This document shows positions 1 through 64,000 of a DNA stretch of 64,000 nucleotides, piece after piece. The stretch comes from Salinibacterium hongtaonis (GTDB taxonomy: Bacteria; Actinomycetota; Actinomycetes; Actinomycetales; Microbacteriaceae), in NCBI RefSeq assembly GCF_003065485.1, contig NZ_CP026951.1, forward strand, positions 2,046,001 through 2,110,000, read 5' to 3'. Numbering within the stretch: position 1 is the first letter of the stretch; every line of letters starts with the position of its first letter. The notes under the pieces are model-generated. The model ran no database searches. It was given only the letters and a program-made list of their open reading frames with translations, and had not been told where the DNA came from. Made by a program: the position numbers and the translations under genes.

Positions 1-3000
1 GACGCAGGCGAGACACCGCGATCAGCTGAGCGACGGGGGGCGGAAGCTCACCGTATCGGTCGACCAGCTCGTCGACCACAGAGTCGATCGCGTCGGGCGC
101 GGCAACGGGCGAACTCGCGGCGGAGAGCTTTTGATAGGCCTCAAGGCGCAAACGCTCGCTCTCAAGGTATTCCTCGGGGATGCGGGCATCGACGGGCAGC
201 TCGAGGCGCAGCTCGGCCGGGCCCTCGACCTCTTCGCCCCGGAACGTGCTGACGGCCTCACCGATCATGCGCAGATAGAGATCGAAGCCAACCCCGGCGA
301 TGTGGCCGGACTGCTCGCCGCCGAGCAGATTGCCCGCGCCGCGAATCTCAAGGTCTTTGAGCGCGACCTGCATGCCGGCACCGAGCTCATTGTTCGCGGC
401 GATCGTGGCGAGCCTGTCGTGGGCGACCTCACCGAGCGGCTTGTCGCCGTCGTAGAGAAAGTAGGCATAGGCCCGCTCGCGACCACGCCCGACTCGGCCT
501 CGCAACTGGTGGAGCTGGCTGAGCCCGTACTTGTCGGCTCGATCAATGATGAGGGTGTTGGCGTTAGACACGTCGAGGCCGGTCTCGATGATGGTGGTGG
601 AGACGAGCACATCGAACTTGCGCTCCCAAAAATCCACCATCACCTGCTCAAGCACATGCTCCGGTAGCTTTCCGTGGGCCACGGCGATGCGCGCCTCCGG
701 CACGATCTCGGCTAGCTGCGCCGCAACCCGGTTAATGCTCGACACTCGGTTGTGCACGAAGAACACCTGGCCCTCGCGCAGCAGTTCTCGGCGAATTGCT
801 GCGCCGACCTGCTTCTCGCTGTACGGCCCGACGAACGTGAGAATCGGGTGCCGATCCTCCGGCGGAGTCGCCAGGGTCGACATTTCGCGGATGCCGGTGA
901 CCGCCATTTCGAGCGTGCGGGGAATCGGCGTCGCGCTCATGGCCAGGATGTCGACGTTCGTCTTGAGCTTCTTGAGCGCGTCCTTGTGCTCGACGCCGAA
1001 TCGCTGCTCCTCGTCGATAATGACGAGCCCGAGGTCTTTGAACTCGATGTTCTTTGACAGCAGGCGATGCGTGCCGATGACAACGTCGACTGTTCCGTCG
1101 GCCAAGCCCTCGATGACCTCTTTGGACTCCTTGTCCGTCTGAAACCGGCTCAGACCGCGCAGGTGGATGGGGAACCCGGCAAAGCGCTCGGCGAACGTTT
1201 CGAGGTGCTGCTTGACGAGCAGGGTCGTCGGCACGAGCATGACGACCTGCTTGCCGTCCTGCACCGCCTTGAATGCTGCGCGAACCGCCACCTCCGTCTT
1301 GCCGTAGCCGACATCTCCAGCGACGAGTCGATCCATGGCGATCGACCGCTCCATGTCGGCCTTGACCTCGTCGATCGTCGTGAGCTGATCGGGGGTTTCA
1401 GCGAACGGAAACGCCTCTTCGAACTCGCGCTGCCAGGGAGTGTCTGGGGCGAAGGCGTGTCCACGACTGGCCATCCGCGCGGAATACAGCTTGACCAGCT
1501 CGACCGCGATATCCCGCACGGCCTTGCGCGCTTTACTCTTGGCCGCCGACCAGTCACTGCCGCCCATCTTGCTGAGCGATGGCGCCTCTCCCCCGACATA
1601 TCGGGAGATCAGGTCAAGCTGATCCGTTGGCACGTAGAGCTTGTCGCCGGGATAGCCGCGCTTCGACGGCGCGTATTCAATGAGCAAGAACTCGCGGGTG
1701 GTCTTGACGGCGTTGCGCCCACCCGTCGAAACCTCGCGGCGCACCAGCTCGATGAATTTGCCGATGCCATGGGTCTGGTGAACGATAAAGTCGCCGGTCT
1801 TGAGCTGCAGGGGGTCGACGACGTTCTTGCGACGCACTCCGAGCTTCTTAATCTGGCGCGACTCGTAGCCGACAGCGCGACCGTAAAACTCCGTCTCGCT
1901 GAGAACAGCGAGACGGATGTCTTCCATCTCGAAGCCGTGCTCAACCGTGCCTTTAACCAGGTAGGCGACTCCGGGGTCGAGCGAATCCGGCAGAGAATCG
2001 GTGATGCGGGCGGCGAGACCGTGCTCGCCCAGAGCCTCGGCCGCGCGCTCGATAAGCCCATGACCCTGCGCAACCACCGCAACCGACCATCCGTCGCCGA
2101 GCAGTGAGCCGACGTGCGCGATGGCGCCATCCGCTTGGCCGGTGAAGTTCGGAACCGTGCGAGCATCGATGCGCACATAGTCACCGGCCGACTCGATGAG
2201 CTCATCGAGGCTCGCCGCGGCGGCCCCGCTATCGAAGGAGCTGAGCGTCCACCAGGGGCGGTCACCCGCCGATTCGCGGAACGCACGCACCGTGAGAAAG
2301 TCGCCAGCATCAAGATCGATCGGGGCCTCTGCCCCCGCCGTGGCAGCATTCCACGCCGCCCCCAAGAATTCGCGGTTCGTCTCTAGCAACGATGTCGCCC
2401 TGGTCTCGACCCGCTCGGGCGAGATCACGGCGAACGCAGCATCCGCCGGAACGTAGTGAGTGAGGGGCACAAGCCTGTCGACGAGAACGGGAGCAAGCGA
2501 CTCCATGCCGTCGACGGGAATGCCGTCAGCGATCTTGGCGAGCATGGTGCTGAGGCTCGGAAACTCGGGCAGCATCTCGCGGGCACGTTGACGCACGGAG
2601 TCACTCAGCAGCAATTCACGGCAGGCGGGCATGCTCACCGCGGGGATGGGCTCGGGCAGCGACCGCTGATCTGCCACCGAGAACTCGCGAATCTGCTCGG
2701 CCTCGTCGCCAAAGAACTCGATGCGCAGGGGATGCTCCGCCACCGGCGGAAAGACATCGAGAATGCCACCGCGCACCGCGAACTCGCCCCGGCGCGTGAC
2801 CATATCGACGCGCGAATACGCCAGGTCCACGAGCCGTCGCTGCAGGTCGGCGAGATCGTAACCTCTCCCGCCAGCCGTCACCTCGAGCGAATCAAGGTGC
2901 GTGAGGTTGTCGGCGAGTGGCTGGAGAGCAGCCCGAACGCTAGCTACCACGATGAGTGGCGAGACGGGCCCCGCCTCGCGACGCTTCTGCCAGTCAGCGA

Positions 3001-3328
3001 TGCGCCGAAGAGCCTCAATGCGTCGGCCCACCGTCTCGGTACTGGGGCTCAAACGCTCGTGGGGCAGCGTCTCCCATGCCGGAAACTGCACGACCTCGGC
3101 CGAGGGCACCACACTCAAGAGCGCAGCGGCAAGCGAATCGGATTCGCGGCCCGTCGCCACAATGGCCACAAGAGAAGGAGCGTCTCCCCTCGCGGTGAGC
3201 AGACCGCCGAGGAGCGGGGCACGAAGGCCTTCGACCAGGGAGAAGTCGGCGTCGCGCGAGGCATAGCGGAGGGCATCCTCGAACGTCTGGGCGCGCGAAA
3301 GCGCAGGAATCAATCCCTCGAGTATCAC
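1..3328 (-). CDS. mfd: Transcription-repair coupling factor Mfd (3' end cut by window edge)
   Basis: Mfd is a DNA translocase that removes RNA polymerase stalled at lesions and recruits UvrA. The minus strand reads open for 1,109 codons from a GTG at 3328 to the window edge. The family is about 1,150-1,200 residues, so only the C-terminal end is missing. Visible in order: the UvrB-like N-terminal region, the RNA-polymerase-interacting segment (LKTGDFIVHQTHGIGKFIEL), Walker A (GDVGYGKTE), the DEEQ box (IIDEEQRFGVEHK), helicase motifs SATPIPRT and QLRGRVGRG, then the start of the TRCF C-terminal domain. It lies 57 nt downstream of pth on the same strand. Several long plus-strand ORFs opposite it are codon-bias shadows. 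Confidence 0.96.
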   Translation of the reverse strand, partial: MILEGLIPALSRAQTFEDALRYASRDADFSLVEGLRAPLLGGLLTARGDAPSLVAIVATGRESDSLAAALLSVVPSAEVVQFPAWETLPHERLSPSTETVGRRIEALRRIADWQKRREAGPVSPLIVVASVRAALQPLADNLTHLDSLEVTAGGRGYDLADLQRRLVDLAYSRVDMVTRRGEFAVRGGILDVFPPVAEHPLRIEFFGDEAEQIREFSVADQRSLPEPIPAVSMPACRELLLSDSVRQRAREMLPEFPSLSTMLAKIADGIPVDGMESLAPVLVDRLVPLTHYVPADAAFAVISPERVETRATSLLETNREFLGAAWNAATAGAEAPIDLDAGDFLTVRAFRESAGDRPWWTLSSFDSGAAAASLDELIESAGDYVRIDARTVPNFTGQADGAIAHVGSLLGDGWSVAVVAQGHGLIERAAEALGEHGLAARITDSLPDSLDPGVAYLVKGTVEHGFEMEDIRLAVLSETEFYGRAVGYESRQIKKLGVRRKNVVDPLQLKTGDFIVHQTHGIGKFIELVRREVSTGGRNAVKTTREFLLIEYAPSKRGYPGDKLYVPTDQLDLISRYVGGEAPSLSKMGGSDWSAAKSKARKAVRDIAVELVKLYSARMASRGHAFAPDTPWQREFEEAFPFAETPDQLTTIDEVKADMERSIAMDRLVAGDVGYGKTEVAVRAAFKAVQDGKQVVMLVPTTLLVKQHLETFAERFAGFPIHLRGLSRFQTDKESKEVIEGLADGTVDVVIGTHRLLSKNIEFKDLGLVIIDEEQRFGVEHKDALKKLKTNVDILAMSATPIPRTLEMAVTGIREMSTLATPPEDRHPILTFVGPYSEKQVGAAIRRELLREGQVFFVHNRVSSINRVAAQLAEIVPEARIAVAHGKLPEHVLEQVMVDFWERKFDVLVSTTIIETGLDVSNANTLIIDRADKYGLSQLHQLRGRVGRGRERAYAYFLYDGDKPLGEVAHDRLATIAANNELGAGMQVALKDLEIRGAGNLLGGEQSGHIAGVGFDLYLRMIGEAVSTFRGEEVEGPAELRLELPVDARIPEEYLESERLRLEAYQKLSAASSPVAAPDAIDSVVDELVDRYGELPPPVAQLIAVSRLR

Positions 3329-3385
3329 CGGCCAATTCTACGCGGGCTCGGCTGAACGCTTCAGACGAGCCGCTGGCCGACTCGC

Positions 3386-4018
3386 CTAGGCGGGGCTGTG
3401 AAAGCGCTGCTGCGCCGCCGTGAGCCCCTCGCGGGCGACCATTTCGACCGCGTCAGCGCCATCAGCCAAGAGGTTGGGCAGAACGGTGCGCTCGGCCGAC
3501 GAGAAATCCCGCAAGACAAAGTCGGCGGCGGGCTGACGGCCCGGTGGCCGCCCCACGCCCACGCGCACGCGAATGAAGTCGGGGGTGCCGATGGCAGAGA
3601 TGATGTCCCGCAACCCGTTGTGACCGCCGTGTCCGCCGCCACTCTTGAGGCGAAGGGTGTCAAAGGGGATGTCCAGTTCGTCGTGCACGACGATGAGCCG
3701 CTCGGCGGGGATCTTGTAGAAGCGCATGAGCGCAGCGACGGGTCCGCCCGAGAGATTCATAAAGCTGTTGGGTTTGGCCAGGACGAGGCGAGGTCCCTCT
3801 AGCCCCGTTCGGCCCTCCGCGACCATCGAGTTCGTCTTATGAGAGCGAAAAGGGGCAGATGCGCGGTCCGCAAGTTCTGCGAGAACCATCTGCCCCACAT
3901 TGTGCCGGTTTCCGGCGTACTCGGCCCCGGGGTTGCCCAGACCGACGACAAGCCACTGGGCGGCCGATTCCTCAGAATCGGCGCCCAGTGGCTTTATCTT
4001 CGAAAAGAAGCTTGCTAT
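3386..4018 (-). CDS. pth: Peptidyl-tRNA hydrolase, start codon not canonical
   Basis: Pth releases peptides from prematurely dropped peptidyl-tRNA and is normally essential. The frame encodes [10 protein letters not shown] and NRHNVGQM (the catalytic Asn and His region), [21 protein letters not shown] (catalytic Asp) and GHNGLRDI, so the fold is complete. No ATG, GTG or TTG exists upstream of the conserved N-terminus in this frame before the frame closes inside rplY. The first GTG (3898) lies after the catalytic Asn and His. Non-standard candidates are ATA at 4018 (used here, 210 aa, with AAGG 8 nt upstream) and CTG at 3988 (200 aa). The N-terminal codons overlap a strong hairpin. Gene identity is certain; the start is unresolved and may reflect a small deletion or an assembly error. 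Confidence 0.85.
3952..3992 (-). terminator. Terminator-like hairpin at the rplY-pth junction
   Basis: Arms GCCACTGGGC-GCCGATTC and GAATCGGC-(C)-GCCCAGTGGC pair over 18 bp with one bulged base and a TGAG loop. On the minus strand the hairpin is preceded by AAA, as in a bidirectional terminator, but the expected T-run after the 3' arm is replaced by TTGTCGTC, the start of the pth conserved region. It would end rplY transcription or mask pth translation. Confidence 0.6.
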
Positions 4019-4028
4019 GTCAGCAGCC

Positions 4029-4667
4029 TTACTCAGCGGCCTCGGCGGGAGCCTCGGCAGCAGCCTCGGTCTCCTCAGCAGCCGACGGTGCCACGACGCT
4101 CACGATGAGGGTCTCGGGGTCGGCGATCAGAGTGACGCCCTTGGGCAGCTCGATCTCGGACGCGAGGATGTGAGTAACAGGCTCGACACCCTCCACGCTG
4201 ATCGTGAGAGCCTCGGGGATGGAGGTTGCGGGAGCCTCAACGAGAAGCGAGTGAGCGTCCTGCTCGACTGAGGCACCGGGAGCGGCCTCGCCGACAACGT
4301 GCACGGGAACGTCAACCTGAACCTTCTCGCCCTTGCGGATCACAACGAGGTCGATGTGCTCGATGATCTGACGAACCGGGTCCTTCTGAACATCCTTGAC
4401 CAGCGCGGTCTGCGACTTGCCGTTGATGTCGAGCTCAAGCATGGCGTTGGCCTTGCGGAGCAGAAGAGCGGTCTCGTGGCCCGGGAGGGCGAGGTGCTGG
4501 GGCTCGGTGCCGTGACCGTAAAGCACAGCGGGGATCTTGCCCTCAGCGCGAAGACGGCGAGCGAAGCCCTTGCCGAAGTTCTCGCGCTGTTCTGCGACGA
4601 TGTTGTTGGACGGCTCGGTGGTGCTGGCGACGGACGGACGTCCTGCGCGGCTGGTCTTCTCACCCAT
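4029..4667 (-). CDS. rplY: 50S ribosomal protein L25 (Ctc/TL5 type)
   Basis: L25 binds 5S rRNA in the large ribosomal subunit. The 212-residue product is the long two-domain form: an N-terminal L25 beta-barrel ([17 protein letters not shown] near residues 38-54), a beta-rich C-terminal TL5 domain, and a low-complexity Ala/Glu tail (about the last 20 residues) typical of actinobacterial homologues. The start is ATG 4667 with AGGAG 8 nt upstream. It precedes pth on the same strand, the usual rplY-pth arrangement, with an odd hairpin between them. Confidence 0.95.
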
Positions 4668-4864
4668 GGTGTTATCTCCTTGTGGCGGGCACGGGGCCCG
4701 GTGGTTGTGTGTTCAACTCGAACGCATCGGCAGTTCAAAAGCACTGCAGCGTGAGGAAAGCCCGAAGCCTGCTCGCCGCGTCGATAACGGAGTGCCGTGC
4801 GTCTGCTTTCGCACACGCCCGGCGATCCCTCGCCGAAGTTCAGAGGCAAGTCTACCGTAGGAGG

Positions 4865-5821
4865 GTGCCACCTAGAAACGCCACCGTCCTCGTGCCCACC
4901 ACCGTCACCGTCGAACTCGACCCGATCGCTGGAATCGACTTCGTCGACTACGACCCCGCAGAGCCCATTCCCGCAGAACACCGCGACGCCATCGGCCTGG
5001 TTGCGTGGCGAAATTCCGCCGCACAACTCGCGGAGGCCGCAGCCGTAATGCCGAATCTGCGACTCGTGCAATTGCTCTCAGCGGGGACGGATGTCGCCGA
5101 CGACGCGGGCTTCGCCCCCTCGGTCACCATCGCATCCGGCCGGGGGCTCCACGACGGGCCCGTCGCCGAGCACACCCTCGCCCTGGTTCTGGCTGCAGCC
5201 CGCGGACTGCACGAGACGATGCGTGATCAGGATGCTCGCCGCTGGGTGAACGGCCGCAACTGGCTGACCGCCGAGACAGGCCGCCATGCCTTCACGACCC
5301 TGCGCGGCGCACAGGTGGTGATCTGGGGATACGGCAGCATCGCGAGCACCCTCGCTCCCCTGCTTGCTGCGCTCGGCGCCACGGTGATCGGGGTCGCGCG
5401 CACGGCACGGACCGATGGCGACGTGCAGATCGTCACTCCCGACCGACTGCCCGGCATCCTGCCCACAACCGACGTGCTGATCGACCTGCTGCCAGCGACG
5501 ACAGAGACCGACGGCATCATCGGCGCCGACGTGTTTGCGCAGCTGCCGCCGCATGCGTGGCTCGTCAATGTGGGTCGCGGATCGACCGTCGACGAGGATG
5601 CCCTGCTCACCGCCCTGCGCTCTGGCCACATTGGCGGGGCGGCGCTCGACGTTTTTCGCACCGAGCCGCTGCCAACAGATTCACCGCTGTGGGCAGAACC
5701 GAACGTCATCGTCACGCCGCATGCGGCCGGCGGACGCCCCCTCGGCGCCGCCGACCTCATCCGCCACAATGTCATGGCGATGCTCGCGGGCGACCCCGTG
5801 ACGAACGCCGTGGAGCGCTAG
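4865..5821 (+). CDS. D-isomer-specific 2-hydroxyacid dehydrogenase (phosphoglycerate dehydrogenase-like)
   Basis: NAD-dependent oxidoreductase of the D-2-hydroxyacid dehydrogenase superfamily, about 318 aa. It shows the Rossmann nucleotide loop (GYGSIASTLAPLLAALGATVIG), the catalytic-region signature LVNVGRGSTVDEDAL, and the C-terminal Glu and His elements (DVFRTEPLPTDSPLW, then VTPHAAGG). The substrate cannot be read from sequence; it is shorter than SerA and lacks an ACT domain. GTG 4865 directly follows TAGGAGG, which is unusually close, so GTG 4892 is an alternative start. The frame stays open upstream to 4682 but that part looks non-coding. Its stop overlaps the end of the convergent gluconokinase gene by 4 nt. 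Confidence 0.88.
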   Translation: MPPRNATVLVPTTVTVELDPIAGIDFVDYDPAEPIPAEHRDAIGLVAWRNSAAQLAEAAAVMPNLRLVQLLSAGTDVADDAGFAPSVTIASGRGLHDGPVAEHTLALVLAAARGLHETMRDQDARRWVNGRNWLTAETGRHAFTTLRGAQVVIWGYGSIASTLAPLLAALGATVIGVARTARTDGDVQIVTPDRLPGILPTTDVLIDLLPATTETDGIIGADVFAQLPPHAWLVNVGRGSTVDEDALLTALRSGHIGGAALDVFRTEPLPTDSPLWAEPNVIVTPHAAGGRPLGAADLIRHNVMAMLAGDPVTNAVER

Positions 5822-6333
5822 CTTCTACCAGTCGGACCGGGTAGTTCGCGCAGCATCACAAGGATTCGGGCTGCCACTTCGATGGGCGCGCCGACAGTGC
5901 TTACTGTGAAGCCGGTTTCGGTCGAGTCGAGGGGCTCCATCGCGGCAAGCTGCGAGCCGAGGAGCGCGGCTGGCATGAAGTGATCGCTGCGTTGCTCAAG
6001 GCGGTGCTGGATTCGCTCCGGCGCTGCCTCAAGGTGAACGAACACGACGTCGCCTGCGGCTCGAAGCGTGTCGCGATACATCTTTCGCAAAGCTGAACAG
6101 GCGACGACCGAATCCCCTTCCTCTCGGCCAACCTCGGCGAGACGCTCACGAACTAACTCCAGCCAGGGGCGTCGGTCTGCGTCGTCGAGAGGGACTCCGG
6201 CCGACATTTTGGCGATGTTGGCGGGAGGGTGCAGACCATCGCCCTCGATGAACCCGCACCCCAGCTCGGCGGCGACGAGGCGCCCGATTGTGGACTTGCC
6301 GGATCCCGAGACACCCATCATCACGATGTGCAT
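5818..6333 (-). CDS. gntK: Gluconokinase
   Basis: Phosphorylates D-gluconate to 6-phosphogluconate, feeding the pentose phosphate pathway. The 171-aa product has an N-terminal P-loop (GVSGSGKST), the gluconokinase motif EGDGLHPPANIAKMSAGVPL, and VVACSALRKMYRD further on, matching the GntK/IdnK family in length. ATG 6333 is chosen because AAAGGAG lies 5 nt upstream; a GTG two codons earlier abuts the Shine-Dalgarno. It is divergent from gnd, whose product uses 6-phosphogluconate, so the pair forms a gluconate catabolic unit sharing a 122-nt promoter region. Confidence 0.95.
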   Translation of the reverse strand: MHIVMMGVSGSGKSTIGRLVAAELGCGFIEGDGLHPPANIAKMSAGVPLDDADRRPWLELVRERLAEVGREEGDSVVACSALRKMYRDTLRAAGDVVFVHLEAAPERIQHRLEQRSDHFMPAALLGSQLAAMEPLDSTETGFTVSTVGAPIEVAARILVMLRELPGPTGRS

Positions 6334-6455
6334 GCCCACTCCTTTGCCGTCGCCGGTCTGGCGATTGTCAACAGCAAAGAATGGTGCATGCCTTTGCTAC
6401 CGTTGTGTAGCCCACGATCACACGAATCCGGTCACGCGAACAAGGAGTTACCCAG

Positions 6456-7904
6456 ATGGCGAACGCACAGGCAAACATCGGCGTGGTCGGAATGGCGGTG
6501 ATGGGCTCGAATCTGGCGCGTAACCTCGCCAGCCGCGAAGGCAACACCGTAGCGATCTTCAACCGCTCGTTCTCCAAGACGCAGAGCGTGCTCGACGCGC
6601 ATCCCGAGGCTGGCTTTATCGCGGCCCACGACTACAAGGAGTTTGCCGACTCGCTGCAGAAGCCCCGCGCCGCCATCATCATGGTCAAGGCTGGCGGCCC
6701 CACGGATGCTGTGATCGAGGAGCTCGTCAAGGTCTTTGAGCCCGGCGACATCATCGTCGACGGCGGCAACGCACTCTTCACCGACACCATCCGTCGCGAG
6801 AAGGCCGTGCGCGAGACGGGCATCAACTTTGTCGGCGCCGGAATCTCCGGTGGCGAAGAGGGCGCCCTGCTCGGCCCGTCGATCATGCCGGGCGGCAGCG
6901 ACGCCGCCTGGGAGAAGCTCGGCCCCATCTTCCGCTCGATCGCGGCCATCGCCGAGGGCGAACCGTGCGTGACGCACGTCGGCCACGACGGCGCCGGCCA
7001 CTTCGTGAAGATGGTGCACAACGGCATCGAGTACGCCGACATGCAGCTCATCGCCGAGGCCTACGACCTCATCCGCCGCGGCACCGGCAAGTCCCCCGCC
7101 GAGATCGCCGAGATCTTTGCCGAGTGGAACAAGGGCGAGCTCGAGAGCTACCTGATCGAAATCACGGCCGAGGTTCTTCGCCAGGTTGATGCCAAGACCG
7201 GCAAGCCTCTCGTCGACGTGATCGTCGACCAGGCCGGAGCCAAAGGCACGGGCGCCTGGACCGTGCAGACCGCACTCGACCTGGGCATCCCGGTCTCGGG
7301 CATTGCCGAGGCGGTCTTCGCCCGCTCACTGTCATCCAAGCCTGCCCAGCGCGCCGCAGCATCCGCCCTGCCCGGCCCCGACGAGGCATTCGTCGTCGCC
7401 GACCCCGAAGCGTTTGTCGAGGATGTTCGGCAGGCGCTCTACGCCTCCAAGATCATCGCCTACTCGCAGGGCTTCGACGAGATCGTCGCCGGCGCCGAGC
7501 AGTACGGCTGGGACATCAAGAAGGGCGAGATCGCCAAGATCTGGCGCGGCGGCTGCATCATCCGTGCCCGCTTCCTTAACCGAATCACCGAGGCCTACGC
7601 CGAGAACCCCGGTCTCGTAGCGCTCGTGACGGCCTCTTTCTTCGCCGAGGTCGTCACCTCGACCCAGGCCGCCTGGCGCCGAGTGGTTGTCGCCGCAGCG
7701 CAGGCCGGCATCCCCTCGCCCGCGTTCTCGTCGTCGCTCGCCTACTACGACGGCCTGCGCGCCGACCGCTTGCCCGCCGCCCTCGTGCAGGGGCAGCGCG
7801 ACTTCTTCGGAGCACACACCTACAAGCGAGTGGATGCCGAGGGCACCTTCCACACGCTGTGGAGCGGTGACCGCACCGAAATCGAAGCGGAAGACACCCA
7901 CTAA
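6456..7904 (+). CDS. gnd: 6-phosphogluconate dehydrogenase, decarboxylating
   Basis: Oxidises and decarboxylates 6-phosphogluconate to ribulose 5-phosphate with NADP+. The 482-aa length is typical of the long Gnd form. Evidence: nucleotide loop near the N-terminus (GVVGMAVMGSNLARNLA), the substrate loop GISGGEEGALLGPSIMPGG, the catalytic segment HFVKMVHNGIEYADMQLIAE, and the C-terminal dimerising helices with QRDFFGAHTYKRVD. AAGGAG is placed 8 nt before the ATG. It is transcribed away from gluconokinase, consistent with joint use of gluconate. Confidence 0.97.
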   Translation: MANAQANIGVVGMAVMGSNLARNLASREGNTVAIFNRSFSKTQSVLDAHPEAGFIAAHDYKEFADSLQKPRAAIIMVKAGGPTDAVIEELVKVFEPGDIIVDGGNALFTDTIRREKAVRETGINFVGAGISGGEEGALLGPSIMPGGSDAAWEKLGPIFRSIAAIAEGEPCVTHVGHDGAGHFVKMVHNGIEYADMQLIAEAYDLIRRGTGKSPAEIAEIFAEWNKGELESYLIEITAEVLRQVDAKTGKPLVDVIVDQAGAKGTGAWTVQTALDLGIPVSGIAEAVFARSLSSKPAQRAAASALPGPDEAFVVADPEAFVEDVRQALYASKIIAYSQGFDEIVAGAEQYGWDIKKGEIAKIWRGGCIIRARFLNRITEAYAENPGLVALVTASFFAEVVTSTQAAWRRVVVAAAQAGIPSPAFSSSLAYYDGLRADRLPAALVQGQRDFFGAHTYKRVDAEGTFHTLWSGDRTEIEAEDTH

Positions 7905-7963
7905 GCGTTGCTCGCGATGGCCCTCCGCACGGCTGGGGGTCATCGCGCAGCTACGCTGGCAGG

Positions 7964-8455
7964 ATGAGCCAGATTCGTGTCGCCGCGCCCTCCGACGTCC
8001 CCGAAATCCTGCGGCTGATCGGCGAACTCGCGATCTATGAGAAGGAACCGGATGCCGTGGTCACCACGGAGGATGACCTTCGGCGGGCGCTCTTTGGCAC
8101 TAGCCCTGCGGTCTTTGCCCATGTGATCGACGGCGACGAACCCGGCACCCTCGCCGGCATCTGCATCTGGTTTCTCACGTTCTCCACGTGGGAGGGCGTG
8201 CACGGGATTCATCTCGAAGATCTCTTCGTGCTGCCCGAATACCGCGGCCGCGGCTACGGCAAAGCCCTGCTCACCAATCTGGCGGCGATCTGCGGCGAGC
8301 GTGGCTACGCCCGCCTCGAGTGGGCCGTGCTCGACTGGAACGAGCCGGCCATCGGCTTCTACCGCAGCCTCGGCGCTGAGCCCATGGACGAATGGACAAC
8401 ATTCCGCCTCGATGGCGACGCCCTAGCGGGTGCCGCCCAGTTAGCGGCAGGTTAA
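7964..8455 (+). CDS. GNAT family N-acetyltransferase
   Basis: A single GNAT domain of 163 aa. It resembles the diamine or thialysine acetyltransferase branch: IRVAAPSDVPEILRLIGELAIYEKEP at the start, the acetyl-CoA-binding loop LPEYRGRGYGKALL, and the C-terminal strand-helix WAVLDWNEPAIGFYRSLGAEPMDEW. The acceptor substrate is not predictable with confidence; related proteins acetylate polyamines or amino acids. It follows gnd by 59 nt, where an imperfect hairpin lies, so it may be transcribed separately. Confidence 0.9.
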   Translation: MSQIRVAAPSDVPEILRLIGELAIYEKEPDAVVTTEDDLRRALFGTSPAVFAHVIDGDEPGTLAGICIWFLTFSTWEGVHGIHLEDLFVLPEYRGRGYGKALLTNLAAICGERGYARLEWAVLDWNEPAIGFYRSLGAEPMDEWTTFRLDGDALAGAAQLAAG

Positions 8456-8519
8456 GCGACACCTCTCTTAGCGCACTGTTTCGACACCATCGCGGCACGA
8501 GGGCGGGTATCGTTCAGCC

Positions 8520-9446
8520 ATGCGCCTCGGAGTTCTCGACGTAGGGTCAAACACCGTCCACCTGCTGCTCGTCGACGCCCACCCCGGCGCCGCCCCCGTT
8601 CCTACGTCATCGACCAAGTCGGTTCTGCGGTTGATGCGCTACCTGCAGGCTAATGGCAGCATTAGCGAGGAGGGTGTCGCCGCCCTGATCTCGGCCGTCG
8701 GCGCGGCGGCGGAAAAGGCCCAGCAGAGCAACCTCGACGACTTTCTCCCGATGGCAACCTCAGCGATTCGCGAAGCGACCAACGGCCCCGCCGTGCTCGC
8801 CCGCATCGCCACAGAGACCGGTGTGGAGTTGCAGGTGCTCTCGGGCGAAGATGAGGCCAAACTGACCTTTCTCGCAGTGCGCCGGTGGTACGGCTGGTCC
8901 GCGGGCAACATCCTGCTCTTCGACATCGGCGGAGGCTCTCTCGAGATTTCGCTCGGGCGCGACGAGTACCCTGATATCGGTCTCTCACTCCCGCTCGGCG
9001 CAGGCCGCACCACACTCGGGTTCTTGCACGACGACCCGCCAACCCAGCAGCAACAGGACGAGCTGCGGGTTCACGCACGAGAGCAGCTACTCGGGGCTGT
9101 AAAACTCTTCGCCGACTACGACCGGCCCAGCCATGTGGTGGGCTCGTCCAAAACGATCAGGTCTCTCGCCAAGCTCGCGGGGCTGACCGCCCCGGGCATC
9201 GGCGAAGATGAGCGCAGCATGCTGCGGCGCAACCAGCTGGACGACTGGGTTCCCCGTCTCGGCCGCATCCCGGCCGCCGCCAGGCCCGAGTTGCCTGGCA
9301 TCACGGTCGACCGCACGTTTCAGATCGTGGGCGGCGGCATTGTGCTTTCGGAGGCCATGTCCGTGTTCGCGGTCAAAGAACTGGATGTCTCCCCCTGGGC
9401 CATGCGCGAGGGCGTGATTCTCCGCTACCTCGATCACCTAACGTGA
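8520..9446 (+). CDS. Ppx/GppA family phosphatase
   Basis: Exopolyphosphatase or guanosine-pentaphosphatase family protein of 308 aa, the short two-domain actinobacterial form without the C-terminal HD domain. Motifs of the actin-like ATPase fold are clear: phosphate 1 (LDVGSNTVHLLLVD, residues 5-18), LSGEDEAKLTFLAV, and phosphate 2 (LFDIGGGSLEISLG). The family acts on polyphosphate or (p)ppGpp; which one cannot be decided here. Mycobacteria carry two such genes, one of them without polyphosphatase activity, so the specificity is left open. Confidence 0.9.
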   Translation: MRLGVLDVGSNTVHLLLVDAHPGAAPVPTSSTKSVLRLMRYLQANGSISEEGVAALISAVGAAAEKAQQSNLDDFLPMATSAIREATNGPAVLARIATETGVELQVLSGEDEAKLTFLAVRRWYGWSAGNILLFDIGGGSLEISLGRDEYPDIGLSLPLGAGRTTLGFLHDDPPTQQQQDELRVHAREQLLGAVKLFADYDRPSHVVGSSKTIRSLAKLAGLTAPGIGEDERSMLRRNQLDDWVPRLGRIPAAARPELPGITVDRTFQIVGGGIVLSEAMSVFAVKELDVSPWAMREGVILRYLDHLT

Positions 9447-9471
9447 CGGTGGCAGATGGCAGACTGGGTGG

Positions 9472-9843
9472 GTGAGCGATGACCACCCAGAACTGGCCGG
9501 ATACGAGCCGTTTGAAGAGAAGCCCCTGAGGGGGCAGCGATTCTCGCTACTGCTTCGCGTCGTCGTCGTCCTCGCCGTGCTGGGGCTAATCCTCCCCGGT
9601 GTGTTCACGACCGTGTCGGTCGGAACACGTAACGCCCAACTCGCGTGCGACTATCGCGGCGCTCTCGCTGTGCCCGGCGCCCCCAGCTACGAGGCGACGT
9701 TCGAGCTGTTCGGCCCTGGAGTGATCGGCTGGGAGTGCTACGCGCTCGACCAGCTCGGCAAGCGCATCCACGTTGACTCGATGGGATTCATCCCGGTCGC
9801 CCCTGGGGTATCCGGCCCTCGCGTGCCCACGAGCAACAGTTAA
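9472..9843 (+). CDS. Small single-pass membrane protein of unknown function
   Basis: A 123-residue protein that I do not recognise. It has an acidic cytoplasmic N-terminus of about 25 residues, one hydrophobic segment (about residues 26-48, LLLRVVVVLAVLGLILPGVF), then a soluble part with two cysteines (QLACDY and GWECYALD) about 35 residues apart that could form a disulfide outside the cell. It starts with GTG 9472, 25 nt after the phosphatase gene, and so is probably co-transcribed with it. A 14-bp tandem duplication covers its stop codon. Confidence 0.7.
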   Translation: MSDDHPELAGYEPFEEKPLRGQRFSLLLRVVVVLAVLGLILPGVFTTVSVGTRNAQLACDYRGALAVPGAPSYEATFELFGPGVIGWECYALDQLGKRIHVDSMGFIPVAPGVSGPRVPTSNS

Positions 9844-9866
9844 CTGACACCGGTTAACTGACACCG
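9839..9866. repeat. Tandem duplication, 2 x 14 bp
   Basis: Two exact head-to-tail copies of gttaactgacaccg. The first copy contains the TAA stop of the preceding gene and the second leads straight into the terminator hairpin. Confidence 0.9.
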
Positions 9867-9891
9867 CGGGCGGAGCCGAAGCCCCGCCCGC
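9866..9891 (-). terminator. GC-rich hairpin between convergent genes
   Basis: On the minus strand GCGGGCGG and CCGCCCGC arms enclose an inner GC pair and a TTCG-type loop, directly after prs. There is no T-run, as is common in high-GC actinobacteria. It may serve both prs and the plus-strand gene. Confidence 0.65.
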
Positions 9892-9909
9892 AGTGAATGA
9901 ATCAGTCTT

Positions 9910-10887
9910 TTAGGCTGCGCCGTCGAACATCGACGTGACAGAACCGTCGCTGAAGACCTCATGGATCGCACCGGCAATGAGCGGGGCGATCGGCAGAACC
10001 GTGAGCTTGGGGAACAGCTTGTCTGCCGTGAGCGGAAGGGTGTCGGTGACGACAACCTCGTCGATGAAGTCCGCCTGCAGCAGCTCCGTGGCCGGGTGCG
10101 AGAACACGGCGTGGGTGGCTGCGACGACAACGTTCTTGGCACCGGCAGCCTTGAGCGCCTCGGCGGCCTTGGCAATTGTTCCGCCGGTGTCGATCAGGTC
10201 ATCGACGAGCAGGCAGGTGCGACCTGCAACTTCGCCGACAATCTCGTGCACCGACACCTTGTTGGCCACGCGCGGGTCGCGACGCTTGTGAATGATCGCG
10301 AGCGGCGCGCCGAGCTTGTCACTCCAGATGTCGGCGACCCGCACGCGGCCCATGTCGGGCGACACAACCGTGAGGGTGTCCTTGTCGAGCTTCTCCTTGA
10401 AGTACTTGAGAAGAACGGGCATGGCGAACAGGTGGTCGACGGGCCCGTCGAAGAATCCCTGGATTTGAGCAGCGTGCAGGTCGACGCTCATGATGCGGTC
10501 GGCGCCGGCCGCCTTGTAGAGGTCGGCCACCAGCCGGGCCGAGATCGGCTCGCGCCCGCGGCCCTTCTTGTCCTGACGGGCATACGGATAGAACGGTGCG
10601 ACCACGGTGATGCGCTTGGCCGAAGCGCGCTTGAGGGCGTCGACCATGATGAGCTGCTCCATGAGCCACTCGTTGATCGGGGTCGTGTGCGACTGGATGA
10701 CAAACGCATCGCATCCGCGGACGCTCTCGCTGTAGCGCGCGTAGATCTCGCCGTTGGCGAAAGTGCGGGTGTCGGTGTGTACTAGCTCCGTGTCGAGCTC
10801 GCGGGCGATGTCCTCCGCGAGTTTCGGATGTGCACGGCCGGTGACGAGCACCAATTTCTTCTGTCCGTTAACGGTGATTTCGGACAA
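9910..10887 (-). CDS. prs: Ribose-phosphate pyrophosphokinase
   Basis: Makes PRPP from ribose 5-phosphate and ATP for nucleotide, His and Trp synthesis. The 325-aa product contains the class I signatures: RTFANGEIYARYSESVRG, the Mg/ATP segment SVDLHAAQIQGFFDGPVDHL, the flexible loop HKRRDPRVANKV and the PRPP loop CLLVDDLIDTGGTIAKA. The start is TTG 10887 (Leu-Ser-Glu-Ile-Thr), where homology begins; the frame continues upstream into glmU but is not coding there. It lies 34 nt after glmU, forming the conserved glmU-prs pair that couples cell-wall precursor and nucleotide supply. Confidence 0.96.
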   Translation of the reverse strand: MSEITVNGQKKLVLVTGRAHPKLAEDIARELDTELVHTDTRTFANGEIYARYSESVRGCDAFVIQSHTTPINEWLMEQLIMVDALKRASAKRITVVAPFYPYARQDKKGRGREPISARLVADLYKAAGADRIMSVDLHAAQIQGFFDGPVDHLFAMPVLLKYFKEKLDKDTLTVVSPDMGRVRVADIWSDKLGAPLAIIHKRRDPRVANKVSVHEIVGEVAGRTCLLVDDLIDTGGTIAKAAEALKAAGAKNVVVAATHAVFSHPATELLQADFIDEVVVTDTLPLTADKLFPKLTVLPIAPLIAGAIHEVFSDGSVTSMFDGAA

Positions 10888-10921
10888 GTGATTGCTCGCT
10901 CTCTGCCGGGGCCCCGACGAT

Positions 10922-12364
10922 TTAGACCTGCGTCTCACCCTCGCCGGATGCTGCAGCAGCCGCGTCGGCCGCCGCAGTGCCCGGTCGATTGGCTTCGACC
11001 CAGCCTGCCATGTTGCGCTGAGGAGCCACTGAGATGGCGAGCGCACCAGCTGGAACATCCTTGCGGACGACCGTCCCGGCGCCCGTGTAGGCTCCGTCAC
11101 CAATTCTAACCGGCGCGACGAACACGTTGTGCGACCCGGTGCGCACATGCGAGCCCACGACCGTGCTGTGCTTGTTCACGCCGTCGTAGTTTGCGGTGAT
11201 TGTTCCCGCCCCAACATTGGAGCCGACCCCCACCTCGGTGTCGCCGATGTAGCTCAGATGAGGCACCTTGCTGCCGTCGCCGATGCGGGCGTTCTTGGTC
11301 TCTACGAAGGTGCCGATCTTGCCGTCGGCGCCGAGGTAGGTTCCGGGACGCAGGTAGGCGAACGGACCAACGGATGCTCCGGCACCGATCACGGCGAGCG
11401 TCGCGTCGGTGCGCTTGACGACAGCACCCTCCCCGACCTCGCAGTCGACGAGGGTCGTGTCGGGGCCAACAGTCGCGCCACGCGCGATCGTCGTTGCCCT
11501 CTTGATCTGGGTGCCCGGCAGCAACTCGACATCTTCTGCCAGGGTCGCATCCACATCGATCCAGGTGCTCATGGGGTCCAGGATTGTCACGCCCGCAAGC
11601 TGCCAGCGTCGCACGATTCGCGCGTTCAGCTCCCGAGCGGCTGCCGCGAGCTGCGCGCGGTCATTGATGCCGGCGACAAGCCACGGGTCACGCACGGCAA
11701 CTGCCTCGATGCGGCCCCCTGCCGAGCGGATGCCTGCCGCGGCATCCGTCAGATATTTTTCGTGCTGCGCGTTGTCGGTGCCCACATTGGCCAGGGCGCG
11801 GCGGAGCGGACCCGCAGAGAAGACGTAGACCCCGGCATTGACCTCGGTGACGGCAAGCTGCTCAGGGGAGGCATCTTTGTGCTCAACGATCGCCTCGAAC
11901 ACCCCAGACGCGTCTCGCACGATGCGACCAAAGCCCGAAGGGTCTGGCAGTACGGCCGACAGCATTGTGAGGTCGTTGCCCTCGTGCTGGTGAGCAGAAA
12001 CAAGCGCGCGAAGCGTTGCGGCGTCGAGCAGCGGAACATCCGCACTGAGCACGACAACTCGGCCATCAAAGTCACCCGGAAGAGTTGCGAGGGCAACCTC
12101 TACGGCGCGTCCCGTGCCCGGAATCTCATCCTGATCAACGATGGAAGCCTCGGGAACCCGGCGCAGAACCTCTTCGGCAACCGACTCGCGCTCGTGGCGC
12201 ACGACCGCAATGATGTGCGCCGCGCCCAGCTCCTGGGCCGTCGTGAGAACGTGCCCCACGAGAGGCACACCGGCAATCTCATGGAGCACCTTCGCCTTAA
12301 AAGACTTCATTCGAGTGCCCTGACCTGCGGCGAGAATGATGACGGCGAGCGACTGATCGGTCAT
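10922..12364 (-). CDS. glmU: Bifunctional GlcNAc-1-P uridyltransferase / GlcN-1-P acetyltransferase
   Basis: Makes UDP-GlcNAc, the first committed cell-wall amino sugar, in two steps on one chain. N-terminal pyrophosphorylase domain: LAAGQGTRMKS (residues 11-21) and VVVLSADVPLLDAATL. C-terminal left-handed beta-helix: hexapeptide repeats from about residue 265 onward, including GSNVGAGTITANYDGVNKH and GDGAYTGAGTVVRKDVPAG, then an Ala-rich tail. The 480-aa length is normal for actinobacteria. tRNA-Gln lies just upstream on the same strand and prs just downstream. Confidence 0.97.
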   Translation of the reverse strand: MTDQSLAVIILAAGQGTRMKSFKAKVLHEIAGVPLVGHVLTTAQELGAAHIIAVVRHERESVAEEVLRRVPEASIVDQDEIPGTGRAVEVALATLPGDFDGRVVVLSADVPLLDAATLRALVSAHQHEGNDLTMLSAVLPDPSGFGRIVRDASGVFEAIVEHKDASPEQLAVTEVNAGVYVFSAGPLRRALANVGTDNAQHEKYLTDAAAGIRSAGGRIEAVAVRDPWLVAGINDRAQLAAAARELNARIVRRWQLAGVTILDPMSTWIDVDATLAEDVELLPGTQIKRATTIARGATVGPDTTLVDCEVGEGAVVKRTDATLAVIGAGASVGPFAYLRPGTYLGADGKIGTFVETKNARIGDGSKVPHLSYIGDTEVGVGSNVGAGTITANYDGVNKHSTVVGSHVRTGSHNVFVAPVRIGDGAYTGAGTVVRKDVPAGALAISVAPQRNMAGWVEANRPGTAAADAAAAASGEGETQV

Positions 12365-12409
12365 GAGGGGGCTCCTTCGTGGACAAAAACGCTGACGCGA
12401 TTTTCTCGG

Positions 12410-12481
12410 CTCCGCCTCCAGGATTCGAACCTGGTCCTAACAGTTCCAAAGACTGCCGTGCTGCCGTTACACCAAGGCGGA
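12410..12481 (-). tRNA. tRNA-Gln (anticodon TTG)
   Basis: A 72-nt cloverleaf on the minus strand. The acceptor stem is TCCGCCT/AGGCGGA with discriminator G, the anticodon arm is GCAGT-CTTTGGA-ACTGT (one G-T pair), giving anticodon TTG, and the T-loop is GGTTCGAATCC. The CCA end is not encoded. It reads Gln CAA codons. Confidence 0.95.
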
Positions 12482-12570
12482 AAGCGGCCTCACCGCCGAA
12501 GCGTGAGTCTCGCGATAGATAAGTCTGCCAGATCAGAGCGCGATCACACTGCGCGCTGCATGCCGCGATA

Positions 12571-13071
12571 ATGGAAAACATGCCCGAACGCGACGAAGTC
12601 GACCGCATTGTCGATGCTTGGCACCGCGAACGGCCAGACCTCGACTTCTCTCCCCTCCAGGTTCTGAGCCGCGTCGGCAGGCTGTCGCGCCACCTCGACC
12701 TCGCGCGCCGCACCGCGTTCTCGGCATCGGGGCTCGAATCGTGGGAGTTTGATGTGCTTTCTGCTCTGCGCCGAGAGGGCTACCCCTACGAGCTGAGCCC
12801 CAAGAGCCTGCTTCAGCAGACCCTTGTCTCCTCTGGCACCATGACGAACCGCATCGACCGGCTCGTCGACCGTGGCCTCGTGATCCGGCGCACCGACCCC
12901 AACGACGGGCGCGGCGTTCTCGTGCGCATGACCGACGAGGGCCGCCACCGCGTCGACGGCGCGATCGAGGAACTGATGACCTCGGAGCGCGCCATCCTCG
13001 CCGCGCTCAGCTCCGACGACCAAGAACACCTTGCCGGCCTCCTGCGGCGGCTCAGCCTCGACTTCGACTGA
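12571..13071 (+). CDS. MarR family transcriptional regulator
   Basis: Winged-helix DNA-binding protein of 166 aa. N-terminal dimerisation helices are followed by the winged helix (LSPKSLLQQTLVSSGTMTNRIDRLVDRGLVIRRTDPNDGRGVLVRMTDEG, about residues 75-125) with the MarR wing motif D-x-R-x(4)-V-x-L/M-T. The ligand and targets are unknown. An in-frame ATG three codons later has a weak GGAAAA before it and could be the start. It is divergent from tRNA-Gln and convergent with the zinc-finger gene. Confidence 0.9.
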   Translation: MENMPERDEVDRIVDAWHRERPDLDFSPLQVLSRVGRLSRHLDLARRTAFSASGLESWEFDVLSALRREGYPYELSPKSLLQQTLVSSGTMTNRIDRLVDRGLVIRRTDPNDGRGVLVRMTDEGRHRVDGAIEELMTSERAILAALSSDDQEHLAGLLRRLSLDFD

Positions 13072-13113
13072 TTCCCGTGCGTCTGCCGCCGCAGCGTGCA
13101 AGAGCCAGCGCGC

Positions 13114-13155
13114 GGCGGTCGGCGGTCGGCGGTCGGCGTGCGGCGGTCGGCGTGC
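13114..13155. repeat. Heptamer tandem array, 6 units
   Basis: Six 7-bp units in the order A A A B A B, with A = ggcggtc and B = ggcgtgc, in the 92-nt gap between the convergent marR-type and zinc-finger genes. Confidence 0.9.
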
Positions 13156-13163
13156 AGCGCGAT

Positions 13164-13520
13164 TCAGCGGGCGCAGTCGATGCAGGTGGCCGCGTAGGCG
13201 CGCGCATCGAGGCGCGCAACAGCAATCTGCTGTCCGCAGTTCACACAGGTCCCAAAGGTGCCGAGGTCGATTCTGCGCAGCGCCGCGGAGATCTCGCCGA
13301 GGCGCTGCGTTGATTGCTTCAGAAGCGCATCCGTTTGGGAGCGCTCAAAAGCGATCGTCGCCCCCTCCGGATCGTGTTCGTCGTCGACGTTGGAGTCGTG
13401 CCGCGCCTCCACGATGAGCCGAATGTCGGAGCCGAGGTCGGCCATCAGCTGCTCAGTAACCCTCTGCTGAGACAACAGCTGCTCGCGAAACCCCTCGAGA
13501 CGTGCATCAGAGAACCTCAT
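13164..13520 (-). CDS. DksA/TraR-type C4 zinc-finger protein
   Basis: A 118-aa protein with an N-terminal helical region, then the DksA/TraR zinc finger near the C-terminus: CVNC and CIDC separated by 17 residues (residues 95-115). Members bind RNA polymerase through the secondary channel or act as general zinc-finger regulators; this short actinobacterial form is poorly characterised. ATG 13520 is chosen because conserved helical sequence begins there, although the frame is open to 13643. It is convergent with the MarR-type gene across a heptamer repeat. Confidence 0.85.
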   Translation of the reverse strand: MRFSDARLEGFREQLLSQQRVTEQLMADLGSDIRLIVEARHDSNVDDEHDPEGATIAFERSQTDALLKQSTQRLGEISAALRRIDLGTFGTCVNCGQQIAVARLDARAYAATCIDCAR

Positions 13521-13584
13521 GGGCCCAGTATCGTCCTGACCCGGGCGTCTGGCGATGACCCAGCCGGATTCGACCTGCAGCGAG

Positions 13585-14244
13585 CTAGCGCCGCATGACC
13601 TTGCGGGCCAACCAGTTCGCCAAGAACTGGATGAGCTGCACAAACAGAATGATGATGATCACGGCGGCCCACGTCACAACCGGGTTGAACTGCCGGTAGC
13701 CGTATTGGATGGCGAAGTTGCCGAGACCGCCGCCCCCGATGAGGCCGGCGACCGCCGTCATATCCACGATGGCGACAAAGACAAACGCATAGCCGAGGAT
13801 GAGCGGGCCGAGAGCCTCGGGAATCAGCAGGGTGCGGATGATGCGCCAGGGCCCTGCACCCACCGACCGGGCAGCCTCGATAACCCCCGGCTGCACCGTG
13901 AGCAGGTTCTGCTCCACGATGCGGCTGATGCCGAAGACCGCGGCGAGAGAGATCGTGAAGATGATCGCGGAATTGCCGAGACCGGTGCCAACAACCACGC
14001 GAGCGAGAGGCTGTGCCGCCGCCAAAAAGATGATGAACGGGATGGGGCGGAATGTGTTGACGAGCACGTTGAGCACGCCGTTGACCGCCCGATTGGGCAA
14101 GAGGTTGCCCGCCCGAGTCACATACAGCCCGAGGCCCACAATGAGCCCGCCGATGCCACCGAAGAGCAAGCTGAGGGCAACGAGATAAATCGTCTCCCCC
14201 GTGGCCTCCGCCAGCTGGGGCAACAGGTCGATGAGCTGATCCAT
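13585..14244 (-). CDS. metI: Methionine ABC transporter permease
   Basis: Inner-membrane permease of the D/L-methionine importer, 219 aa, with five predicted membrane helices. The EAA loop that contacts the ATPase is visible as EAARSVGAGPWRIIRTLLIPEALGPLI (about residues 120-146). The sequence begins MDQLIDLLPQLAEATGETIYLVALSLLFGG, typical of MetI. Its ATG overlaps the metN stop as TAATG, indicating translational coupling. Confidence 0.94.
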   Translation of the reverse strand: MDQLIDLLPQLAEATGETIYLVALSLLFGGIGGLIVGLGLYVTRAGNLLPNRAVNGVLNVLVNTFRPIPFIIFLAAAQPLARVVVGTGLGNSAIIFTISLAAVFGISRIVEQNLLTVQPGVIEAARSVGAGPWRIIRTLLIPEALGPLILGYAFVFVAIVDMTAVAGLIGGGGLGNFAIQYGYRQFNPVVTWAAVIIIILFVQLIQFLANWLARKVMRR

Positions 14245-15272
14245 TACGCCACCTCAGTCACGGTGAGGCTGGAATCGACGGATGCCAACGCGCGGTCGAT
14301 CGCGGCATCGTCACCCCCGAGAGCCAGAGTGAGGTGCCCGAAGGTGCGACCCTGAATGTCGTTGACCCCGCCATAGACGAGTTCGAAAGTGACGCCGTGC
14401 TGGGCGAACCCCAGAAACACCGCCGACTGCGAGACGCCACCGTCGGCGAACGAGATCGTGACGATGCGTCCGGGGTGCCGCTGGCGCAGAACTGCGAGCT
14501 CATGCGCCTCGGGAACCGCCTTGACGACCGTGGAAACGAATCGCTTGGCAGCATCCGTCTGGGGGTTCGAGAAGACATCGAAGACCGTGCCCTGTTCAAT
14601 GACCCGGCCGGAATCCATCACGGCGACGCGATGGGCGATGGACTTGATGACCTCCATCTCGTGCGTGATGAGCACGATCGTGATGCCAAACTCCTCGTTC
14701 ACGCGCTTGAGCAGGGCAAGCACCTCGAGGGTTGTCTCCGGGTCGAGGGCACTCGTCGCCTCATCGGCAAGCAGGATGCGCGGCGACGTCGCGAGGGCAC
14801 GGGCAATGCCAACGCGCTGCTTCTGGCCGCCAGAGAGCTGGTCGGGGTAGCTCGACGCTTTGTCGGCAAGACCGACGAATTCGAGCATTTCGGCGACGCG
14901 CACTTTGCGCTCGGCCGCGGGCACGCCGGCAACCTGAAGGGGGTAGTCGACATTGCCCGCGACCGTGCGCGAGTTGAACAGGTTGAACTGCTGAAAGATC
15001 ATTCCGATGCCCAGCCGCACCTGCCGAAGCTCGCGCTCCCGCATGCCGCTGATCACGGTTCCGGCCACCTCAACGGTGCCCGCCGACACGGGCTCAAGGG
15101 CGTTGATGAGCCGCACCAGAGTGCTCTTTCCCGCCCCCGAGTAGCCGATGATGCCAAAGATGTCGCCCGCGTCAATATCGAGCGTGACGTTGTCGACAGC
15201 GGTGAGCGGCCGAACCGTGCGACGCGGTGCCGGGTACGTTTTCGACACCGCGCTCAGGCGAACTATCGGCAT
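14244..15272 (-). CDS. metN: Methionine ABC transporter ATP-binding protein
   Basis: The 342-aa ATPase of the MetNIQ importer. It shows Walker A (GYSGAGKST), the signature (LSGGQKQRVGIARAL), Walker B (ILLADEATSALDP) and the switch His (LITHEME). Beyond about residue 265 is a C-terminal NIL/ACT-like regulatory domain (ISFADGGVSQSAVFLGFAQHGV), which in the E. coli transporter binds methionine and gives trans-inhibition. It sits between metQ (36 nt upstream) and metI (1-nt overlap). Confidence 0.96.
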   Translation of the reverse strand: MPIVRLSAVSKTYPAPRRTVRPLTAVDNVTLDIDAGDIFGIIGYSGAGKSTLVRLINALEPVSAGTVEVAGTVISGMRERELRQVRLGIGMIFQQFNLFNSRTVAGNVDYPLQVAGVPAAERKVRVAEMLEFVGLADKASSYPDQLSGGQKQRVGIARALATSPRILLADEATSALDPETTLEVLALLKRVNEEFGITIVLITHEMEVIKSIAHRVAVMDSGRVIEQGTVFDVFSNPQTDAAKRFVSTVVKAVPEAHELAVLRQRHPGRIVTISFADGGVSQSAVFLGFAQHGVTFELVYGGVNDIQGRTFGHLTLALGGDDAAIDRALASVDSSLTVTEVA

Positions 15273-15308
15273 GGTGTTCCTGTTCTAGAGGTGCGTGAGG
15301 CAGGGTGC

Positions 15309-16199
15309 CTAGCTATTGGCCTTGACGTCGGCCTCAACCTTGGCGAGAGCCTTTTCCAACTCCGCTGCAGGGGTGTCCACGAGGATCGCACTGCCACCGG
15401 AGACCTCGAGAACGCCATCCTGCACAGCCTTCGTGGTCTGGTAGATCTCCACGAGCTTGGCGAACAGCTCGCTGTTCTTGTCGTCAGCGCGGGCAGCGAA
15501 GATGTTGATGTAGGCCTGCGCAGCGGGGTCGCTGGGGTCGTCCACCGCGATAGCGCTATCGGGGTCGATGCCCGCCTTCGTGACGAAGTCGTTGTTGACT
15601 ACGGCGGCGGCAACATCCGCAAGCGAGGTGGCGGTGAACGAGGCGTCGGCCTCGATGACCTCAACGCGCGATGAATTTTGGATGTCGGCGACGGTCGAGA
15701 AGATGCTGCCGCCATCCTTCAGCTCGATGAGCCCTGCCGACTGCAGCACGAGAAGGGCGCGGGCCTGGTTGCTCGCGTCGTTCGGAACGGCCACTTTCTC
15801 GCCATCCTCGATGTCATCAACCGAGTCGTAGTTAGTGGAGTAGAGGCCGAGCGGGTAGATGGCCGTCGCACCGATCGGCACAAGGTCGTCGCCCGAAGCC
15901 ACATTGTGCTGAGCGAGGTAGATGATGTGCTGGAACTGGTTGATGTCGAGCTCACCCGCGGTCAGGGCCGGGTTGGGCTGGTTGTAGTCGGAGAAGTCGA
16001 TGATGTCGACGAAGATGCCCTCGGCCTCGGTGGCCTTCTCGTATTCGGCCCAGTAGGGGTCGCTCGCGCCAACGACGCCGATCGTGACGGGGTTTGCCTC
16101 GGAGCCGAGCTCGGCCTCGTCACCGGAGGCGCACGCAGAAAGCCCCCCAACGAGAGCCGTTGCGGCAAATGCTGCGGCGATCTTCTTGGCGATTGACAT
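15309..16199 (-). CDS. metQ: Methionine-binding lipoprotein of MetNIQ
   Basis: Substrate-binding lipoprotein of the NLPA/MetQ family, 296 aa. The signal peptide ends in a lipobox (LSAC, Cys near residue 23), followed by NPVTIGVVGASDPYWAEYEK and FSDYNQPNPALTAGELDINQFQHIIYL, the family's ligand-site region. ATG 16199 has AAAGG 9 nt upstream; a TTG five codons earlier overlaps this Shine-Dalgarno and is less likely. First gene of metQNI. The upstream 110 nt is too short for a SAM riboswitch and I saw no clear regulatory box there. Confidence 0.94.
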   Translation of the reverse strand: MSIAKKIAAAFAATALVGGLSACASGDEAELGSEANPVTIGVVGASDPYWAEYEKATEAEGIFVDIIDFSDYNQPNPALTAGELDINQFQHIIYLAQHNVASGDDLVPIGATAIYPLGLYSTNYDSVDDIEDGEKVAVPNDASNQARALLVLQSAGLIELKDGGSIFSTVADIQNSSRVEVIEADASFTATSLADVAAAVVNNDFVTKAGIDPDSAIAVDDPSDPAAQAYINIFAARADDKNSELFAKLVEIYQTTKAVQDGVLEVSGGSAILVDTPAAELEKALAKVEADVKANS

Positions 16200-16309
16200 G
16201 GTGGTGCCTTTCAAAACGGATGCTGTGGAGTCGATTCCAGTGTCATCCGCATACGTTCAAAATCGAAATCGTGCGACCCCAGGTGACGCAGTGTGACGAT
16301 CTGGCGGGC

Positions 16310-18118
16310 TTAGTTCTCCAGCAGGTCCGTCAGGACCAGCCAGCGCGACTCAAGCTCGGCCGTCTGAGCGTCGAGCGCCGAGATCTCGGCAGAGAGCTCT
16401 CCCAGCCCCGTGTAGTCGTTCTGGTCGTGCGCGGCCATCCGAGCATGGACGTCGGCAATCTTCTGGCTGGCCTTCTCCAGCTTGCGGTTGATCGACGCGA
16501 GCTCTTTCTGGGCGTTACGCAGTTCGGCCCCGCCCAGGCTCGACTTCTTAGCCGGCGCGGCAGCCTGCTTCTTGGACGACTGCGCGGCGCTGGCCGCAGC
16601 ATCCGAAGCCTGCCGCACCTTGAGGTATTCGTCGACGCCGCCGGGCAGGTGCCGCAGGTGACCACCGAGCACCGCATACTGCTGGTCGGTGATGCGCTCG
16701 AGCAGGTACCGGTCGTGGCTGACCACGAGAAGCGTGCCCGGGAATGAGTCGAGCAGGTCTTCCATTGCCGCGAGCATGTCGGTATCGAGGTCGTTAGTGG
16801 GCTCATCGAGGATGAGCACATTCGGCTCGTCCAACAGGATGAGCAAGAGCTGCAGGCGGCGCTTCTGGCCACCGGAGAGATCCTTGATCGGCGTGCTCAG
16901 CTGGGCACTATCGAAGCCGAGGCGCTCAAGCAGCTGGCCGGGCGTGACCTCTTTGCCGCCGGCGACATACGACGACTTCTGGCGGCCGATAACGACGCGC
17001 ACCGGCTCATTTTGAACCTCGGAAAGCTCCTTGAGCTGCTGGTCGAGAATCGAGATCTTCACGGTCTTGCCGCGCTTGACCTTGCCGCTCGTGGGCTCGA
17101 CGGTGCCCGCCACCAGACCCAGCAGGGTCGACTTTCCTGCGCCGTTCACCCCCAAGATTCCCGTGCGCTCGCCCGGGGCAATGCGCCACTCGATGTCCTT
17201 GAGTACCTGCTTATCGCCGTAGGTGACGCCAACGTCGAGCAGGTCAACGACATCCTTGCCGAGGCGCTGCATTGCCATCGATTGCAGCGAAATCTTGTCG
17301 CGCACGGGGGGCTCGTTTTCGATGAGCTCGTTGGCGGCATCGATGCGGAACTTGGGCTTGGCCGTGCGGGCGGGGGCTCCGCGACGCAGCCACGCGAGCT
17401 CCTTCTTCATCAGGTTCTGACGCTTGCCCTCCATGACGGATGCCATGCGGTCGCGCTCCACGCGCTGCAGAATGTAGGCCGCATATCCTCCCTCGAAGGG
17501 CTCGATGATGCGGTCGTGCACCTCCCACGTGTTGTTGCAGACCTCATCCAGAAACCACCGGTCGTGGGTGACGACAACGAGGCCGCCCTGGCCAGCAGGC
17601 CAGCGACGCTTGAGGTGCTCTGCGAGCCACGCGATGCCCTCGACATCCAGGTGGTTGGTGGGCTCATCGAGAAAGACGACGTCCCAGTCACCGACGAGCA
17701 GCTTGGCGAGCCCGACGCGGCGGCGCTGGCCACCGCTGAGCTGGCCGAGGGTCGCATCCCACGGAATGCCGCCCAGCAGACCCGAAATGACGTCGCGGAT
17801 GCGAGCATCACCCGCCCACTCGTAGTCCTCTTTGTCGCCGACAATCGACTGGCTCACAACGATGTTGTCGTCGAGTTCGTCGGCCTGGTCGAGCATGCCA
17901 ATGGTGACGCCGTTGCGCACCGTGACGCGGCCGGAATCGGGCTGGATGCGGCCCGACAGCAGCCTCATAAGGGTGGACTTGCCGTCGCCATTGCGGCCGA
18001 CGATGCCGATGCGGTCGCCCTCATCGAGCCCTACCGTCACCGAATCGAAGATCACGCGCGTCGGATATTCAAGATGAAGGGACTCTGCCCCAAGAAGATG
18101 TGCCACGTGACTCGACAC
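16310..18118 (-). CDS. ABC-F family ATPase (Uup-like)
   Basis: Soluble twin-ATPase protein acting on ribosomes, 602 aa. The first ATPase has GRNGDGKST, LSGGQRRRVGLAKLL and FLDEPTNHLD. The linker region (about residues 235-330) is charged. The second ATPase has GVNGAGKST, LSGGQKRRLQLLLIL and LILDEPTNDLD. A Lys/Ala-rich segment and a C-terminal coiled coil (about the last 75 residues) resemble Uup, which binds nucleic acid. There are no membrane segments. GTG 18118 is preceded by GGGAG at 6 nt; GTG 18106 is an alternative. The housekeeping translation role is inferred; antibiotic resistance is possible for the family but nothing supports it here. Confidence 0.92.
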   Translation of the reverse strand: MSSHVAHLLGAESLHLEYPTRVIFDSVTVGLDEGDRIGIVGRNGDGKSTLMRLLSGRIQPDSGRVTVRNGVTIGMLDQADELDDNIVVSQSIVGDKEDYEWAGDARIRDVISGLLGGIPWDATLGQLSGGQRRRVGLAKLLVGDWDVVFLDEPTNHLDVEGIAWLAEHLKRRWPAGQGGLVVVTHDRWFLDEVCNNTWEVHDRIIEPFEGGYAAYILQRVERDRMASVMEGKRQNLMKKELAWLRRGAPARTAKPKFRIDAANELIENEPPVRDKISLQSMAMQRLGKDVVDLLDVGVTYGDKQVLKDIEWRIAPGERTGILGVNGAGKSTLLGLVAGTVEPTSGKVKRGKTVKISILDQQLKELSEVQNEPVRVVIGRQKSSYVAGGKEVTPGQLLERLGFDSAQLSTPIKDLSGGQKRRLQLLLILLDEPNVLILDEPTNDLDTDMLAAMEDLLDSFPGTLLVVSHDRYLLERITDQQYAVLGGHLRHLPGGVDEYLKVRQASDAAASAAQSSKKQAAAPAKKSSLGGAELRNAQKELASINRKLEKASQKIADVHARMAAHDQNDYTGLGELSAEISALDAQTAELESRWLVLTDLLEN

Positions 18119-18170
18119 TACCGGCTCCCGGCTGTGTGCTTGCGCGGGGCGAGGCTGCGGATCCCGACCC

Positions 18171-18220
18171 GACTCGGCCCGACTCGGCCTGACTCGACCT
18201 GACTCGACCTGACTCGGCGT
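18171..18220. repeat. Decamer tandem array, 5 units, in the ABC-F/DUF559 gap
   Basis: Five head-to-tail 10-bp units of gactcgrcct type (the last diverges at its end). It lies about 50 nt upstream of the ABC-F start, in the 326-nt divergent gap 18119-18444. The rest of that gap shows no further gene or clear promoter. Confidence 0.9.
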
Positions 18221-18444
18221 ACTTCGGCGGCCCCCTCCCTTAGGCCGCTCCCCCCGCCGACACTGCACAAATCGTCGTCGAAACCGGGCTGCGGCAGCGA
18301 ATTGCGCAGTCTCGGCGCGCTGGCACCGGCTCGCACACGGTCAGCGGTGTGGGCTATGGGCCATCGATCCACGATGTGGAGGAGCCATACCTCGGGCTGT
18401 GGGCAAGTTTTGCACCGTCGAGTCACGGTCGCCACGATGGAGCC

Positions 18445-19365
18445 GTGACACCCCCACCCTCAGCTCCGCTCCCTTCGCATCTCTCTGGGCGCCCGTTTTC
18501 GAGAGCAGAAGCCGTCGCGTCTGGGGTGGGCGATGGCCGGCTGAGATCGTCAGACCTCTCGAGTCCGTTTCACGGGGTGCGAGTTTCTGCCGACATCGAG
18601 CCGAGTCTCTCGATCCGGCTTCAGGCATACCAACAACGGATGCCGTCACACCAGCACTACAGCCACACGACGGCGGCCCTCATCCATGGAATCCCCCTGC
18701 CGCTCAGCGCGGAGCGGGATACCCGCCTCCATGTGAGCGCGGCTCGAGGGGCCGGATTTCCCCGCGCTCGCGGCGTGGTCGGTCACCACAGCGGAACCGT
18801 CACGAGACTGGTCCGCGTCGCTGGCTACCTCGTCTCGTCGCCCGTGACCGCATGGTGTGAACTTGCCTGCATCCTGCCCCTCGACGATCTCGTGGCCGCG
18901 GGCGACTTTCTCATCACCGGAAACGAGCCCATTTTCGGCTATCCGCCTCTCTCCGATGCTGCCCAGCTATCGGATGCCCTGGCAGCGCGGTCTGGCCACC
19001 GCGGCATCCGCACACTCGCCGAGGCGCTGCGACTTGTTCGATACGGGGCGGTCTCACGCATGGAAACACTGACCCGGCTACTGATCGTGCGAGGAGGCCT
19101 GCCTGAACCGGCTCTCAATTACGAGGTGCCAGGCGCTCATGGGGCGATTGTGGATCTCGCCTATGCGCAGCAGAGGGTAGCGGTCGAATATCAGGGGGAC
19201 ATCCATCGGGAGCGTGACAGGTTCCGGCGAGATATAACGCGCCGAGAGCGGCTTGAGGACTGCGGCTGGACCGTCATTTATGTGTCGACGGACGACATTG
19301 TGCGTTACCCCCGCGAAACTGTCGCGCGCATTCGAACACGACTCGCTGCGCGCGGCTGGGCGTAG
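18445..19365 (+). CDS. DUF559-type (PD-(D/E)XK-like) protein of unknown role
   Basis: A 306-aa protein of a family common in Microbacteriaceae. The N-terminal half is a domain often annotated AbiEi-like (HLSGRPFSRAEAVASGVGDGRLRSSDL; TTAALIHGIPLP). The C-terminal part fits the DUF559 endonuclease-like fold: IVDLAYAQQRVAVEYQGDIH (D, E and Q positions of a PD-(D/E)XK core), RRDITRRERLEDCGWTVIYVSTDDI. No partner toxin or methylase is adjacent, so no defence role is claimed. GTG 18445 is taken as start because family homology begins there; an open frame extends upstream to 18349. Confidence 0.78.
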   Translation: MTPPPSAPLPSHLSGRPFSRAEAVASGVGDGRLRSSDLSSPFHGVRVSADIEPSLSIRLQAYQQRMPSHQHYSHTTAALIHGIPLPLSAERDTRLHVSAARGAGFPRARGVVGHHSGTVTRLVRVAGYLVSSPVTAWCELACILPLDDLVAAGDFLITGNEPIFGYPPLSDAAQLSDALAARSGHRGIRTLAEALRLVRYGAVSRMETLTRLLIVRGGLPEPALNYEVPGAHGAIVDLAYAQQRVAVEYQGDIHRERDRFRRDITRRERLEDCGWTVIYVSTDDIVRYPRETVARIRTRLAARGWA

Positions 19366-19541
19366 GTCAGGTCGTGGGCAGTTGCCCAGCCGTGCCCGTT
19401 TCGGCCCGCGAGACTACGCAACTTGTCGAGAAAGAGGGCGGCGGAGGACAACTTGCGCAGTCTCGGCGAATGGTGGGGTGCGGGAGAGGAGGTTGGGGAG
19501 CAGGCCGGGGAGCAGGGCCGGCCGGCTCCGCGGCTAGAAAC

Positions 19542-20477
19542 TCAGTCGGAGATGATGCGGGCGCCGTGAACGGGACCCGTGGCACGGATCACCCTGTGCC
19601 GTGCCGCGCTCAACGCGACCTGCAGGTCGAGAGCCCCGTCGGCATCCGGCGCCAGAAAAGCGACCGTCGGGCCCGACCCGGAGACCATGCCCGCGAGTGC
19701 GCCGTTCTCCTCGCCGAGCTCAAGAACCTGGCCGAGTCGCGATTCCAGGTGAAGCGCTGGGGCCTGAAGGTCGTTGTGCATGACCTCGGCGAGCATCGCG
19801 GGGTCGCCTGCCCGCAGCGCGTGAAGGACGGGCGCGTCGACGCTGGGGACCCGCTCGGCCGGGTAGATATCGAGGGCGTGGCGCTCGCGGTGGCGGTCGA
19901 GTTCCGAATACACGGTTGGCGTGCTCATGCCGAAATCGGCGAGGACGAGAACCCAGTGAAACTGGCCCTTCGCCAGTGCCGGACTGAGCTGGTCGCCACG
20001 GCCGGTGCCCACGGCCGTGCCACCCATCAGCGCGAAGGGAACATCTGCTCCGAGCTGGGCGGCAAGCGAGATGAGCTCCTCGCGGCCCAGATCGGTGCCC
20101 CACAGGGTGTCACAGGCAAGAAGGGTTGCCGCAGCATCCGCGGATCCACCGCCCATGCCGCCGGCAACGGGCACGTTCTTATCCACCTCGAGCCGCACTC
20201 CCCCGCGGAAACCGGAGACGCGGGCCAGCAACTGAGCCGCTTTGATCGCGAGATTGCTGCCGTCGAGGGCGAGGCCAGAGGTGTCGATAGAACCTGAGAA
20301 CGCGACCGAGAAGTCGTCTGCGGGATAGGCGCGAATGTCTTCGTACAGAGAGACGGCCTGGTAAGCGGTGGCCACATCGTGGTAGCCGTCGTCGAGCAGA
20401 GCGCCGACCTTGAGAAAGACATTGAGTTTGCCCGGAGCGCGAGCATGGATCATGCGGGGCCTCGCGAGCGACGTCAT
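19542..20477 (-). CDS. ispE: 4-diphosphocytidyl-2-C-methyl-D-erythritol kinase
   Basis: Fourth step of the MEP isoprenoid pathway. The 311-aa GHMP kinase has the substrate motif [20 protein letters not shown] (about residues 15-34), the ATP loop [17 protein letters not shown] and a C-terminal GSGPTVAFL motif. It is the last gene of a minus-strand run metG-tatD-ksgA-(DUF4287-like)-ispE, a conserved actinobacterial neighbourhood. The 176 nt downstream to 19366 hold no gene; they are purine-rich near the ispE end. Confidence 0.95.
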
Positions 20478-20555
20478 GGAATAAACCTACTCGACCAGTC
20501 GGTCTACTCCAGACCGTTGAGGGTCTCTCGGTCAAGACCTACCCCGCAAGCGCGT

Positions 20556-21080
20556 TCAGAATCTCCGCGAGTTCGGCTTTTGCCGGGGCAAGCGACTCTG
20601 GCCCGCGAGCCGCAGGCGCGTGAGAGCGACTCTGCTGCGATTGACGGTGCCGATTCCGGCCGGGCTCACCGTGACGAGCATGCCCGTTCCGTCGGCAAGC
20701 CTCCAGCGGGCGGTCGGATGCTTCGCGTCGCGGCTCACAGAATCCGGCCCCGTGTCGAGATGGTCATTAATGAGGCTCACGGCCCGATCGAGGGTCGTCT
20801 GCCGGTCTCCGTCCACCGTGCGGCTGATCCCAGCAGCGAATGTGCCGTCGGGTTGTTGGCCGGGCAGCCGCATGCCGCGCGCCTGCTCGTATCCGACCGT
20901 GATTCCCTGCGCCCACCATCCGTCGACACGATGCTCGCGGTGCAGCCATGCGGCGATTTGCGTATGACTCCATGTCGGCGCGTTCTCGGCGTCGAGCAAT
21001 GCATGCCATTCGCCGCGGGTCTTGCCCGTTGCGGCCATGAGCTTGGTATCGGAGATTGTGCTCGGCGAGACGGCGACCAT
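20556..21080 (-). CDS. Conserved protein of the DUF4287-like type, 3' end apparently frameshifted
   Basis: Begins with a GTG-read frame and contains AATGKTRGEWHALLDAENAPTWSH, then WWAQGITVGYEQARGMRLPGQQPDGTF, the pattern of a small actinobacterial family I know only as DUF4287-like; biochemical function unknown. The last about 13 residues (after RLRLAG) look random and basic. In the -1 frame, from the GGG run at 20602-20604, the sequence continues PESLAPAKAELAEILNALAG and stops at 20539, a natural helical C-terminus. One additional G in the GGG run would join the two parts into about 180 aa. This is either a real inactivating deletion or a homopolymer sequencing error. Confidence 0.72.
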   Translation of the reverse strand: MVAVSPSTISDTKLMAATGKTRGEWHALLDAENAPTWSHTQIAAWLHREHRVDGWWAQGITVGYEQARGMRLPGQQPDGTFAAGISRTVDGDRQTTLDRAVSLINDHLDTGPDSVSRDAKHPTARWRLADGTGMLVTVSPAGIGTVNRSRVALTRLRLAGQSRLPRQKPNSRRF

Positions 21081-21168
21081 GCGGTCACGATACGCCGCGA
21101 ACCATGAGCATAGAAGGCAACGGAGCGGATGCTACGCAAACCACAAGGTGGCCTGCAGACGGCGAGTT

Positions 21169-22020
21169 CTAGGCCTTGGCCGCCCGGGTGATGGCGAGAA
21201 AGTCGTCGACGGTGAGCTGCTCGCCGCGAAGCGTTGGGTCGATGCCTGCGGCCTCGAGTCGTTCGGTCGCGGCGGCCGAACTGCCGAGCACGCTTGAGAG
21301 CGACTGTCGCAGCATTTTGCGGCGCTGGCCGAAGGCGGCATCCACCAGCGCGAACGTATCGATGCGCTCCTGCTCGGTGCCGATGACGTCTTCTCGCAGG
21401 GTGAAGCCCACGAGGATCGAGTCCACGTTGGGCACGGGCCAGAACACCTGCCGGCTCACCATTCCCGCAGTGCGCCAGTGCCCATACCAGGCGGCTTTCA
21501 CGCTGGGGCTGCCATAAATCTTGGAGCCGGGAGTTGCGGCGATGCGCTGGCCAACCTCGGCCTGCACCATGACGAGCCCCGACGTGATGAAGCGAAAGTG
21601 CTCCAAGAAATGCAGCAGAACGGGCACGGACACGTTGTAGGGAAGGTTCGCAACGAGGGTGGTGGGGCGCCCCGGTAGCTCGGTGATGGTCATCGCGTCG
21701 TGCAGGACCACCGTGAGGTCGGCATCCGGCTGCAACTGCGAAACCGTCAGCGGCAGCTGAGCGGCAAGGCGCGGGTCGATCTCGACGGCGATAACAGGGG
21801 CGCCGGTTTCGAGCAGGCCCAGCGTGAGCGAGCCCAGCCCGGGGCCCACCTCGACGACGGGGCTGTCGCCCGTGACTCCAGCCGCCTTGACGATGCGTCG
21901 CACCGTGTTGGCATCGATGACAAAGTTCTGGCCGAGTTTCTTTGTCGGTTGCAGATCGAGCAGGTCGGCGAGGTCTCGCACCTCGGCGGGGCCGAGCAGT
22001 TTTCCTGACGACGTGCTCAT
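21169..22020 (-). CDS. rsmA: 16S rRNA (adenine1518/1519-N6)-dimethyltransferase
   Basis: KsgA/RsmA dimethylates two adjacent adenines in the helix 45 loop of 16S rRNA late in 30S assembly. The 283-aa product shows KKLGQNFVIDANTVRRI (residues 27-43), the SAM motif VVEVGPGLGSLTLGLLE and the catalytic NLPYNVSVPVLLHFL. The C-terminal helical domain (residues about 205-283) is intact. Its ATG overlaps the tatD stop by 4 nt (ATGA), so translation is coupled. Also known as ksgA. Confidence 0.96.
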   Translation of the reverse strand: MSTSSGKLLGPAEVRDLADLLDLQPTKKLGQNFVIDANTVRRIVKAAGVTGDSPVVEVGPGLGSLTLGLLETGAPVIAVEIDPRLAAQLPLTVSQLQPDADLTVVLHDAMTITELPGRPTTLVANLPYNVSVPVLLHFLEHFRFITSGLVMVQAEVGQRIAATPGSKIYGSPSVKAAWYGHWRTAGMVSRQVFWPVPNVDSILVGFTLREDVIGTEQERIDTFALVDAAFGQRRKMLRQSLSSVLGSSAAATERLEAAGIDPTLRGEQLTVDDFLAITRAAKA

Positions 22021-22913
22021 GCGAGAGCGTGGGGCGGCAGGTCGGCGGCAGCATCGACGAAGACAGGCTCGTCGTTCCAGCTGCCGTAGACGAGCTCAGT
22101 GTTAGACGCGATCTGGGCGGCGAGGATCGACTCGCTGGTGCCGAGCGTGTCGGCCATCAGTCGCAGGGTGTGCGGAATCATGTACGACGCATTCGTCTGG
22201 CCGCGGTGCGGGGTTGGGGTGAGGTACGGGGAGTCGGTTTCTACGAGGATGCGGTCCCGCGGCGTCGCCACAAGGGCCTCGCGCAGCACCGGAGCATTCT
22301 TAAAGGTGATGGTTCCCGCAAACGAGAGATACCACCCCTGCTCCGCGCAGAGCTGCGCCATCTCGACGTCGCCAGAAAAACAGTGGAACACCGTTCGTTC
22401 GGGGGCGCCGACTCTGAGCAGTGTGGCGATGACATCGGCGTGCGCATCGCGATCGTGAATCTGCAGCGCAAGACCGTGTTTCTTGGCGATCTCGATGTGG
22501 GCCTCGAAGGCCCGCATCTGGGCGGGCTTGCCGGCATCATCGGTGCGAAAGTAGTCGAGGCCCGTTTCACCGACCGCGCGGACGCGGGGGCGTGAGGCGA
22601 GCTCGTCAATCTCAGCGAGGGCATCGTCGAGGGTGCCCTCTGCCTCCAACGCCGGGACGTCGTTCGGGTGGATCGCAACCGCGGCGAGCATGCGGGGTTC
22701 GCGCGATGCCATCTCCGCCGACCATCGGGACGAAGCAACATCGGTTCCCACCTGCACGACACCCCTGACCCCGACGCTGCTGGCCTTGTCGAGTGCTTCG
22801 CGATAGTCGAGAAGCTCCGACTCCCCCTCTGGCACCCAGAGCGCCGAGTCGAGGTGGGTGTGGTTGTCATACACGCCGACGACGAGCGGTTCTGGCAGCG
22901 GGGGGTAAGTCAT
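22017..22913 (-). CDS. tatD: TatD family metal-dependent hydrolase
   Basis: Amidohydrolase-fold enzyme of the TatD group, which has 3'-5' exonuclease or DNase activity in studied members. Metal-site motifs are present: DNHTHLD near the N-terminus, VGETGLDYFR, IHDRDAHAD, FHCFSGD and VETDSPYLTP, in 298 aa. ATG 22913 follows GAGG at suitable distance and lies 13 nt after the metG stop. It is the middle gene of metG-tatD-ksgA, a widespread gene order. Confidence 0.94.
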   Translation of the reverse strand: MTYPPLPEPLVVGVYDNHTHLDSALWVPEGESELLDYREALDKASSVGVRGVVQVGTDVASSRWSAEMASREPRMLAAVAIHPNDVPALEAEGTLDDALAEIDELASRPRVRAVGETGLDYFRTDDAGKPAQMRAFEAHIEIAKKHGLALQIHDRDAHADVIATLLRVGAPERTVFHCFSGDVEMAQLCAEQGWYLSFAGTITFKNAPVLREALVATPRDRILVETDSPYLTPTPHRGQTNASYMIPHTLRLMADTLGTSESILAAQIASNTELVYGSWNDEPVFVDAAADLPPHALA

Positions 22914-22926
22914 GCTGACGGTGTCC

Positions 22927-24516
22927 TCACTGTGCGACGTTCTGATCGACGGCATCCTGCTCGATGCGCGGGAACAGCGGCGGAAGGGTTGAGACGCTCG
23001 ATCCGGGCTGAAGAACACCCCACTGGCCCGCCTCGGGAATGAGCTGCTCCGTGAGCGGCGTTGTGAAGCCGAGCGCTGCCCAGAGCTTTGCCGTTGCCTC
23101 GGGAATCACGGGCGAGAGCACAACCGCAAGAGCCCGTAGTCCCTCGGCGGTCGTGTAAAGCACGGTACCGAGACGCTCCCGCGTCTCCTCCTTCTTGGCC
23201 AGAACCCAGGGTTCCTGCACCGTGATGTAGCCGTTGAGATCATCGACGACGGTCCACACCGCGGCGATTGCCTCGTGGATCGCGAATCGGTCCATTGCAG
23301 CATCCGCCGAGGCTACGGCCGAGGCAAGATTCTGCTGGATGGTGCGGTCGGCTTCCGTGTACTCGCCCGGTGTCGGCACAACGCCGTCGTAGTACTTGTT
23401 GATCATCGCGATCACACGGGAGGCGAGGTTGCCAAAGCCGTTGGCCAACTCCGACTGGTAGCGGGCCGCAAGGTCTTCCCAGCTGAACGAGCCGTCTTGA
23501 CCAAAATGGATGGCGCTCATGAAGTAGTAGCGGAACGCGTCGGCACCGAACGTGTCGGTGATATCCGAGGGCGCGATACCCGTGAGCTTGGACTTGGACA
23601 TCTTTTCGCCGCCCACGAGCAGCCAGCCGTGACCAAAGACCTTCTGGGAGACGGGCAGTCCTGCCGCCATCAACATGGCGGGCCAGATCACTGCGTGAAA
23701 GCGGGCGATGTCTTTGCCTACGAGCTGCACGGCGGGCCAGCGCCGCTCAAAGTTCTCTTCGTCGACGCCGTAGCCGATCGCGGTGACGTAGTTGAGTAGC
23801 GCCTCGAACCACACATAGACGACGTGCTTGTCGTCCCACGGGATCTGGATGCCCCAGTCGAAGCTTGAGCGCGAGATCGAGAGGTCACGAAGCCCCTGCT
23901 TCACGAACTGAATGATCTCGTTGCGCACGCTTTCGGGCTGAACGAAGTCGGGGTTGGTTTCGTAGAGGTCGAGCAGGCGCTGCTCGAAGTCACTCATGCG
24001 AAAGAAGTAGTTGGTCTCCTTGAGCACCTCGACGGGCTTGGAGTGGATGGCGCAGACAAGCTGGCCCGCGTACTCGCCCGTTCCGGGAACGAGGTCGCCT
24101 GGCTGCTTGTATTCCTCGCAGCCAACGCAGTAATGGCCTTCGAACTCGCCCTGGTAGATAAAGCCGTCGTCGTAGAGCTTCTGCAAGAAGATCTTGACGC
24201 CCTCTTCGTGGCGAACATCCGTGGTGCGAATGAAGTCATCGTTGGCGATGTTGATGGTCTCAAGCAGAGGCTTCCATGCGCTCTCGACGAGGCGGTCTGC
24301 CCACTCCTTGGGGGTAACCCCGTTGGCTACGGCGGTGCGCAGAATCTTCTGCCCGTGCTCATCCGTTCCCGTGAGCAGCCACGTGTCGTCTCCGCTCTGG
24401 CGGTGCCAGCGCGCGAGAACGTCTGCGGCCACCTCCGTGTAGGCGTGCCCGATGTGGGGCACATCGTTGACGTAGAAGATGGGCGTGGCGATATAGAAGG
24501 ACTTGCCTGACGACAT
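22927..24516 (-). CDS. metG: Methionyl-tRNA synthetase
   Basis: Charges tRNA-Met. Class I synthetase of 529 aa with the HIGH element (FYVNDVPHIGHAYTEVAADV), one zinc knuckle-type CVGC pair (HYCVGCEEYKQPGDL) followed by a single further Cys (QLVCAIH), KMSKS (VGGEKMSKSKLTG) and the helical anticodon-binding domain (about residues 380-500). There is no C-terminal tRNA-binding (EMAP) domain, as expected for this short form. ATG 24516 has AGGA 8 nt upstream; a longer open frame reaches 24618 but lacks homology. Confidence 0.95.
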   Translation of the reverse strand: MSSGKSFYIATPIFYVNDVPHIGHAYTEVAADVLARWHRQSGDDTWLLTGTDEHGQKILRTAVANGVTPKEWADRLVESAWKPLLETINIANDDFIRTTDVRHEEGVKIFLQKLYDDGFIYQGEFEGHYCVGCEEYKQPGDLVPGTGEYAGQLVCAIHSKPVEVLKETNYFFRMSDFEQRLLDLYETNPDFVQPESVRNEIIQFVKQGLRDLSISRSSFDWGIQIPWDDKHVVYVWFEALLNYVTAIGYGVDEENFERRWPAVQLVGKDIARFHAVIWPAMLMAAGLPVSQKVFGHGWLLVGGEKMSKSKLTGIAPSDITDTFGADAFRYYFMSAIHFGQDGSFSWEDLAARYQSELANGFGNLASRVIAMINKYYDGVVPTPGEYTEADRTIQQNLASAVASADAAMDRFAIHEAIAAVWTVVDDLNGYITVQEPWVLAKKEETRERLGTVLYTTAEGLRALAVVLSPVIPEATAKLWAALGFTTPLTEQLIPEAGQWGVLQPGSSVSTLPPLFPRIEQDAVDQNVAQ

Positions 24517-24588
24517 GCGCTCAATCCTAAACGGAGGGGGTGGGCGGTTACGGCGATACTGCGGATGCGCTCCCCGCGAGTGTGGGAA

Positions 24589-24647
24589 TCTGTGGGTTTT
24601 TCTGTGATCGTGTTGCAATCACAGTTATTCGGGCGTACTCTCACAGA
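24589..24647 (+). promoter_or_regulatory. Promoter and operator region of the fructose operon
   Basis: TTGCAA (24613-24618) and TACTCT (24636-24641) are separated by 17 bp, a plausible -35/-10 pair. A perfect 7-bp inverted repeat CTGTGAT-N9-ATCACAG (24602-24624) overlaps the -35. Further half-sites TCTGTG (24589) and CACAGA (24642) flank it. It probably binds the DeoR-type regulator encoded next; a CRP-type site is less likely because the spacer is too long. Confidence 0.65.
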
Positions 24648-24693
24648 AACGCAGGCGAGCCCGCCGCATCCTGGGCCGTCGAAGGAGACCGCG

Positions 24694-25482
24694 ATGTACG
24701 CCACCGAACGCCAGCAGCAGATCGAGAATCGCCTTGCCAATGACGGCCGCGTCACGGTTGTCGACCTCGCCCGCGAGTTCGACGTCTCAAACGAGACCGT
24801 GCGCCGTGACCTCGACCAGCTTGAGCTTCGCGGCGTTCTCCGCCGGGTTCATGGCGGGGCCGTCTCGGCCGCCCGCATCAGCAGAACAGAAGAGAGCATC
24901 GCCCAGCGCAGCGACCGCAACGCTGCAGCCAAAGAGCGCATCGCTCTCGCCGCGCTCGCCCTGATTCCCTCAACCTTCAGCGGGGCAATCGCCATCGACT
25001 CGGGAACCACGACGGGCATGCTCGCCCAGGGGCTCTCCCGTTGGCAGCCAGACACTCCTGACCGCTCGCTCACCGTCATAACCCACTCCATCGCCATTGC
25101 GAGCGCCGTGAGCGACAACCCGCATATCGAAGTCCAGATCATCGGCGGCCGCCTGCGTGGCATTACGAGCGCCGCGGTCGGGCCTACGACGCTCGCGCAG
25201 CTCTCCCGCCTCCGACCCGACATCGCCTTCGTCGGCGCAAACGGGCTCCACTCGGACTTCGGATTCAGCACCCCAGACCCCGACGAAGCCGCAGTCAAAA
25301 CCGCGCTCACCCGGGGAGCGCGCCGGGCAATTGCCCTCGTTGACGCCTCCAAACTCGGCGTCGAAACGCTCGTGAGCTTCGCGACCCTCGCCGACATCGA
25401 CACCCTTGTCACCGACAAACAACCAGACATTGACCTCTCCCATCCCCTGCGCGACGCCGACGTCGAGGTGGTTCTCGCATGA
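24694..25482 (+). CDS. fruR: DeoR family regulator of the fructose operon
   Basis: Repressor-type protein of 262 aa. N-terminal DeoR helix-turn-helix (VVDLAREFDVSNETVRRDLDQLELRGVLRRVHGG, residues about 22-55), then a DeoR C-terminal sugar-phosphate sensor domain (IAIDSGTTTGMLAQ; FVGANGLHSDFGFSTPDPDEAAVK; VDASKLG). ATG 24694 has GAAGGAG 6 nt upstream. Its stop overlaps fruK by ATGA. In characterised relatives the effector is fructose 1-phosphate or 1,6-bisphosphate; here this is inferred from context. Confidence 0.9.
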   Translation: MYATERQQQIENRLANDGRVTVVDLAREFDVSNETVRRDLDQLELRGVLRRVHGGAVSAARISRTEESIAQRSDRNAAAKERIALAALALIPSTFSGAIAIDSGTTTGMLAQGLSRWQPDTPDRSLTVITHSIAIASAVSDNPHIEVQIIGGRLRGITSAAVGPTTLAQLSRLRPDIAFVGANGLHSDFGFSTPDPDEAAVKTALTRGARRAIALVDASKLGVETLVSFATLADIDTLVTDKQPDIDLSHPLRDADVEVVLA

Positions 25483-26438
25483 TCGTGACACTGACGGCTA
25501 ATCCGAGCCTCGACCGCACGATCGAGCTCGGCACACGGCTCGCGCGCGGCGAAGTCCAGCGCGCCATCGCGAGCGGAGACCAGCCAGGCGGCAAGGGAGT
25601 CAACGTCTCCCGCGCGCTCATCGCCTCGGGTCTCGACACGATCGCGATTCTGCCGGGCGCAGCATCCGACCCCATGCTCGTAGCCCTGCGGGCGGAGCAC
25701 ACTCCCGCGGCGAGCCTGCCCATCGCTGGCCGAGTTCGATCGAATGTGACCATCACAGAACCGGATGGCACGACCACCAAAATCAACGAGCCGGGGCCTC
25801 TGCTCAGCGCCGCCGATGACAACGCCCTCATTGCCCTTGTCGCCGCGCACGCGCGTGGTGCCGACTGGCTCGTGCTCGCCGGGTCTCTGCCGCCGGGACT
25901 CAGCTCCGACTTTTATGCTCGCGTCGTGACAGCCGTGCGCAGTGAAGGCTCTGGCCCACGCATCGCCGTGGACTCGTCGGGCGAGCCCATGAAGGCACTC
26001 ATCGCCTCGGGGGTGGGCGTCGACCTCATCAAGCCCAATTCCGAGGAGCTCGCCGAGCTCACCGCGCTGCCCGACACCTTTGAAGAAGACCCGGATGCCG
26101 CGGCCGCGGCCGCCCGCACACTCGTGGCCCGAGGCTGCCGAGCCGTGCTCGCAACCCTCGGAGCGCAGGGCGCCCTGCTCGTGACCGCCGACGCAACCTG
26201 GAGAGCGACCATGCCTCCCGTGATCGCGCGCAGCACGGTGGGGGCGGGCGACGCCTCCCTTGCGGGATACCTGCTCGCCGATCAGCACGGCGCCACCCCC
26301 GACCGTCGTCTCGCCCAAGCCGTTGCCCACGGGGCCGCAGCAGCATCCCTGCCCGGCAGCACAATGCCTTCCCCGGCCGATACCACCCCAGAGCTTGCCG
26401 AGGTTCGACGGCTCTCCGACCTTTCGAACGCCGACTAG
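25479..26438 (+). CDS. fruK: 1-phosphofructokinase
   Basis: PfkB-type kinase that converts fructose 1-phosphate, the product of the fructose PTS, to fructose 1,6-bisphosphate. The 319-aa product has the N-terminal MIVTLTANPSLDRTIEL, the first PfkB signature GGKGVNVSRALIASG (about residues 38-52), and the second with the catalytic base, STVGAGDASLAGYLLA. It overlaps the regulator by 4 nt and precedes fruA by 42 nt, confirming fructose rather than tagatose use. Confidence 0.95.
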   Translation: MIVTLTANPSLDRTIELGTRLARGEVQRAIASGDQPGGKGVNVSRALIASGLDTIAILPGAASDPMLVALRAEHTPAASLPIAGRVRSNVTITEPDGTTTKINEPGPLLSAADDNALIALVAAHARGADWLVLAGSLPPGLSSDFYARVVTAVRSEGSGPRIAVDSSGEPMKALIASGVGVDLIKPNSEELAELTALPDTFEEDPDAAAAAARTLVARGCRAVLATLGAQGALLVTADATWRATMPPVIARSTVGAGDASLAGYLLADQHGATPDRRLAQAVAHGAAAASLPGSTMPSPADTTPELAEVRRLSDLSNAD

Positions 26439-26480
26439 CGCCGCCCCCGCGTCGCAGAAATCTCACACAAGGAGAAAGCA

Positions 26481-28544
26481 ATGTCGCACCTCATAACCCC
26501 CGACCTCGTTCTTCTGGATGTCGACCTGGGCACCGACCGGGCCGGCGTCATCCGCGCACTCACCTCCCTCGTTGCCGAGAAGGGCAGGGCTACGGATGCC
26601 GGGGCCCTCTTTGACGATGCCTGGGCTCGCGAGCAGAAGACCGACACGGGAGTGCCGGGAGGAATCGCCATCCCCCACTGCCGATCAGAGTCGGTGACCG
26701 AACCGACCCTCGTCATGGCTCGACCGAACCCTGCCGTTGACTTCGGCTCCCCCGACGGCCCCGCCGACCTGATTTTTCTCATCGCGGCACCGGCCGGAGC
26801 CGATCAGGCGCACCTCACCCTGCTGGCTGCCCTCGCCCGCTCGCTCGTGCGGCCCGAGTTCGTGACATCGCTGAGGGAGGCGACCAGCAGGGAGCAGATC
26901 GTCGAGCTGGTTGAGCAGGCGATCGCGCCAGCCGAGGAAGCACCAAGTGCAGAAGCTGCACCCGCTGCGGGTGCCGCCGCATCGGCCAACGCTGGCGCAC
27001 CCTCCGCGACCGCCGCGTCGAGCCCTACCTCGCCAGGCATTGACGGCGACCGCCCGCGCTTAGTCGCCGTGACAGCGTGCCCCACGGGAATCGCCCACAC
27101 CTATATGGCCGCCGATGCGCTCTCCGCTGCCGCGGAGCGCGCCGGTGTCGAACTCCACGTTGAGACCCAGGGCTCGGCAGGAGCCACCCCCCTCGACCCG
27201 AGCATCATCTCCTCGGCGGAGGCCGTGATCTTCGCGGTCGACGTCGATGTTCGCGATAAGGGCCGATTCGCCGGCCTGCCCGTCGTACAAGCCCCCGTCA
27301 AGCGAGGAATCGACGCGCCAGACGCCATGATCGCCGAGGCGCTCGCCGCGGCATCCGACCCCAACGCGACGCGCATTCCCTCCTCGGGCGCCGAAACCAC
27401 GTCCACTGCCACCGACCAGCACGAGAGCACCGGCGCGCGAATCAAGCGCTCGCTGCTCACCGGCGTGAGCTACATGATCCCCTTCGTCGCAGGAGGCGGG
27501 CTGCTCATGGCCCTCGGGTTCCTTCTGGGCGGCTACGAAATCTCCAACGTCGCAGGCGATGTCGTCGTGAATAACAGCCTGTGGAACCTGCCGGATGGTG
27601 GCCTCGCCGCCTACCTGGGCGCAGCCGCTTTCGCAATCGGCAACGCCTCCATGGCGTTCCTCGTGCCGGCCCTCGCCGGGTACATCGCCTACGCCCTCGC
27701 CGACCGCCCCGGCATCGCCCCGGGGTTCACCGCGGGCGCCGTCGCCGTACTGATGGGCGCCGGGTTCATCGGCGGCCTTGTCGGTGGTCTGCTCGCCGGA
27801 GTCGTCGCCCACTGGATCGGCACCTGGCGCACCCCCACCTGGCTTCGTGGGCTCATGCCCGTCGTCATCATTCCGCTGCTCTCCTCGATCGTCGCCTCCG
27901 GCCTGCTCGTGCTGCTCCTCGGCGGCCCGATTGCTGCGCTCACCACGAGCCTCAGCGACTTTCTCAATGGTCTCAGCGGAGCATCCGCTATCGCCCTCGG
28001 CCTTATTCTGGGCGCGATGATGGGCTTTGACCTGGGCGGGCCGGTCAACAAGGTGGCCTACTCATTCGCGGTCGCCGGGCTGAGCGCAGGGTCGCTCGAC
28101 AATCAGGGGCCGTGGATCATCATGGCCACCGTGATGGGAGCCGGCATGGTGGCACCCATCGGCCTCGCCCTCGCCTCCACTGTGCTCGACCGACGCCTGT
28201 TCACGCCCGTCGAGCGCGAGAACGGCAAGGCAGCCTGGCTGCTCGGTGCATCGTTCATCTCCGAGGGCGCCATCCCGTTTGCCGCGGCCGACCCGCTGCG
28301 CGTGATCCCCGCCACCACGATCGGCAGCGCCGTGACCGGTGCGATATTGCTCGCGGGCGGAGTCACCTCTCAGGCTCCCCACGGTGGCATCTTCGTGTTC
28401 TTCGCCATCAACAACTTCTTGTTGTTCATCGTGGCGATTCTCATCGGAGCCATCATCACGGCCCTCATCGTGATCGCCCTCAAGCGGTGGGCCGTCCGTC
28501 GCCCCTCGACACTGCCTACCGCGGCTCAGACCGTCTCGGCGTAG
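26481..28544 (+). CDS. fruA: PTS fructose transporter, fused EIIA-EIIB-EIIC
   Basis: Takes up fructose and phosphorylates it to fructose 1-phosphate. Three domains in 687 aa: EIIA with phospho-His 66 (GIAIPHCRSE); an Ala/Pro-rich linker (about 147-188); EIIB with phospho-Cys 200 (RLVAVTACPTGIAHTYMAADAL); and EIIC from about residue 320, with about eight membrane helices and typical SYMIPFVAGGGLLMALGFLLGG and FISEGAIPFAAADPLRVIP. AAGGAG lies 9 nt before ATG. Phosphate comes from HPr, encoded just downstream. Confidence 0.96.
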   Translation: MSHLITPDLVLLDVDLGTDRAGVIRALTSLVAEKGRATDAGALFDDAWAREQKTDTGVPGGIAIPHCRSESVTEPTLVMARPNPAVDFGSPDGPADLIFLIAAPAGADQAHLTLLAALARSLVRPEFVTSLREATSREQIVELVEQAIAPAEEAPSAEAAPAAGAAASANAGAPSATAASSPTSPGIDGDRPRLVAVTACPTGIAHTYMAADALSAAAERAGVELHVETQGSAGATPLDPSIISSAEAVIFAVDVDVRDKGRFAGLPVVQAPVKRGIDAPDAMIAEALAAASDPNATRIPSSGAETTSTATDQHESTGARIKRSLLTGVSYMIPFVAGGGLLMALGFLLGGYEISNVAGDVVVNNSLWNLPDGGLAAYLGAAAFAIGNASMAFLVPALAGYIAYALADRPGIAPGFTAGAVAVLMGAGFIGGLVGGLLAGVVAHWIGTWRTPTWLRGLMPVVIIPLLSSIVASGLLVLLLGGPIAALTTSLSDFLNGLSGASAIALGLILGAMMGFDLGGPVNKVAYSFAVAGLSAGSLDNQGPWIIMATVMGAGMVAPIGLALASTVLDRRLFTPVERENGKAAWLLGASFISEGAIPFAAADPLRVIPATTIGSAVTGAILLAGGVTSQAPHGGIFVFFAINNFLLFIVAILIGAIITALIVIALKRWAVRRPSTLPTAAQTVSA

Positions 28545-28578
28545 GCTCGCCAGCACCCCGCTCCAACGAAAGAGAATC

Positions 28579-28845
28579 ATGCCTGAACGCACCGCCACCA
28601 TCGCCAGCAAAGTTGGACTCCACGCCAGGCCCGCCACGATCTTTGTGCAGGCCGTCACCGATCGCGGTCTGCCAGTGACAATTCGCAAGGGTAATGGCCC
28701 CGTCGGTAACGCGGCCAGCATCCTCGCCGTCATGGCGCTTGGCGCGGGTAACGGCGAACAGGTCACTCTCTCGGCCGAGGGCGACAGGGCAGATCAGGTG
28801 CTCGACGACCTCGTGCAGCTGCTCGAGACAGACCTCGACATCTAG
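28579..28845 (+). CDS. ptsH: Phosphocarrier protein HPr
   Basis: Carries phosphate from enzyme I to PTS permeases. 88 aa with phospho-His 15 in KVGLHARPA and a Ser at the HPr-kinase site region (NAASILAVMALG, Ser 47). It is last in the fruR-fruK-fruA-ptsH operon; enzyme I is not in this window. Six nucleotides separate its stop from the convergent rsmI end. Confidence 0.95.
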   Translation: MPERTATIASKVGLHARPATIFVQAVTDRGLPVTIRKGNGPVGNAASILAVMALGAGNGEQVTLSAEGDRADQVLDDLVQLLETDLDI

Positions 28846-28851
28846 CGCGGG

Positions 28852-29667
28852 CTAGCGTGCGGCGAGCGCGCCCTCATAGAGGTCGCGCTTGCTCAGCCCC
28901 GTCGCCTCGGCAACTTCTGCAGAGGCCTCTTTAAGACGGATGCCCGACGCCACGAGAGAGAGCACCTGGGCGACCCCATCCTCCAGGGATGCCGCTGCGG
29001 GTTCTGCCCCCGCAACGACAACAACAATCTCGCCCTTCACACCGCCGGCGGCCCACTCGGCGAGCTCTGATGCTGTTCCGTGTTTGACCTCTTCGAACAT
29101 CTTGGTCAGCTCGCGGGCGACAACAACCCTGCGGTCGGCGCCCAGCACCGTGCCGATGTCGGTGAGCGACTCGGCGATGCGGTTGGGCGATTCGAAGAAC
29201 ACCATCGTGCGCGCTTCGCGGGCCAGCGCCGTGAGCGCTTTGCGCCGGTCGCCACCCTTGCGGGGCAAAAATCCCTCGAAGCAGAACCGGTCAGTGGGCA
29301 GCCCCGAGACGGCGAGCGCCGTCAGCACGGCCGACGGGCCCGGCAGGGCCGTGACCTTGACCCCGGCGACGGTAGCGGCGGCGACGAGCGCAAAGCCGGG
29401 ATCGCTGATGGCGGGCATTCCGGCGTCCGAAAGCACCACGACATCCGTCTCGCGAGCGAGCTCCACAAGCTCGGCAGCCTTGGCCACCTCGTTGTGTTCG
29501 TGAAGCGGAATGAGTTTGGGCCGGTTCTCGATGCCGAGCGCGCGAAGCAGGTGCACCGTGACGCGGGTGTCTTCTGCAGCAATCACCTCGGCGGTCGAGA
29601 GCGCCTCGATGAGGCGGGCGGATGCATCGCCGAGGTTTCCGATGGGGGTCGCGGCGAGAATGATCAC
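28852..29667 (-). CDS. rsmI: 16S rRNA (cytidine1402-2'-O)-methyltransferase
   Basis: Tetrapyrrole-methylase-fold enzyme that methylates C1402 in the 30S P-site. 271 aa, with LAATPIGNLGDASARLIEAL at the N-terminus, AAEDTRVTVHLLRALG, LSDAGMPAISDPGFALV and a C-terminal region with ATGLSKRDLYEGAL. The start GTG 29667 has GGAGG 8 nt upstream. It is divergent from the PMT mannosyltransferase gene with only 35 nt between starts, an arrangement conserved in actinobacteria. Confidence 0.95.
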   Translation of the reverse strand: MIILAATPIGNLGDASARLIEALSTAEVIAAEDTRVTVHLLRALGIENRPKLIPLHEHNEVAKAAELVELARETDVVVLSDAGMPAISDPGFALVAAATVAGVKVTALPGPSAVLTALAVSGLPTDRFCFEGFLPRKGGDRRKALTALAREARTMVFFESPNRIAESLTDIGTVLGADRRVVVARELTKMFEEVKHGTASELAEWAAGGVKGEIVVVVAGAEPAAASLEDGVAQVLSLVASGIRLKEASAEVAEATGLSKRDLYEGALAAR

Positions 29668-29702
29668 CTGTCCATCCTCCCACCCGCAGCTACCATGGGG
29701 CG

Positions 29703-31256
29703 GTGACCACCCGACTCGACGCCCGCAGGCGCATCGCCCGCGGCGCACTGCAGCCGGTCGAGTGGCTCTTGTTGTTGGGGGTTACGGCGCTCGCTGCGGT
29801 GCTGCGGCTGTGGAATCTGGGGTCGCCCCACAGCTTCGTGTTCGACGAAACCTATTACGTCAAGGACGCATGGACGCTCCTCAACCTGGGCTATGAGGGC
29901 GCGTGGCCGGAGGGGGCCGACACCGACTTCGTCGCGGGCAACGTCACCACCTTTCTCACCGACCCGGCGTTCGTTGTGCATCCGCCGCTCGGCAAATGGA
30001 TCATCGCTCTCGGCCTCGCCGCCTTCGGGGCCGAGGACCCCGTCGGGTGGCGCATCTCGATGGCGGTCGTCGGCATCCTCGCCGTCGCGCTGCTCTGGGT
30101 GATCGCCCGCATACTGTTCCGCTCGACCGCCCTTGCGACTATTGCGGGCGGGCTCATGGCCATCGATGGTCACGCCATCGTGCTCTCGCGCACGGCGCTG
30201 CTCGATAACGCGCTCATGCTCTTCGCGCTGCTCGGCTTTCTCTTCGTGCTGCTCGACCGCAGGCAGAGCGCCGAGAGGCTTCGGCTGTGGATGCTGCGCC
30301 GAGAATCGGCAGGACGAAGCATCGACTGGGGCCCTGCGCTGTGGGCGCGACCGTGGCTCATCGCCGCTGGCCTCGCCTTCGGCCTAGCGACGGCGGTCAA
30401 ATGGAGCGGCCTTTACTTTCTCGCCATCTTCGCCGTCTACACGCTCGTCGTAGACGCGCTCGCTCGGCGCAGGGCCGGCATCCCGTTCTGGTTCAGCGGC
30501 ACCGTCTTCAAGCAGGGGCCAGTGAGCTTCCTGCTCACGGTGCCTCTCGCCGCCACGGCCTACGTCGCGAGCTGGGCCGGATGGTTTCGCACCCACGGCG
30601 GCTATTACCGACACTGGGCCGAGACCCCCGGCAATGCGTGGACCGGTGCGCTCTCGTGGGTGCCGCTCGACTGGCAGAGCTGGTGGCACTACCAGGTGTC
30701 TGCCTACAACTTTCATATCGGCCTCGGCACCGAGCACGGGTGGGAGTCCCCCGCCTGGCAATGGCTGCTTCTGCTGCGACCGACCGCGCTCTACCGGCTC
30801 ATGTCGGAGAACGGTGAAGCGGGATGCACCGTCGACCGGTGCGAGCAGTTCATCACCACGCTGCCTAACCCCCTGCTGTGGTTTCTCGGCATCGCCGCTC
30901 TGGTTTACCTGGTCGTGCGCCTCATCCGTCACCCGCGCAGCTGGCGAGCGGGCCTCATCCTGGTCGGAGTCGCCGCAGGTTACCTGCCGTGGCTGATCTA
31001 CCCCGAACGCACGATGTTTCAGTTCTATGCAATCGCTTTCGTGCCCTTTGTGATCTTGGCGCTCACCTTCGCACTGGGGGCGATCGCCGGCGGCCCCACG
31101 GCCGACGCCGAGATGCGCGCCCGAGGTGTGCGCATCGTCGGCACGATTCTGGTGCTGATCGTGCTCGTGAGCGCGTTCTATTACCCAGTGTGGGCGGGCA
31201 TCCAGCTGCCGGAGCCCTTTATTAGGAGCCACTACTGGATGCCTGGCTGGCGATAA
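29703..31256 (+). CDS. pmt: Polyprenyl-phosphate-mannose:protein mannosyltransferase
   Basis: Integral-membrane GT39 enzyme that O-mannosylates secreted proteins during Sec export. 517 aa with about ten membrane helices. The catalytic Asp-Glu pair is in loop 1 (SFVFDETYYVKDAW, about residues 44-57), with VHPPLGKWIIALG and a C-terminal PMT four-helix domain (YHWMPGWR-like end, here SHYWMPGW). The start is GTG 29703. Actinobacterial PMT uses polyprenyl-phosphate mannose. It is divergent from rsmI. Confidence 0.94.
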   Translation: MTTRLDARRRIARGALQPVEWLLLLGVTALAAVLRLWNLGSPHSFVFDETYYVKDAWTLLNLGYEGAWPEGADTDFVAGNVTTFLTDPAFVVHPPLGKWIIALGLAAFGAEDPVGWRISMAVVGILAVALLWVIARILFRSTALATIAGGLMAIDGHAIVLSRTALLDNALMLFALLGFLFVLLDRRQSAERLRLWMLRRESAGRSIDWGPALWARPWLIAAGLAFGLATAVKWSGLYFLAIFAVYTLVVDALARRRAGIPFWFSGTVFKQGPVSFLLTVPLAATAYVASWAGWFRTHGGYYRHWAETPGNAWTGALSWVPLDWQSWWHYQVSAYNFHIGLGTEHGWESPAWQWLLLLRPTALYRLMSENGEAGCTVDRCEQFITTLPNPLLWFLGIAALVYLVVRLIRHPRSWRAGLILVGVAAGYLPWLIYPERTMFQFYAIAFVPFVILALTFALGAIAGGPTADAEMRARGVRIVGTILVLIVLVSAFYYPVWAGIQLPEPFIRSHYWMPGWR

Positions 31257-31266
31257 TCTCGGCCCG

Positions 31267-31674
31267 TTATCCCGACAAGAGGGTGTCGTAATAGGCACCG
31301 GCGTCGGAGAGCTTGCCAAATACCGTAGCGGCCAGCGGCCCCACGATCGATGCCAGCCCTGCGCCCGCAATAATGCCGAGATGAATCCAGAGCGGGCGGT
31401 AAGAGAGGATATTGCTGGCATAGAGCAGCTTCGCACGGCGCGCCAGATAGACCATGGGCACGACGGCTCGCCACGGCGACGCCGTCTGATCGTGACCGTC
31501 GGCCAGGAGCATGCGCTCGTCGATGCGCACGAGCGGTGCCCGCTCGGTGGGGTGACTCGTCACGGGCACATTCGACATGATCGGGCTCGTGCGCACGTAG
31601 TCGGCCCACGCGGGTTCGGTGTAGTGCGCATCGGTCACACGCACCGCATCGACCTCGTCGTCCGCGTCATCCAC
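31267..31674 (-). CDS. Small membrane-anchored protein of unknown function
   Basis: A 135-aa protein that I cannot assign. It has an acidic N-terminus, a central soluble part (VRIDERMLLADGHDQTASPWR), a basic stretch (YLARRAKLL) and a single C-terminal hydrophobic segment (about residues 95-120, LWIHLGIIAGAGLASIVGPLAATVFG). It is convergent with pmt, ending 10 nt away, and divergent from metY. Codon use is like its neighbours, so it is probably real. Confidence 0.6.
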   Translation of the reverse strand: MDDADDEVDAVRVTDAHYTEPAWADYVRTSPIMSNVPVTSHPTERAPLVRIDERMLLADGHDQTASPWRAVVPMVYLARRAKLLYASNILSYRPLWIHLGIIAGAGLASIVGPLAATVFGKLSDAGAYYDTLLSG

Positions 31675-31772
31675 AGGCGCCCCCTCGCGTTTCGCGTCAC
31701 TCTAGTGCGGCACCCCCGCAACCCGGCGTAATGCGGCACAGGCGGCATGGCAGACTCAGATAATCTGTGCCC

Positions 31773-33083
31773 ATGGCTGAACGCGACACGACCGACCGGG
31801 ACTGGGGATTCAAGACCCGGGCCATCCACGCAGGCAACATTCCTGATGCGGTGAGCGGCGCACGAGCCCTCCCGATCTACCAGTCGACAGCGTTCGTCTT
31901 CGACAACAGTGCGGATGCTGCGGCTCGGTTCGCGCTGCAGAAGTACGGCAACATTTACAGCCGCGTATCTAACCCGACCGTCGCATCGTTCGAGGAGCGC
32001 GTCGCGAGCCTCGAGGGCGGCCTCGGTGCCGTCGCGACAGCGAGTGGCCTCGGCGCACAATTCATCACCTTCGCTTCGCTCGCCGGCGCCGGGGACCACA
32101 TCGTCGCATCCGCGAACCTCTATGGCGGTTCGATCACGCAGCTTGATGTGACGTTGCGCCGCTTCGGGGTCGAGACCACCTTCGTGCAGAGCGCCGACCC
32201 GGCTGACTACGCCGCGGCGATCACCGACAAGACCAAGGCCATCTTCGCCGAGACTGTCGCGAACCCGTCGGGCGAGATTGCCGACCTTGAGGGTCTGGCC
32301 GCCGTTGCGCACGCGCACGACATCCCCCTCGTGATCGACTCAACCGTCGCGACCCCCTATCTGTGCCGCCCGATCGAGTGGGGTGCCGACATCGTCACCC
32401 ACTCGGCCACCAAGTTCCTCGGCGGGCACGGCACCACCCTCGGCGGCGTTGTCGTCGAATCCGGCCGCTTCGACTGGTCGAACCACCGCTTTCCGCTGTT
32501 CGACGAGCCGGTTCCCCACTACGGCGGGCTCAACTGGTACGGCAACTTTGGCGAGTACGCGTTTCTCACCCGGCTTCGCTCCGAGCAGCTGCGCGACATC
32601 GGACCCGTGCTCTCCGCAACCTCGGCTGCGGCACTCGCGCAGGGCATCGAGACGCTGCCGTACCGCATCCAGGCTCACGTCGACAACGCTCGCGCCGTGG
32701 CCGAATGGCTGCGCGATGACCCCCGCATCGAATACGTCAACTGGGCAGGGCTCGAGGGCCACCCGCACCACGATCGCGCCAAGAAGTACCTGGGCGGCAA
32801 CCCCGGCTCGGTCTTCGGCTTCGGGCTGAAGGGTGGCCGGTCCGTCGGCCAAAAGTTCATCGAGTCCGTCGAACTCGCGAGCCATGTCGCCAACATCGGT
32901 GATGCCAAAACTCTCGTGATTCACCCGGCGTCCACGACCCACGCCCAGCTCACCGAGCAGCAGCTCATCGACGGCGGCGTCGGCGCCGGACTCATCCGCA
33001 TCAGCGTTGGTATCGAGGATGTCGACGACATCATTTACGACATCGATCAGGCAATCGACGCAGCACTGAAGGGAGCCAAGTGA
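31773..33083 (+). CDS. metY: O-acetylhomoserine aminocarboxypropyltransferase (sulfhydrylase)
   Basis: PLP enzyme that makes homocysteine from O-acetylhomoserine and sulfide. 436 aa, cystathionine-gamma-synthase fold: [25 protein letters not shown] at the N-terminus, [21 protein letters not shown], and the PLP lysine in [17 protein letters not shown]. The C-terminal [15 protein letters not shown] is typical of MetY. ATG 31773 was chosen over a GTG two codons earlier. Its stop and the next start form TGATG, so the two are coupled. With metNIQ in the same window it marks methionine supply. Confidence 0.95.
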
Positions 33084-33664
33084 TGTCAGAACTCACGACG
33101 GAAGCCACCGAGACCGTCCAGCTCGCCAACGGTCTGAGCTGCAGCATCCCGGCATCCTCCCCCCTGGCCAAACTGCTCAAGTCGCAGCGCACCTGGACCG
33201 GGCCGACCGCCAAGGAGCGCCTCGGCATCCTGCGCCGCGCCAAGTCGATCGCGATCGTGGGCGCTTCGCCGAACCCCGCCCGATCGAGCTACTTTGTCGG
33301 CACGTACCTGCTGCAGTCGAGCAACTACCGCGTGTACTTCGTCAACCCGAATGCGGATGAAATCCTTGGCCACAAGGCCTACCCCGACCTGGCATCGCTG
33401 CCCGAGGTGCCCGACATTGTGGATGTTTTTCGCAAGGCCAGCGACATCCCCGCCGTCATCGACGACGTGCTCGCTGTTGGCGCGAAGGCCGTCTGGGTTC
33501 AGCTCGGCATCTACAACGAAGAGGCCGCCTACTACGGCGAAGAGAAGGGCCTCACCGTGGTGATGGACCGCTGCATCAAGGTCGAGCACGCCCGGTTCCA
33601 CGGCGGCCTGCACCTGCTCGGCTTCGACACCGGGGTGATCAGCTCGCGCAAGGCCACCGCGTAA
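33083..33664 (+). CDS. CoA-binding domain protein (YccU-like)
   Basis: A 193-aa protein with a single CoA-binding Rossmann domain: SIAIVGASPNPARSSYFVGTYLLQ, VYFVNPNADEILGHKAYPDLASLPEVPDIVDVFRK, and a C-terminal MDRCIKVEHARF. Its biochemical role is unknown in the family. It is translationally coupled to metY, a pairing recurrent in actinobacteria that suggests a link to acyl-homoserine use. Its N-terminal about 50 residues are an extension beyond the core domain. A strong terminator follows. Confidence 0.88.
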   Translation: MSELTTEATETVQLANGLSCSIPASSPLAKLLKSQRTWTGPTAKERLGILRRAKSIAIVGASPNPARSSYFVGTYLLQSSNYRVYFVNPNADEILGHKAYPDLASLPEVPDIVDVFRKASDIPAVIDDVLAVGAKAVWVQLGIYNEEAAYYGEEKGLTVVMDRCIKVEHARFHGGLHLLGFDTGVISSRKATA

Positions 33665-33703
33665 CACTCTCGCTCGGGCGGCCCACAACTCGGCGCACCC
33701 GAT

Positions 33704-33748
33704 AACCGCTCCCCGCGCCCGAACTATGAGGCGCGGGGAGCGGTTTTT
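33704..33748 (+). terminator. Rho-independent terminator after the metY operon
   Basis: The 16-bp stem aaccgctccccgcgcc / ggcgcggggagcggtt, with a 10-nt loop, is followed by TTT. This is the clearest intrinsic terminator in the window and isolates the encapsulin operon from upstream transcription. Confidence 0.93.
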
Positions 33749-33811
33749 ATGCGCGGCGAGCGCGAAGCCCGCCCGTTTCCGTGAGGTCCCGCAGAGCTTG
33801 AGCGACCCCCT

Positions 33812-33839
33812 TTGCCCGCTCAGCCTTGCGGCGTATGTT
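33812..33839 (+). promoter_or_regulatory. Possible promoter of the encapsulin operon
   Basis: TTGCCC (33812-33817) and TATGTT (33834-33839) are 16 bp apart, about 30 nt before the cargo gene start. No DtxR/IdeR-type iron box is recognisable in the 120 nt between terminator and start. Confidence 0.4.
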
Positions 33840-33869
33840 CAATGAACTCTCATCCCTGAGGAGTTCACC

Positions 33870-34289
33870 ATGGGAACTGATCAGTATCACGAGCCTCCCG
33901 AAGAGTTGTCGCCGCAGACGAGGACGTTCGCCCGCATGTGCGCGAACCTCAAAGAGGAGGCGGAGGCGATCGGCTGGTACGAGCAGAGGATCTCGATCGA
34001 ACCCGATGCTGCAAGCCGGGCCATCATGATCAACTCGCTCACAGAAGAGTTCAAACACTTCAGCATGGAGCTGGAATATCTCCTGCGGGCGACCCCGGTC
34101 TGGCGCGAGATCGCCCAGGGAATCCTCTTTCGCGACGGCGACATCGTCGCCAACGGAGAGGCGGCTGAGGATGCGGCTGCGTCCACCGCCAGCAGCAGGA
34201 GTGCGGGGCAACCCTCGCTCGGAATCGGCAGCCTGAAGTCTGCCGCCAAGGGTTCGAAGAAATCTGCCTCAAAGGGGGCTTCATCATGA
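33870..34289 (+). CDS. Encapsulated ferritin-like protein (EncFtn), encapsulin cargo
   Basis: Iron-oxidising cargo that works inside an encapsulin shell to store iron. The 139-aa product matches the short EncFtn fold of two antiparallel helices. Ferroxidase residues align with the Rhodospirillum rubrum protein: Glu 30 and Glu 32 (EEAEAIGWYEQR, with Trp 36), Glu 60 and His 63 (LTEEFKHFSMELEYLLR). Residues 98-115 are an Ala/Ser linker. The cargo-loading motif SLGIGSLK is at 116-123, followed by an unusual 16-residue Lys/Ser/Ala/Gly tail. GAGGAG lies about 7 nt before ATG. It overlaps the shell gene by ATGA. Confidence 0.93.
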   Translation: MGTDQYHEPPEELSPQTRTFARMCANLKEEAEAIGWYEQRISIEPDAASRAIMINSLTEEFKHFSMELEYLLRATPVWREIAQGILFRDGDIVANGEAAEDAAASTASSRSAGQPSLGIGSLKSAAKGSKKSASKGASS

Positions 34290-35128
34290 CTCTTGGACAT
34301 CTGCTTCGGCGTCACGCCCCCATCTCACGCCCAGGCTGGCGCATGCTCGATCAGGAGGCGCGGGATCGTTTGGTCGCTGCCCTCGGCGCACGAAAGCTGG
34401 TCGATTTTGCTGGCCCGCTGGGGTGGAAGCACTCGGCAAGCGTCGTCGGGCGCACGACCCCGATCGCCGAGATGCCGGTCGATGGATTGACCGCCAAGCT
34501 GCGCAGGGTACTGCCGCTCACCGAGGTCCGGGCCGACTTCGAAATGTCTCGCGACGAGCTGCAGAACTTCGACCGCGGAGCAGTCGACACCGACGTCGAC
34601 GCCCTTGCGGATGCGGCACTGCGGCTGGCTTCGCTGGAGAATGCGGCCGTTTTTCACGGCTGGGATGGTGCCGGCATCACGGGGATCACGCAGGCAACCC
34701 CGCACTCCCCGGTGCCCAGGGTCGCCGACTTTAACGACTACCCCAAGCGTGTTGCCAAAGCCGTCGAAACGCTGCTGAGTTCGGGCGTCAGCGGCCCCTA
34801 CGGACTCGCCGTGGCTCCAGAAACCTACACGTCGATCGTCGAAACAGAAGAGGAGGGCGGCTACCCGCTCTTCGACCACGTGCGGCAGATTCTCGGCGGC
34901 CCCATCGTGTGGACCCCGGGGGTGGAGGGCGGAGTTGTCGTGAGTCTGCGCGGAGGAGACTTCTTATTCGAGTCCGGCGAAGACCTGGCGATTGGCTTCT
35001 CCGGCTACACGACGGATGCCGTGCAGCTCTACCTCGAAGAGACATTCAGCTTTAGGGTGGCCACGCCCGAAGCGGCGATCGCGTTGGCGGCCGACGGCCA
35101 GCACTCCGAACTACTCACGGTGCACTAG
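34286..35128 (+). CDS. Encapsulin shell protein, family 1 (linocin-M18/CFP29 type)
   Basis: HK97-fold protein that self-assembles into an icosahedral protein compartment. 280 aa, a little longer than the Thermotoga T=1 shell. Family landmarks: N-terminal HLLRRHAPISRPGWRMLDQEAR (the inner helix that binds cargo peptides), ARKLVDFAGPLGWKHSA, FEMSRDELQNFDRGAVDTDVDAL (E-loop region), GPYGLAVAPETY, and C-terminal GGDFLFESGEDLAIGFSGYTTDAVQLYLEETFSFRV. Translation is coupled to the ferritin cargo gene, so the pair forms an iron-storage nanocompartment. T number cannot be settled from sequence; family 1 shells of this size are usually T=1. Confidence 0.94.
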   Translation: MTLGHLLRRHAPISRPGWRMLDQEARDRLVAALGARKLVDFAGPLGWKHSASVVGRTTPIAEMPVDGLTAKLRRVLPLTEVRADFEMSRDELQNFDRGAVDTDVDALADAALRLASLENAAVFHGWDGAGITGITQATPHSPVPRVADFNDYPKRVAKAVETLLSSGVSGPYGLAVAPETYTSIVETEEEGGYPLFDHVRQILGGPIVWTPGVEGGVVVSLRGGDFLFESGEDLAIGFSGYTTDAVQLYLEETFSFRVATPEAAIALAADGQHSELLTVH

Positions 35129-35153
35129 CCCCAGGGCTGGTTAGGCTCACTCT

Positions 35154-35813
35154 ATGGCTCTCGTGCATGACCTCGACGACGTTGTTATTCGCAGCATCCC
35201 CGTCTCGGCGATGAACAACAATGTGTACCTCATCACCTCAAAGAAGACGGGCATCCAGGTGCTGATTGATGCTGCGGATGATGTGGAGGCGATCGAGCGG
35301 ATGCTCACAGAATCGATCGAAGACAGTCTTGAGCCGACGCGGTTGGCGCTGATTGCCACGACCCATCGGCACCCCGACCACATTCGCGCTCTCGCGGAGC
35401 TGGCGGAACGCACCGATGCCCTCATTGGCGCTGGCGAGGTGGACGCCGATGCCATCGAAGAGGCGACGGGTGCGAGCGTTGACGTGCGGTTTGAGCATGG
35501 CGATGTGGCACGGTTCGAAGGCTTCGATCTGACGGCGGTCCATCTGCGCGGCCACACTCCCGGGTCAATCGCCTACGTGTACGACGACCCTTCTGGGGTG
35601 TCGCACATCTTTAGCGGGGACAGCCTGTTCCCGGGAGGGGTGGGCAATACCGACCGCGACCCGGCGAGATTCGCGAGCCTGATCGACGACGTTGAGGAGC
35701 GACTCTTCGATGTCTACCCCGATGAGTCGCATGTGCATCCCGGCCATGGCGATGCCACGACGCTGGGTGAGGAACGGCCGAATCTCGGCGAATGGCGGGA
35801 GCGGGGCTGGTAG
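35154..35813 (+). CDS. Metallo-beta-lactamase-fold hydrolase
   Basis: A 219-aa protein of the glyoxalase II-like group. The metal site reads THRHPDH (residues 70-76, the HxHxDH motif), LRGHTPGSIAYVYDD (third His), FSGDSLFPGG (bridging Asp) and HPGHGDATTLGEERPNL (last His). Thioester or other ester substrates are typical; the true substrate is not predictable. The first residues (VHDLDDVVIRSIPVSAMNNNVYLI) are the usual MBL beta-strand start. It follows the encapsulin by 25 nt and could share its transcript, but I know of no functional link. Confidence 0.88.
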   Translation: MALVHDLDDVVIRSIPVSAMNNNVYLITSKKTGIQVLIDAADDVEAIERMLTESIEDSLEPTRLALIATTHRHPDHIRALAELAERTDALIGAGEVDADAIEEATGASVDVRFEHGDVARFEGFDLTAVHLRGHTPGSIAYVYDDPSGVSHIFSGDSLFPGGVGNTDRDPARFASLIDDVEERLFDVYPDESHVHPGHGDATTLGEERPNLGEWRERGW

Positions 35814-35908
35814 CGCTCCCCTACCGTGCCGCGGCTAGGAAAAATTGAGCATTGCCCGCAGGTGTTTCGTACGACAAACTGGCGTGACCCGAACCGCCAG
35901 GAGCCTTT

Positions 35909-36418
35909 GTGAAGAAGATCCGCACTGTCGCTGTCGACCGTGACCCCGCATCCGTATTCGCCTTTCTCGCCCGCATAGAGAACGAGGCTCTCTGGAGAAG
36001 CTCTGTCACAGAGAGCAGCTATGAGGGTGCTGGCGGGGGCGATTACGCCAAGATGGAGCCCGCCGTGGGATTGAGCGGCTGGACGCGTGCGAACCTGGCC
36101 GGGCGCACGATCAGGCTGCGGTGGAAGATCGCGGCAGTCGAGGCGGGCGAGTACCTCGCCTGGCGCTTCGATGGGCAGCCCTGGCAGGGCGGCGGCAGCT
36201 ACCGCATCGAACCCTGCGGCACGGGCTCCAAGATCACGGCAGCCCTCGTCATTCGCGGGCGGGGAGCAGCAGCCGCGCTCGAACCGCTGCTGGCACTCCG
36301 TATGGGCCGGGGGCTCCACGCCGATCTTGACCGCCTCGTCGACGTGCTCAGCGGGGGCCCGAGGCGCAGGCAAACGCCCGTGGCGCAGATGACACAGGAT
36401 GCCCTGCCCTCCGCCTAA
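35909..36418 (+). CDS. SRPBCC-like (START/Bet v 1 fold) protein
   Basis: A 169-aa protein with the layout of polyketide cyclase/dehydrase-type SRPBCC proteins: an N-terminal strand with VDRDPASVFAFLARIENEALWRSSVTE, a central IRLRWKIAAVEAGEYLAWRF strand pair, and a C-terminal long helix (MGRGLHADLDRLVDVL). Such proteins bind hydrophobic ligands; no catalytic residue pattern is evident. It starts with GTG 35909. The C-terminal about 20 residues are a basic, probably disordered tail. Confidence 0.7.
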   Translation: MKKIRTVAVDRDPASVFAFLARIENEALWRSSVTESSYEGAGGGDYAKMEPAVGLSGWTRANLAGRTIRLRWKIAAVEAGEYLAWRFDGQPWQGGGSYRIEPCGTGSKITAALVIRGRGAAAALEPLLALRMGRGLHADLDRLVDVLSGGPRRRQTPVAQMTQDALPSA

Positions 36419-36450
36419 AGAATGCGCCCTGAAGAATGCGGGCCGCGAGC

Positions 36451-38358
36451 TCAGAGAGCCACCGACGCGGCGACATCGCGCAAGGCCTCGGCGCTGACCA
36501 CCGGCAACCGACAGACGAAGTCTCGGCACAGATAAGCGGTCGGCACGCCCTCGATTGCGCTTTTGGCTTCGAACAGCTCGAACCCCGCCGCGGCGAGAGT
36601 TCTCGCCTGAGACTCGGTGAGGATAGCGGTGACCAGAGACGGGATGCTGCGCGCGGCTGCCACGAGGTCGTCGCCGCGGCTCGCTGGCAAGTCGGGGGTG
36701 ACGACCACGAGCTGCACAGCACCCGCCGCAAGCCGGGCGATCACCGCGAGGGCCGCCCCGAAGCCGAGCGGGCCGCGCACGGCCGGGCCCGCCGAAGCCG
36801 CGGAGGCCCGCAGCGACGCTTCGCGATAGCGAGCATCCCCCGTGACCAGGGTGAGCGTGAGTGCGGCAGCGGCGCACGCGCTGAGACCTGAGGGATAGGC
36901 GCCCTCGGAGAGGTCGAGGGCAATCGCAAGCCCCCTGGCCGCAAGCACGGGGTCTGCGCCGCCGGGCACGGCGAAGACGGCGTCCTGTGCCCCCGCCGCG
37001 GCCTCCAGGGTCGCGTCGATGAGCTGCCGACCCGCCGTCGCATACCGCGCCTGCCCCGTTGCCAAGGCGAGCTGCAGCAGGCCGCCCGCGAACATCCCGT
37101 AATCTTCGAGGGTCGCCGTGGCCGAGGAGAGGCGTCCGTCCACGGATGCCCGAACGAGCCGCTGATGGGCCGCATCGTCCCCAGCTGCGCCCTGGGTCAT
37201 ATGGTGCTCCAGCAGGTAGTCGGCGGCCCGAGCTGCGGATTCAACCCAGTCGGCGCGGTCGAACACCGAGCCGGCGTAGGCAAGAGCTTCGATCGCAAGA
37301 CCGTTCCAGCCTGTGAGCACCTTGTCGTCGAGCTTCGGCGGCGTCTCTGCCGCCCGAGCCTCGGCATCGAGCCGGTAATAGCCACCCTCGGTGCGCGCGC
37401 CACCCACCGTACTTTCGCTGTCCTGCGCCGATGCGAAAGCGCCGGAGGGCAGTTGCATCACCCCCATGAGAAAGCGCGCTATGCCCTCGGAGATCTCCCA
37501 GCCCTCCTGGGCGAACCGCGGCCCCGCCATGACTGCGGCTCGGGCGGCGGCCGTAAGCAACTGTGCGTTGTCGTAGAGCATTCGCTCATAGTGCGGGTCG
37601 CCCCAGTCGCCCCGGGTTGCGTAGCGAAAGAACCCTCCTTCGACGGGGTCGCGCAGCGGTGACTCGGCCATGCTCTGGAGAGTGCGGCACGCGAGCTCGA
37701 TGCCCCTCTCGTCGCCTGAGGCGAGCAGAAAATCGAGAACGGGAGCGACGGGGAACTTGGGCGCCCCGCCGAAGCCGCCGTTGATCGGGTCTTCGCTCGC
37801 CATGATCGTCTCGACCACAGGCGAGAGGTCAGTGGGCAGATCGGAGGTGACCGGCCGCGACTGTTGCGCGAGGACCTCAGAGATCGTGGCGGCATTCTGC
37901 GCAACGCCCTCCGGTCGCTCCTCCCACGCCTCTCTCACCGCCTGCACAACCTGGCTGAACGACGGATGCCCCTGCATCGGCACCGGCGGGCAATATGTCG
38001 TGGCAAAGAATGGCCCGCCCTGGGGCGTCGCAAACACCGAGAGCGGCCACCCCAGCTCCTGGGTAAAGGCAGCGGCGGCGGCGAGATAGCTGGCATCGAC
38101 ATCGGGATGCTCTTCTCTATCCACCTTGATGTTGACGAAGTTGTCATTGAGGTACGCGGCGACCGCGGCATCCTCAAAGCTCTCTCTGGCCATGACATGG
38201 CACCAGTGGCAGGTGGAATACCCGATCGAGATAAACACGGGCACGCCGCGACGCTCGGCCTCGGCGAAGGCCTCTTCTCCCCACGGCCACCAGTCGACGG
38301 GGTTGTCGGCGTGACTGCGCAGGTACGGGCTCACGGCATCGGCAAGATGATTCGACAT
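36451..38358 (-). CDS. Thioredoxin-domain protein of the YyaL/DUF255 family
   Basis: A 635-aa protein with an N-terminal thioredoxin-like DUF255 domain ([49 protein letters not shown] active-site pair near residue 50) and a long alpha/alpha-toroid similar to N-acylglucosamine 2-epimerase or glycosidase folds. Family function is unresolved. It is somewhat shorter than the usual 650-700 aa. The start ATG 38358 ([20 protein letters not shown]) is the conserved family start. It is divergent from pdxH. Confidence 0.9.
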
Positions 38359-38398
38359 ACGTATCACGCTACGCCTCCGGCCATACTCTGGACGAGTG

Positions 38399-39064
38399 AT
38401 GACCAGCCATGAGGCCAGCGATCCCCGACGCCCTCCCCATCTCGACACCCTCAGCGGCATGATCGAGATCGAGCTCGCTGAGTTCGTGCTGCCGCCGGAG
38501 GAGCCGGGCGGGCTTCTCGCCCGCTGGGTCGACATCGCAATCGCCTCCCGCGTGATCGAGCCGTTCTCTATGGCGCTCGCGACGGCGAACGCTCAGGGGC
38601 GGCCGTCTAACCGCACCGTGCTCGTGAAGAAGGTGACGGCGTCTGCGGTGGAGTTCGTCACAACCGCCACGAGTGCGAAGGGCCGCGACCTTGAGGAGAA
38701 CCCGTGGGCGGCAATTGTTGCCTACTGGCGTGAGACCCGCCAGCAGCTGCGGTTCAGCGGCCCTGTCGAAAGGCTGAGCGACGCGGAGGCCGACGAGGTC
38801 TTCTCGCTCCGGCCCATCGCGGCGCAGGCCTCGGCGATCGCGTCACATCAGAGCGAACCGCTTGAGGACTATGCAGAACTCAGGGCGAGGGCTGACCGAC
38901 TCGCTCAATCGCCTGCCCCCTTGCCTCGGCCTCCGGCGTGGAACTGCTATCGACTAGCGCCGGAGACAATCGAGTTTTGGCACGGCAGCGTCGATCGCCT
39001 GCATCGCCGCCTGGTCTATGCCCGCACGCCCGAGGGTTGGCAGCACCGTCTGCTGAACCCCTAG
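38399..39064 (+). CDS. pdxH: Pyridoxamine 5'-phosphate oxidase
   Basis: FMN enzyme that oxidises pyridoxamine- or pyridoxine-5'-phosphate to PLP. 221 aa, with [22 protein letters not shown] (FMN and substrate binding), [45 protein letters not shown] and the C-terminal signature [16 protein letters not shown]. The usual QG in FWQG is HG here. A GTG one codon earlier is an alternative start. It is divergent from the DUF255 gene with a 40-nt gap. Confidence 0.88.
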
Positions 39065-39082
39065 GCCCGCAGCACCCCTGAG

Positions 39083-39859
39083 TTATGCGCCAGCGCGCCG
39101 CTCCTTGAGCCCTTTGATAATGAGCTGGCTGGCCGTGAACAACAGGAGCAGGGCAAACAGGATGCTGCCGAGCTGAGGCGGAATAGCCGCGGCCACCGCG
39201 ATTCCCCCGAACGACGCAGGAATAGCGAGCAGACCGATGATGCCCGCAGCCCTGAGGTCGGAATTGCGATTGCGAAGGTTCGAGATCGTTCCCGTAATCG
39301 CGGTGGGAATCATCATGACGAGCGAGGTTCCCTTGGCCACGAGGTCGCCCATTCCAAAGAACAGGAGCATGACGGGAACCACGATGACCCCGCCGCCGAC
39401 TCCCAGCAGTCCCGACAGGATGCCCGTGAAGAGCCCGACTCCCGCGAGCGCGAGCACCGTGCCGACGCTGTAGTCCAGCGAGGTCTCCCGCGCGGGAACC
39501 ACAAAGAACAGGCTCACGGCCATAATCAGCTGGAATGCCACGAAGGCCCACCGCAACCAGCCCTGCGAGATGCGCGCCAGCATCCATGTGCCGATCAGCG
39601 ACCCGGCGATCGCGCCGACAGCGAGGCATCCGGCGGCCACCCAGTCAACCTCGCCGCGCACCGCGTAGCCGATGGATCCGGCGATTGCGGTGGGCAGAAT
39701 CGCGGCCAAAGATGTGCCGCTCGCGAGGCGCTGGGGGAAGGCAAGCAGGAGCACGAGCAGCGGCACAATAACGATTCCGCCGCCGACCCCGAAGAGTCCC
39801 GAGAAGAATCCGGCGAGGAGGCCGACCCCGGCCAGAGTTGCGATGCGTCGAGTTGTCAT
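39083..39859 (-). CDS. TauE/SafE family sulfite/organosulfonate exporter
   Basis: A membrane protein of 258 aa, with about eight helices arranged as two homologous halves, each with the family motif GVGGG (FGVGGGIVIVPLLVLLLAF near residue 24; LGVGGGVIVVPVMLLFFGMGD near 147). Members export small anions such as sulfite or sulfoacetate; the substrate here is not known. It is convergent with pdxH, 18 nt apart, and 73 nt upstream-to-downstream of the aldo/keto reductase end. Confidence 0.9.
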   Translation of the reverse strand: MTTRRIATLAGVGLLAGFFSGLFGVGGGIVIVPLLVLLLAFPQRLASGTSLAAILPTAIAGSIGYAVRGEVDWVAAGCLAVGAIAGSLIGTWMLARISQGWLRWAFVAFQLIMAVSLFFVVPARETSLDYSVGTVLALAGVGLFTGILSGLLGVGGGVIVVPVMLLFFGMGDLVAKGTSLVMMIPTAITGTISNLRNRNSDLRAAGIIGLLAIPASFGGIAVAAAIPPQLGSILFALLLLFTASQLIIKGLKERRAGA

Positions 39860-39901
39860 GCGGTCTTTCGCGGTGGGCGACGGCGGATGCGGCGCGTGAG
39901 A

Positions 39902-39925
39902 GCCCGGGGCGAAGCCGCCCCGGGC
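39902..39925 (-). terminator. Hairpin after the aldo/keto reductase gene
   Basis: A perfect 10-bp GC stem GCCCGGGGCG / CGCCCCGGGC with a 4-nt loop lies 9 nt past the reductase stop. No T-run follows. Confidence 0.65.
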
Positions 39926-39933
39926 GTGGTGGA

Positions 39934-40809
<876 letters not shown>

Positions 40810-40827
40810 TCACCGGAATTGCGAAAG

Positions 40828-40869
40828 CGCGCGGGCCGGGAACGCCCTTCAGCGTTGCCGGCCCGCGCG
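40828..40869 (-). terminator. Long hairpin terminator after prpC
   Basis: The 12-bp GC outer stem CGCGCGGGCCGG / CCGGCCCGCGCG continues into an inner AACGC/GCGTT stem with a 6-nt loop. It lies just past the prpC stop and is followed on the minus strand by CTTTCGC. Confidence 0.82.
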
Positions 40870-40879
40870 GTGACCTGAG

Positions 40880-41998
40880 TTAGACGTGTCGCTCGTCTGG
40901 GCCCACATAGAGGCTCAGCGGGCGGATGAGCGCATTGGCCTCGAGCTGCTCCAGGATGTGGGCGGTCCAACCCGTGACCCGGGAGGCGACGAAGAGCGGC
41001 GTGAACAGCTCGGTATCGAAGCCCATGAGGCTGTAGGCGGGCCCGCTCGGGTAATCGAGATTGGGCTTGATTGCCTTGCGCGCATCCATCGCCGCCTCGA
41101 GCCTGTCGTACAGCTCGGCCATATCGGGTCGATCGTAGTGCTCGATGAGGGTGTCGAGCGCCTTCTTCATGGTGGGCACCCGCGAGTCGCCGCTCTTGTA
41201 GACGCGGTGTCCGAAGCCCATAATCTTGCGCTTCTCAACGAGCGCCTGATCGAGCCATGCCTCTGCTCGTTCAGCGATCTCGATCTCGTCGAACACGTGC
41301 ATGACGGCCTCGTTGGCTCCTCCGTGCAGCGGGCCCTTGAGCGCCCCGATGGCTCCGACGACGGCACTGTAGATGTCGCTCAGCGTCGACGTGACCACCC
41401 GCGCAGTAAAGGTCGAGGCGTTGAAGGAGTGCTCGGCGTAGAGGATCATCGACACGTCGAACGCGTTCACGACGACGAGCTCGGGCACCTCACCGAAGGT
41501 CATGTAGAGAAAGTTGGCTGAATACGCGAGGTCGTCGCGCGGCTCAACGAGCTCGAGCCCCCGGCGGCGGCGCTGGTCGTAAGCGACAATCGCCGGGATG
41601 CGAGCGAACATGCTCATCGCCCGGCGAAGGTTGGCCTCGGCGTCAGCGGAACTCGCAAGCGCAGGCACCGTGTCGTCCTGGGCGCCGATCACGCTGATTG
41701 CGGTGCGCACAACATCCATCGGATGCGCCGTTAGCGGCAGCTCGTCGATGACTCGCTTGACCGTGTTGTCGAGGTGCCGCTGCGACCGCTCCAGCTCCTG
41801 AAACTCTTCAAGCTGTGCAGGAGAGGGCAGCTCACCGTGCCAGAGCAGATAAGCGACCTCTTCGAACGTGCACTTCTCGGCGAGCTCCTGCACGGGATAC
41901 CCGCGGTAGAGCAGCGAGTTCGTCTCGGGGTTCACCTTGGAGATCGCCGTCGCGTCGACGACGACTCCCGCGAGTCCCTTACGGATTTCTTCAGTCAT
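40880..41998 (-). CDS. prpC: 2-methylcitrate synthase / citrate synthase II
   Basis: Condenses propionyl-CoA with oxaloacetate at the entry of the methylcitrate cycle. 372 aa, citrate synthase fold: LLYRGYPVQELAEKCTFEEVAYLLWHGELP, AEHSFNASTFTARVVTST (catalytic His), GPLHGGANEAVMHV (second His) and GFGHRVYKSGDSRV. The short form and the neighbouring prpB and prpD indicate the 2-methyl type. It is last in prpD-prpB-prpC, with a 108-nt gap after prpB that holds no gene. Confidence 0.93.
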   Translation of the reverse strand: MTEEIRKGLAGVVVDATAISKVNPETNSLLYRGYPVQELAEKCTFEEVAYLLWHGELPSPAQLEEFQELERSQRHLDNTVKRVIDELPLTAHPMDVVRTAISVIGAQDDTVPALASSADAEANLRRAMSMFARIPAIVAYDQRRRRGLELVEPRDDLAYSANFLYMTFGEVPELVVVNAFDVSMILYAEHSFNASTFTARVVTSTLSDIYSAVVGAIGALKGPLHGGANEAVMHVFDEIEIAERAEAWLDQALVEKRKIMGFGHRVYKSGDSRVPTMKKALDTLIEHYDRPDMAELYDRLEAAMDARKAIKPNLDYPSGPAYSLMGFDTELFTPLFVASRVTGWTAHILEQLEANALIRPLSLYVGPDERHV

Positions 41999-42106
41999 GA
42001 CACTCCTTCGTGATGGTCGAATAGTGGCCGTGCTCCCTGGGAGTCGGCCCGTTCAACAGCAAAGATTTTTCGAGTAGTGAAGAGCACCTGCCAGAGCAGG
42101 TGCGGG

Positions 42107-43012
42107 TCAGGAGTGGCCCTCCTGGCTGAAGTTGAAGACGCCGGAATCGAACGCGTTGTAGCTCTCGTAATCGAGAAGCTCATAGAGCCTCGCACGCGTC
42201 TGCATTCCCGCAACAGCTCCCTGCTGGGTTCCGTCGGCAAGAATCGTATCGAGCGTGCGCTCGGCCTCGCCCATGGCGCTTCTGAGCAGGGTGACGGGGT
42301 AGATCACGATGTTGACCCCGACATCTGCCAACTGCTGCGTCGTGAACAGCTCGCTCTTGCCGAACTCGGTCATGTTGGCCAGGATCGGCACGTCGACGGC
42401 GTTGCGGATTGCCTCGAACTCGCCGAGATCCTTCATGGCCTCGGGGAAGATCGCGTCGGCGCCAGCATCCACAAGCTTCTTTGCGCGGTCCACAGCAGAA
42501 TCGAGCCCTTCGACTCCCCGGATGTCGGTGCGCGCCATGATCAGCAGGTTGGGGTCGCGTCGCGCCTGGGCCGCTGCCCGGATGCGCTTGAGTGCCGCGT
42601 CTTCGTCCACGACCTGCTTGCCGTCGAGGTGGCCGCAACGCTTGGGGTTCACCTGGTCTTCGATGTGGAGACCGGCGACCCCGGCATCCTCGAGCTCGTG
42701 AACGGTGCGGGCAACGTTCATCGGCTCACCGAAGCCGGTGTCGGCATCGATGAGGGTGGGCAGATCGGTCATGCGGCTGATCTGCAGAGCGCGCTGGGCT
42801 ACCTCGGTGAGCGTGGTCAGCCCGATATCGGGCAGGCCCAGCTCAGCCGCGAGAACGGCACCCGAGATGTAAACGCCCTCGAAGCCCTTCTCCTGAATGA
42901 GCCGCGTGCTCAGCGGGGTGAATGCTCCGGGAAACCGCAGCAGCTCGCCTGTTGCGAGAGCATCGCGCAGGTTCTGCCGCTTTACTGCGGCGGTGAGGGT
43001 CGAGTACAACAT
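42107..43012 (-). CDS. prpB: Methylisocitrate lyase
   Basis: Cleaves 2-methylisocitrate to pyruvate and succinate. 301 aa of the PEP mutase/isocitrate lyase barrel: LRFPGAFTPLSTRLIQEKGFEGVYISGAVLA, DADTGFGEPMNVARTV, the active-site loop NPKRCGHLDGK (Cys near residue 128) and IMARTDIRGVEGLDSAVDRAK. Its ATG overlaps the prpD stop as TAATG, so the two are coupled. Confidence 0.95.
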   Translation of the reverse strand: MLYSTLTAAVKRQNLRDALATGELLRFPGAFTPLSTRLIQEKGFEGVYISGAVLAAELGLPDIGLTTLTEVAQRALQISRMTDLPTLIDADTGFGEPMNVARTVHELEDAGVAGLHIEDQVNPKRCGHLDGKQVVDEDAALKRIRAAAQARRDPNLLIMARTDIRGVEGLDSAVDRAKKLVDAGADAIFPEAMKDLGEFEAIRNAVDVPILANMTEFGKSELFTTQQLADVGVNIVIYPVTLLRSAMGEAERTLDTILADGTQQGAVAGMQTRARLYELLDYESYNAFDSGVFNFSQEGHS

Positions 43013-44517
43013 TAGAAGATGCCCTTCGGGGTGACGGTGGGGATGTCTGCCGTGACGGTGAGGCCGGCGAGTTCGGCTGCGCTCAGCTCGGGCAGGCGCT
43101 GGGCCACGTCGAGAAAGCGCTCGATCTCGGCCGGGGCGAGCACGCCGTCGGCGAGCGTGCGGAACTTGGCTACATACTGCTCGCGCGCGAACGGGCGGGC
43201 ACCCAGCGGGTGTGCGTCGGCCACGGCGATCTCGTCGACGATGCGGCTGCCATCGGCAAGCTCGATCTCAACTCGGCCTCCGAACGCCTTTTCGCTGATG
43301 TCGTTGGAGTGGTAGCGGCGCGTCCACTCCGCATCCTCGACCGTGGTGACCTTGTTCCACAGCTCCACGGTGTCGGGGCGACCGGCACGCTCGGGAGCGT
43401 AGGAGTCGACGTGGTGCCATGAGCCGTCCTGCAGCGCCACCGTAAAGATGTAGGGGATCGAGTGGTCGAGGGTCTCGCGGCTTGCCGTCGGGTCGTACTT
43501 CTGTGGGTCGTTGGCGCCGGATCCGATCACGTAGTGCGTGTGGTGCGAGGTGTGCAGAACCGCCCGAACGATGTTCTTGGGGTCGCGCAACGCGGGGTTT
43601 TCGGTGCCGAGCTTGCGTGCAAGGTCGATCCAGGCCTGGGCCTGGTACTCGGCCGAATGCTCCTTGGTGTAGCTGTCGAGGATGGCGCGGCGGGCCTCGC
43701 CACGCTCGGGCAGCGGCACAACATAGTGCGCGTCGGGGCCGTCGAGCAGCCACGCGATCACGCCGTCCTCGCCCTCATAGATCGGGGTCGGGCTGGTCTG
43801 ACCGCGCATGGCACGGTCGACGGCTTCGACCGCCATCTTTCCGGCGAAGGCGGGGGCGTGGGCCTTCCACGTGGAGATCTCGCCCTTGCGCGACTGACGC
43901 GTTGCCGTCGTGGTGTGCAGCGCCTGGCCGATGCTCTGGAAGATCGTCTCGGTGTCGAGTCCCAGCAGGGTTCCGATTCCGGCGGCGGCCGACGGGCCGA
44001 GGTGGGCAACGTGGTCGATCTTGTGCTTGTGCAGGCTGATCGCCTTGACCAGGTCCACCTGAATCTCGTAGCCGGTCACGAGGCCGCGCAGCAGCTCCTC
44101 GCCCGTGCGACCGAGGTGCTGGGCAACGGCGAGGATGGGCGGAATGTTGTCGCCGGGGTGCGAGTATTCTGCCGCGAGAAAGGTGTCGTGGTAGTCGAGT
44201 TCACGCACGGCAACGCCGTTGGCCCAGGCAGCCCACTCGGGGCTCGACGGAGTCTCGACGCCGAACACGGTCGAGCCTGATCCGCCGCGAGAAACGGGAT
44301 GCTGCAGCGCCTGTGCACGGGCAGAAACGACCGGTCCGCGGCTGAGCGACGCCGTGGCGACGGCCGCGTTGTCGATGATGCGGTTGATGACCATGTCGGC
44401 CACCTCATCCGTCACGGCTACGTTCTCAGAGGCAACCTCCGCGATCTTCCAGGCGAGCTGGTCTTCGCGGCCGAGGTTGTCGGAGCTGGGGTGAACGCGC
44501 ACATCGTGGTTCTTCAC
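43012..44517 (-). CDS. prpD: 2-methylcitrate dehydratase (MmgE/PrpD family)
   Basis: Iron-sulfur-independent dehydratase of the methylcitrate cycle, 501 aa. Family blocks: [85 protein letters not shown] and [23 protein letters not shown]. The start is GTG 44517 (Val-Lys-Asn-His), where homology begins, with AAAGGA 10 nt upstream; an open frame continues to 45021 inside the regulator gene. First enzyme gene after the regulator, 31 nt downstream. Confidence 0.95.
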
Positions 44518-44548
44518 TGAGGGATGTCCTTTCGAGGGTGATGATGGG

Positions 44549-45208
44549 TCAGACGACTGCGGTGAGGCGCTCGGCAAGCCGCCCCGAGGTTGCGGACTGC
44601 ATGATGTTCTGCAGGCTGCGATAAAGGTGAACGTGCGTGGCGTGAGCCGCGAGCGATGCGTCGCCTGCCACGACGGCGTCGACGATGAGTAGGTGCTCCC
44701 CCGCTGCGGCCGCGAGGCGAGCGGGGTCGTCCTGTGCGAGGCGGCGGATGCGCACGAGATGGGTTCGAACGTTGGCCAGGGCGGCGACGAGGTAGGGGCT
44801 GCGTGCTGCCTCGTCCATGGCCACATCGAAGCGGGCGACGAGTTCGTAGTAGGCGTGGTGGTCGGCCAGGAGACGATCGCTGTCGCGAAACTCGCCCTGC
44901 AACTGCTCAAACACCGCGCGGTCTCGCCGTTCGGCCGCGAGGGAGGCGACCCTCTGCTCGAGGGCTTGGCGGGCCTCGAAGAGCTCGGCGATGTCGTCGA
45001 TCGATACGGCGGTGACCACAAGTCCGCGGCCGGCCTGGGACGCGACGAGGCCGTCGGCGACGAGGCGGCTGAGCGCCTCTCGAAGCGGCGTTCGGCTCAC
45101 CCCGAGCCGGGCGGCCTGCTCGACCTCACCCAGCACGGTTCCCGGCTCAAGCTCCCAGTCGACGATCTGTTCCCGGAGCATCCGATAGGCGCGATCACTC
45201 GCTCTCAT
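44549..45208 (-). CDS. GntR/FadR-type regulator of the prp operon
   Basis: A 219-aa regulator with an N-terminal GntR winged helix ([41 protein letters not shown], about residues 24-64) and a C-terminal FCD ligand domain containing metal-site type residues (Asp and His: [35 protein letters not shown]). AGGAGG lies 4 nt before ATG. First in the operon with prpD-prpB-prpC. Two TGTATACA palindromes upstream are its probable operators, so autoregulation is inferred; the ligand may be a methylcitrate-cycle intermediate. Confidence 0.88.
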
Positions 45209-45239
45209 CGTTCCTCCTGATCCACTCGACTCCGCCCAG

Positions 45240-45299
45240 TGTATACACAAAGCCCGAGATTGGCAGTCTTGCCGCTCTTTTCAGGGCTGTTTGTATACA
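45240..45299 (-). promoter_or_regulatory. Paired operators TGTATACA upstream of the prp operon
   Basis: Two identical palindromes TGTATACA at 45240-45247 and 45292-45299, centres 52 bp (about five turns) apart, fit the FadR-subfamily pattern TNGTN(0-3)ACNA. The proximal copy lies 31 nt before the regulator start. Confidence 0.75.
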
Positions 45300-45356
45300 T
45301 GAGCACGCCACGTGGCACGGCCAGGAGGGAAATGTGGGAAGCGATCAGATAAGGGG

Positions 45357-45385
45357 TTGACGCGTTACTTGCTTTTTGCAAGTAT
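45357..45385 (+). promoter_or_regulatory. Promoter with palindromic HxlR-type operator
   Basis: TTGACG (45357-45362) and AAGTAT (45380-45385) are 17 bp apart. The spacer holds a perfect inverted repeat TACTTGC-TTTTT-GCAAGTA (45366-45384), matching the TACT...AGTA pattern of HxlR/YodB regulators. An HxlR protein is encoded 0.5 kb downstream. Confidence 0.7.
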
Positions 45386-45432
45386 CGAACTCCCACGGAA
45401 CCACTCACGGCACAAAGATCAAAGGAGACGCA

Positions 45433-45879
45433 ATGACCACCGATATTTTCGTCAACCTGACAACGAGCGATCTGCCCCGTTCCAAGCAGTTCTTCCAGGG
45501 CCTCGGTTGGGAGCTCAACCCGCTATTCAGCGACGACAACGCGGCCTGCGTCGTCATCGACGAGCACGTCTACCTCATGGTGCTCACGCGCGAATTCTTT
45601 GCGACCTTCACGCAGAAGCAACTGGCAGACCCCCATACGCACGCCCTCGTCCAGACCGCAATCAGCGCCGACAGCCGCGAAGCCGTCGATGACCTCGTCA
45701 AGAAGGCGCTCGCGGCCGGCGGCATAGAACCCAAGGAGCCGCAGGACTACGGATTCATGTATTCCCGCGACTTCGAAGACCCCGACGGCAACGAGTTCAG
45801 CGTGCTGTGGATGGACCCCACTGCTGCGGAAAAAGGCCCAGAAGCATTCATGGCCGACCAGGGCGGAGCACCCGCCTAA
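45433..45879 (+). CDS. VOC superfamily (glyoxalase/bleomycin-resistance-like) protein
   Basis: A 148-aa single vicinal-oxygen-chelate protein: IFVNLTTSDLPRSKQFFQGLGWELNP at the start, VVIDEHVYLMVLTREFFATFT in the middle and YGFMYSRDFEDPDGNEFSVLWMDP at the end, as in YaeR/lactoylglutathione-lyase relatives of unknown substrate. AAGGAG lies 7 nt before ATG 45433. The HxlR regulator begins 1 nt after its stop, so they form an operon. This layout suggests response to a reactive electrophile, which is an inference. Confidence 0.87.
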   Translation: MTTDIFVNLTTSDLPRSKQFFQGLGWELNPLFSDDNAACVVIDEHVYLMVLTREFFATFTQKQLADPHTHALVQTAISADSREAVDDLVKKALAAGGIEPKEPQDYGFMYSRDFEDPDGNEFSVLWMDPTAAEKGPEAFMADQGGAPA

Positions 45880-45880
45880 C

Positions 45881-46594
45881 GTGGCCGCACGCAACTACGG
45901 GCAATACTGCGGAGTCGTCACCGCCCTCGAGCTGGTCGGTGAACGGTGGGCGCTGCTCATCGTTCGCGACCTGCTCGTGGGGCCGCGGCGCTACAGCGAC
46001 CTCAAAAACGGATTGCCCCGCATCCCGACCAACATCCTCAGCACGCGACTCAAAGAGCTGCAGGAGGCCGGAGTCATTCACCGCATCCCCCTCGCGCGCT
46101 GCGGCCTCGTCTACGACCTCACCGAGTTCGGTCGAGGGCTCGAGGATGTTGTGCTCGCGCTGGGGCGCTGGGGCTTCCACGCGATGGGCGACCCCGCCCC
46201 CGACGACATCATCACGAACGACTCGATGACCATGGCGTTCCGCACGGCCTTCCAAGCGGATGTTGCTGCCGCCTATCCTCCGACCGCCTACCAGGTACAC
46301 ATCGGCGATGTGGCGCTCGGCCTGCGCACGGTGGCCGGAACGCTCCAGATCGCTCCGGTGCCCGGAAGCTCCGGCGTGCCACTGCCCGCAACCGTTAACC
46401 CGTTTTCGCACGGAATCGACCTGACCTTTGCGGCTGGCCCCGGCATCCGGTCTCTCATTGCAGGCGAGCTCTCCCCCGCCGCCGCCATCTCGAACGGCAC
46501 AGTGCGCGTGCTGGGCGGCGATGCCGCGCTGCTCGATCGCTTCGCCGCGACGTTCTCGCTACGTCTCGGCGCGCAGCACGCGCCCGCGGCGTGA
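45881..46594 (+). CDS. HxlR family regulator with a C-terminal extension
   Basis: A 237-aa protein. The N-terminal about 100 residues are an HxlR winged helix (CGVVTALELVGERWALLIVRDLLVGPRRYSDLKNGLPRIPTNILSTRLKELQEAGVI) with Cys 10, a position used for redox sensing in some members. The remaining about 130 residues resemble an SCP2/sterol-carrier-like domain found in some HxlR proteins. It starts with GTG immediately after the VOC gene. The operator palindrome upstream of the operon is its likely target. Its stop abuts the convergent GAP-family gene. Confidence 0.87.
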   Translation: MAARNYGQYCGVVTALELVGERWALLIVRDLLVGPRRYSDLKNGLPRIPTNILSTRLKELQEAGVIHRIPLARCGLVYDLTEFGRGLEDVVLALGRWGFHAMGDPAPDDIITNDSMTMAFRTAFQADVAAAYPPTAYQVHIGDVALGLRTVAGTLQIAPVPGSSGVPLPATVNPFSHGIDLTFAAGPGIRSLIAGELSPAAAISNGTVRVLGGDAALLDRFAATFSLRLGAQHAPAA

Positions 46595-47365
46595 CTACGA
46601 GATAAAGCCGAGCATCTGCGCCAGCTCGGGAACCTTGGTGATCGCGTCACGGGCGATGAAAAAGCCGACAATACCCACGATCCACGCCGTCGTCTCCCCG
46701 CCCTCCCTGGTCATCCACCCGGCAAGGCGCGCGAGCAGCGGCTCAACTACCCGGCGGGCGAGGATGCGCGCGGCAAGCAGCACAAGCGCTGGCAGAACCA
46801 TAACGACGCAGTAGCCCGCGAGCGCGAGTGCCCTGCCGCCCGCGTCGAGGTCCGACCCGGAGAGCAGCCCCACCGCGGCGAGGTAGGGCAGCATCGTCGC
46901 AACCTCGAGCATCGCCGCAGTGAGGGCGAGCGCGATGAGGCTGCCGAGCGAACCGGGCCCGCCGCCCTGCTCCATGGCGCGAGACCGCCAGCGAACCAGT
47001 CTGCCGGGAGACGCCGGCGATGCTTCCTCGGTATTCGTCTGCGGTGTGCGGCCAATAAAGAAGCTCCCGATCAGCAGGGCAACTCCGGCAACGAACTGCG
47101 CGCGACCCGCCCAGGGGCTAGCGAGAAACTCAGCGTCGGCGAGAAAGGTCACGGCTCCAACCGAAAGCAGCAGACCCAGCACGAAGTAGAACGCGGCAAC
47201 CGTGCCGAGAAAGATGAGCACGCGAGACGGCCGCAGCCGACCGGGGGCGAGAAGAAGCCAGATCGGGATGAGGAGCGTGCCAAAGCTGAGCGAGTCGACG
47301 AGGGCGAGCGCCAGGAGGGGCAGCGCGAGTTCGAGAGGGAGGTCTGGGAGAAGGGGCAACGGCAT
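46595..47365 (-). CDS. GAP family membrane protein (SfLAP-like)
   Basis: A polytopic membrane protein of 256 aa with six predicted helices, of the Sap/SfLAP (sulfolipid-addressing-like) family related to LysE-fold exporters. It contains ALPLLALALVDSLSFGTLLIPIWLLLAPGRLRP at the N-terminus and a central basic loop (RLVRWRSRAMEQGGGPGS). In mycobacteria, members help present surface glycolipids; here the substrate is unknown. ATG 47365 has GAGG about 8 nt upstream. It is divergent from the sensor kinase, 99 nt apart. Confidence 0.82.
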   Translation of the reverse strand: MPLPLLPDLPLELALPLLALALVDSLSFGTLLIPIWLLLAPGRLRPSRVLIFLGTVAAFYFVLGLLLSVGAVTFLADAEFLASPWAGRAQFVAGVALLIGSFFIGRTPQTNTEEASPASPGRLVRWRSRAMEQGGGPGSLGSLIALALTAAMLEVATMLPYLAAVGLLSGSDLDAGGRALALAGYCVVMVLPALVLLAARILARRVVEPLLARLAGWMTREGGETTAWIVGIVGFFIARDAITKVPELAQMLGFIS

Positions 47366-47464
47366 AGACCCACCCTCGCGATCAGCATCGCAACCGACAA
47401 TCGGCCATCCGGCCGAAGACTCGGCCGCCGTGTACATCCTTCGGATGACCTCTGGCGCACCGCA

Positions 47465-48679
47465 ATGTGTTCAGATGGGCAGGTGAATGTTCGTGGCAGG
47501 TGGACGGAAAGACTACGGGGCAACGGCTCAGCGGCAACCGTGGCCCAAGCTCTCGGGGTCGCCGTCCTCGGGCTGCTGTTCATCGCCGTCGGGCTGGTCG
47601 ACGCGTGGGGATTCCCCGGCGGTGTCGTCGTCGACCCGTGGTGGTTCGCGATTCCGCTCGCCGTGGCGTGCGGCGCCATGCTCATCAAACGCCGGCACCC
47701 TCTCGTCGCACTCGGCATTGGCCTCGTTGCGTTTGGGGTCGATGCCTATGCGGGAGGCAGCCTGGGCGTGATCGTCGCCCTGGTCGATCTGCTCTATGCC
47801 GCCGCGCTGTTCTCGGGGCCGGGAATCCCGCGTCGACTTGTCGCCGCGGCGCTTGCCGTCGTGCTCGCCGTGACCGCCGTCACGTTCATCGTCGGCGGCA
47901 GCCTGCAAGACACCGTAATCATGGGGGTGCAGGCCTTCGCCCTGCTCGGCACGCCACTCTGGTGGGGGCTCTCCGTTCGTCAGCAACGAGAGCTCGCGGA
48001 TCTCGCCGCGGCACGGGCCCTCGACATCCAACGCCTCTCAGAATTGCGCGAATCGGATGCTGTGCGCGGCGAGCGCACACGAATGGCGAGCGAGCTGCAC
48101 GACGCGCTTGCCGGAAACCTCTCCGCTATCGCAATCCACTCTGCGGCGGCCCTCGCCCAGCAACAACCAGATCACCGCGATGCCGAGGCACTTCGCGCGA
48201 TCCGCTCAGCAAGCATTGAGGCGCTTGAAGAGCTGCGGTCCATGATCGAGCTGCTGCGAGGCGAAGGTGATGCCCTCATCGCACCGGCCCGTCTCGCCGA
48301 AGTATGCGATCTCGTCACCGCCGTCAGGTCTCGCGGCGTAGACGTGCACTACACCGTGACACCAGATCCTCCTCCGCACCTTCCCGCCGCCGTTGACCAT
48401 GCCGCGTACCGCATCGTGCAGGAGGCACTCGCAAATGCCACCCGGCATGCGATCGGAGCAGCGGTGCACGTCAGCGTCGAGGTTGCGGTGGAGTCCCTCA
48501 GCATCGTCGTCTCGAATTCCCGCGGCGCGTCCATGGTTGATCCAACGCTCGGCGGGCTCGGCACCACAACGATGAGGGAACGCTCCGAGGCGCTTGGCGG
48601 CAGCTTCGCCGCAGGCTGGGACTCCAACGACGACTGGGTCGTGCGTGCCACAATCCCGATTGTGAGTGCGACCGTATGA
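47465..48679 (+). CDS. Two-component sensor histidine kinase (HisKA_3 type)
   Basis: A membrane kinase of about 404 aa. Five or six N-terminal helices (residues about 25-175), then a HisKA_3 dimerisation domain with the phosphoacceptor His in RMASELHDALAGNLSAIAIHSAAAL, and an HATPase domain with the N box EALANATRHA and a G-rich GGLGTTTMRERSEALGGSF. This is the NarL-type kinase layout common in actinobacteria. The signal is unknown. The start is uncertain: ATG 47465 or GTG 47483, neither with a strong Shine-Dalgarno. It overlaps its response regulator by ATGA. Confidence 0.92.
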   Translation: MCSDGQVNVRGRWTERLRGNGSAATVAQALGVAVLGLLFIAVGLVDAWGFPGGVVVDPWWFAIPLAVACGAMLIKRRHPLVALGIGLVAFGVDAYAGGSLGVIVALVDLLYAAALFSGPGIPRRLVAAALAVVLAVTAVTFIVGGSLQDTVIMGVQAFALLGTPLWWGLSVRQQRELADLAAARALDIQRLSELRESDAVRGERTRMASELHDALAGNLSAIAIHSAAALAQQQPDHRDAEALRAIRSASIEALEELRSMIELLRGEGDALIAPARLAEVCDLVTAVRSRGVDVHYTVTPDPPPHLPAAVDHAAYRIVQEALANATRHAIGAAVHVSVEVAVESLSIVVSNSRGASMVDPTLGGLGTTTMRERSEALGGSFAAGWDSNDDWVVRATIPIVSATV

Positions 48680-49335
48680 CCATCTCAGTGCTTCTCGCCG
48701 ACGACCATTCAGCCATTCGCTCCGGCCTGCGACTCCTGCTGCAGAACTCGGATGACATCACGGTGGTCGGCGAGGCCGGCGACGGAGCCACCGCCATTAG
48801 CAACGCGCGCGCCCTTCGCCCCGACGTGGTGCTCATGGATATTCGGATGCCCGGAATCGACGGCGTTGAAGCAACCCGCGCCATCCGCGCAGAAGGCCTC
48901 GCAGAGGTGCTCGTTCTCACGACGTTTGGTCACGACGACGTGGTCTTCGCAGCCCTCCGCGCCGGTGCCGCTGGCTTTCTTCTCAAGACGGCGGGCGCAG
49001 CCCAGCTCATCGATGCCGTTTGCCGAGTATCGGCAGGTGAGGGCGTGCTCGCGCCGGAGGTGACCCGCGGTCTGCTCGATGCATTTGCGCAGTCGAAGAT
49101 CCTCGAGGCGGCGGCCCCTCCTGCCTGGCTCACTTCCCTCACCGCCCGCGAAATCGACGTTCTGCGAGGCATCGCCGGCGGCCAATCCAATGCGGAGATC
49201 GCCCGCACCCTCGGCATCTCGACCGCGACCGCGAAAACGCATGTCTCGCGGGTGCTCGCCAAGCTCGAATGCACCAGCAGGATGCAGGCCGCCATCCTGG
49301 CGCGAGAAGCGGGGCTCGACACACCAACGGCTTAG
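48676..49335 (+). CDS. NarL/LuxR-type response regulator
   Basis: A 219-aa partner of the preceding kinase. Receiver domain: LLADDHSAIRSGLRLLL, phospho-acceptor Asp in DVVLMDIRMPGIDG (about residue 54) and the Lys switch FLLKTAGAAQL. LuxR helix-turn-helix: LTAREIDVLRGIAGGQSNAEIARTLGISTATAKTHVSRVLAKL (about residues 155-197). Target genes are not evident; the divergent membrane protein gene upstream of the kinase is a candidate. Confidence 0.94.
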   Translation: MTISVLLADDHSAIRSGLRLLLQNSDDITVVGEAGDGATAISNARALRPDVVLMDIRMPGIDGVEATRAIRAEGLAEVLVLTTFGHDDVVFAALRAGAAGFLLKTAGAAQLIDAVCRVSAGEGVLAPEVTRGLLDAFAQSKILEAAAPPAWLTSLTAREIDVLRGIAGGQSNAEIARTLGISTATAKTHVSRVLAKLECTSRMQAAILAREAGLDTPTA

Positions 49336-49347
49336 GATAGAAGGCTC

Positions 49348-52300
49348 ATGACTCCCGCCGACGCCGCCATTCAGATCGTCTACCCGCCCGACCTTCCGGT
49401 CAGCCAGCGGCGCGACGACATCAGCGCGGCCATTCGCGACAATCAGGTCGTGATTGTCGCCGGCGCAACGGGGTCTGGCAAGACGACTCAGCTGCCCAAG
49501 ATGCTGCTGGAGCTCGGCTACCAGTCCATCGGTCACACGCAACCCCGGCGCATCGCGGCCCGCACCATTGCCGAGCGCATCGCCGAAGAGCTGGGCCAGG
49601 AGGTCGGCGAACTCGTCGGCTACCAGGTGCGATTCACCGACCGCACGGCCAAGGGCACCCGGGTCAAGCTCATGACCGACGGCATCCTGCTCAACGAGAT
49701 TCACCGCGACCGGCTGCTGCGCAAGTACGACGCGATCATCATTGACGAGGCGCACGAGCGCAGCCTCACGATCGACTTTTTGCTCGGCTACCTCAAGCAG
49801 CTGCTGCCTAAGCGGCCGGAGCTCAAGGTCATCATCACGTCGGCGACGATCGACCCCGAAAGCTTTGCGAAGCACTTCGCTGCAGCGGATGGCTCCCCTG
49901 CCCCCATCGTCGAGGTCAGCGGACGCACCTATCCCGTGGAGATCCGCTATCGCCCTCTGGCCCCGGATGCTGAATCCGACGACCCCGACGACGAAGCGTC
50001 TGCCCCCGCGGCCCCCGCAGAGGGCGACGCTCTCGACCTCTTCGACGGCATCAACGCAGCGATCGACGAGCTCGGCCGCGAGGGCAGCGGCGACATTCTC
50101 GTGTTCCTCAGCGGTGAGAACGAGATTCGGGATGCCGAAGATGCGATTCGTGCGCGCAATCTGCCCGGAGTCGAGGTGCTCCCTCTTTATGGCCGACTGA
50201 GCGCAGCCGACCAACACAAGGTCTTTCAGCCGTCGTCGGTCGCTGGTACCCGGCGCCGCATCGTGCTCGCGACCAACGTCGCCGAGACCTCCCTCACGGT
50301 TCCCGGCATCAAGTACGTAATCGACGCCGGCACCGCCCGCATCAGCCGCTACAGCGTTCGCGCCAAGATTCAGCGCCTCCCCATTGAGGCGATTTCGCAG
50401 GCCTCGGCCAACCAGCGATCCGGGCGATCCGGCCGCACGAGCGACGGCATCGCCATCCGCCTCTACTCGGAGCAGGACTTCGAGAAACGGCCAGAGTTCA
50501 CCGACCCCGAGATCCTGCGCACCAACCTGGCGGCGGTCATCCTGCAGATGATCTCCCTCGGGCTCGGCGCGATCGAGGACTTCCCGTTTTTGCAACCGCC
50601 AGATTCGCGCGGCATCAAAGACGGCCTCGACCTGCTCGCCGAACTCGGTGCCGTCGAGCGCGGCGGCGGTGCAGGCACGGCACCCCGCATCACCAAGATC
50701 GGCCGCCAGCTTTCGCAACTGCCGATCGACCCACGCCTCGCCCGCATGGTGATCGAGTCTGGCAAGCACGGGGTTTCGCGTGAGGTCATGGCCATCGTCG
50801 CCGGCCTCAGCATCCAGGATCCTCGGGAACGCCCGCTCGAGAAACGCCCCCAGGCCGACCAGCTGCACGCCCGCTTCGCCGACAAGACAAGCGACTTTCT
50901 CACCCTTCTCAACCTGTGGAACCACCTCAAAGAGAAGGAGAAGGAGCTCAGTGGAGGGCAGTTCCGACGCCTCTGCAAAGCCGAATATCTCAACTTTCTC
51001 AGGGTGCGCGAATGGGCAGATGTTTACCGCCAGCTCGAACGCATGGCCAAACCTTTGGGCCTCACGATCGGCGAGCCCAGCAATGACGGCCCCGGCATCC
51101 ACCGCTCGATCATGGCCGGGCTGCTCAGCCAGCTCGGCGTGCGGGACGACACCGTCGCCGACCCGAGCGGCAAGGGCAGCAAAGACCGTGATCGCCCGCG
51201 CAACAAGAAGGGCGATTACATCGGCGCCCGGCAGGTGCGTTTTTCGATCTTCCCCGGATCGACCCTCGCCAAAAAGCAGCCCGCAGAGATCATGAGCGCC
51301 GAGCTCGTCGAGACGAGTCGCCTCTTCGCTCGCATGAACGCGGCCGTCGATCTGGCCTGGGCCGAGCCCCTCGCGGGCGACCTGGCCAAGCGCAGCTATG
51401 GCGAACCGCACTGGGAGAAGAAGCAGGGCTCCGCCGTCGCCTATGAGCGGGTCACCCTCTACGGTGTGCCCATCGTGGCGCGCCGCCGCGTGCAGCTCTC
51501 GCGCATCGACCCGGCGCAGGCGCGCGACCTGTTCATCCGTCACGCCCTTGTGCAGGGCGAATGGGATAGCGAGCGGCTCGACAAGCGCCTCACCGCGTTC
51601 GAGCGCGCCAACCGCACGCTGCGCGACGAGCTTGCCGATGTTGAGGAGCGCACGCGACGCCGCAACATCCTCGTCGACGACGAGGCCGTCTACGAGTTCT
51701 ACGACCGCCGCATCCCGGCCACTGTGAGCACCCAGCGCGATTTCGAGTCGTGGTGGAAGAAGACTCGGGAAGAGACCCCCGAGCTGCTCACGATGACGCG
51801 CGACGACCTGCTCGACCACGAGGATGCTCCGCCCGAGCTGGTCGAAAGCGACTTTCCTAAGCAATGGAGCCAGGGCGACCAGCGTCTTGCCCTCAGCTAC
51901 CGCTTCGAGCCCGGCTCACCCGACGATGGCGTCACCGTGAGGGTGCCGCTCGCTCTGCTGGCGCGGCTTTCTGCCGACGGGTTCGACTGGCAGGTTCCCG
52001 GGTTCCGAGAGCAGCTCGCCACGGCCATGATCAAAGCGTTGCCCAAGGCGATCCGTCGCAATGTTGTGCCCGCCGCCGACTGGGCTCGCCGCCTGCTCAG
52101 CACGCTGCCCGACGACCTCGACACGACAGAGATGCCGTTTGCCGAATATCTCGCGTCGCAGATCCAGCGCCAGACCTACACCCCCGTCGATGTCGACGAC
52201 TTCGAACTCGAACGAGTGCCGGATCACCTGCTCGTCACCTTCGCGGTGATCGACGACAACGGTCGCGAACTCGCCCGCTCCAAGGACCTCGCGAGCCTGC

Positions 52301-53376
52301 AGGAGAAGCTCAAGAATCGGGCCCGCGAGTCGGTTGCCCGGCTTCACGCTCAACCGCAGGGCGGTCGCGGTCGCGGCCCCGCAGCGCGCCCCGAGGGGGA
52401 TGCCCGGCCCGCCGACAGTCGTCCCGGCCCCCGCCAGGGTGGAGCACCTTCGCAGTCGATCGAGCGCACCGGGCTCACATCCTGGGACCTCGACGTGCTG
52501 CCGCGCGTGCTCGACACTCGGCTCGGAGGCAACACCGTTCGCGCCTACCCCGCGCTCGTCGACCAGGGAACCACCGTGGGCATCCGGCTCATGAGCACCC
52601 CGGCAGACCAGGCTCGGGAGCACCGCCGCGGCGTTCGCCGACTTCTCGCCCTGGCCATCCCCGCCCCGCTCGGGTATGTGCAGCAGCACCTCACAGCGGC
52701 CGAAAAGCTCAGCCTCGGTGCGAGCCCCTACCGCACGACGCAGGCTCTGTTCGAAGACTGCATGGTGGCCTGCCTTGACGCAGCGCTCGATGCTCATGCC
52801 GCCGCAGCATCCACTGTTGACCCCGTCGAAGCCACCCTCGCTGCGCTGCCGTGGACCAAGGCGGACTTCGAGCGGATGCGGGATGCCGCCTCGTCAACGA
52901 TTGTCGACGCCCTGTTCGAGACGGTCGGCCTGGTGGCCAAGACTCTCGCCGCGGCGCGGGAGGCCGAACGGGCGATCAAGTCCGCGTCGAGCATGGCGCT
53001 GATCGCACCCCTCGCCGACGCACGCGAACAGCTCGATGCGCTCGTCTACCCCGGGTTCGCCGGGGCGACAGGTCGCGAGCGACTGCGGCGACTGCCCCTC
53101 TATGTGGGTGCGATCACGCACCGAGTGTCGAAGCTTGCCGAGAACCTGGGCCGCGACCGCGTGTGGATGGCCGAGGTTCAGAAGGCCACCGAGCTCTACG
53201 TCAAGGCGGGCGGGCAGCTACCCTTGCCCGCCGAGGCAGCCAACGACCCCGCACAGGCCAACCTGGTTCGGGCGCGGTGGATGCTCGAAGAACTGCGCAT
53301 TAGCCTCTTCGCTCAGCACCTCGGCACCGCCGAACCCGTCTCGCTCCAGCGCATCCAGAAGGCCCTCGGGCGCTAG
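49348..53376 (+). CDS. hrpA: ATP-dependent RNA helicase HrpA
   Basis: DEAH-box RNA helicase of 1,342 aa. Motifs: Walker A VAGATGSGKTTQLPKMLLE (about residues 35-53), Ia GHTQPRRIAA, DEAH in IIIDEAHERSLTIDFLLGYL, SAT in IITSATIDPESFAKHF, and motif VI NQRSGRSGRTSDG. Then the HA2 and OB-fold domains, and the large DUF3418 C-terminal part (about residues 750-1340) with a Gly/Arg/Pro-rich disordered insert near residue 1000. E. coli HrpA resolves stalled or collided ribosomes on mRNA. A 1,051-codon antisense ORF opposite its 5' half is a shadow. Confidence 0.96.
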   Translation: MTPADAAIQIVYPPDLPVSQRRDDISAAIRDNQVVIVAGATGSGKTTQLPKMLLELGYQSIGHTQPRRIAARTIAERIAEELGQEVGELVGYQVRFTDRTAKGTRVKLMTDGILLNEIHRDRLLRKYDAIIIDEAHERSLTIDFLLGYLKQLLPKRPELKVIITSATIDPESFAKHFAAADGSPAPIVEVSGRTYPVEIRYRPLAPDAESDDPDDEASAPAAPAEGDALDLFDGINAAIDELGREGSGDILVFLSGENEIRDAEDAIRARNLPGVEVLPLYGRLSAADQHKVFQPSSVAGTRRRIVLATNVAETSLTVPGIKYVIDAGTARISRYSVRAKIQRLPIEAISQASANQRSGRSGRTSDGIAIRLYSEQDFEKRPEFTDPEILRTNLAAVILQMISLGLGAIEDFPFLQPPDSRGIKDGLDLLAELGAVERGGGAGTAPRITKIGRQLSQLPIDPRLARMVIESGKHGVSREVMAIVAGLSIQDPRERPLEKRPQADQLHARFADKTSDFLTLLNLWNHLKEKEKELSGGQFRRLCKAEYLNFLRVREWADVYRQLERMAKPLGLTIGEPSNDGPGIHRSIMAGLLSQLGVRDDTVADPSGKGSKDRDRPRNKKGDYIGARQVRFSIFPGSTLAKKQPAEIMSAELVETSRLFARMNAAVDLAWAEPLAGDLAKRSYGEPHWEKKQGSAVAYERVTLYGVPIVARRRVQLSRIDPAQARDLFIRHALVQGEWDSERLDKRLTAFERANRTLRDELADVEERTRRRNILVDDEAVYEFYDRRIPATVSTQRDFESWWKKTREETPELLTMTRDDLLDHEDAPPELVESDFPKQWSQGDQRLALSYRFEPGSPDDGVTVRVPLALLARLSADGFDWQVPGFREQLATAMIKALPKAIRRNVVPAADWARRLLSTLPDDLDTTEMPFAEYLASQIQRQTYTPVDVDDFELERVPDHLLVTFAVIDDNGRELARSKDLASLQEKLKNRARESVARLHAQPQGGRGRGPAARPEGDARPADSRPGPRQGGAPSQSIERTGLTSWDLDVLPRVLDTRLGGNTVRAYPALVDQGTTVGIRLMSTPADQAREHRRGVRRLLALAIPAPLGYVQQHLTAAEKLSLGASPYRTTQALFEDCMVACLDAALDAHAAAASTVDPVEATLAALPWTKADFERMRDAASSTIVDALFETVGLVAKTLAAAREAERAIKSASSMALIAPLADAREQLDALVYPGFAGATGRERLRRLPLYVGAITHRVSKLAENLGRDRVWMAEVQKATELYVKAGGQLPLPAEAANDPAQANLVRARWMLEELRISLFAQHLGTAEPVSLQRIQKALGR

Positions 53377-53421
53377 CCGAGCCGATCGCCCATCGAGGCT
53401 TTGGCACCGCACGCACACTAA

Positions 53422-53450
53422 CGGCCGGCCACCCGAGGGTGAGCCGGCCG
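53422..53450. terminator. Hairpin between convergent hrpA and nrdF
   Basis: Stem CGGCCGGC / GCCGGCCG with an inner CACCC/GGGTG pair lies 45 nt past hrpA. There is no T-run. It may serve hrpA and, beyond the tandem array, the reductase operon. Confidence 0.65.
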
Positions 53451-53460
53451 CAGCGCGCTA

Positions 53461-53568
53461 GGTGTTACTGGGTGGTGCCGGGTGTTACTGGGTGGTGCCG
53501 GGTGTTACTGGGTGGTGCCGGGTGTTACTGGGTGGTGCCGGGTGTTACTGGGTGGTGCCGGGTGTTAC
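53461..53568. repeat. 20-bp tandem array at the nrdF 3' end
   Basis: Five exact copies of ggtgttactgggtggtgccg (53461-53560) are followed by an 8-bp partial copy, ggtgttac, which contains the nrdF stop codon on the minus strand. The array seems to have grown from the nrdF 3' end and would be transcribed as the 3' untranslated tail. Confidence 0.95.
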
Positions 53569-54560
53569 GCCTTGGGGGCAGACGTCGCCTTGGCGTTCGT
53601 CTCGTAGGAGGTGTTGGTCGACTCGAAGAAGTTCACCAATTCGAGGGTGTCGTTCGCGGTCGCCATCCACTTGGCCGGGTTCGAGACCTTGTAGTGCGGC
53701 TCGAAGCCGAGCTCCTCAAGGCGACGGTCAGCCAGGTACTTCACGTACTGGTTGATGTAGTTCGCGTTGAGGCCCAGGATGCCGCCGGGGAGAAGGTCGT
53801 TGTTGTACTCCTCCTCCATCTCGACAGCATCCAAGATCATCTGGCGAATCTCGTCGGCGAACTCGGGCGTCTGCAGCTCGGGGTTCTCTTCGAGCACCGT
53901 GAGGATGAGGTTGATGCCGAACTTGAGGTGCAGGCTCTCGTCGCGAACAACCCAGTCCATGAGCGAACCGAAGTTGCGCAGCAGATTGCGCTGGCGGAAC
54001 GACAGGGCGACCATAAAGCCCGAGTAGAACCAGATGCCCTCAAGCACGACGTTGTAGGCAACGAGGTTGCGCACGAAGTCCTGCTTGCCCTCAAGCGTCG
54101 TAATGTCGAGGGTCTCCTCGGTCATGCGACGGATGAACTTGACCTGGAATTCCTCCTTGCGCGCCATCGACGGGATGTCGACGTGCGCTGCGTAGGCCTT
54201 CTCGCGGTCGATCGGGAACGTCTCGAGCACATACTCGAACGACATGCAGTGGTTGGCTTCTTCCCACATCTGCTTGGCGAGGTAGAGGTGCGCCTCTGCC
54301 GCGTTGAGGTAGGGGTAGACGCCGAAGGCGAGCGCCTTGTTCACGAGCAGCTCGTTCGGGTTGAAGTAGCTCATGAGGAACGTGACGGCGTGGCGCTCTT
54401 CGTCCGTCATCTTCTTGAAGTCGGCGATGTCCTCGCCCAGCTGGATCTCGTTGGGGAACCAGGTGTTGGCGACGGCCTGGTCGTACAGGTCCATTGCCCA
54501 CTGGTACTTGATCGGCTTAAGGAGGAGACCTTCTTGAATTCCGGTTCCGAGGATGCCCAT
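53565..54560 (-). CDS. nrdB: Ribonucleotide reductase small subunit, class Ic-like
   Basis: Metal-cofactor subunit that generates the oxidant for ribonucleotide reduction, 331 aa. Predicted metal ligands are Glu 70 (FNPNELLVNK), Glu 101 and His 104 (WEEANH), Glu 174 (VVLEGIWF), Glu 208 and His 211 (RDESLHLKFG). Spacings equal those of Chlamydia R2 (Glu 89, 120, 193, 227; His 123, 230). The residue four after His 104 is Phe 108, where class Ia/Ib enzymes have the radical Tyr. This and the Glu first ligand are class Ic features (Mn/Fe cofactor in Chlamydia). The flexible C-terminus retains a Tyr (NTSYETN). ATG 54560 lacks a strong Shine-Dalgarno. Confidence 0.92.
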   Translation of the reverse strand: MGILGTGIQEGLLLKPIKYQWAMDLYDQAVANTWFPNEIQLGEDIADFKKMTDEERHAVTFLMSYFNPNELLVNKALAFGVYPYLNAAEAHLYLAKQMWEEANHCMSFEYVLETFPIDREKAYAAHVDIPSMARKEEFQVKFIRRMTEETLDITTLEGKQDFVRNLVAYNVVLEGIWFYSGFMVALSFRQRNLLRNFGSLMDWVVRDESLHLKFGINLILTVLEENPELQTPEFADEIRQMILDAVEMEEEYNNDLLPGGILGLNANYINQYVKYLADRRLEELGFEPHYKVSNPAKWMATANDTLELVNFFESTNTSYETNAKATSAPKA

Positions 54561-54620
54561 GTGTTACTTCATCTTCTTTCTCACTGAATAGTTCGGTGGG
54601 CCACAGCCCTCATCGCTCGC

Positions 54621-54635
54621 CGCGGCACTGCCGCG
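54621..54635 (-). other. Small hairpin between the CDSCQ peptide gene and nrdB
   Basis: CGCGGC-ACT-GCCGCG, 6-bp stem with 3-nt loop, about 60 nt before the nrdB start. It may reduce read-through or pause transcription; it is too weak to call a terminator. Confidence 0.4.
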
Positions 54636-54652
54636 ACGGCTGTTGACGCGGC

Positions 54653-54727
54653 CTACTGGCAGCTATCGCACTGAAGCTCGTCCATCGGGTCTACGGGCAC
54701 GTAGTACTCATCGGTTCCGTTCATCAT
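54653..54727 (-). CDS. 24-residue CxxC peptide coupled to the reductase large subunit
   Basis: ATG 54727 overlaps the large-subunit stop by ATGA. The 24-codon frame encodes an acidic peptide (…DEYYVPVDPMDELQ…) ending CDSCQ and then TAG. Class I large subunits normally carry such a Cys-x2-Cys or Cys-x4-Cys pair at their own C-terminus, where it re-reduces the active-site disulfide; this large subunit has none. The peptide could therefore be a detached redox tail. Alternatives are -1 frameshifting at the last codon or one missing A in the GAA-TGA junction, either of which would fuse it to the large subunit. It is too short to be confident from coding statistics; position and cysteines carry the argument. 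Confidence 0.68.
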   Translation of the reverse strand: MMNGTDEYYVPVDPMDELQCDSCQ

Positions 54728-57210
54728 TCACCTGCCTTCGGGGCAAGTCCGCCGAAGCCGCGGCGGGCGGGGGCAGCCGCAGCGGGCTGCCCGGCCTCGG
54801 CCGGGGCAGCCGCTGCGGGAGCAGCAGAGCCGAATCCACGCTTGGCGCCCGTCGAGATCTCCTCGGCCTTGTTCACCTTGACGGTGGACTGCTCGGCTTG
54901 GTGACGCGGCTTCATGTGTAGGTAGTAGGTGGTCTTGACGCCACGCTCCCAGGCACCGTAATAGATGTCCATCATCTCGCCGAGGTCGCGAGTCTCCAGG
55001 TACATGTTGCGGCTGATGGCCTGGTCGATCCACTTCTGGGCACGGGCCGCGACCTCAAGGAAGGAGTACGGCGAGAGCTGGAAGCTCGTCTTGTAGACCT
55101 CCTTGAGGTGGTCGGGAATCGACGCAACCCGCGAGATGTCGCCCTGGCTGCGCAGGATGTCCTCGCGAACGCTCTCCCAGAGGCCGAGCTTCTGCAGGTC
55201 GGCCACGAGGTTGCGGTTGACCTCAAGGAACTTGCCGTTGGAGGTCGAGCGGCTGAAGATCTGCGAGAACTGGGGGTCGAGGCCCGGCGTCGTTCCGGCA
55301 ACAAGGCCGATGGATGCGGTGGGGGCGATGGCCATGAGGGTCGCGTTGCGCATTCCGCCCTTGACCTTCTCGCGCATGGCGTCCCAGTCGAGGCGCGTCT
55401 TGCGGTTGACCTTGATCTCAAGACCGCGGTCCTGCTCGGTCAGCGCAATGCTGTCGATCGGCACGAGGCCCTCCGACCAGCGGGATCCCTCGAAGTTCGG
55501 ATAGGAGCCGCGCTCCTGGGCGAGGTCGGCGCTCTCGTCGATCGCCGCGTAGGAGACGTGCTCCATGATCTCGTCGATGAGGTCGTAGGCCTCTTCGCTC
55601 TCGTAGCTGAAGCCGAGGCGCTCGACGATGTCGGTGAAGCCCATGACGCCGAGGCCAACCGCGCGGTTCTGCTGGTTGGAGAAGTCGGCCTCTGCGACGG
55701 ACGACCGGGTGATGTCGATGAGGTTGTCGAGCTGGCGCACCGCGAGGCGGGCGCTCTCTTCGATCTTGGCGAAGTCAATCGACACGGCGCCGGTCTCGCC
55801 GTCGACGAGGAGGTGGCGGCTCAGGTTGATCGAGGCCAGGTTGCAGACGGAGACGTTGTCTTCGTCCTGCGGGAGGGTGATCTCGGTGCACAGGTTCGAG
55901 AGGTGAATCGTGCCCGTGTTGTTGTTGAGGGCACGGTTGTTGATCGTGTCCTTCCAGGTGAGCCACGGGTGGCTGGAGCCCTGCAGGGAGATCAGGATCG
56001 ACTTGAACTGCTCGCGTGCCTTGATCTTCTTGTGCATGCGCATCTCGCCGGCCTCGGCCATCGCGACGTACTCGTTGTAGCGGGCGGAGAAGGCCGCACC
56101 ATAGAGCTCGTTGAGGTCCGTAACCTCGAGCGGGTCGAAGAGGTACCAGTCGCCATCCGTCTGCACGCGCTTCATGAACTCGTCGCTGATCCAGACGGCC
56201 GTGTTGGCGGTGCGGGTGCGGCGGTACGGGTCACCGGAGTTCTGGCGGAGGTCGAGGAACTCGGGGAAGTCGAGGTGCCAGTTCTCCATGTAGAAGCACA
56301 GGGCGCCGAACTTTTTGCCTCCGCGGCTGACCGCGCGCAGAATCGAGTCGATCGTGTGCATGAACGGGATCGGGCCCGTCGACGTGGTGTTGTTGGAGCG
56401 GATGGGCGAGCCCTGGGCGCGCAGCTTGGTCACGGAGAGGCCGATGCCGCCCGTGCCCTTGGTGAGCCACATGACATCGCGCGTGGTCTTGGCGATGTGC
56501 TCCATGTCGTCCTGCATCTCCATGACGAAGCAGTTCGCGAGCTGGGGGTAGATGGTGCCGGCGTTGACGAGGGTAGACCCGGCGGCGAGGTACTCGAGCT
56601 TGGACATCTTGTCGTAGAACGCGATTGCGGCAGCGGTCGGGTCTTGCTCGTTGAGCGACAGACCCATCGCGATGCGCATCCAGAAGTACTGCGGAACCTC
56701 GAGCGCGTCGCCGTTGCGACCCTTGATGCCGTAGCGGTTGTTGAGGGTTACAACACCGATGTACTTGAGCAGGCTGTCGTGGCTGTGGTCGAGGGCAGCA
56801 GAAAGACGGGAGAAGTCGAACAGTTCACCGAGGCGGGGGTCGAGCAGGCCCTCCTCGACGCCGCGACGCACATTCGGCTCAAAGTGCTCAGCGTGCAGGC
56901 TGCGCAGTTCGGCGTCGTCGGAGTAGTCGCCGAGAACGCGCTTATAGATGGTCTTGAGCAGGAGACGCGCGGCGACGGTGTCGAAGGCAGGGTCGTCTTT
57001 GATGTTCTGAAGGGCGACCTGGATGACGGCCTCGTCGAGCTGCTGCGTGGTGATGCCGTCGAAGAGCGTGAGCTCGAGTTCGCTCGCAATCTGGGTCACC
57101 CAGGTGATGTTCTCGTCGAGACCAGCGCTGGCCTCTTCAATCGCCAGGTTGATTTTGTTGGCGTCATACGCCTCACGCTGACCGTTGCGCTTAACTACGG
57201 TGATTGCCAC
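54724..57210 (-). CDS. nrdA: Ribonucleotide reductase large subunit, class I
   Basis: Catalytic subunit that reduces ribonucleoside diphosphates, 828 aa. It has an N-terminal ATP-cone (VVKRNGQREAYDANKINLAIEEA), redox Cys 227 (QLANCFVMEM) and Cys 456 (SVCNLASINLS), the radical site Asn 439-x-Cys 441-x-Glu 443 (SNLCTEITL) and the Tyr-Tyr pair near the C-terminus (TTYYLHMKPR). The last about 55 residues are an Ala/Pro-rich linker with two RRGFGG-like repeats and no cysteine, so the usual redox tail is absent and is encoded in the overlapping short gene. GTG 57210 has GGGAG 6 nt upstream. Confidence 0.94.
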   Translation of the reverse strand: MAITVVKRNGQREAYDANKINLAIEEASAGLDENITWVTQIASELELTLFDGITTQQLDEAVIQVALQNIKDDPAFDTVAARLLLKTIYKRVLGDYSDDAELRSLHAEHFEPNVRRGVEEGLLDPRLGELFDFSRLSAALDHSHDSLLKYIGVVTLNNRYGIKGRNGDALEVPQYFWMRIAMGLSLNEQDPTAAAIAFYDKMSKLEYLAAGSTLVNAGTIYPQLANCFVMEMQDDMEHIAKTTRDVMWLTKGTGGIGLSVTKLRAQGSPIRSNNTTSTGPIPFMHTIDSILRAVSRGGKKFGALCFYMENWHLDFPEFLDLRQNSGDPYRRTRTANTAVWISDEFMKRVQTDGDWYLFDPLEVTDLNELYGAAFSARYNEYVAMAEAGEMRMHKKIKAREQFKSILISLQGSSHPWLTWKDTINNRALNNNTGTIHLSNLCTEITLPQDEDNVSVCNLASINLSRHLLVDGETGAVSIDFAKIEESARLAVRQLDNLIDITRSSVAEADFSNQQNRAVGLGVMGFTDIVERLGFSYESEEAYDLIDEIMEHVSYAAIDESADLAQERGSYPNFEGSRWSEGLVPIDSIALTEQDRGLEIKVNRKTRLDWDAMREKVKGGMRNATLMAIAPTASIGLVAGTTPGLDPQFSQIFSRSTSNGKFLEVNRNLVADLQKLGLWESVREDILRSQGDISRVASIPDHLKEVYKTSFQLSPYSFLEVAARAQKWIDQAISRNMYLETRDLGEMMDIYYGAWERGVKTTYYLHMKPRHQAEQSTVKVNKAEEISTGAKRGFGSAAPAAAAPAEAGQPAAAAPARRGFGGLAPKAGE

Positions 57211-57562
57211 GATGCTCCCTCTTCGTCTTCCGACGTGCTTTTGTGCCTGTGCCTGTGTGTCTATGTGCCAATGAATGGCTGGTTTCCTGCGGCTTATAGG
57301 AGGTGTGGTGGTACCGAATACTCCCGGTTTTACGACGTTGCCCCGGCCGACTAACGCTTCTCCCCCTGCGCGGTGTAACCACTATATAGCGGGGGTATCC
57401 GTCACGCGATATCCCATATCTAGTGGGCGTGTCATCCACAGATGTGCATAACTTCGCCGAGTTCTGCACAGCCTGTGCACTAATCCTGCGCGCAACCACC
57501 GACACCGAAGGCACGCCGCGCACTATCTGGCGAGAAGCTCGGCGGCATACAATCGAGCTCTC
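57211..57562 (-). promoter_or_regulatory. Reductase upstream region with two NrdR-like boxes
   Basis: A 352-nt divergent gap. On the minus strand CCCGCTATATAGTGGT (57378-57393) and CCCACTAGATATGGGA (57412-57427) resemble NrdR boxes; their centres are 34 bp apart, near three helical turns. The first contains a possible -10 (TATAGT). NrdR would repress when dATP is high. About 165 nt of leader follows to the nrdA start, with no ORF I trust. Confidence 0.68.
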
Positions 57563-58768
57563 GTGAAACGCTACTTAGACCTCCTCAAAACCCGCGGCGT
57601 CGGGCGCATCATGGCGGCGCAGTTGGTAGCCCGATTCCCGGGCGGGATGCTCTCGCTAGCGTTCCTTCTGCATATCGAGCAGGTCTACAACTCCTACGGA
57701 ATTGCCGGGCTTGTGCTCGCCGCCACGAGCATCGGGCAAGCCATCGCTGGGCCCCTCACGACGCGGTGGATGGGCGTGTGGGGAATGCGCCCCGTCATCA
57801 TCCTGACCGCCTCGATCTGCGCGGTGGCGGTGGGCACCATCGCCCTGGTCGAGATGCCCGTCGTGCTCTATATGGTCGTGGGCTTTATCGCGGGCATCAC
57901 CAACCCCCCGATCCAGCCCGCCGTGCGCACCATCTACCCCAAGATGGTCAACTCACAGCAGCTCACGCCCCTCTTCTCTCTCGACGCATCGCTGCAGGAG
58001 ATCATCTGGGTCGTCGGCCCGGTCGTCACGACCTTCGTCGCCACCCAGATCGGCACGACCCAGGCCATCCTGGTTGCGCTCGTCTTTCTCGTGCTCGGCA
58101 CCACCTGGTTTGTGCTGTCCCCCGAGGTTTCGCGGGTGCGCATCCCCCGCTCGCGCCGTCGCATGGGGGCCGTGCTGCTGCGCCCTCCCGTGATGCTCGC
58201 GACCGCGGTCGGCTTTCTCCTTGTCGGAGCCTGCGCCGCAGTCGAGGCCGGGGTCGTCGCGACCTTCGGCCACGGCGACGCCAGCGCGGGAATCGTGCTG
58301 GCCATCTTCTCGATCGGCTCGCTGGCCGGCGGCCTCACCTTCGGCCACCGCCCCATCGACGCGTGGGCTATCGCCCGCCGCATGGCCATCGTCTTCGTCG
58401 GTCTCGCGCTCGCATCGCTCATCCTCGAACTGTGGTGGATCTCTATCGCGCTCTTCGTGGCCGGTGTCGGAATCGCCCCCGCACTCGCCGCGATGTTCAC
58501 CATCACCGCCGCGAGCGTCAAGTTCAGCGAAACCGCAGAGGCGTACGGATGGATCGGCACCGGTCAGCTCATCGGTGCTGCCATCGGCTCGGCCCTTGCC
58601 GGATTCATGATCGACGCGTTTTTGGCTCCGGGCGCCTACTGGATCGCCGCAGCATTCGCCTTTGTCGGCGTTGTGGTCGCCGCGGTGTTCCACAAAGCCA
58701 GCCCCGACCTGCGCGGCCGCGATGCGAGTCCGATCCCCGACACGGAGCCCATCGACACTCTGGGCTGA
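57563..58768 (+). CDS. MFS transporter
   Basis: A 401-aa protein with twelve predicted membrane helices in two halves joined by a basic loop (SPEVSRVRIPRSRRRMGAVLLRPP, about residues 188-211). The N-terminal half contains GPLTTRWMGVWGMRPVIIL, a degenerate loop 2-3 motif. The substrate is unknown. GTG 57563 is chosen because a cytoplasmic start (KRYLDLLKTRGVGRIM) precedes the first helix. It is divergent from nrdA and convergent with a second MFS gene. Confidence 0.88.
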   Translation: MKRYLDLLKTRGVGRIMAAQLVARFPGGMLSLAFLLHIEQVYNSYGIAGLVLAATSIGQAIAGPLTTRWMGVWGMRPVIILTASICAVAVGTIALVEMPVVLYMVVGFIAGITNPPIQPAVRTIYPKMVNSQQLTPLFSLDASLQEIIWVVGPVVTTFVATQIGTTQAILVALVFLVLGTTWFVLSPEVSRVRIPRSRRRMGAVLLRPPVMLATAVGFLLVGACAAVEAGVVATFGHGDASAGIVLAIFSIGSLAGGLTFGHRPIDAWAIARRMAIVFVGLALASLILELWWISIALFVAGVGIAPALAAMFTITAASVKFSETAEAYGWIGTGQLIGAAIGSALAGFMIDAFLAPGAYWIAAAFAFVGVVVAAVFHKASPDLRGRDASPIPDTEPIDTLG

Positions 58769-58786
58769 CGCCGGCCACGCCGCGAC

Positions 58787-60064
58787 CTACGCCGCAGCGA
58801 GGGCCGCTTCGTCGCCGTTGTCGATGTCTTCGGGGTTGGGCAGCGAGACAAAAAACCTGAACCAGATCAGCGCGGTGAACAGCGAGATCACCCCGCCCAC
58901 GATGAAGGGCAACGCGAGGTCGATGCGGCCGAGTAGGCCGCCGAGCACCGAGCCGACGGGCATGCTCCCCCACAGCAGGGTGCGCCAGGTTCCATGCACA
59001 CGGCCCAGCAGGCGCCCCGGGATTACGCTCTGCCTAAACGACATGATGAGCACGTTCCACACGGTGAGGGCGGCGCTCACCACGATCCACCCCACGGTGA
59101 GCACGATGAGATTCGGGAACACCCCGATCGCCGCGACCGAAACCGCGGTGATCAGGTTCGCGCACGCCACGGTGAGCCCCATGCCCCATCGAGCGGTGAT
59201 GCGGGGCGTCAGCAATGATGCGGCGATGCTGCCGACGGCTCCCGTAAGCATGAAGACCCCGAACAGGGCCTCCGGCAGCCCGAGCCTGTCAACAATGAAC
59301 AGCACGAGACTCGCGGTGGCCATAGAGAAGGCCAACCCGTCGGCAGTGCTGATGAACCAGAGGGTGCGCAACTGCGGCCGAGCCATGATGAACCGGTAGC
59401 CATCGCGAAACTGACGATGCCACGGCACCGTCTCGTCGCTGGTCTTGGCATGAGCCCGGGCGAACTGCCTGCCGGAGGCGACCTGCGGCAGCATGAAGGC
59501 AAGCACGGCGGCCAGGGCATACACGGCGGCGTTGGCCCCGAGCGGAATGAGCGCAGAGAAAACGAAGAGCAGAGACGTGAACGGCCCCGCCACGAAGTTC
59601 TGCACCACCTGCTCGCCCGCCTCGATGAGGGAGTTGCCGCGGGGCAGAGCGGCCTTGGGCAGAATGCTGGGCACCACGGCCCTGATGGCTCCGTCGTACA
59701 CCGTCTCGAACATCCCGTAGACAAAGACGACAACGTACAGCCACCAGATGGTGAGACCGCCGGTCGCTGTGAGCACAAAGAGCAACACGGCAAGCATTGT
59801 GCGAACCGTGCTCGCCACGGCGAGCGCCATCCTGCGATCGACCTTGTCGATGAGGATGCCGGCGGGGATGGCAAAGAACAGCCACGGCAGCATCGCGAGA
59901 GCCGCGATGCCCGAAATGAGCAGGGGGTCGAGCGTGATTTGAACGGCCAGGAGAGGAATCGCCGTGCGGGCTATTCCATCTCCCAGACTGCTGGAAAGGT
60001 TGGCGCTAAAAAGATTGGCGAACGGCCGGCCGAGCGGTTGTTGCCGTGGTGTGTTGCTTACCAC
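58787..60064 (-). CDS. MFS transporter (MFS_3/EntS-like)
   Basis: A 425-aa twelve-helix transporter: PFANLFSANLSSSLGDGIARTAIPLLAVQIT at helix 1, the loop 2-3 motif PAGILIDKVDRRMAL, and a central loop with RHQFRDGYRFIMARPQLRTLWF. This resembles macrolide or siderophore exporters of the MFS_3 group, but the substrate is not predictable. The start GTG 60064 overlaps the upstream aldo/keto reductase end by 7 nt, so co-transcription is likely. It has the same fold type as the partial gene at the window end. Confidence 0.88.
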   Translation of the reverse strand: MVSNTPRQQPLGRPFANLFSANLSSSLGDGIARTAIPLLAVQITLDPLLISGIAALAMLPWLFFAIPAGILIDKVDRRMALAVASTVRTMLAVLLFVLTATGGLTIWWLYVVVFVYGMFETVYDGAIRAVVPSILPKAALPRGNSLIEAGEQVVQNFVAGPFTSLLFVFSALIPLGANAAVYALAAVLAFMLPQVASGRQFARAHAKTSDETVPWHRQFRDGYRFIMARPQLRTLWFISTADGLAFSMATASLVLFIVDRLGLPEALFGVFMLTGAVGSIAASLLTPRITARWGMGLTVACANLITAVSVAAIGVFPNLIVLTVGWIVVSAALTVWNVLIMSFRQSVIPGRLLGRVHGTWRTLLWGSMPVGSVLGGLLGRIDLALPFIVGGVISLFTALIWFRFFVSLPNPEDIDNGDEAALAAA

Positions 60065-61056
60065 CGCGGGTGGATCGCCTCCCTGAATCGTCTGTCGTAG
60101 ATGTCGCGCACTCCCTCGGTGAACCCGGAGGAGAGCTGCGGAACGTCGCCCGCCGCCGCGTTCGATTCGGCCTGAGCGATGCTGCGCGCCCCGGGGATCA
60201 CGGTGCTCACGCCGGGCAGCTGGGTCACCCACGCAATGGCAGCCTGCGCTGTCGAGAATTCCGCCGCGTCGGGCTCGCCCGCGAGCAGCGCTGCAAACTC
60301 TTGAGCGGCGGCGACTCCCGTTTCGAAGTCGACACCGGAGAAGGTCTCCCCCACATCGAAGGCGTCGCCCTGACGGTTGAAGGTGCGGTGATCGTCGGGG
60401 GCAAAGGTCGTTTCGGTCGTGTAGCGCCCGCTGAGAAGGCCGGACGCGAGTGGCACCCTGGCGATGATTCCGACGCCCGCGTCGATGGCCGCGGGCAACA
60501 CGGCGTCGAGCGGCTTGAGCCGGAACGCGTTCAGGATGATCTGCACTGTTGCGACACCGGGTCGCGCAATAGCCGTGAGGGCCTCATCCGCCGTCTCAAC
60601 GCTCACGCCGTAGCTGGCGATGGCGCCCTCGTCGACAAGCAGGTCGAGCGCATCGAAAACGGCGTCGGATGAATACACGGCGGTCGGCGGGCAGTGCAAC
60701 TGCACGAGGTCAAGGGTGTCCATGCCGAGGTTGCGGCGCGAGCGGTCAGTCCATTCGCGAAAGTGCGCGAGCGTGTAGTTCTCCGGCACCTGCTCGACGC
60801 GACGGCCCATCTTGGTGGCGACCGTGATGGAGTGTCCTGGGCTATCGGCAAGAAAGCGACCGATGAGGGCTTCGCTTCGCCCATCGCCATAGACATCGGC
60901 CGTGTCAAAGAACGTGACGCCACCCTGGGCTGCGGCATCGAGGACGGCAAAAGCATCCGCCTCGCTGACGTCCCCCCAGTCGGCTCCGAGTTGCCAGGTG
61001 CCGAGCCCTACTGCCGATACTGTGCGGCCGGTGCGGCCGAGAACTCGTCTATCCAT
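60058..61056 (-). CDS. Aldo/keto reductase (YghZ/voltage-channel-beta-like)
   Basis: A 332-aa barrel reductase of the AKR group with the N-terminal RVLGRTGRTVSAVGLGTWQLGADWG, catalytic DTADVYGDGRSEALIGRFL (Asp, Tyr), Lys in ITVATKMGRR and His in LVQLHCPPT. A C-terminal IPGARSIAQAESNAAA binds NADP. It is probably an aldehyde reductase of broad specificity. ATG 61056 is the conserved start. It overlaps the downstream MFS gene and lies 10 nt after the hydrolase gene, making a three-gene minus-strand operon. Confidence 0.9.
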   Translation of the reverse strand: MDRRVLGRTGRTVSAVGLGTWQLGADWGDVSEADAFAVLDAAAQGGVTFFDTADVYGDGRSEALIGRFLADSPGHSITVATKMGRRVEQVPENYTLAHFREWTDRSRRNLGMDTLDLVQLHCPPTAVYSSDAVFDALDLLVDEGAIASYGVSVETADEALTAIARPGVATVQIILNAFRLKPLDAVLPAAIDAGVGIIARVPLASGLLSGRYTTETTFAPDDHRTFNRQGDAFDVGETFSGVDFETGVAAAQEFAALLAGEPDAAEFSTAQAAIAWVTQLPGVSTVIPGARSIAQAESNAAAGDVPQLSSGFTEGVRDIYDRRFREAIHPRW

Positions 61057-61066
61057 GCGTGCGAGG

Positions 61067-61921
61067 TTAGCCGACCCGGTCGATTTGCTGTGCACTCTGA
61101 ATGCGCGAGCTCCCGTCGATCACGGTAGCCACCTCACGAGCAAGCTTGCGATGCACGATGTGGTCGTTGAATTCGACCCTGTGCACCGTGACGTTGCGCA
61201 TGTTGTTGATAAAGCTCATGCTGCCAGGAACGATGAACTGATCGAGGGAGCCGTAGACGACCTCCACCGGCACAGGGATGCGGGCGATGTCTGTCGCGGT
61301 GGTCTGCGACTCGATGCAGTGCTCAAGCGACAGGGAGAATGCCCTCCAATTGGATTCCGTGATGCCGAACACATTGGGGATGGGCATGAGCTTGGCCACC
61401 AGAGCGGCCCGCTTGAGCGTGAACTCTTTGTGCGCGCGCAGATAGGCGTAGGCCTTGAGATATGCGCTGGTCGCCGCCCGCACGACCGGGTCTCCGATCT
61501 CCTGGGGCACAAGGTAGACGGGCGGGCTCACCAGCACGACTTTGTCGAGCTGCTTGGAGTTGGTGCCCGCATAGCGCGAGACGATGAGCGAGCCCAGCGA
61601 ATGCCCCACAAGCGTGTAGCGAGAAGACAATTTGAGCGACTTGATGGTGTGCGCCAACCACTGCACGTGCTCCTCAAGCGTGTACTCCGCGTCATCGGGG
61701 GCAGGCGACCCTCCGTGCCCGAGGATATCGATGCAGATGACCCTGTGATCGTCTGAGAGCAGCGGAACCAGGTTCTCCCACGTGATCGACGACGACGCCA
61801 CCCCGTGGACGAGCACGACCACGGGGCCCTCTCCCACATCGCTCGCGATATGGAGCAACCGCCGGGGGCCTATCCCCAGAAAGCTGCGGATGCTTCGCGC
61901 AACCTTCTGGAACGGAATCAT
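61067..61921 (-). CDS. Alpha/beta hydrolase
   Basis: A 284-aa serine hydrolase fold: VVVLVHGVASSSITWENLVPLL (oxyanion strand-loop), the nucleophile elbow VGHSLGSLIVSRYAG (Ser), an acid near VVYGSLDQFIVPG and a late His (VEFNDHIVHRKLA). Substrate unknown; haloperoxidase- or esterase-like proteins share this pattern. ATG 61921 is used, with a weak Shine-Dalgarno; the open frame extends to 62035 without homology. First gene of a minus-strand unit with the aldo/keto reductase and MFS transporter. Confidence 0.88.
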   Translation of the reverse strand: MIPFQKVARSIRSFLGIGPRRLLHIASDVGEGPVVVLVHGVASSSITWENLVPLLSDDHRVICIDILGHGGSPAPDDAEYTLEEHVQWLAHTIKSLKLSSRYTLVGHSLGSLIVSRYAGTNSKQLDKVVLVSPPVYLVPQEIGDPVVRAATSAYLKAYAYLRAHKEFTLKRAALVAKLMPIPNVFGITESNWRAFSLSLEHCIESQTTATDIARIPVPVEVVYGSLDQFIVPGSMSFINNMRNVTVHRVEFNDHIVHRKLAREVATVIDGSSRIQSAQQIDRVG

Positions 61922-62046
61922 GATCGCGATTATGGCAGCGTTGGCCCGGGAGTTGCCGCAGAGTTCGTCGGGGCCGGCGCGCCGACGTTTAACCGGTGCC
62001 AAACGTTGGGTGGCTCTTTGGCACGGCCCGCCCATAGCCTGACCCC

Positions 62047-62916
62047 ATGATGAGACGCTCGCTGATTGTTGCCGCCATGATCGTTACGGCTACCGGCCTG
62101 GTCGGGTGCACTGCATCGTCCATGCCCTCCGTCATGACGAGCGACACTTCGCTCGACGGCGCGCCCCTTGAGCTGCAGTCAGGGCCCGAGGGCCTGCGCA
62201 CGATGGGAACGATGGATGCTGGCACTGCAGCGCGCGACATTATTGTCACGGGCTCAGCCCTCATCACGGTCGATTCCCCCGCCGAGGCCGCGGACGAAAC
62301 GGCACGCATCGTCGAATCGGCGGGAGGCCACGTCGACGCGCGAACCGAAACCGCGCCGCGCAACGGTTTCGCTGGCCGCGCCGATCTCACGGTGCGCATC
62401 CCGGCCGACCGCCTTGACACCACCCTCGAAGAGATTGGCGAGATCGGCACTGTTGAAGAGCGCAACACGCAGTCCGTGGACGTCACCCAGGTAACCGAAG
62501 ACTTGGATGCTCGCATCACTGCGCTTCAAGCATCCGTCGATCGGCTGCTCGCCCTCATGACGCAGGCTACGACCACCGCTGATCTCATCGCTATCGAAAC
62601 GGCCCTCTCCGACCGTCAGTCGAATCTTGAATCCCTGCAGTCGCAGCGGGCATCGCTCGCCGATCAGGTCGACTATTCGACCGTGTCGATTCAGCTTGTC
62701 TCGCCAGCGGAGGCTCCCGTTGACGAACCGGACACGTTCCTTTCGGGTCTCATCACAGGGTGGGAGGCCTTGGTCGCCTTCTTCTCGTTCGTGCTCATCG
62801 CCCTCGGCGTGCTGTTGCCGTGGGTTGCCCTGGTCGCCATCGCCATCGCGATTGCGTTTCTTGCGCGTCGGCGGTGGCGTCGGCGGCGCAATGAGGGCGA
62901 CACACGTAGGGAGTAA
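62047..62916 (+). CDS. DUF4349 domain lipoprotein
   Basis: A 289-aa envelope protein. It has a signal peptide with lipobox (LVGC, Cys near residue 21), then a DUF4349 region (RDIIVTGSALITVDSPAEAADETARIVESAGGHVD…RADLTVRIPADRLDTTLEEIGEIGTVEERNTQSVDVT), a coiled coil (about residues 155-215) and one C-terminal membrane helix (about 240-270) with an Arg-rich end. Function unknown; some distant relatives are anti-sigma factors. It is divergent from the hydrolase. Confidence 0.9.
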   Translation: MMRRSLIVAAMIVTATGLVGCTASSMPSVMTSDTSLDGAPLELQSGPEGLRTMGTMDAGTAARDIIVTGSALITVDSPAEAADETARIVESAGGHVDARTETAPRNGFAGRADLTVRIPADRLDTTLEEIGEIGTVEERNTQSVDVTQVTEDLDARITALQASVDRLLALMTQATTTADLIAIETALSDRQSNLESLQSQRASLADQVDYSTVSIQLVSPAEAPVDEPDTFLSGLITGWEALVAFFSFVLIALGVLLPWVALVAIAIAIAFLARRRWRRRRNEGDTRRE

Positions 62917-62925
62917 ACTCGGGCG

Positions 62926-64000
62926 GTGCCAACCGAGACGCCTTCCGCCCGTGAGAGGGCCCGCGGGCACCTCATCGATCTGAGCCCCCTTCGGGAAAGC
63001 CCCGCCTTTGCGCGAATGTGGGCGGGCAACGCGGTTGCGGGAATCGGCACGCAGATGACGGTCGTCGCGGTGGGGCTGCACATCTACCATCTCACCGAAT
63101 CCTCGTTCGCTGTGGCCATGGTCGGCGCGATCGCACTGCTCCCCATGATCATCGCTGGTCTCTACGGCGGCATGCTCGCCGACGCCTTTGATCGCCGTCT
63201 CGTTGCTCTGAGCGCGGCCGTCGTGGCCTGGGTCTCGACGGCATCCCTCGCCATCGTCGCCTGGGCAGGAGTGGACCAGCTGTGGCCCTTCTACCTGCTC
63301 ACGGTAGTGAGCGCGGTCTCGGGCACGATTATCGGCACCTCACGCAACGCGATGCTCCCTCGGCTGCTGCCCGCTCGCCTGTTGCCGGCCGCATCTGCCC
63401 TCACAGGAGTGAGCATGGGAGCATCCGTGACGGTCGGGCCCGCCCTGGCCGGCGTTCTCGTCGCTGCATTCGGCTTCGGCTGGACGTACACGATCGATGT
63501 CGCCCTGTTCACCTTCGCATTTCTCGGCCTGGCCACGCTCCCCGCCATCAAGCCGGAGGGGGAGGTTCACCGCCCCGGCCTCGAATCGGTGAGGTACGGG
63601 CTCGCATTCCTGCGGCGGGCTCCCAACATTCGTATGTCGTTCATCGTCGACATCATCGCCATGACCTTTGGCCGCCCCCACGCCCTGTTCCCGGCGATCG
63701 GCGCCCTGGTGATTGGAGGTGGCCCCGTCACCGTCGGAGTGCTGACGGCGGCGAGCGCCGTGGGCACACTGCTCTGCAGTCTGTTGTCTGGCCGGCTCGG
63801 CACCGTGCGTCGCCACGGCGTGGCCATCGGCTGGGCTATCGCGGTCTATGGCGTCTTTGTCCTGGGATTCGGCGTTGTGATCGCCGTCATGCAACTGGGC
63901 GGATTCGAGCACGAGACCAACGACATTGCGGGCGCCAACCTCGTGGCGCTCGTTCTGGCCGCGGTCATGATGGCCGGCACGGGCGCCGCCGACAACGTGA
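62926..64000 (+). CDS. MFS transporter, EntS-like (3' end cut by window edge)
   Basis: Open for 358 codons from GTG 62926 to the window edge, about 85% of a usual MFS_3 protein. It shows SPLRESPAFARMWAGNAVAGIGTQMTVVAVGLHIY (helix 1), the loop motif YGGMLADAFDRRLV, and SGTIIGTSRNAMLPRLLP. This pattern matches the enterobactin-exporter/MFS_3 group; the exported compound cannot be inferred. It follows the DUF4349 gene by 9 nt and is probably co-transcribed. Confidence 0.88.
   Translation, partial: MPTETPSARERARGHLIDLSPLRESPAFARMWAGNAVAGIGTQMTVVAVGLHIYHLTESSFAVAMVGAIALLPMIIAGLYGGMLADAFDRRLVALSAAVVAWVSTASLAIVAWAGVDQLWPFYLLTVVSAVSGTIIGTSRNAMLPRLLPARLLPAASALTGVSMGASVTVGPALAGVLVAAFGFGWTYTIDVALFTFAFLGLATLPAIKPEGEVHRPGLESVRYGLAFLRRAPNIRMSFIVDIIAMTFGRPHALFPAIGALVIGGGPVTVGVLTAASAVGTLLCSLLSGRLGTVRRHGVAIGWAIAVYGVFVLGFGVVIAVMQLGGFEHETNDIAGANLVALVLAAVMMAGTGAADNV

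Follow-up and report, generated by a model that had tools for sequence, protein, structure and literature searches.

Class I ribonucleotide reductases (RNRs) carry a C-terminal cysteine pair on a flexible tail; thioredoxin or glutaredoxin reduces this pair, and the tail in turn re-reduces the active site (PMC5704485). Of the chemical reductants, DTT is able to act on the active site itself; TCEP, like thioredoxin, works by way of the C-terminal cysteines (PMC6459318 and PMC12926857). In the split class II RNR of Pseudomonas aeruginosa, NrdJb mediates disulfide exchange for NrdJa, and the authors call the proteobacterial NrdJ split the only split RNR found in a non-viral organism (PMC4520616). 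In phages, RNR genes are known in forms split by an intron, an intein or a homing endonuclease (PMC3653736). Here we describe a bacterial locus at which the class I large subunit ends without a cysteine pair and a short downstream gene encodes one. To our knowledge, known class I RNRs keep the redox tail on the catalytic chain, and we found no report of a detached class I redox tail in the open-licence PMC literature. The comparisons below suggest, with a probability of roughly 0.86, that in this class I (Ic-like) RNR the redox tail is a free peptide of its own that acts in trans.

The nrdA-nrdB locus of Salinibacterium hongtaonis

The window is a stretch of 64,000 nucleotides of the S. hongtaonis genome (NZ_CP026951.1). 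An earlier sequence-only reading had noted an NrdA that ends without cysteine, an ATGA overlap and a short frame ending in CDSCQ; the open reading frame list and the cysteine list confirmed all three. The features of the locus are as follows.

54653..54727, minus strand: free tail peptide gene, 24 codons, MMNGTDEYYVPVDPMDELQCDSCQ (open reading frame list and family-wide conservation)
54659..54670, minus strand: codons of the C-terminal CDSC pair, Cys20 and Cys23 (translation; both cysteines identical in 129/129 unique junctions)
54724..54727, minus strand: ATGA, the peptide start overlapping the nrdA stop (sequence)
54724-54722, minus strand: second in-frame ATG of the peptide, within TGATG (sequence)
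54728..54733, minus strand: AGGTGA, Shine-Dalgarno-like and directly 5' of the peptide start (read from the sequence), which we take to be complementary to the 16S 3' end
54724..57210, minus strand: nrdA, class I RNR large subunit without a C-terminal cysteine of its own (Pfam, NCBIfam NF005101, cysteine list)
54751..54765, minus strand: RRGFG motif, NrdA residues 816-820, conserved, near the new C-terminus (motif comparison)
54829..54843, minus strand: first KRGFG motif, NrdA residues 790-794 (residue and motif lists)
53565..54560, minus strand: nrdB, RNR small subunit, class Ic-like (Pfam; best PDB match 1syy)

NrdA matched the ATP-cone, all-alpha and barrel domains of Pfam (PF03477, PF00317 and PF02867) over cut-off. 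It scored 1622 bits against the NCBIfam equivalog NF005101 (cut-off 988), aligning to positions 1-802 of 822, and stayed below the cut-offs of the class II NrdJ models. The single PF02867 match in the genome is the window NrdA, the only RNR large subunit found there. The protein is 828 residues long and has four cysteines (227, 305, 441 and 456). There is none in the last 372 residues, that is, past residue 456, so that a C-terminal cysteine pair of its own is absent, and the chain ends in an Ala/Pro-rich linker carrying the KRGFG and RRGFG motifs. Cys227, Cys441 and Cys456 were invariant in 33 aligned rows, and the Tyr-Tyr pair is Tyr762-763 in the residue list. Going by E. coli NrdA, we take Cys227 and Cys456 to be the active-site disulfide pair, and we assign the catalytic cysteine and the Tyr-Tyr pair to their presumed E. 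coli counterparts. NrdB Phe107 aligns to the Phe of 1syy, the best PDB match, in a column that we take to be the radical Tyr position of other enzymes.

The 24-aa peptide had no Pfam match over cut-off. The last 4 bases of nrdA are the first 4 of the peptide gene (ATGA, 54727-54724), and 92 bases separate the peptide gene from nrdB. At the other end of nrdB, a perfect 20-bp tandem repeat of 5.4 copies (GGTGTTACTGGGTGGTGCCG) occupies 53461-53568 of the window and reaches into the nrdB 3' end (the frame ends at 53565).

The split junction in Microbacteriaceae

The arrangement that had been read from the window recurs in its relatives. In Microbacteriaceae, a family of soil- and water-dwelling bacteria, a free tail peptide lies 3' of nrdA in 114/119 loci, taken as one locus per genome (105 parsed automatically, among them L014, whose nrdA frame is altered, plus 9 of 10 initially unparsed). 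Its consensus is VPxDPMDxLQC[DE]SCQ followed by a stop. No linked tail was found at three of the 119 loci (L018, L107 and L118), and two more (L015 and L100) are contig ends. At L107, a long GC-rich inverted repeat was seen by eye between nrdA and nrdB, immediately past the nrdA stop.

We collected 129 unique detached junctions from the family loci and added named loci, leaving out those without an anchor (30 first-set loci, 3 named and 3 order loci). Relative to nrdA, the tail frame was -1 in 112, 0 in 12 and +1 in 5, and the nrdA stop codon was TGA in 81, TAA in 34 and TAG in 14. The peptide start lay at -1 or +2 relative to the nrdA stop, with overlapping codons, in 99/129 junctions; through this overlap, translational coupling of the peptide to nrdA is the most likely arrangement. 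Counted from the start nearest the junction, the peptides are 20-57 residues long (median 26). They end in CDSCQ (73), CESCQ (55) or CEACQ (1). Counting from the C-terminus, Pro-14, Asp-12, Pro-11, Met-10, Cys-5, Cys-2 and Gln-1 were identical in 129/129, and every peptide is acidic, with a net charge of -4 or lower.

Selection on the peptide was examined over its last 16 codons, using 3000 sampled pairs from the 129 unique junctions. The pN/pS was 0.25 in the tail frame, compared to 2.2 and 3.4 in the two alternative frames and 0.96 in the 48 bases past the peptide stop. Information per base fell from 1.0-1.7 bit in the tail to about 0.1 bit past the stop. Judged by these substitution patterns, the short frame is a real gene under protein-level selection.

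Fused tails outside the family and a probable single fission

To place the split, we searched an order-wide sample of 396 genomes with the tail model and obtained matches in 31 genomes besides its own. The open frames of these matches were at least 869 aa in 29, 458 aa in one and 109 aa in one (G741, locus L333). At 25 of the 29 order loci fetched, nrdA ends in CPVDPMExLQCESCQ, with the tail fused in frame; of the other four, three were without an anchor and L333 is an exception. At L333, in another family, nrdA goes out of frame within the linker, before the tail, which may reflect a frameshift, an error or a second split. The tail was also fused at two other-family loci parsed with the family set. 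A phylum-wide sample of 396 gave four matches besides its own, one of which lies in a 909-aa frame; the other three are partial and end before the cysteine pair. The sequence-only reading had considered that relatives might carry the tail in frame with NrdA; this holds in other families of the order and fails within Microbacteriaceae.

In a tree of 44 NrdA cores, a branch with support 100/99 set the 42 family forms, none of them fused, apart from the outgroup. That outgroup consists of two fused rows, and the single-fission result rests on these two. An earlier tree that included the distant fused L019 and L020 had saturated branches and did not settle the grouping; both were dropped and the tree was rebuilt. 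The simplest account of these sequences is a single split, placed at the base of the family or earlier. A whole bacterial lineage seems to have cut the redox tail off its catalytic chain.

Unlinked copies and co-occurrence with NrdA

A peptide profile search revealed an unlinked second copy in the window's genome (G000:C1:217517-217591, MDNDNVSGYDVPVDPMDLLQCDSCQ), located near murB and with GAGGAGG preceding its ATG. Among 40 unlinked chromosomal copies, counted with repeat loci of one place taken once and excluding plasmid L270, L271 and the nrdA-linked L277, 37 adjoin a FAS1-like dehydratase gene, usually followed by murB; no such neighbour was found at the remaining three. This neighbour matches the Pfam FAS1-like dehydratase region, with the MaoC domain below cut-off. 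Genomes without a linked copy keep one elsewhere (G019, G164, G330 and G333). G019 is a genome of 0.93 Mb, and G333 appears from matching coordinates to be the genome of L197, a locus with no linked copy. One RNR large subunit was found in G019, one in G330 and two in G164; G330 also encodes a redoxin-like protein ending in the tail motif.

Across 398 family genomes, an NrdA orthologue was found in 169 (E 1e-100) and the peptide in 176 (E 0.001). The peptide was present in 169/169 genomes with NrdA compared to 7/229 without. The seven peptide-only genomes are drafts with a completeness of 77-94%, and NrdA occurs in the genera to which they belong. Counted by genus, both searches gave 41/85; genomes of one genus are not independent in these counts.

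Copies on plasmids, phages and other apparently mobile DNA

Many further copies lie in apparent mobile DNA of the 18 genomes searched for extra copies. Integrase-type arm domains were matched in two neighbours (L294 and L295), and plasmid record L341, which carries the L290 peptide, has an annotated relaxase beside the peptide; the other neighbour gene kinds were judged by eye. Visual inspection suggested relaxases for two gene fragments, but neither had a match in Pfam. The tail is encoded in 19 plasmid records (15 Clavibacter, 3 Leifsonia and 1 Gryllotalpicola), five of which show no feature at the tail in a gene table that is incomplete. On a Leifsonia plasmid (L334, 4983-5084), a 33-aa protein ending in the free tail motif, WP_223361114.1, bears the RefSeq name 'ribonucleotide-diphosphate reductase subunit beta'.

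Four named phages also matched, at E 0.01 to 0.2, each match being weak singly. The tail lacks an annotated feature in three of the four (phiPsal1, CN1A and CMP1), and in Pan2 it is an annotated hypothetical protein. The Pan2 protein (L338, 4002-4085) has 27 residues and ends CPNDPADLVSCESCQ; this Pseudanabaena phage was recorded from a cyanobacterium, that is, from outside Microbacteriaceae. In IMG/VR, 218 contigs encode the tail. Of these, 80 were kept for analysis, and all 80 loci have one tail each, ending in C-x-x-C-Q-stop. A search of 50 mobile records, made up of 42 of the 80 viral loci and 8 named records, found NrdA in one; two phages are counted twice in this set, and many contigs are fragments.

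Some copies form the C-terminus of small accessory proteins. Two apparently mobile ones (L234, near 4777-4821, and L291, minus strand, near 543) are redoxin-like and end in CDSCQ or CESCQ, with their own CxxC degenerate or absent. We take them to resemble NrdH redoxins, and one of the two matched the Pfam glutaredoxin model at E 0.0089, below cut-off. At L287, L289, L292 and L304, proteins of ~93 aa (MSTLIT...) end in the RNR tail motif; the two that were scanned had no Pfam match over cut-off.

The sole mobile record with NrdA, L372 (95 kb), has the gene order tail - nrdA - nrdB. In this record the tail (MAPQNKDNVDGYYVPQDPMDLLQCDSCQ) is encoded upstream of nrdA, its start is preceded by AAGGAG, and NrdA ends PRKGFGFKSAN, without cysteine there. 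The L372 nrdA (4110-7517) contains an in-frame, intein-like insert of ~900 bases at the catalytic cysteine (Cys441 in the window). This insert scored 33.1 bits against the Pfam intein-splicing model (cut-off 35.8), and a LAGLIDADG match also fell just below cut-off.

A trans-acting tail and its alternatives

How the tail reaches the enzyme can be read in several ways. Programmed frameshifting or read-through of the stop codon might add the tail to NrdA, leaving the enzyme fused after all; the predominance of the -1 frame and the frequent overlap of start and stop would fit frameshifting, and the 12/129 tails that lie in frame behind the stop would fit read-through. Against such recoding, the junctions include each of the three frames and each of the three stop codons, X-XXY-YYZ heptamers are present in just 8/129, and the RNA fold of the window junction has a z of -0.72, with no unusual structure. 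Moreover, unlinked copies are the sole ones found in G019, G164, G330 (there besides the redoxin-like tail protein) and G333, and since the tail of phage L372 lies upstream of nrdA, neither frameshifting nor read-through from nrdA can reach it. The -1 frameshift at the last GAA codon that the sequence-only reading had offered as an option is thus ruled out as a general explanation by the three frames, the three stops, the unlinked copies and the upstream phage tail, and we regard a recoded fusion as very improbable. A simpler possibility is a sequencing or assembly error that hides a plain fusion in the real genome, since one more base at the same GAA codon would join both frames. The split recurs in different frames (-1, 0 and +1) at 129 unique junctions from many assemblies, and a stand-alone copy is found elsewhere in the same genome; the missing A once suspected here is excluded by these frames, and the chance of such an error is close to nil.

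The peptide could instead be a redox-active or metal-binding molecule with a different or additional job, such as an RNR inhibitor, decoy or regulator, in which the tail motif has been kept. The many plasmid and phage copies without NrdA speak for this, as do the copies that end other small proteins. Yet NrdA lacks its own tail in 129/129 family ends, so that the known turnover route needs some tail, the peptide co-occurs strictly with NrdA, and the phage operon groups the tail with nrdA and nrdB. We consider another job unlikely, while giving it more weight than the other alternatives. Lastly, a post-translational covalent bond might attach the peptide to NrdA or NrdB, and such a tether would restore local concentration. 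We know of no enzyme that links such a peptide to NrdA or NrdB. The 92 bases between the peptide gene and nrdB leave no room for a linking enzyme, and the sole conserved element seen at the NrdA end, [RK][RK]GF[GA], is shared with fused forms, making a covalent link scarcely credible. A detached tail that acts as a separate peptide in trans, as the sequence-only reading had also proposed, fits the data best; the trans action itself we infer.

Homology to the fused tails and the selection on the peptide suggest that it carries out disulfide exchange. We infer its translation, reinitiation, active-site entry and electron donor as follows. The peptide would be made by termination-reinitiation at ATGA/TGATG, which is the most likely route, and its supply would then follow that of NrdA. 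Turnover would leave a disulfide between the NrdA active-site cysteines; the free peptide would enter the active site, take the disulfide over with its own CxxC and leave again. Thioredoxin or a similar redoxin would re-reduce the peptide, and the window's genome has six thioredoxin-family places. The unlinked chromosomal copy and the plasmid and phage copies may feed the same peptide pool.

One or two [RK][RK]GF[GA] motifs were found in 129/129 distinct tail-less NrdA ends (a different set from the 129 unique junctions), the last of them starting 7-23 residues from the NrdA end. We speculate that the basic RRGFG motif could be an electrostatic docking site for the acidic peptide. The idea that a docking motif arose with the split is weakened, as 25/27 distinct fused ends also have [RK][RK]GF[GA]. 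A structure model in which the L004 NrdA continues past its stop codon and into the peptide showed no docking; it was built on a shallow alignment of 33 rows, and its linker and tail had a pLDDT of 24-32. Structure thus lends no support to binding in trans.

Several points count against a trans-acting tail. An untethered peptide would lose the high local concentration of a tethered tail. A second RNR large subunit is present in G164, a genome lacking the linked copy. Seven draft genomes have the peptide without an NrdA match, and L333 is an exception to the fused form.

We also consider, tentatively and at somewhat under even odds, that the tail is a diffusible, exchangeable peptide common to chromosome, plasmids and phages, and that mobile elements use this ~25-residue part to raise or redirect the host dNTP supply during their own replication. 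If so, mobile elements and phages would be carrying the smallest possible RNR part (~25 residues), which would be a candidate for a minimal phage auxiliary metabolic gene. A trans-acting tail would represent a novel design for an essential enzyme, and its gene, at 20-57 codons, would probably be essential and largely missed by annotation. It would also make the swinging-tail step, which has long been inferred, directly testable, as the tail could be added, titrated, mutated or omitted as a separate reagent.

Comparison with known systems

The fused NrdA proteins of the same order carry a homologous VDPMExLQCESCQ; there it is part of NrdA, whereas here it is a separate gene. The class Ic RNR of Chlamydia trachomatis is similar in having a Phe at the radical Tyr position of NrdB, 1syy being the closest solved relative, and its NrdA keeps a fused tail. 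Yeast R1 tails reportedly act between subunits. In Aeromonas phage Aeh1, the nrdA split lies inside the catalytic part. The Aeh1 nrdA-a/nrdA-b pair resembles the present case in that a class I large subunit is made as two working chains, but differs in that it arose by homing endonuclease insertion in a phage (PMC3653736) and is not a free redox tail.

In NrdJa/NrdJb, as here, the catalytic chain and the part for thiol-disulfide exchange are two polypeptides of one operon, and the small chain, NrdJb, acts in trans at the active site and is required in vivo (PMC4520616). That enzyme differs in being class II and B12-dependent, whereas the present one is class I with nrdB in the operon; and, unlike NrdJb, the tail here is a peptide of 20-57 residues without a domain match, which is duplicated and also found on mobile elements. 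The split class II NrdJa/NrdJb is the nearest known system, and the free class I tail belongs with the split RNRs.
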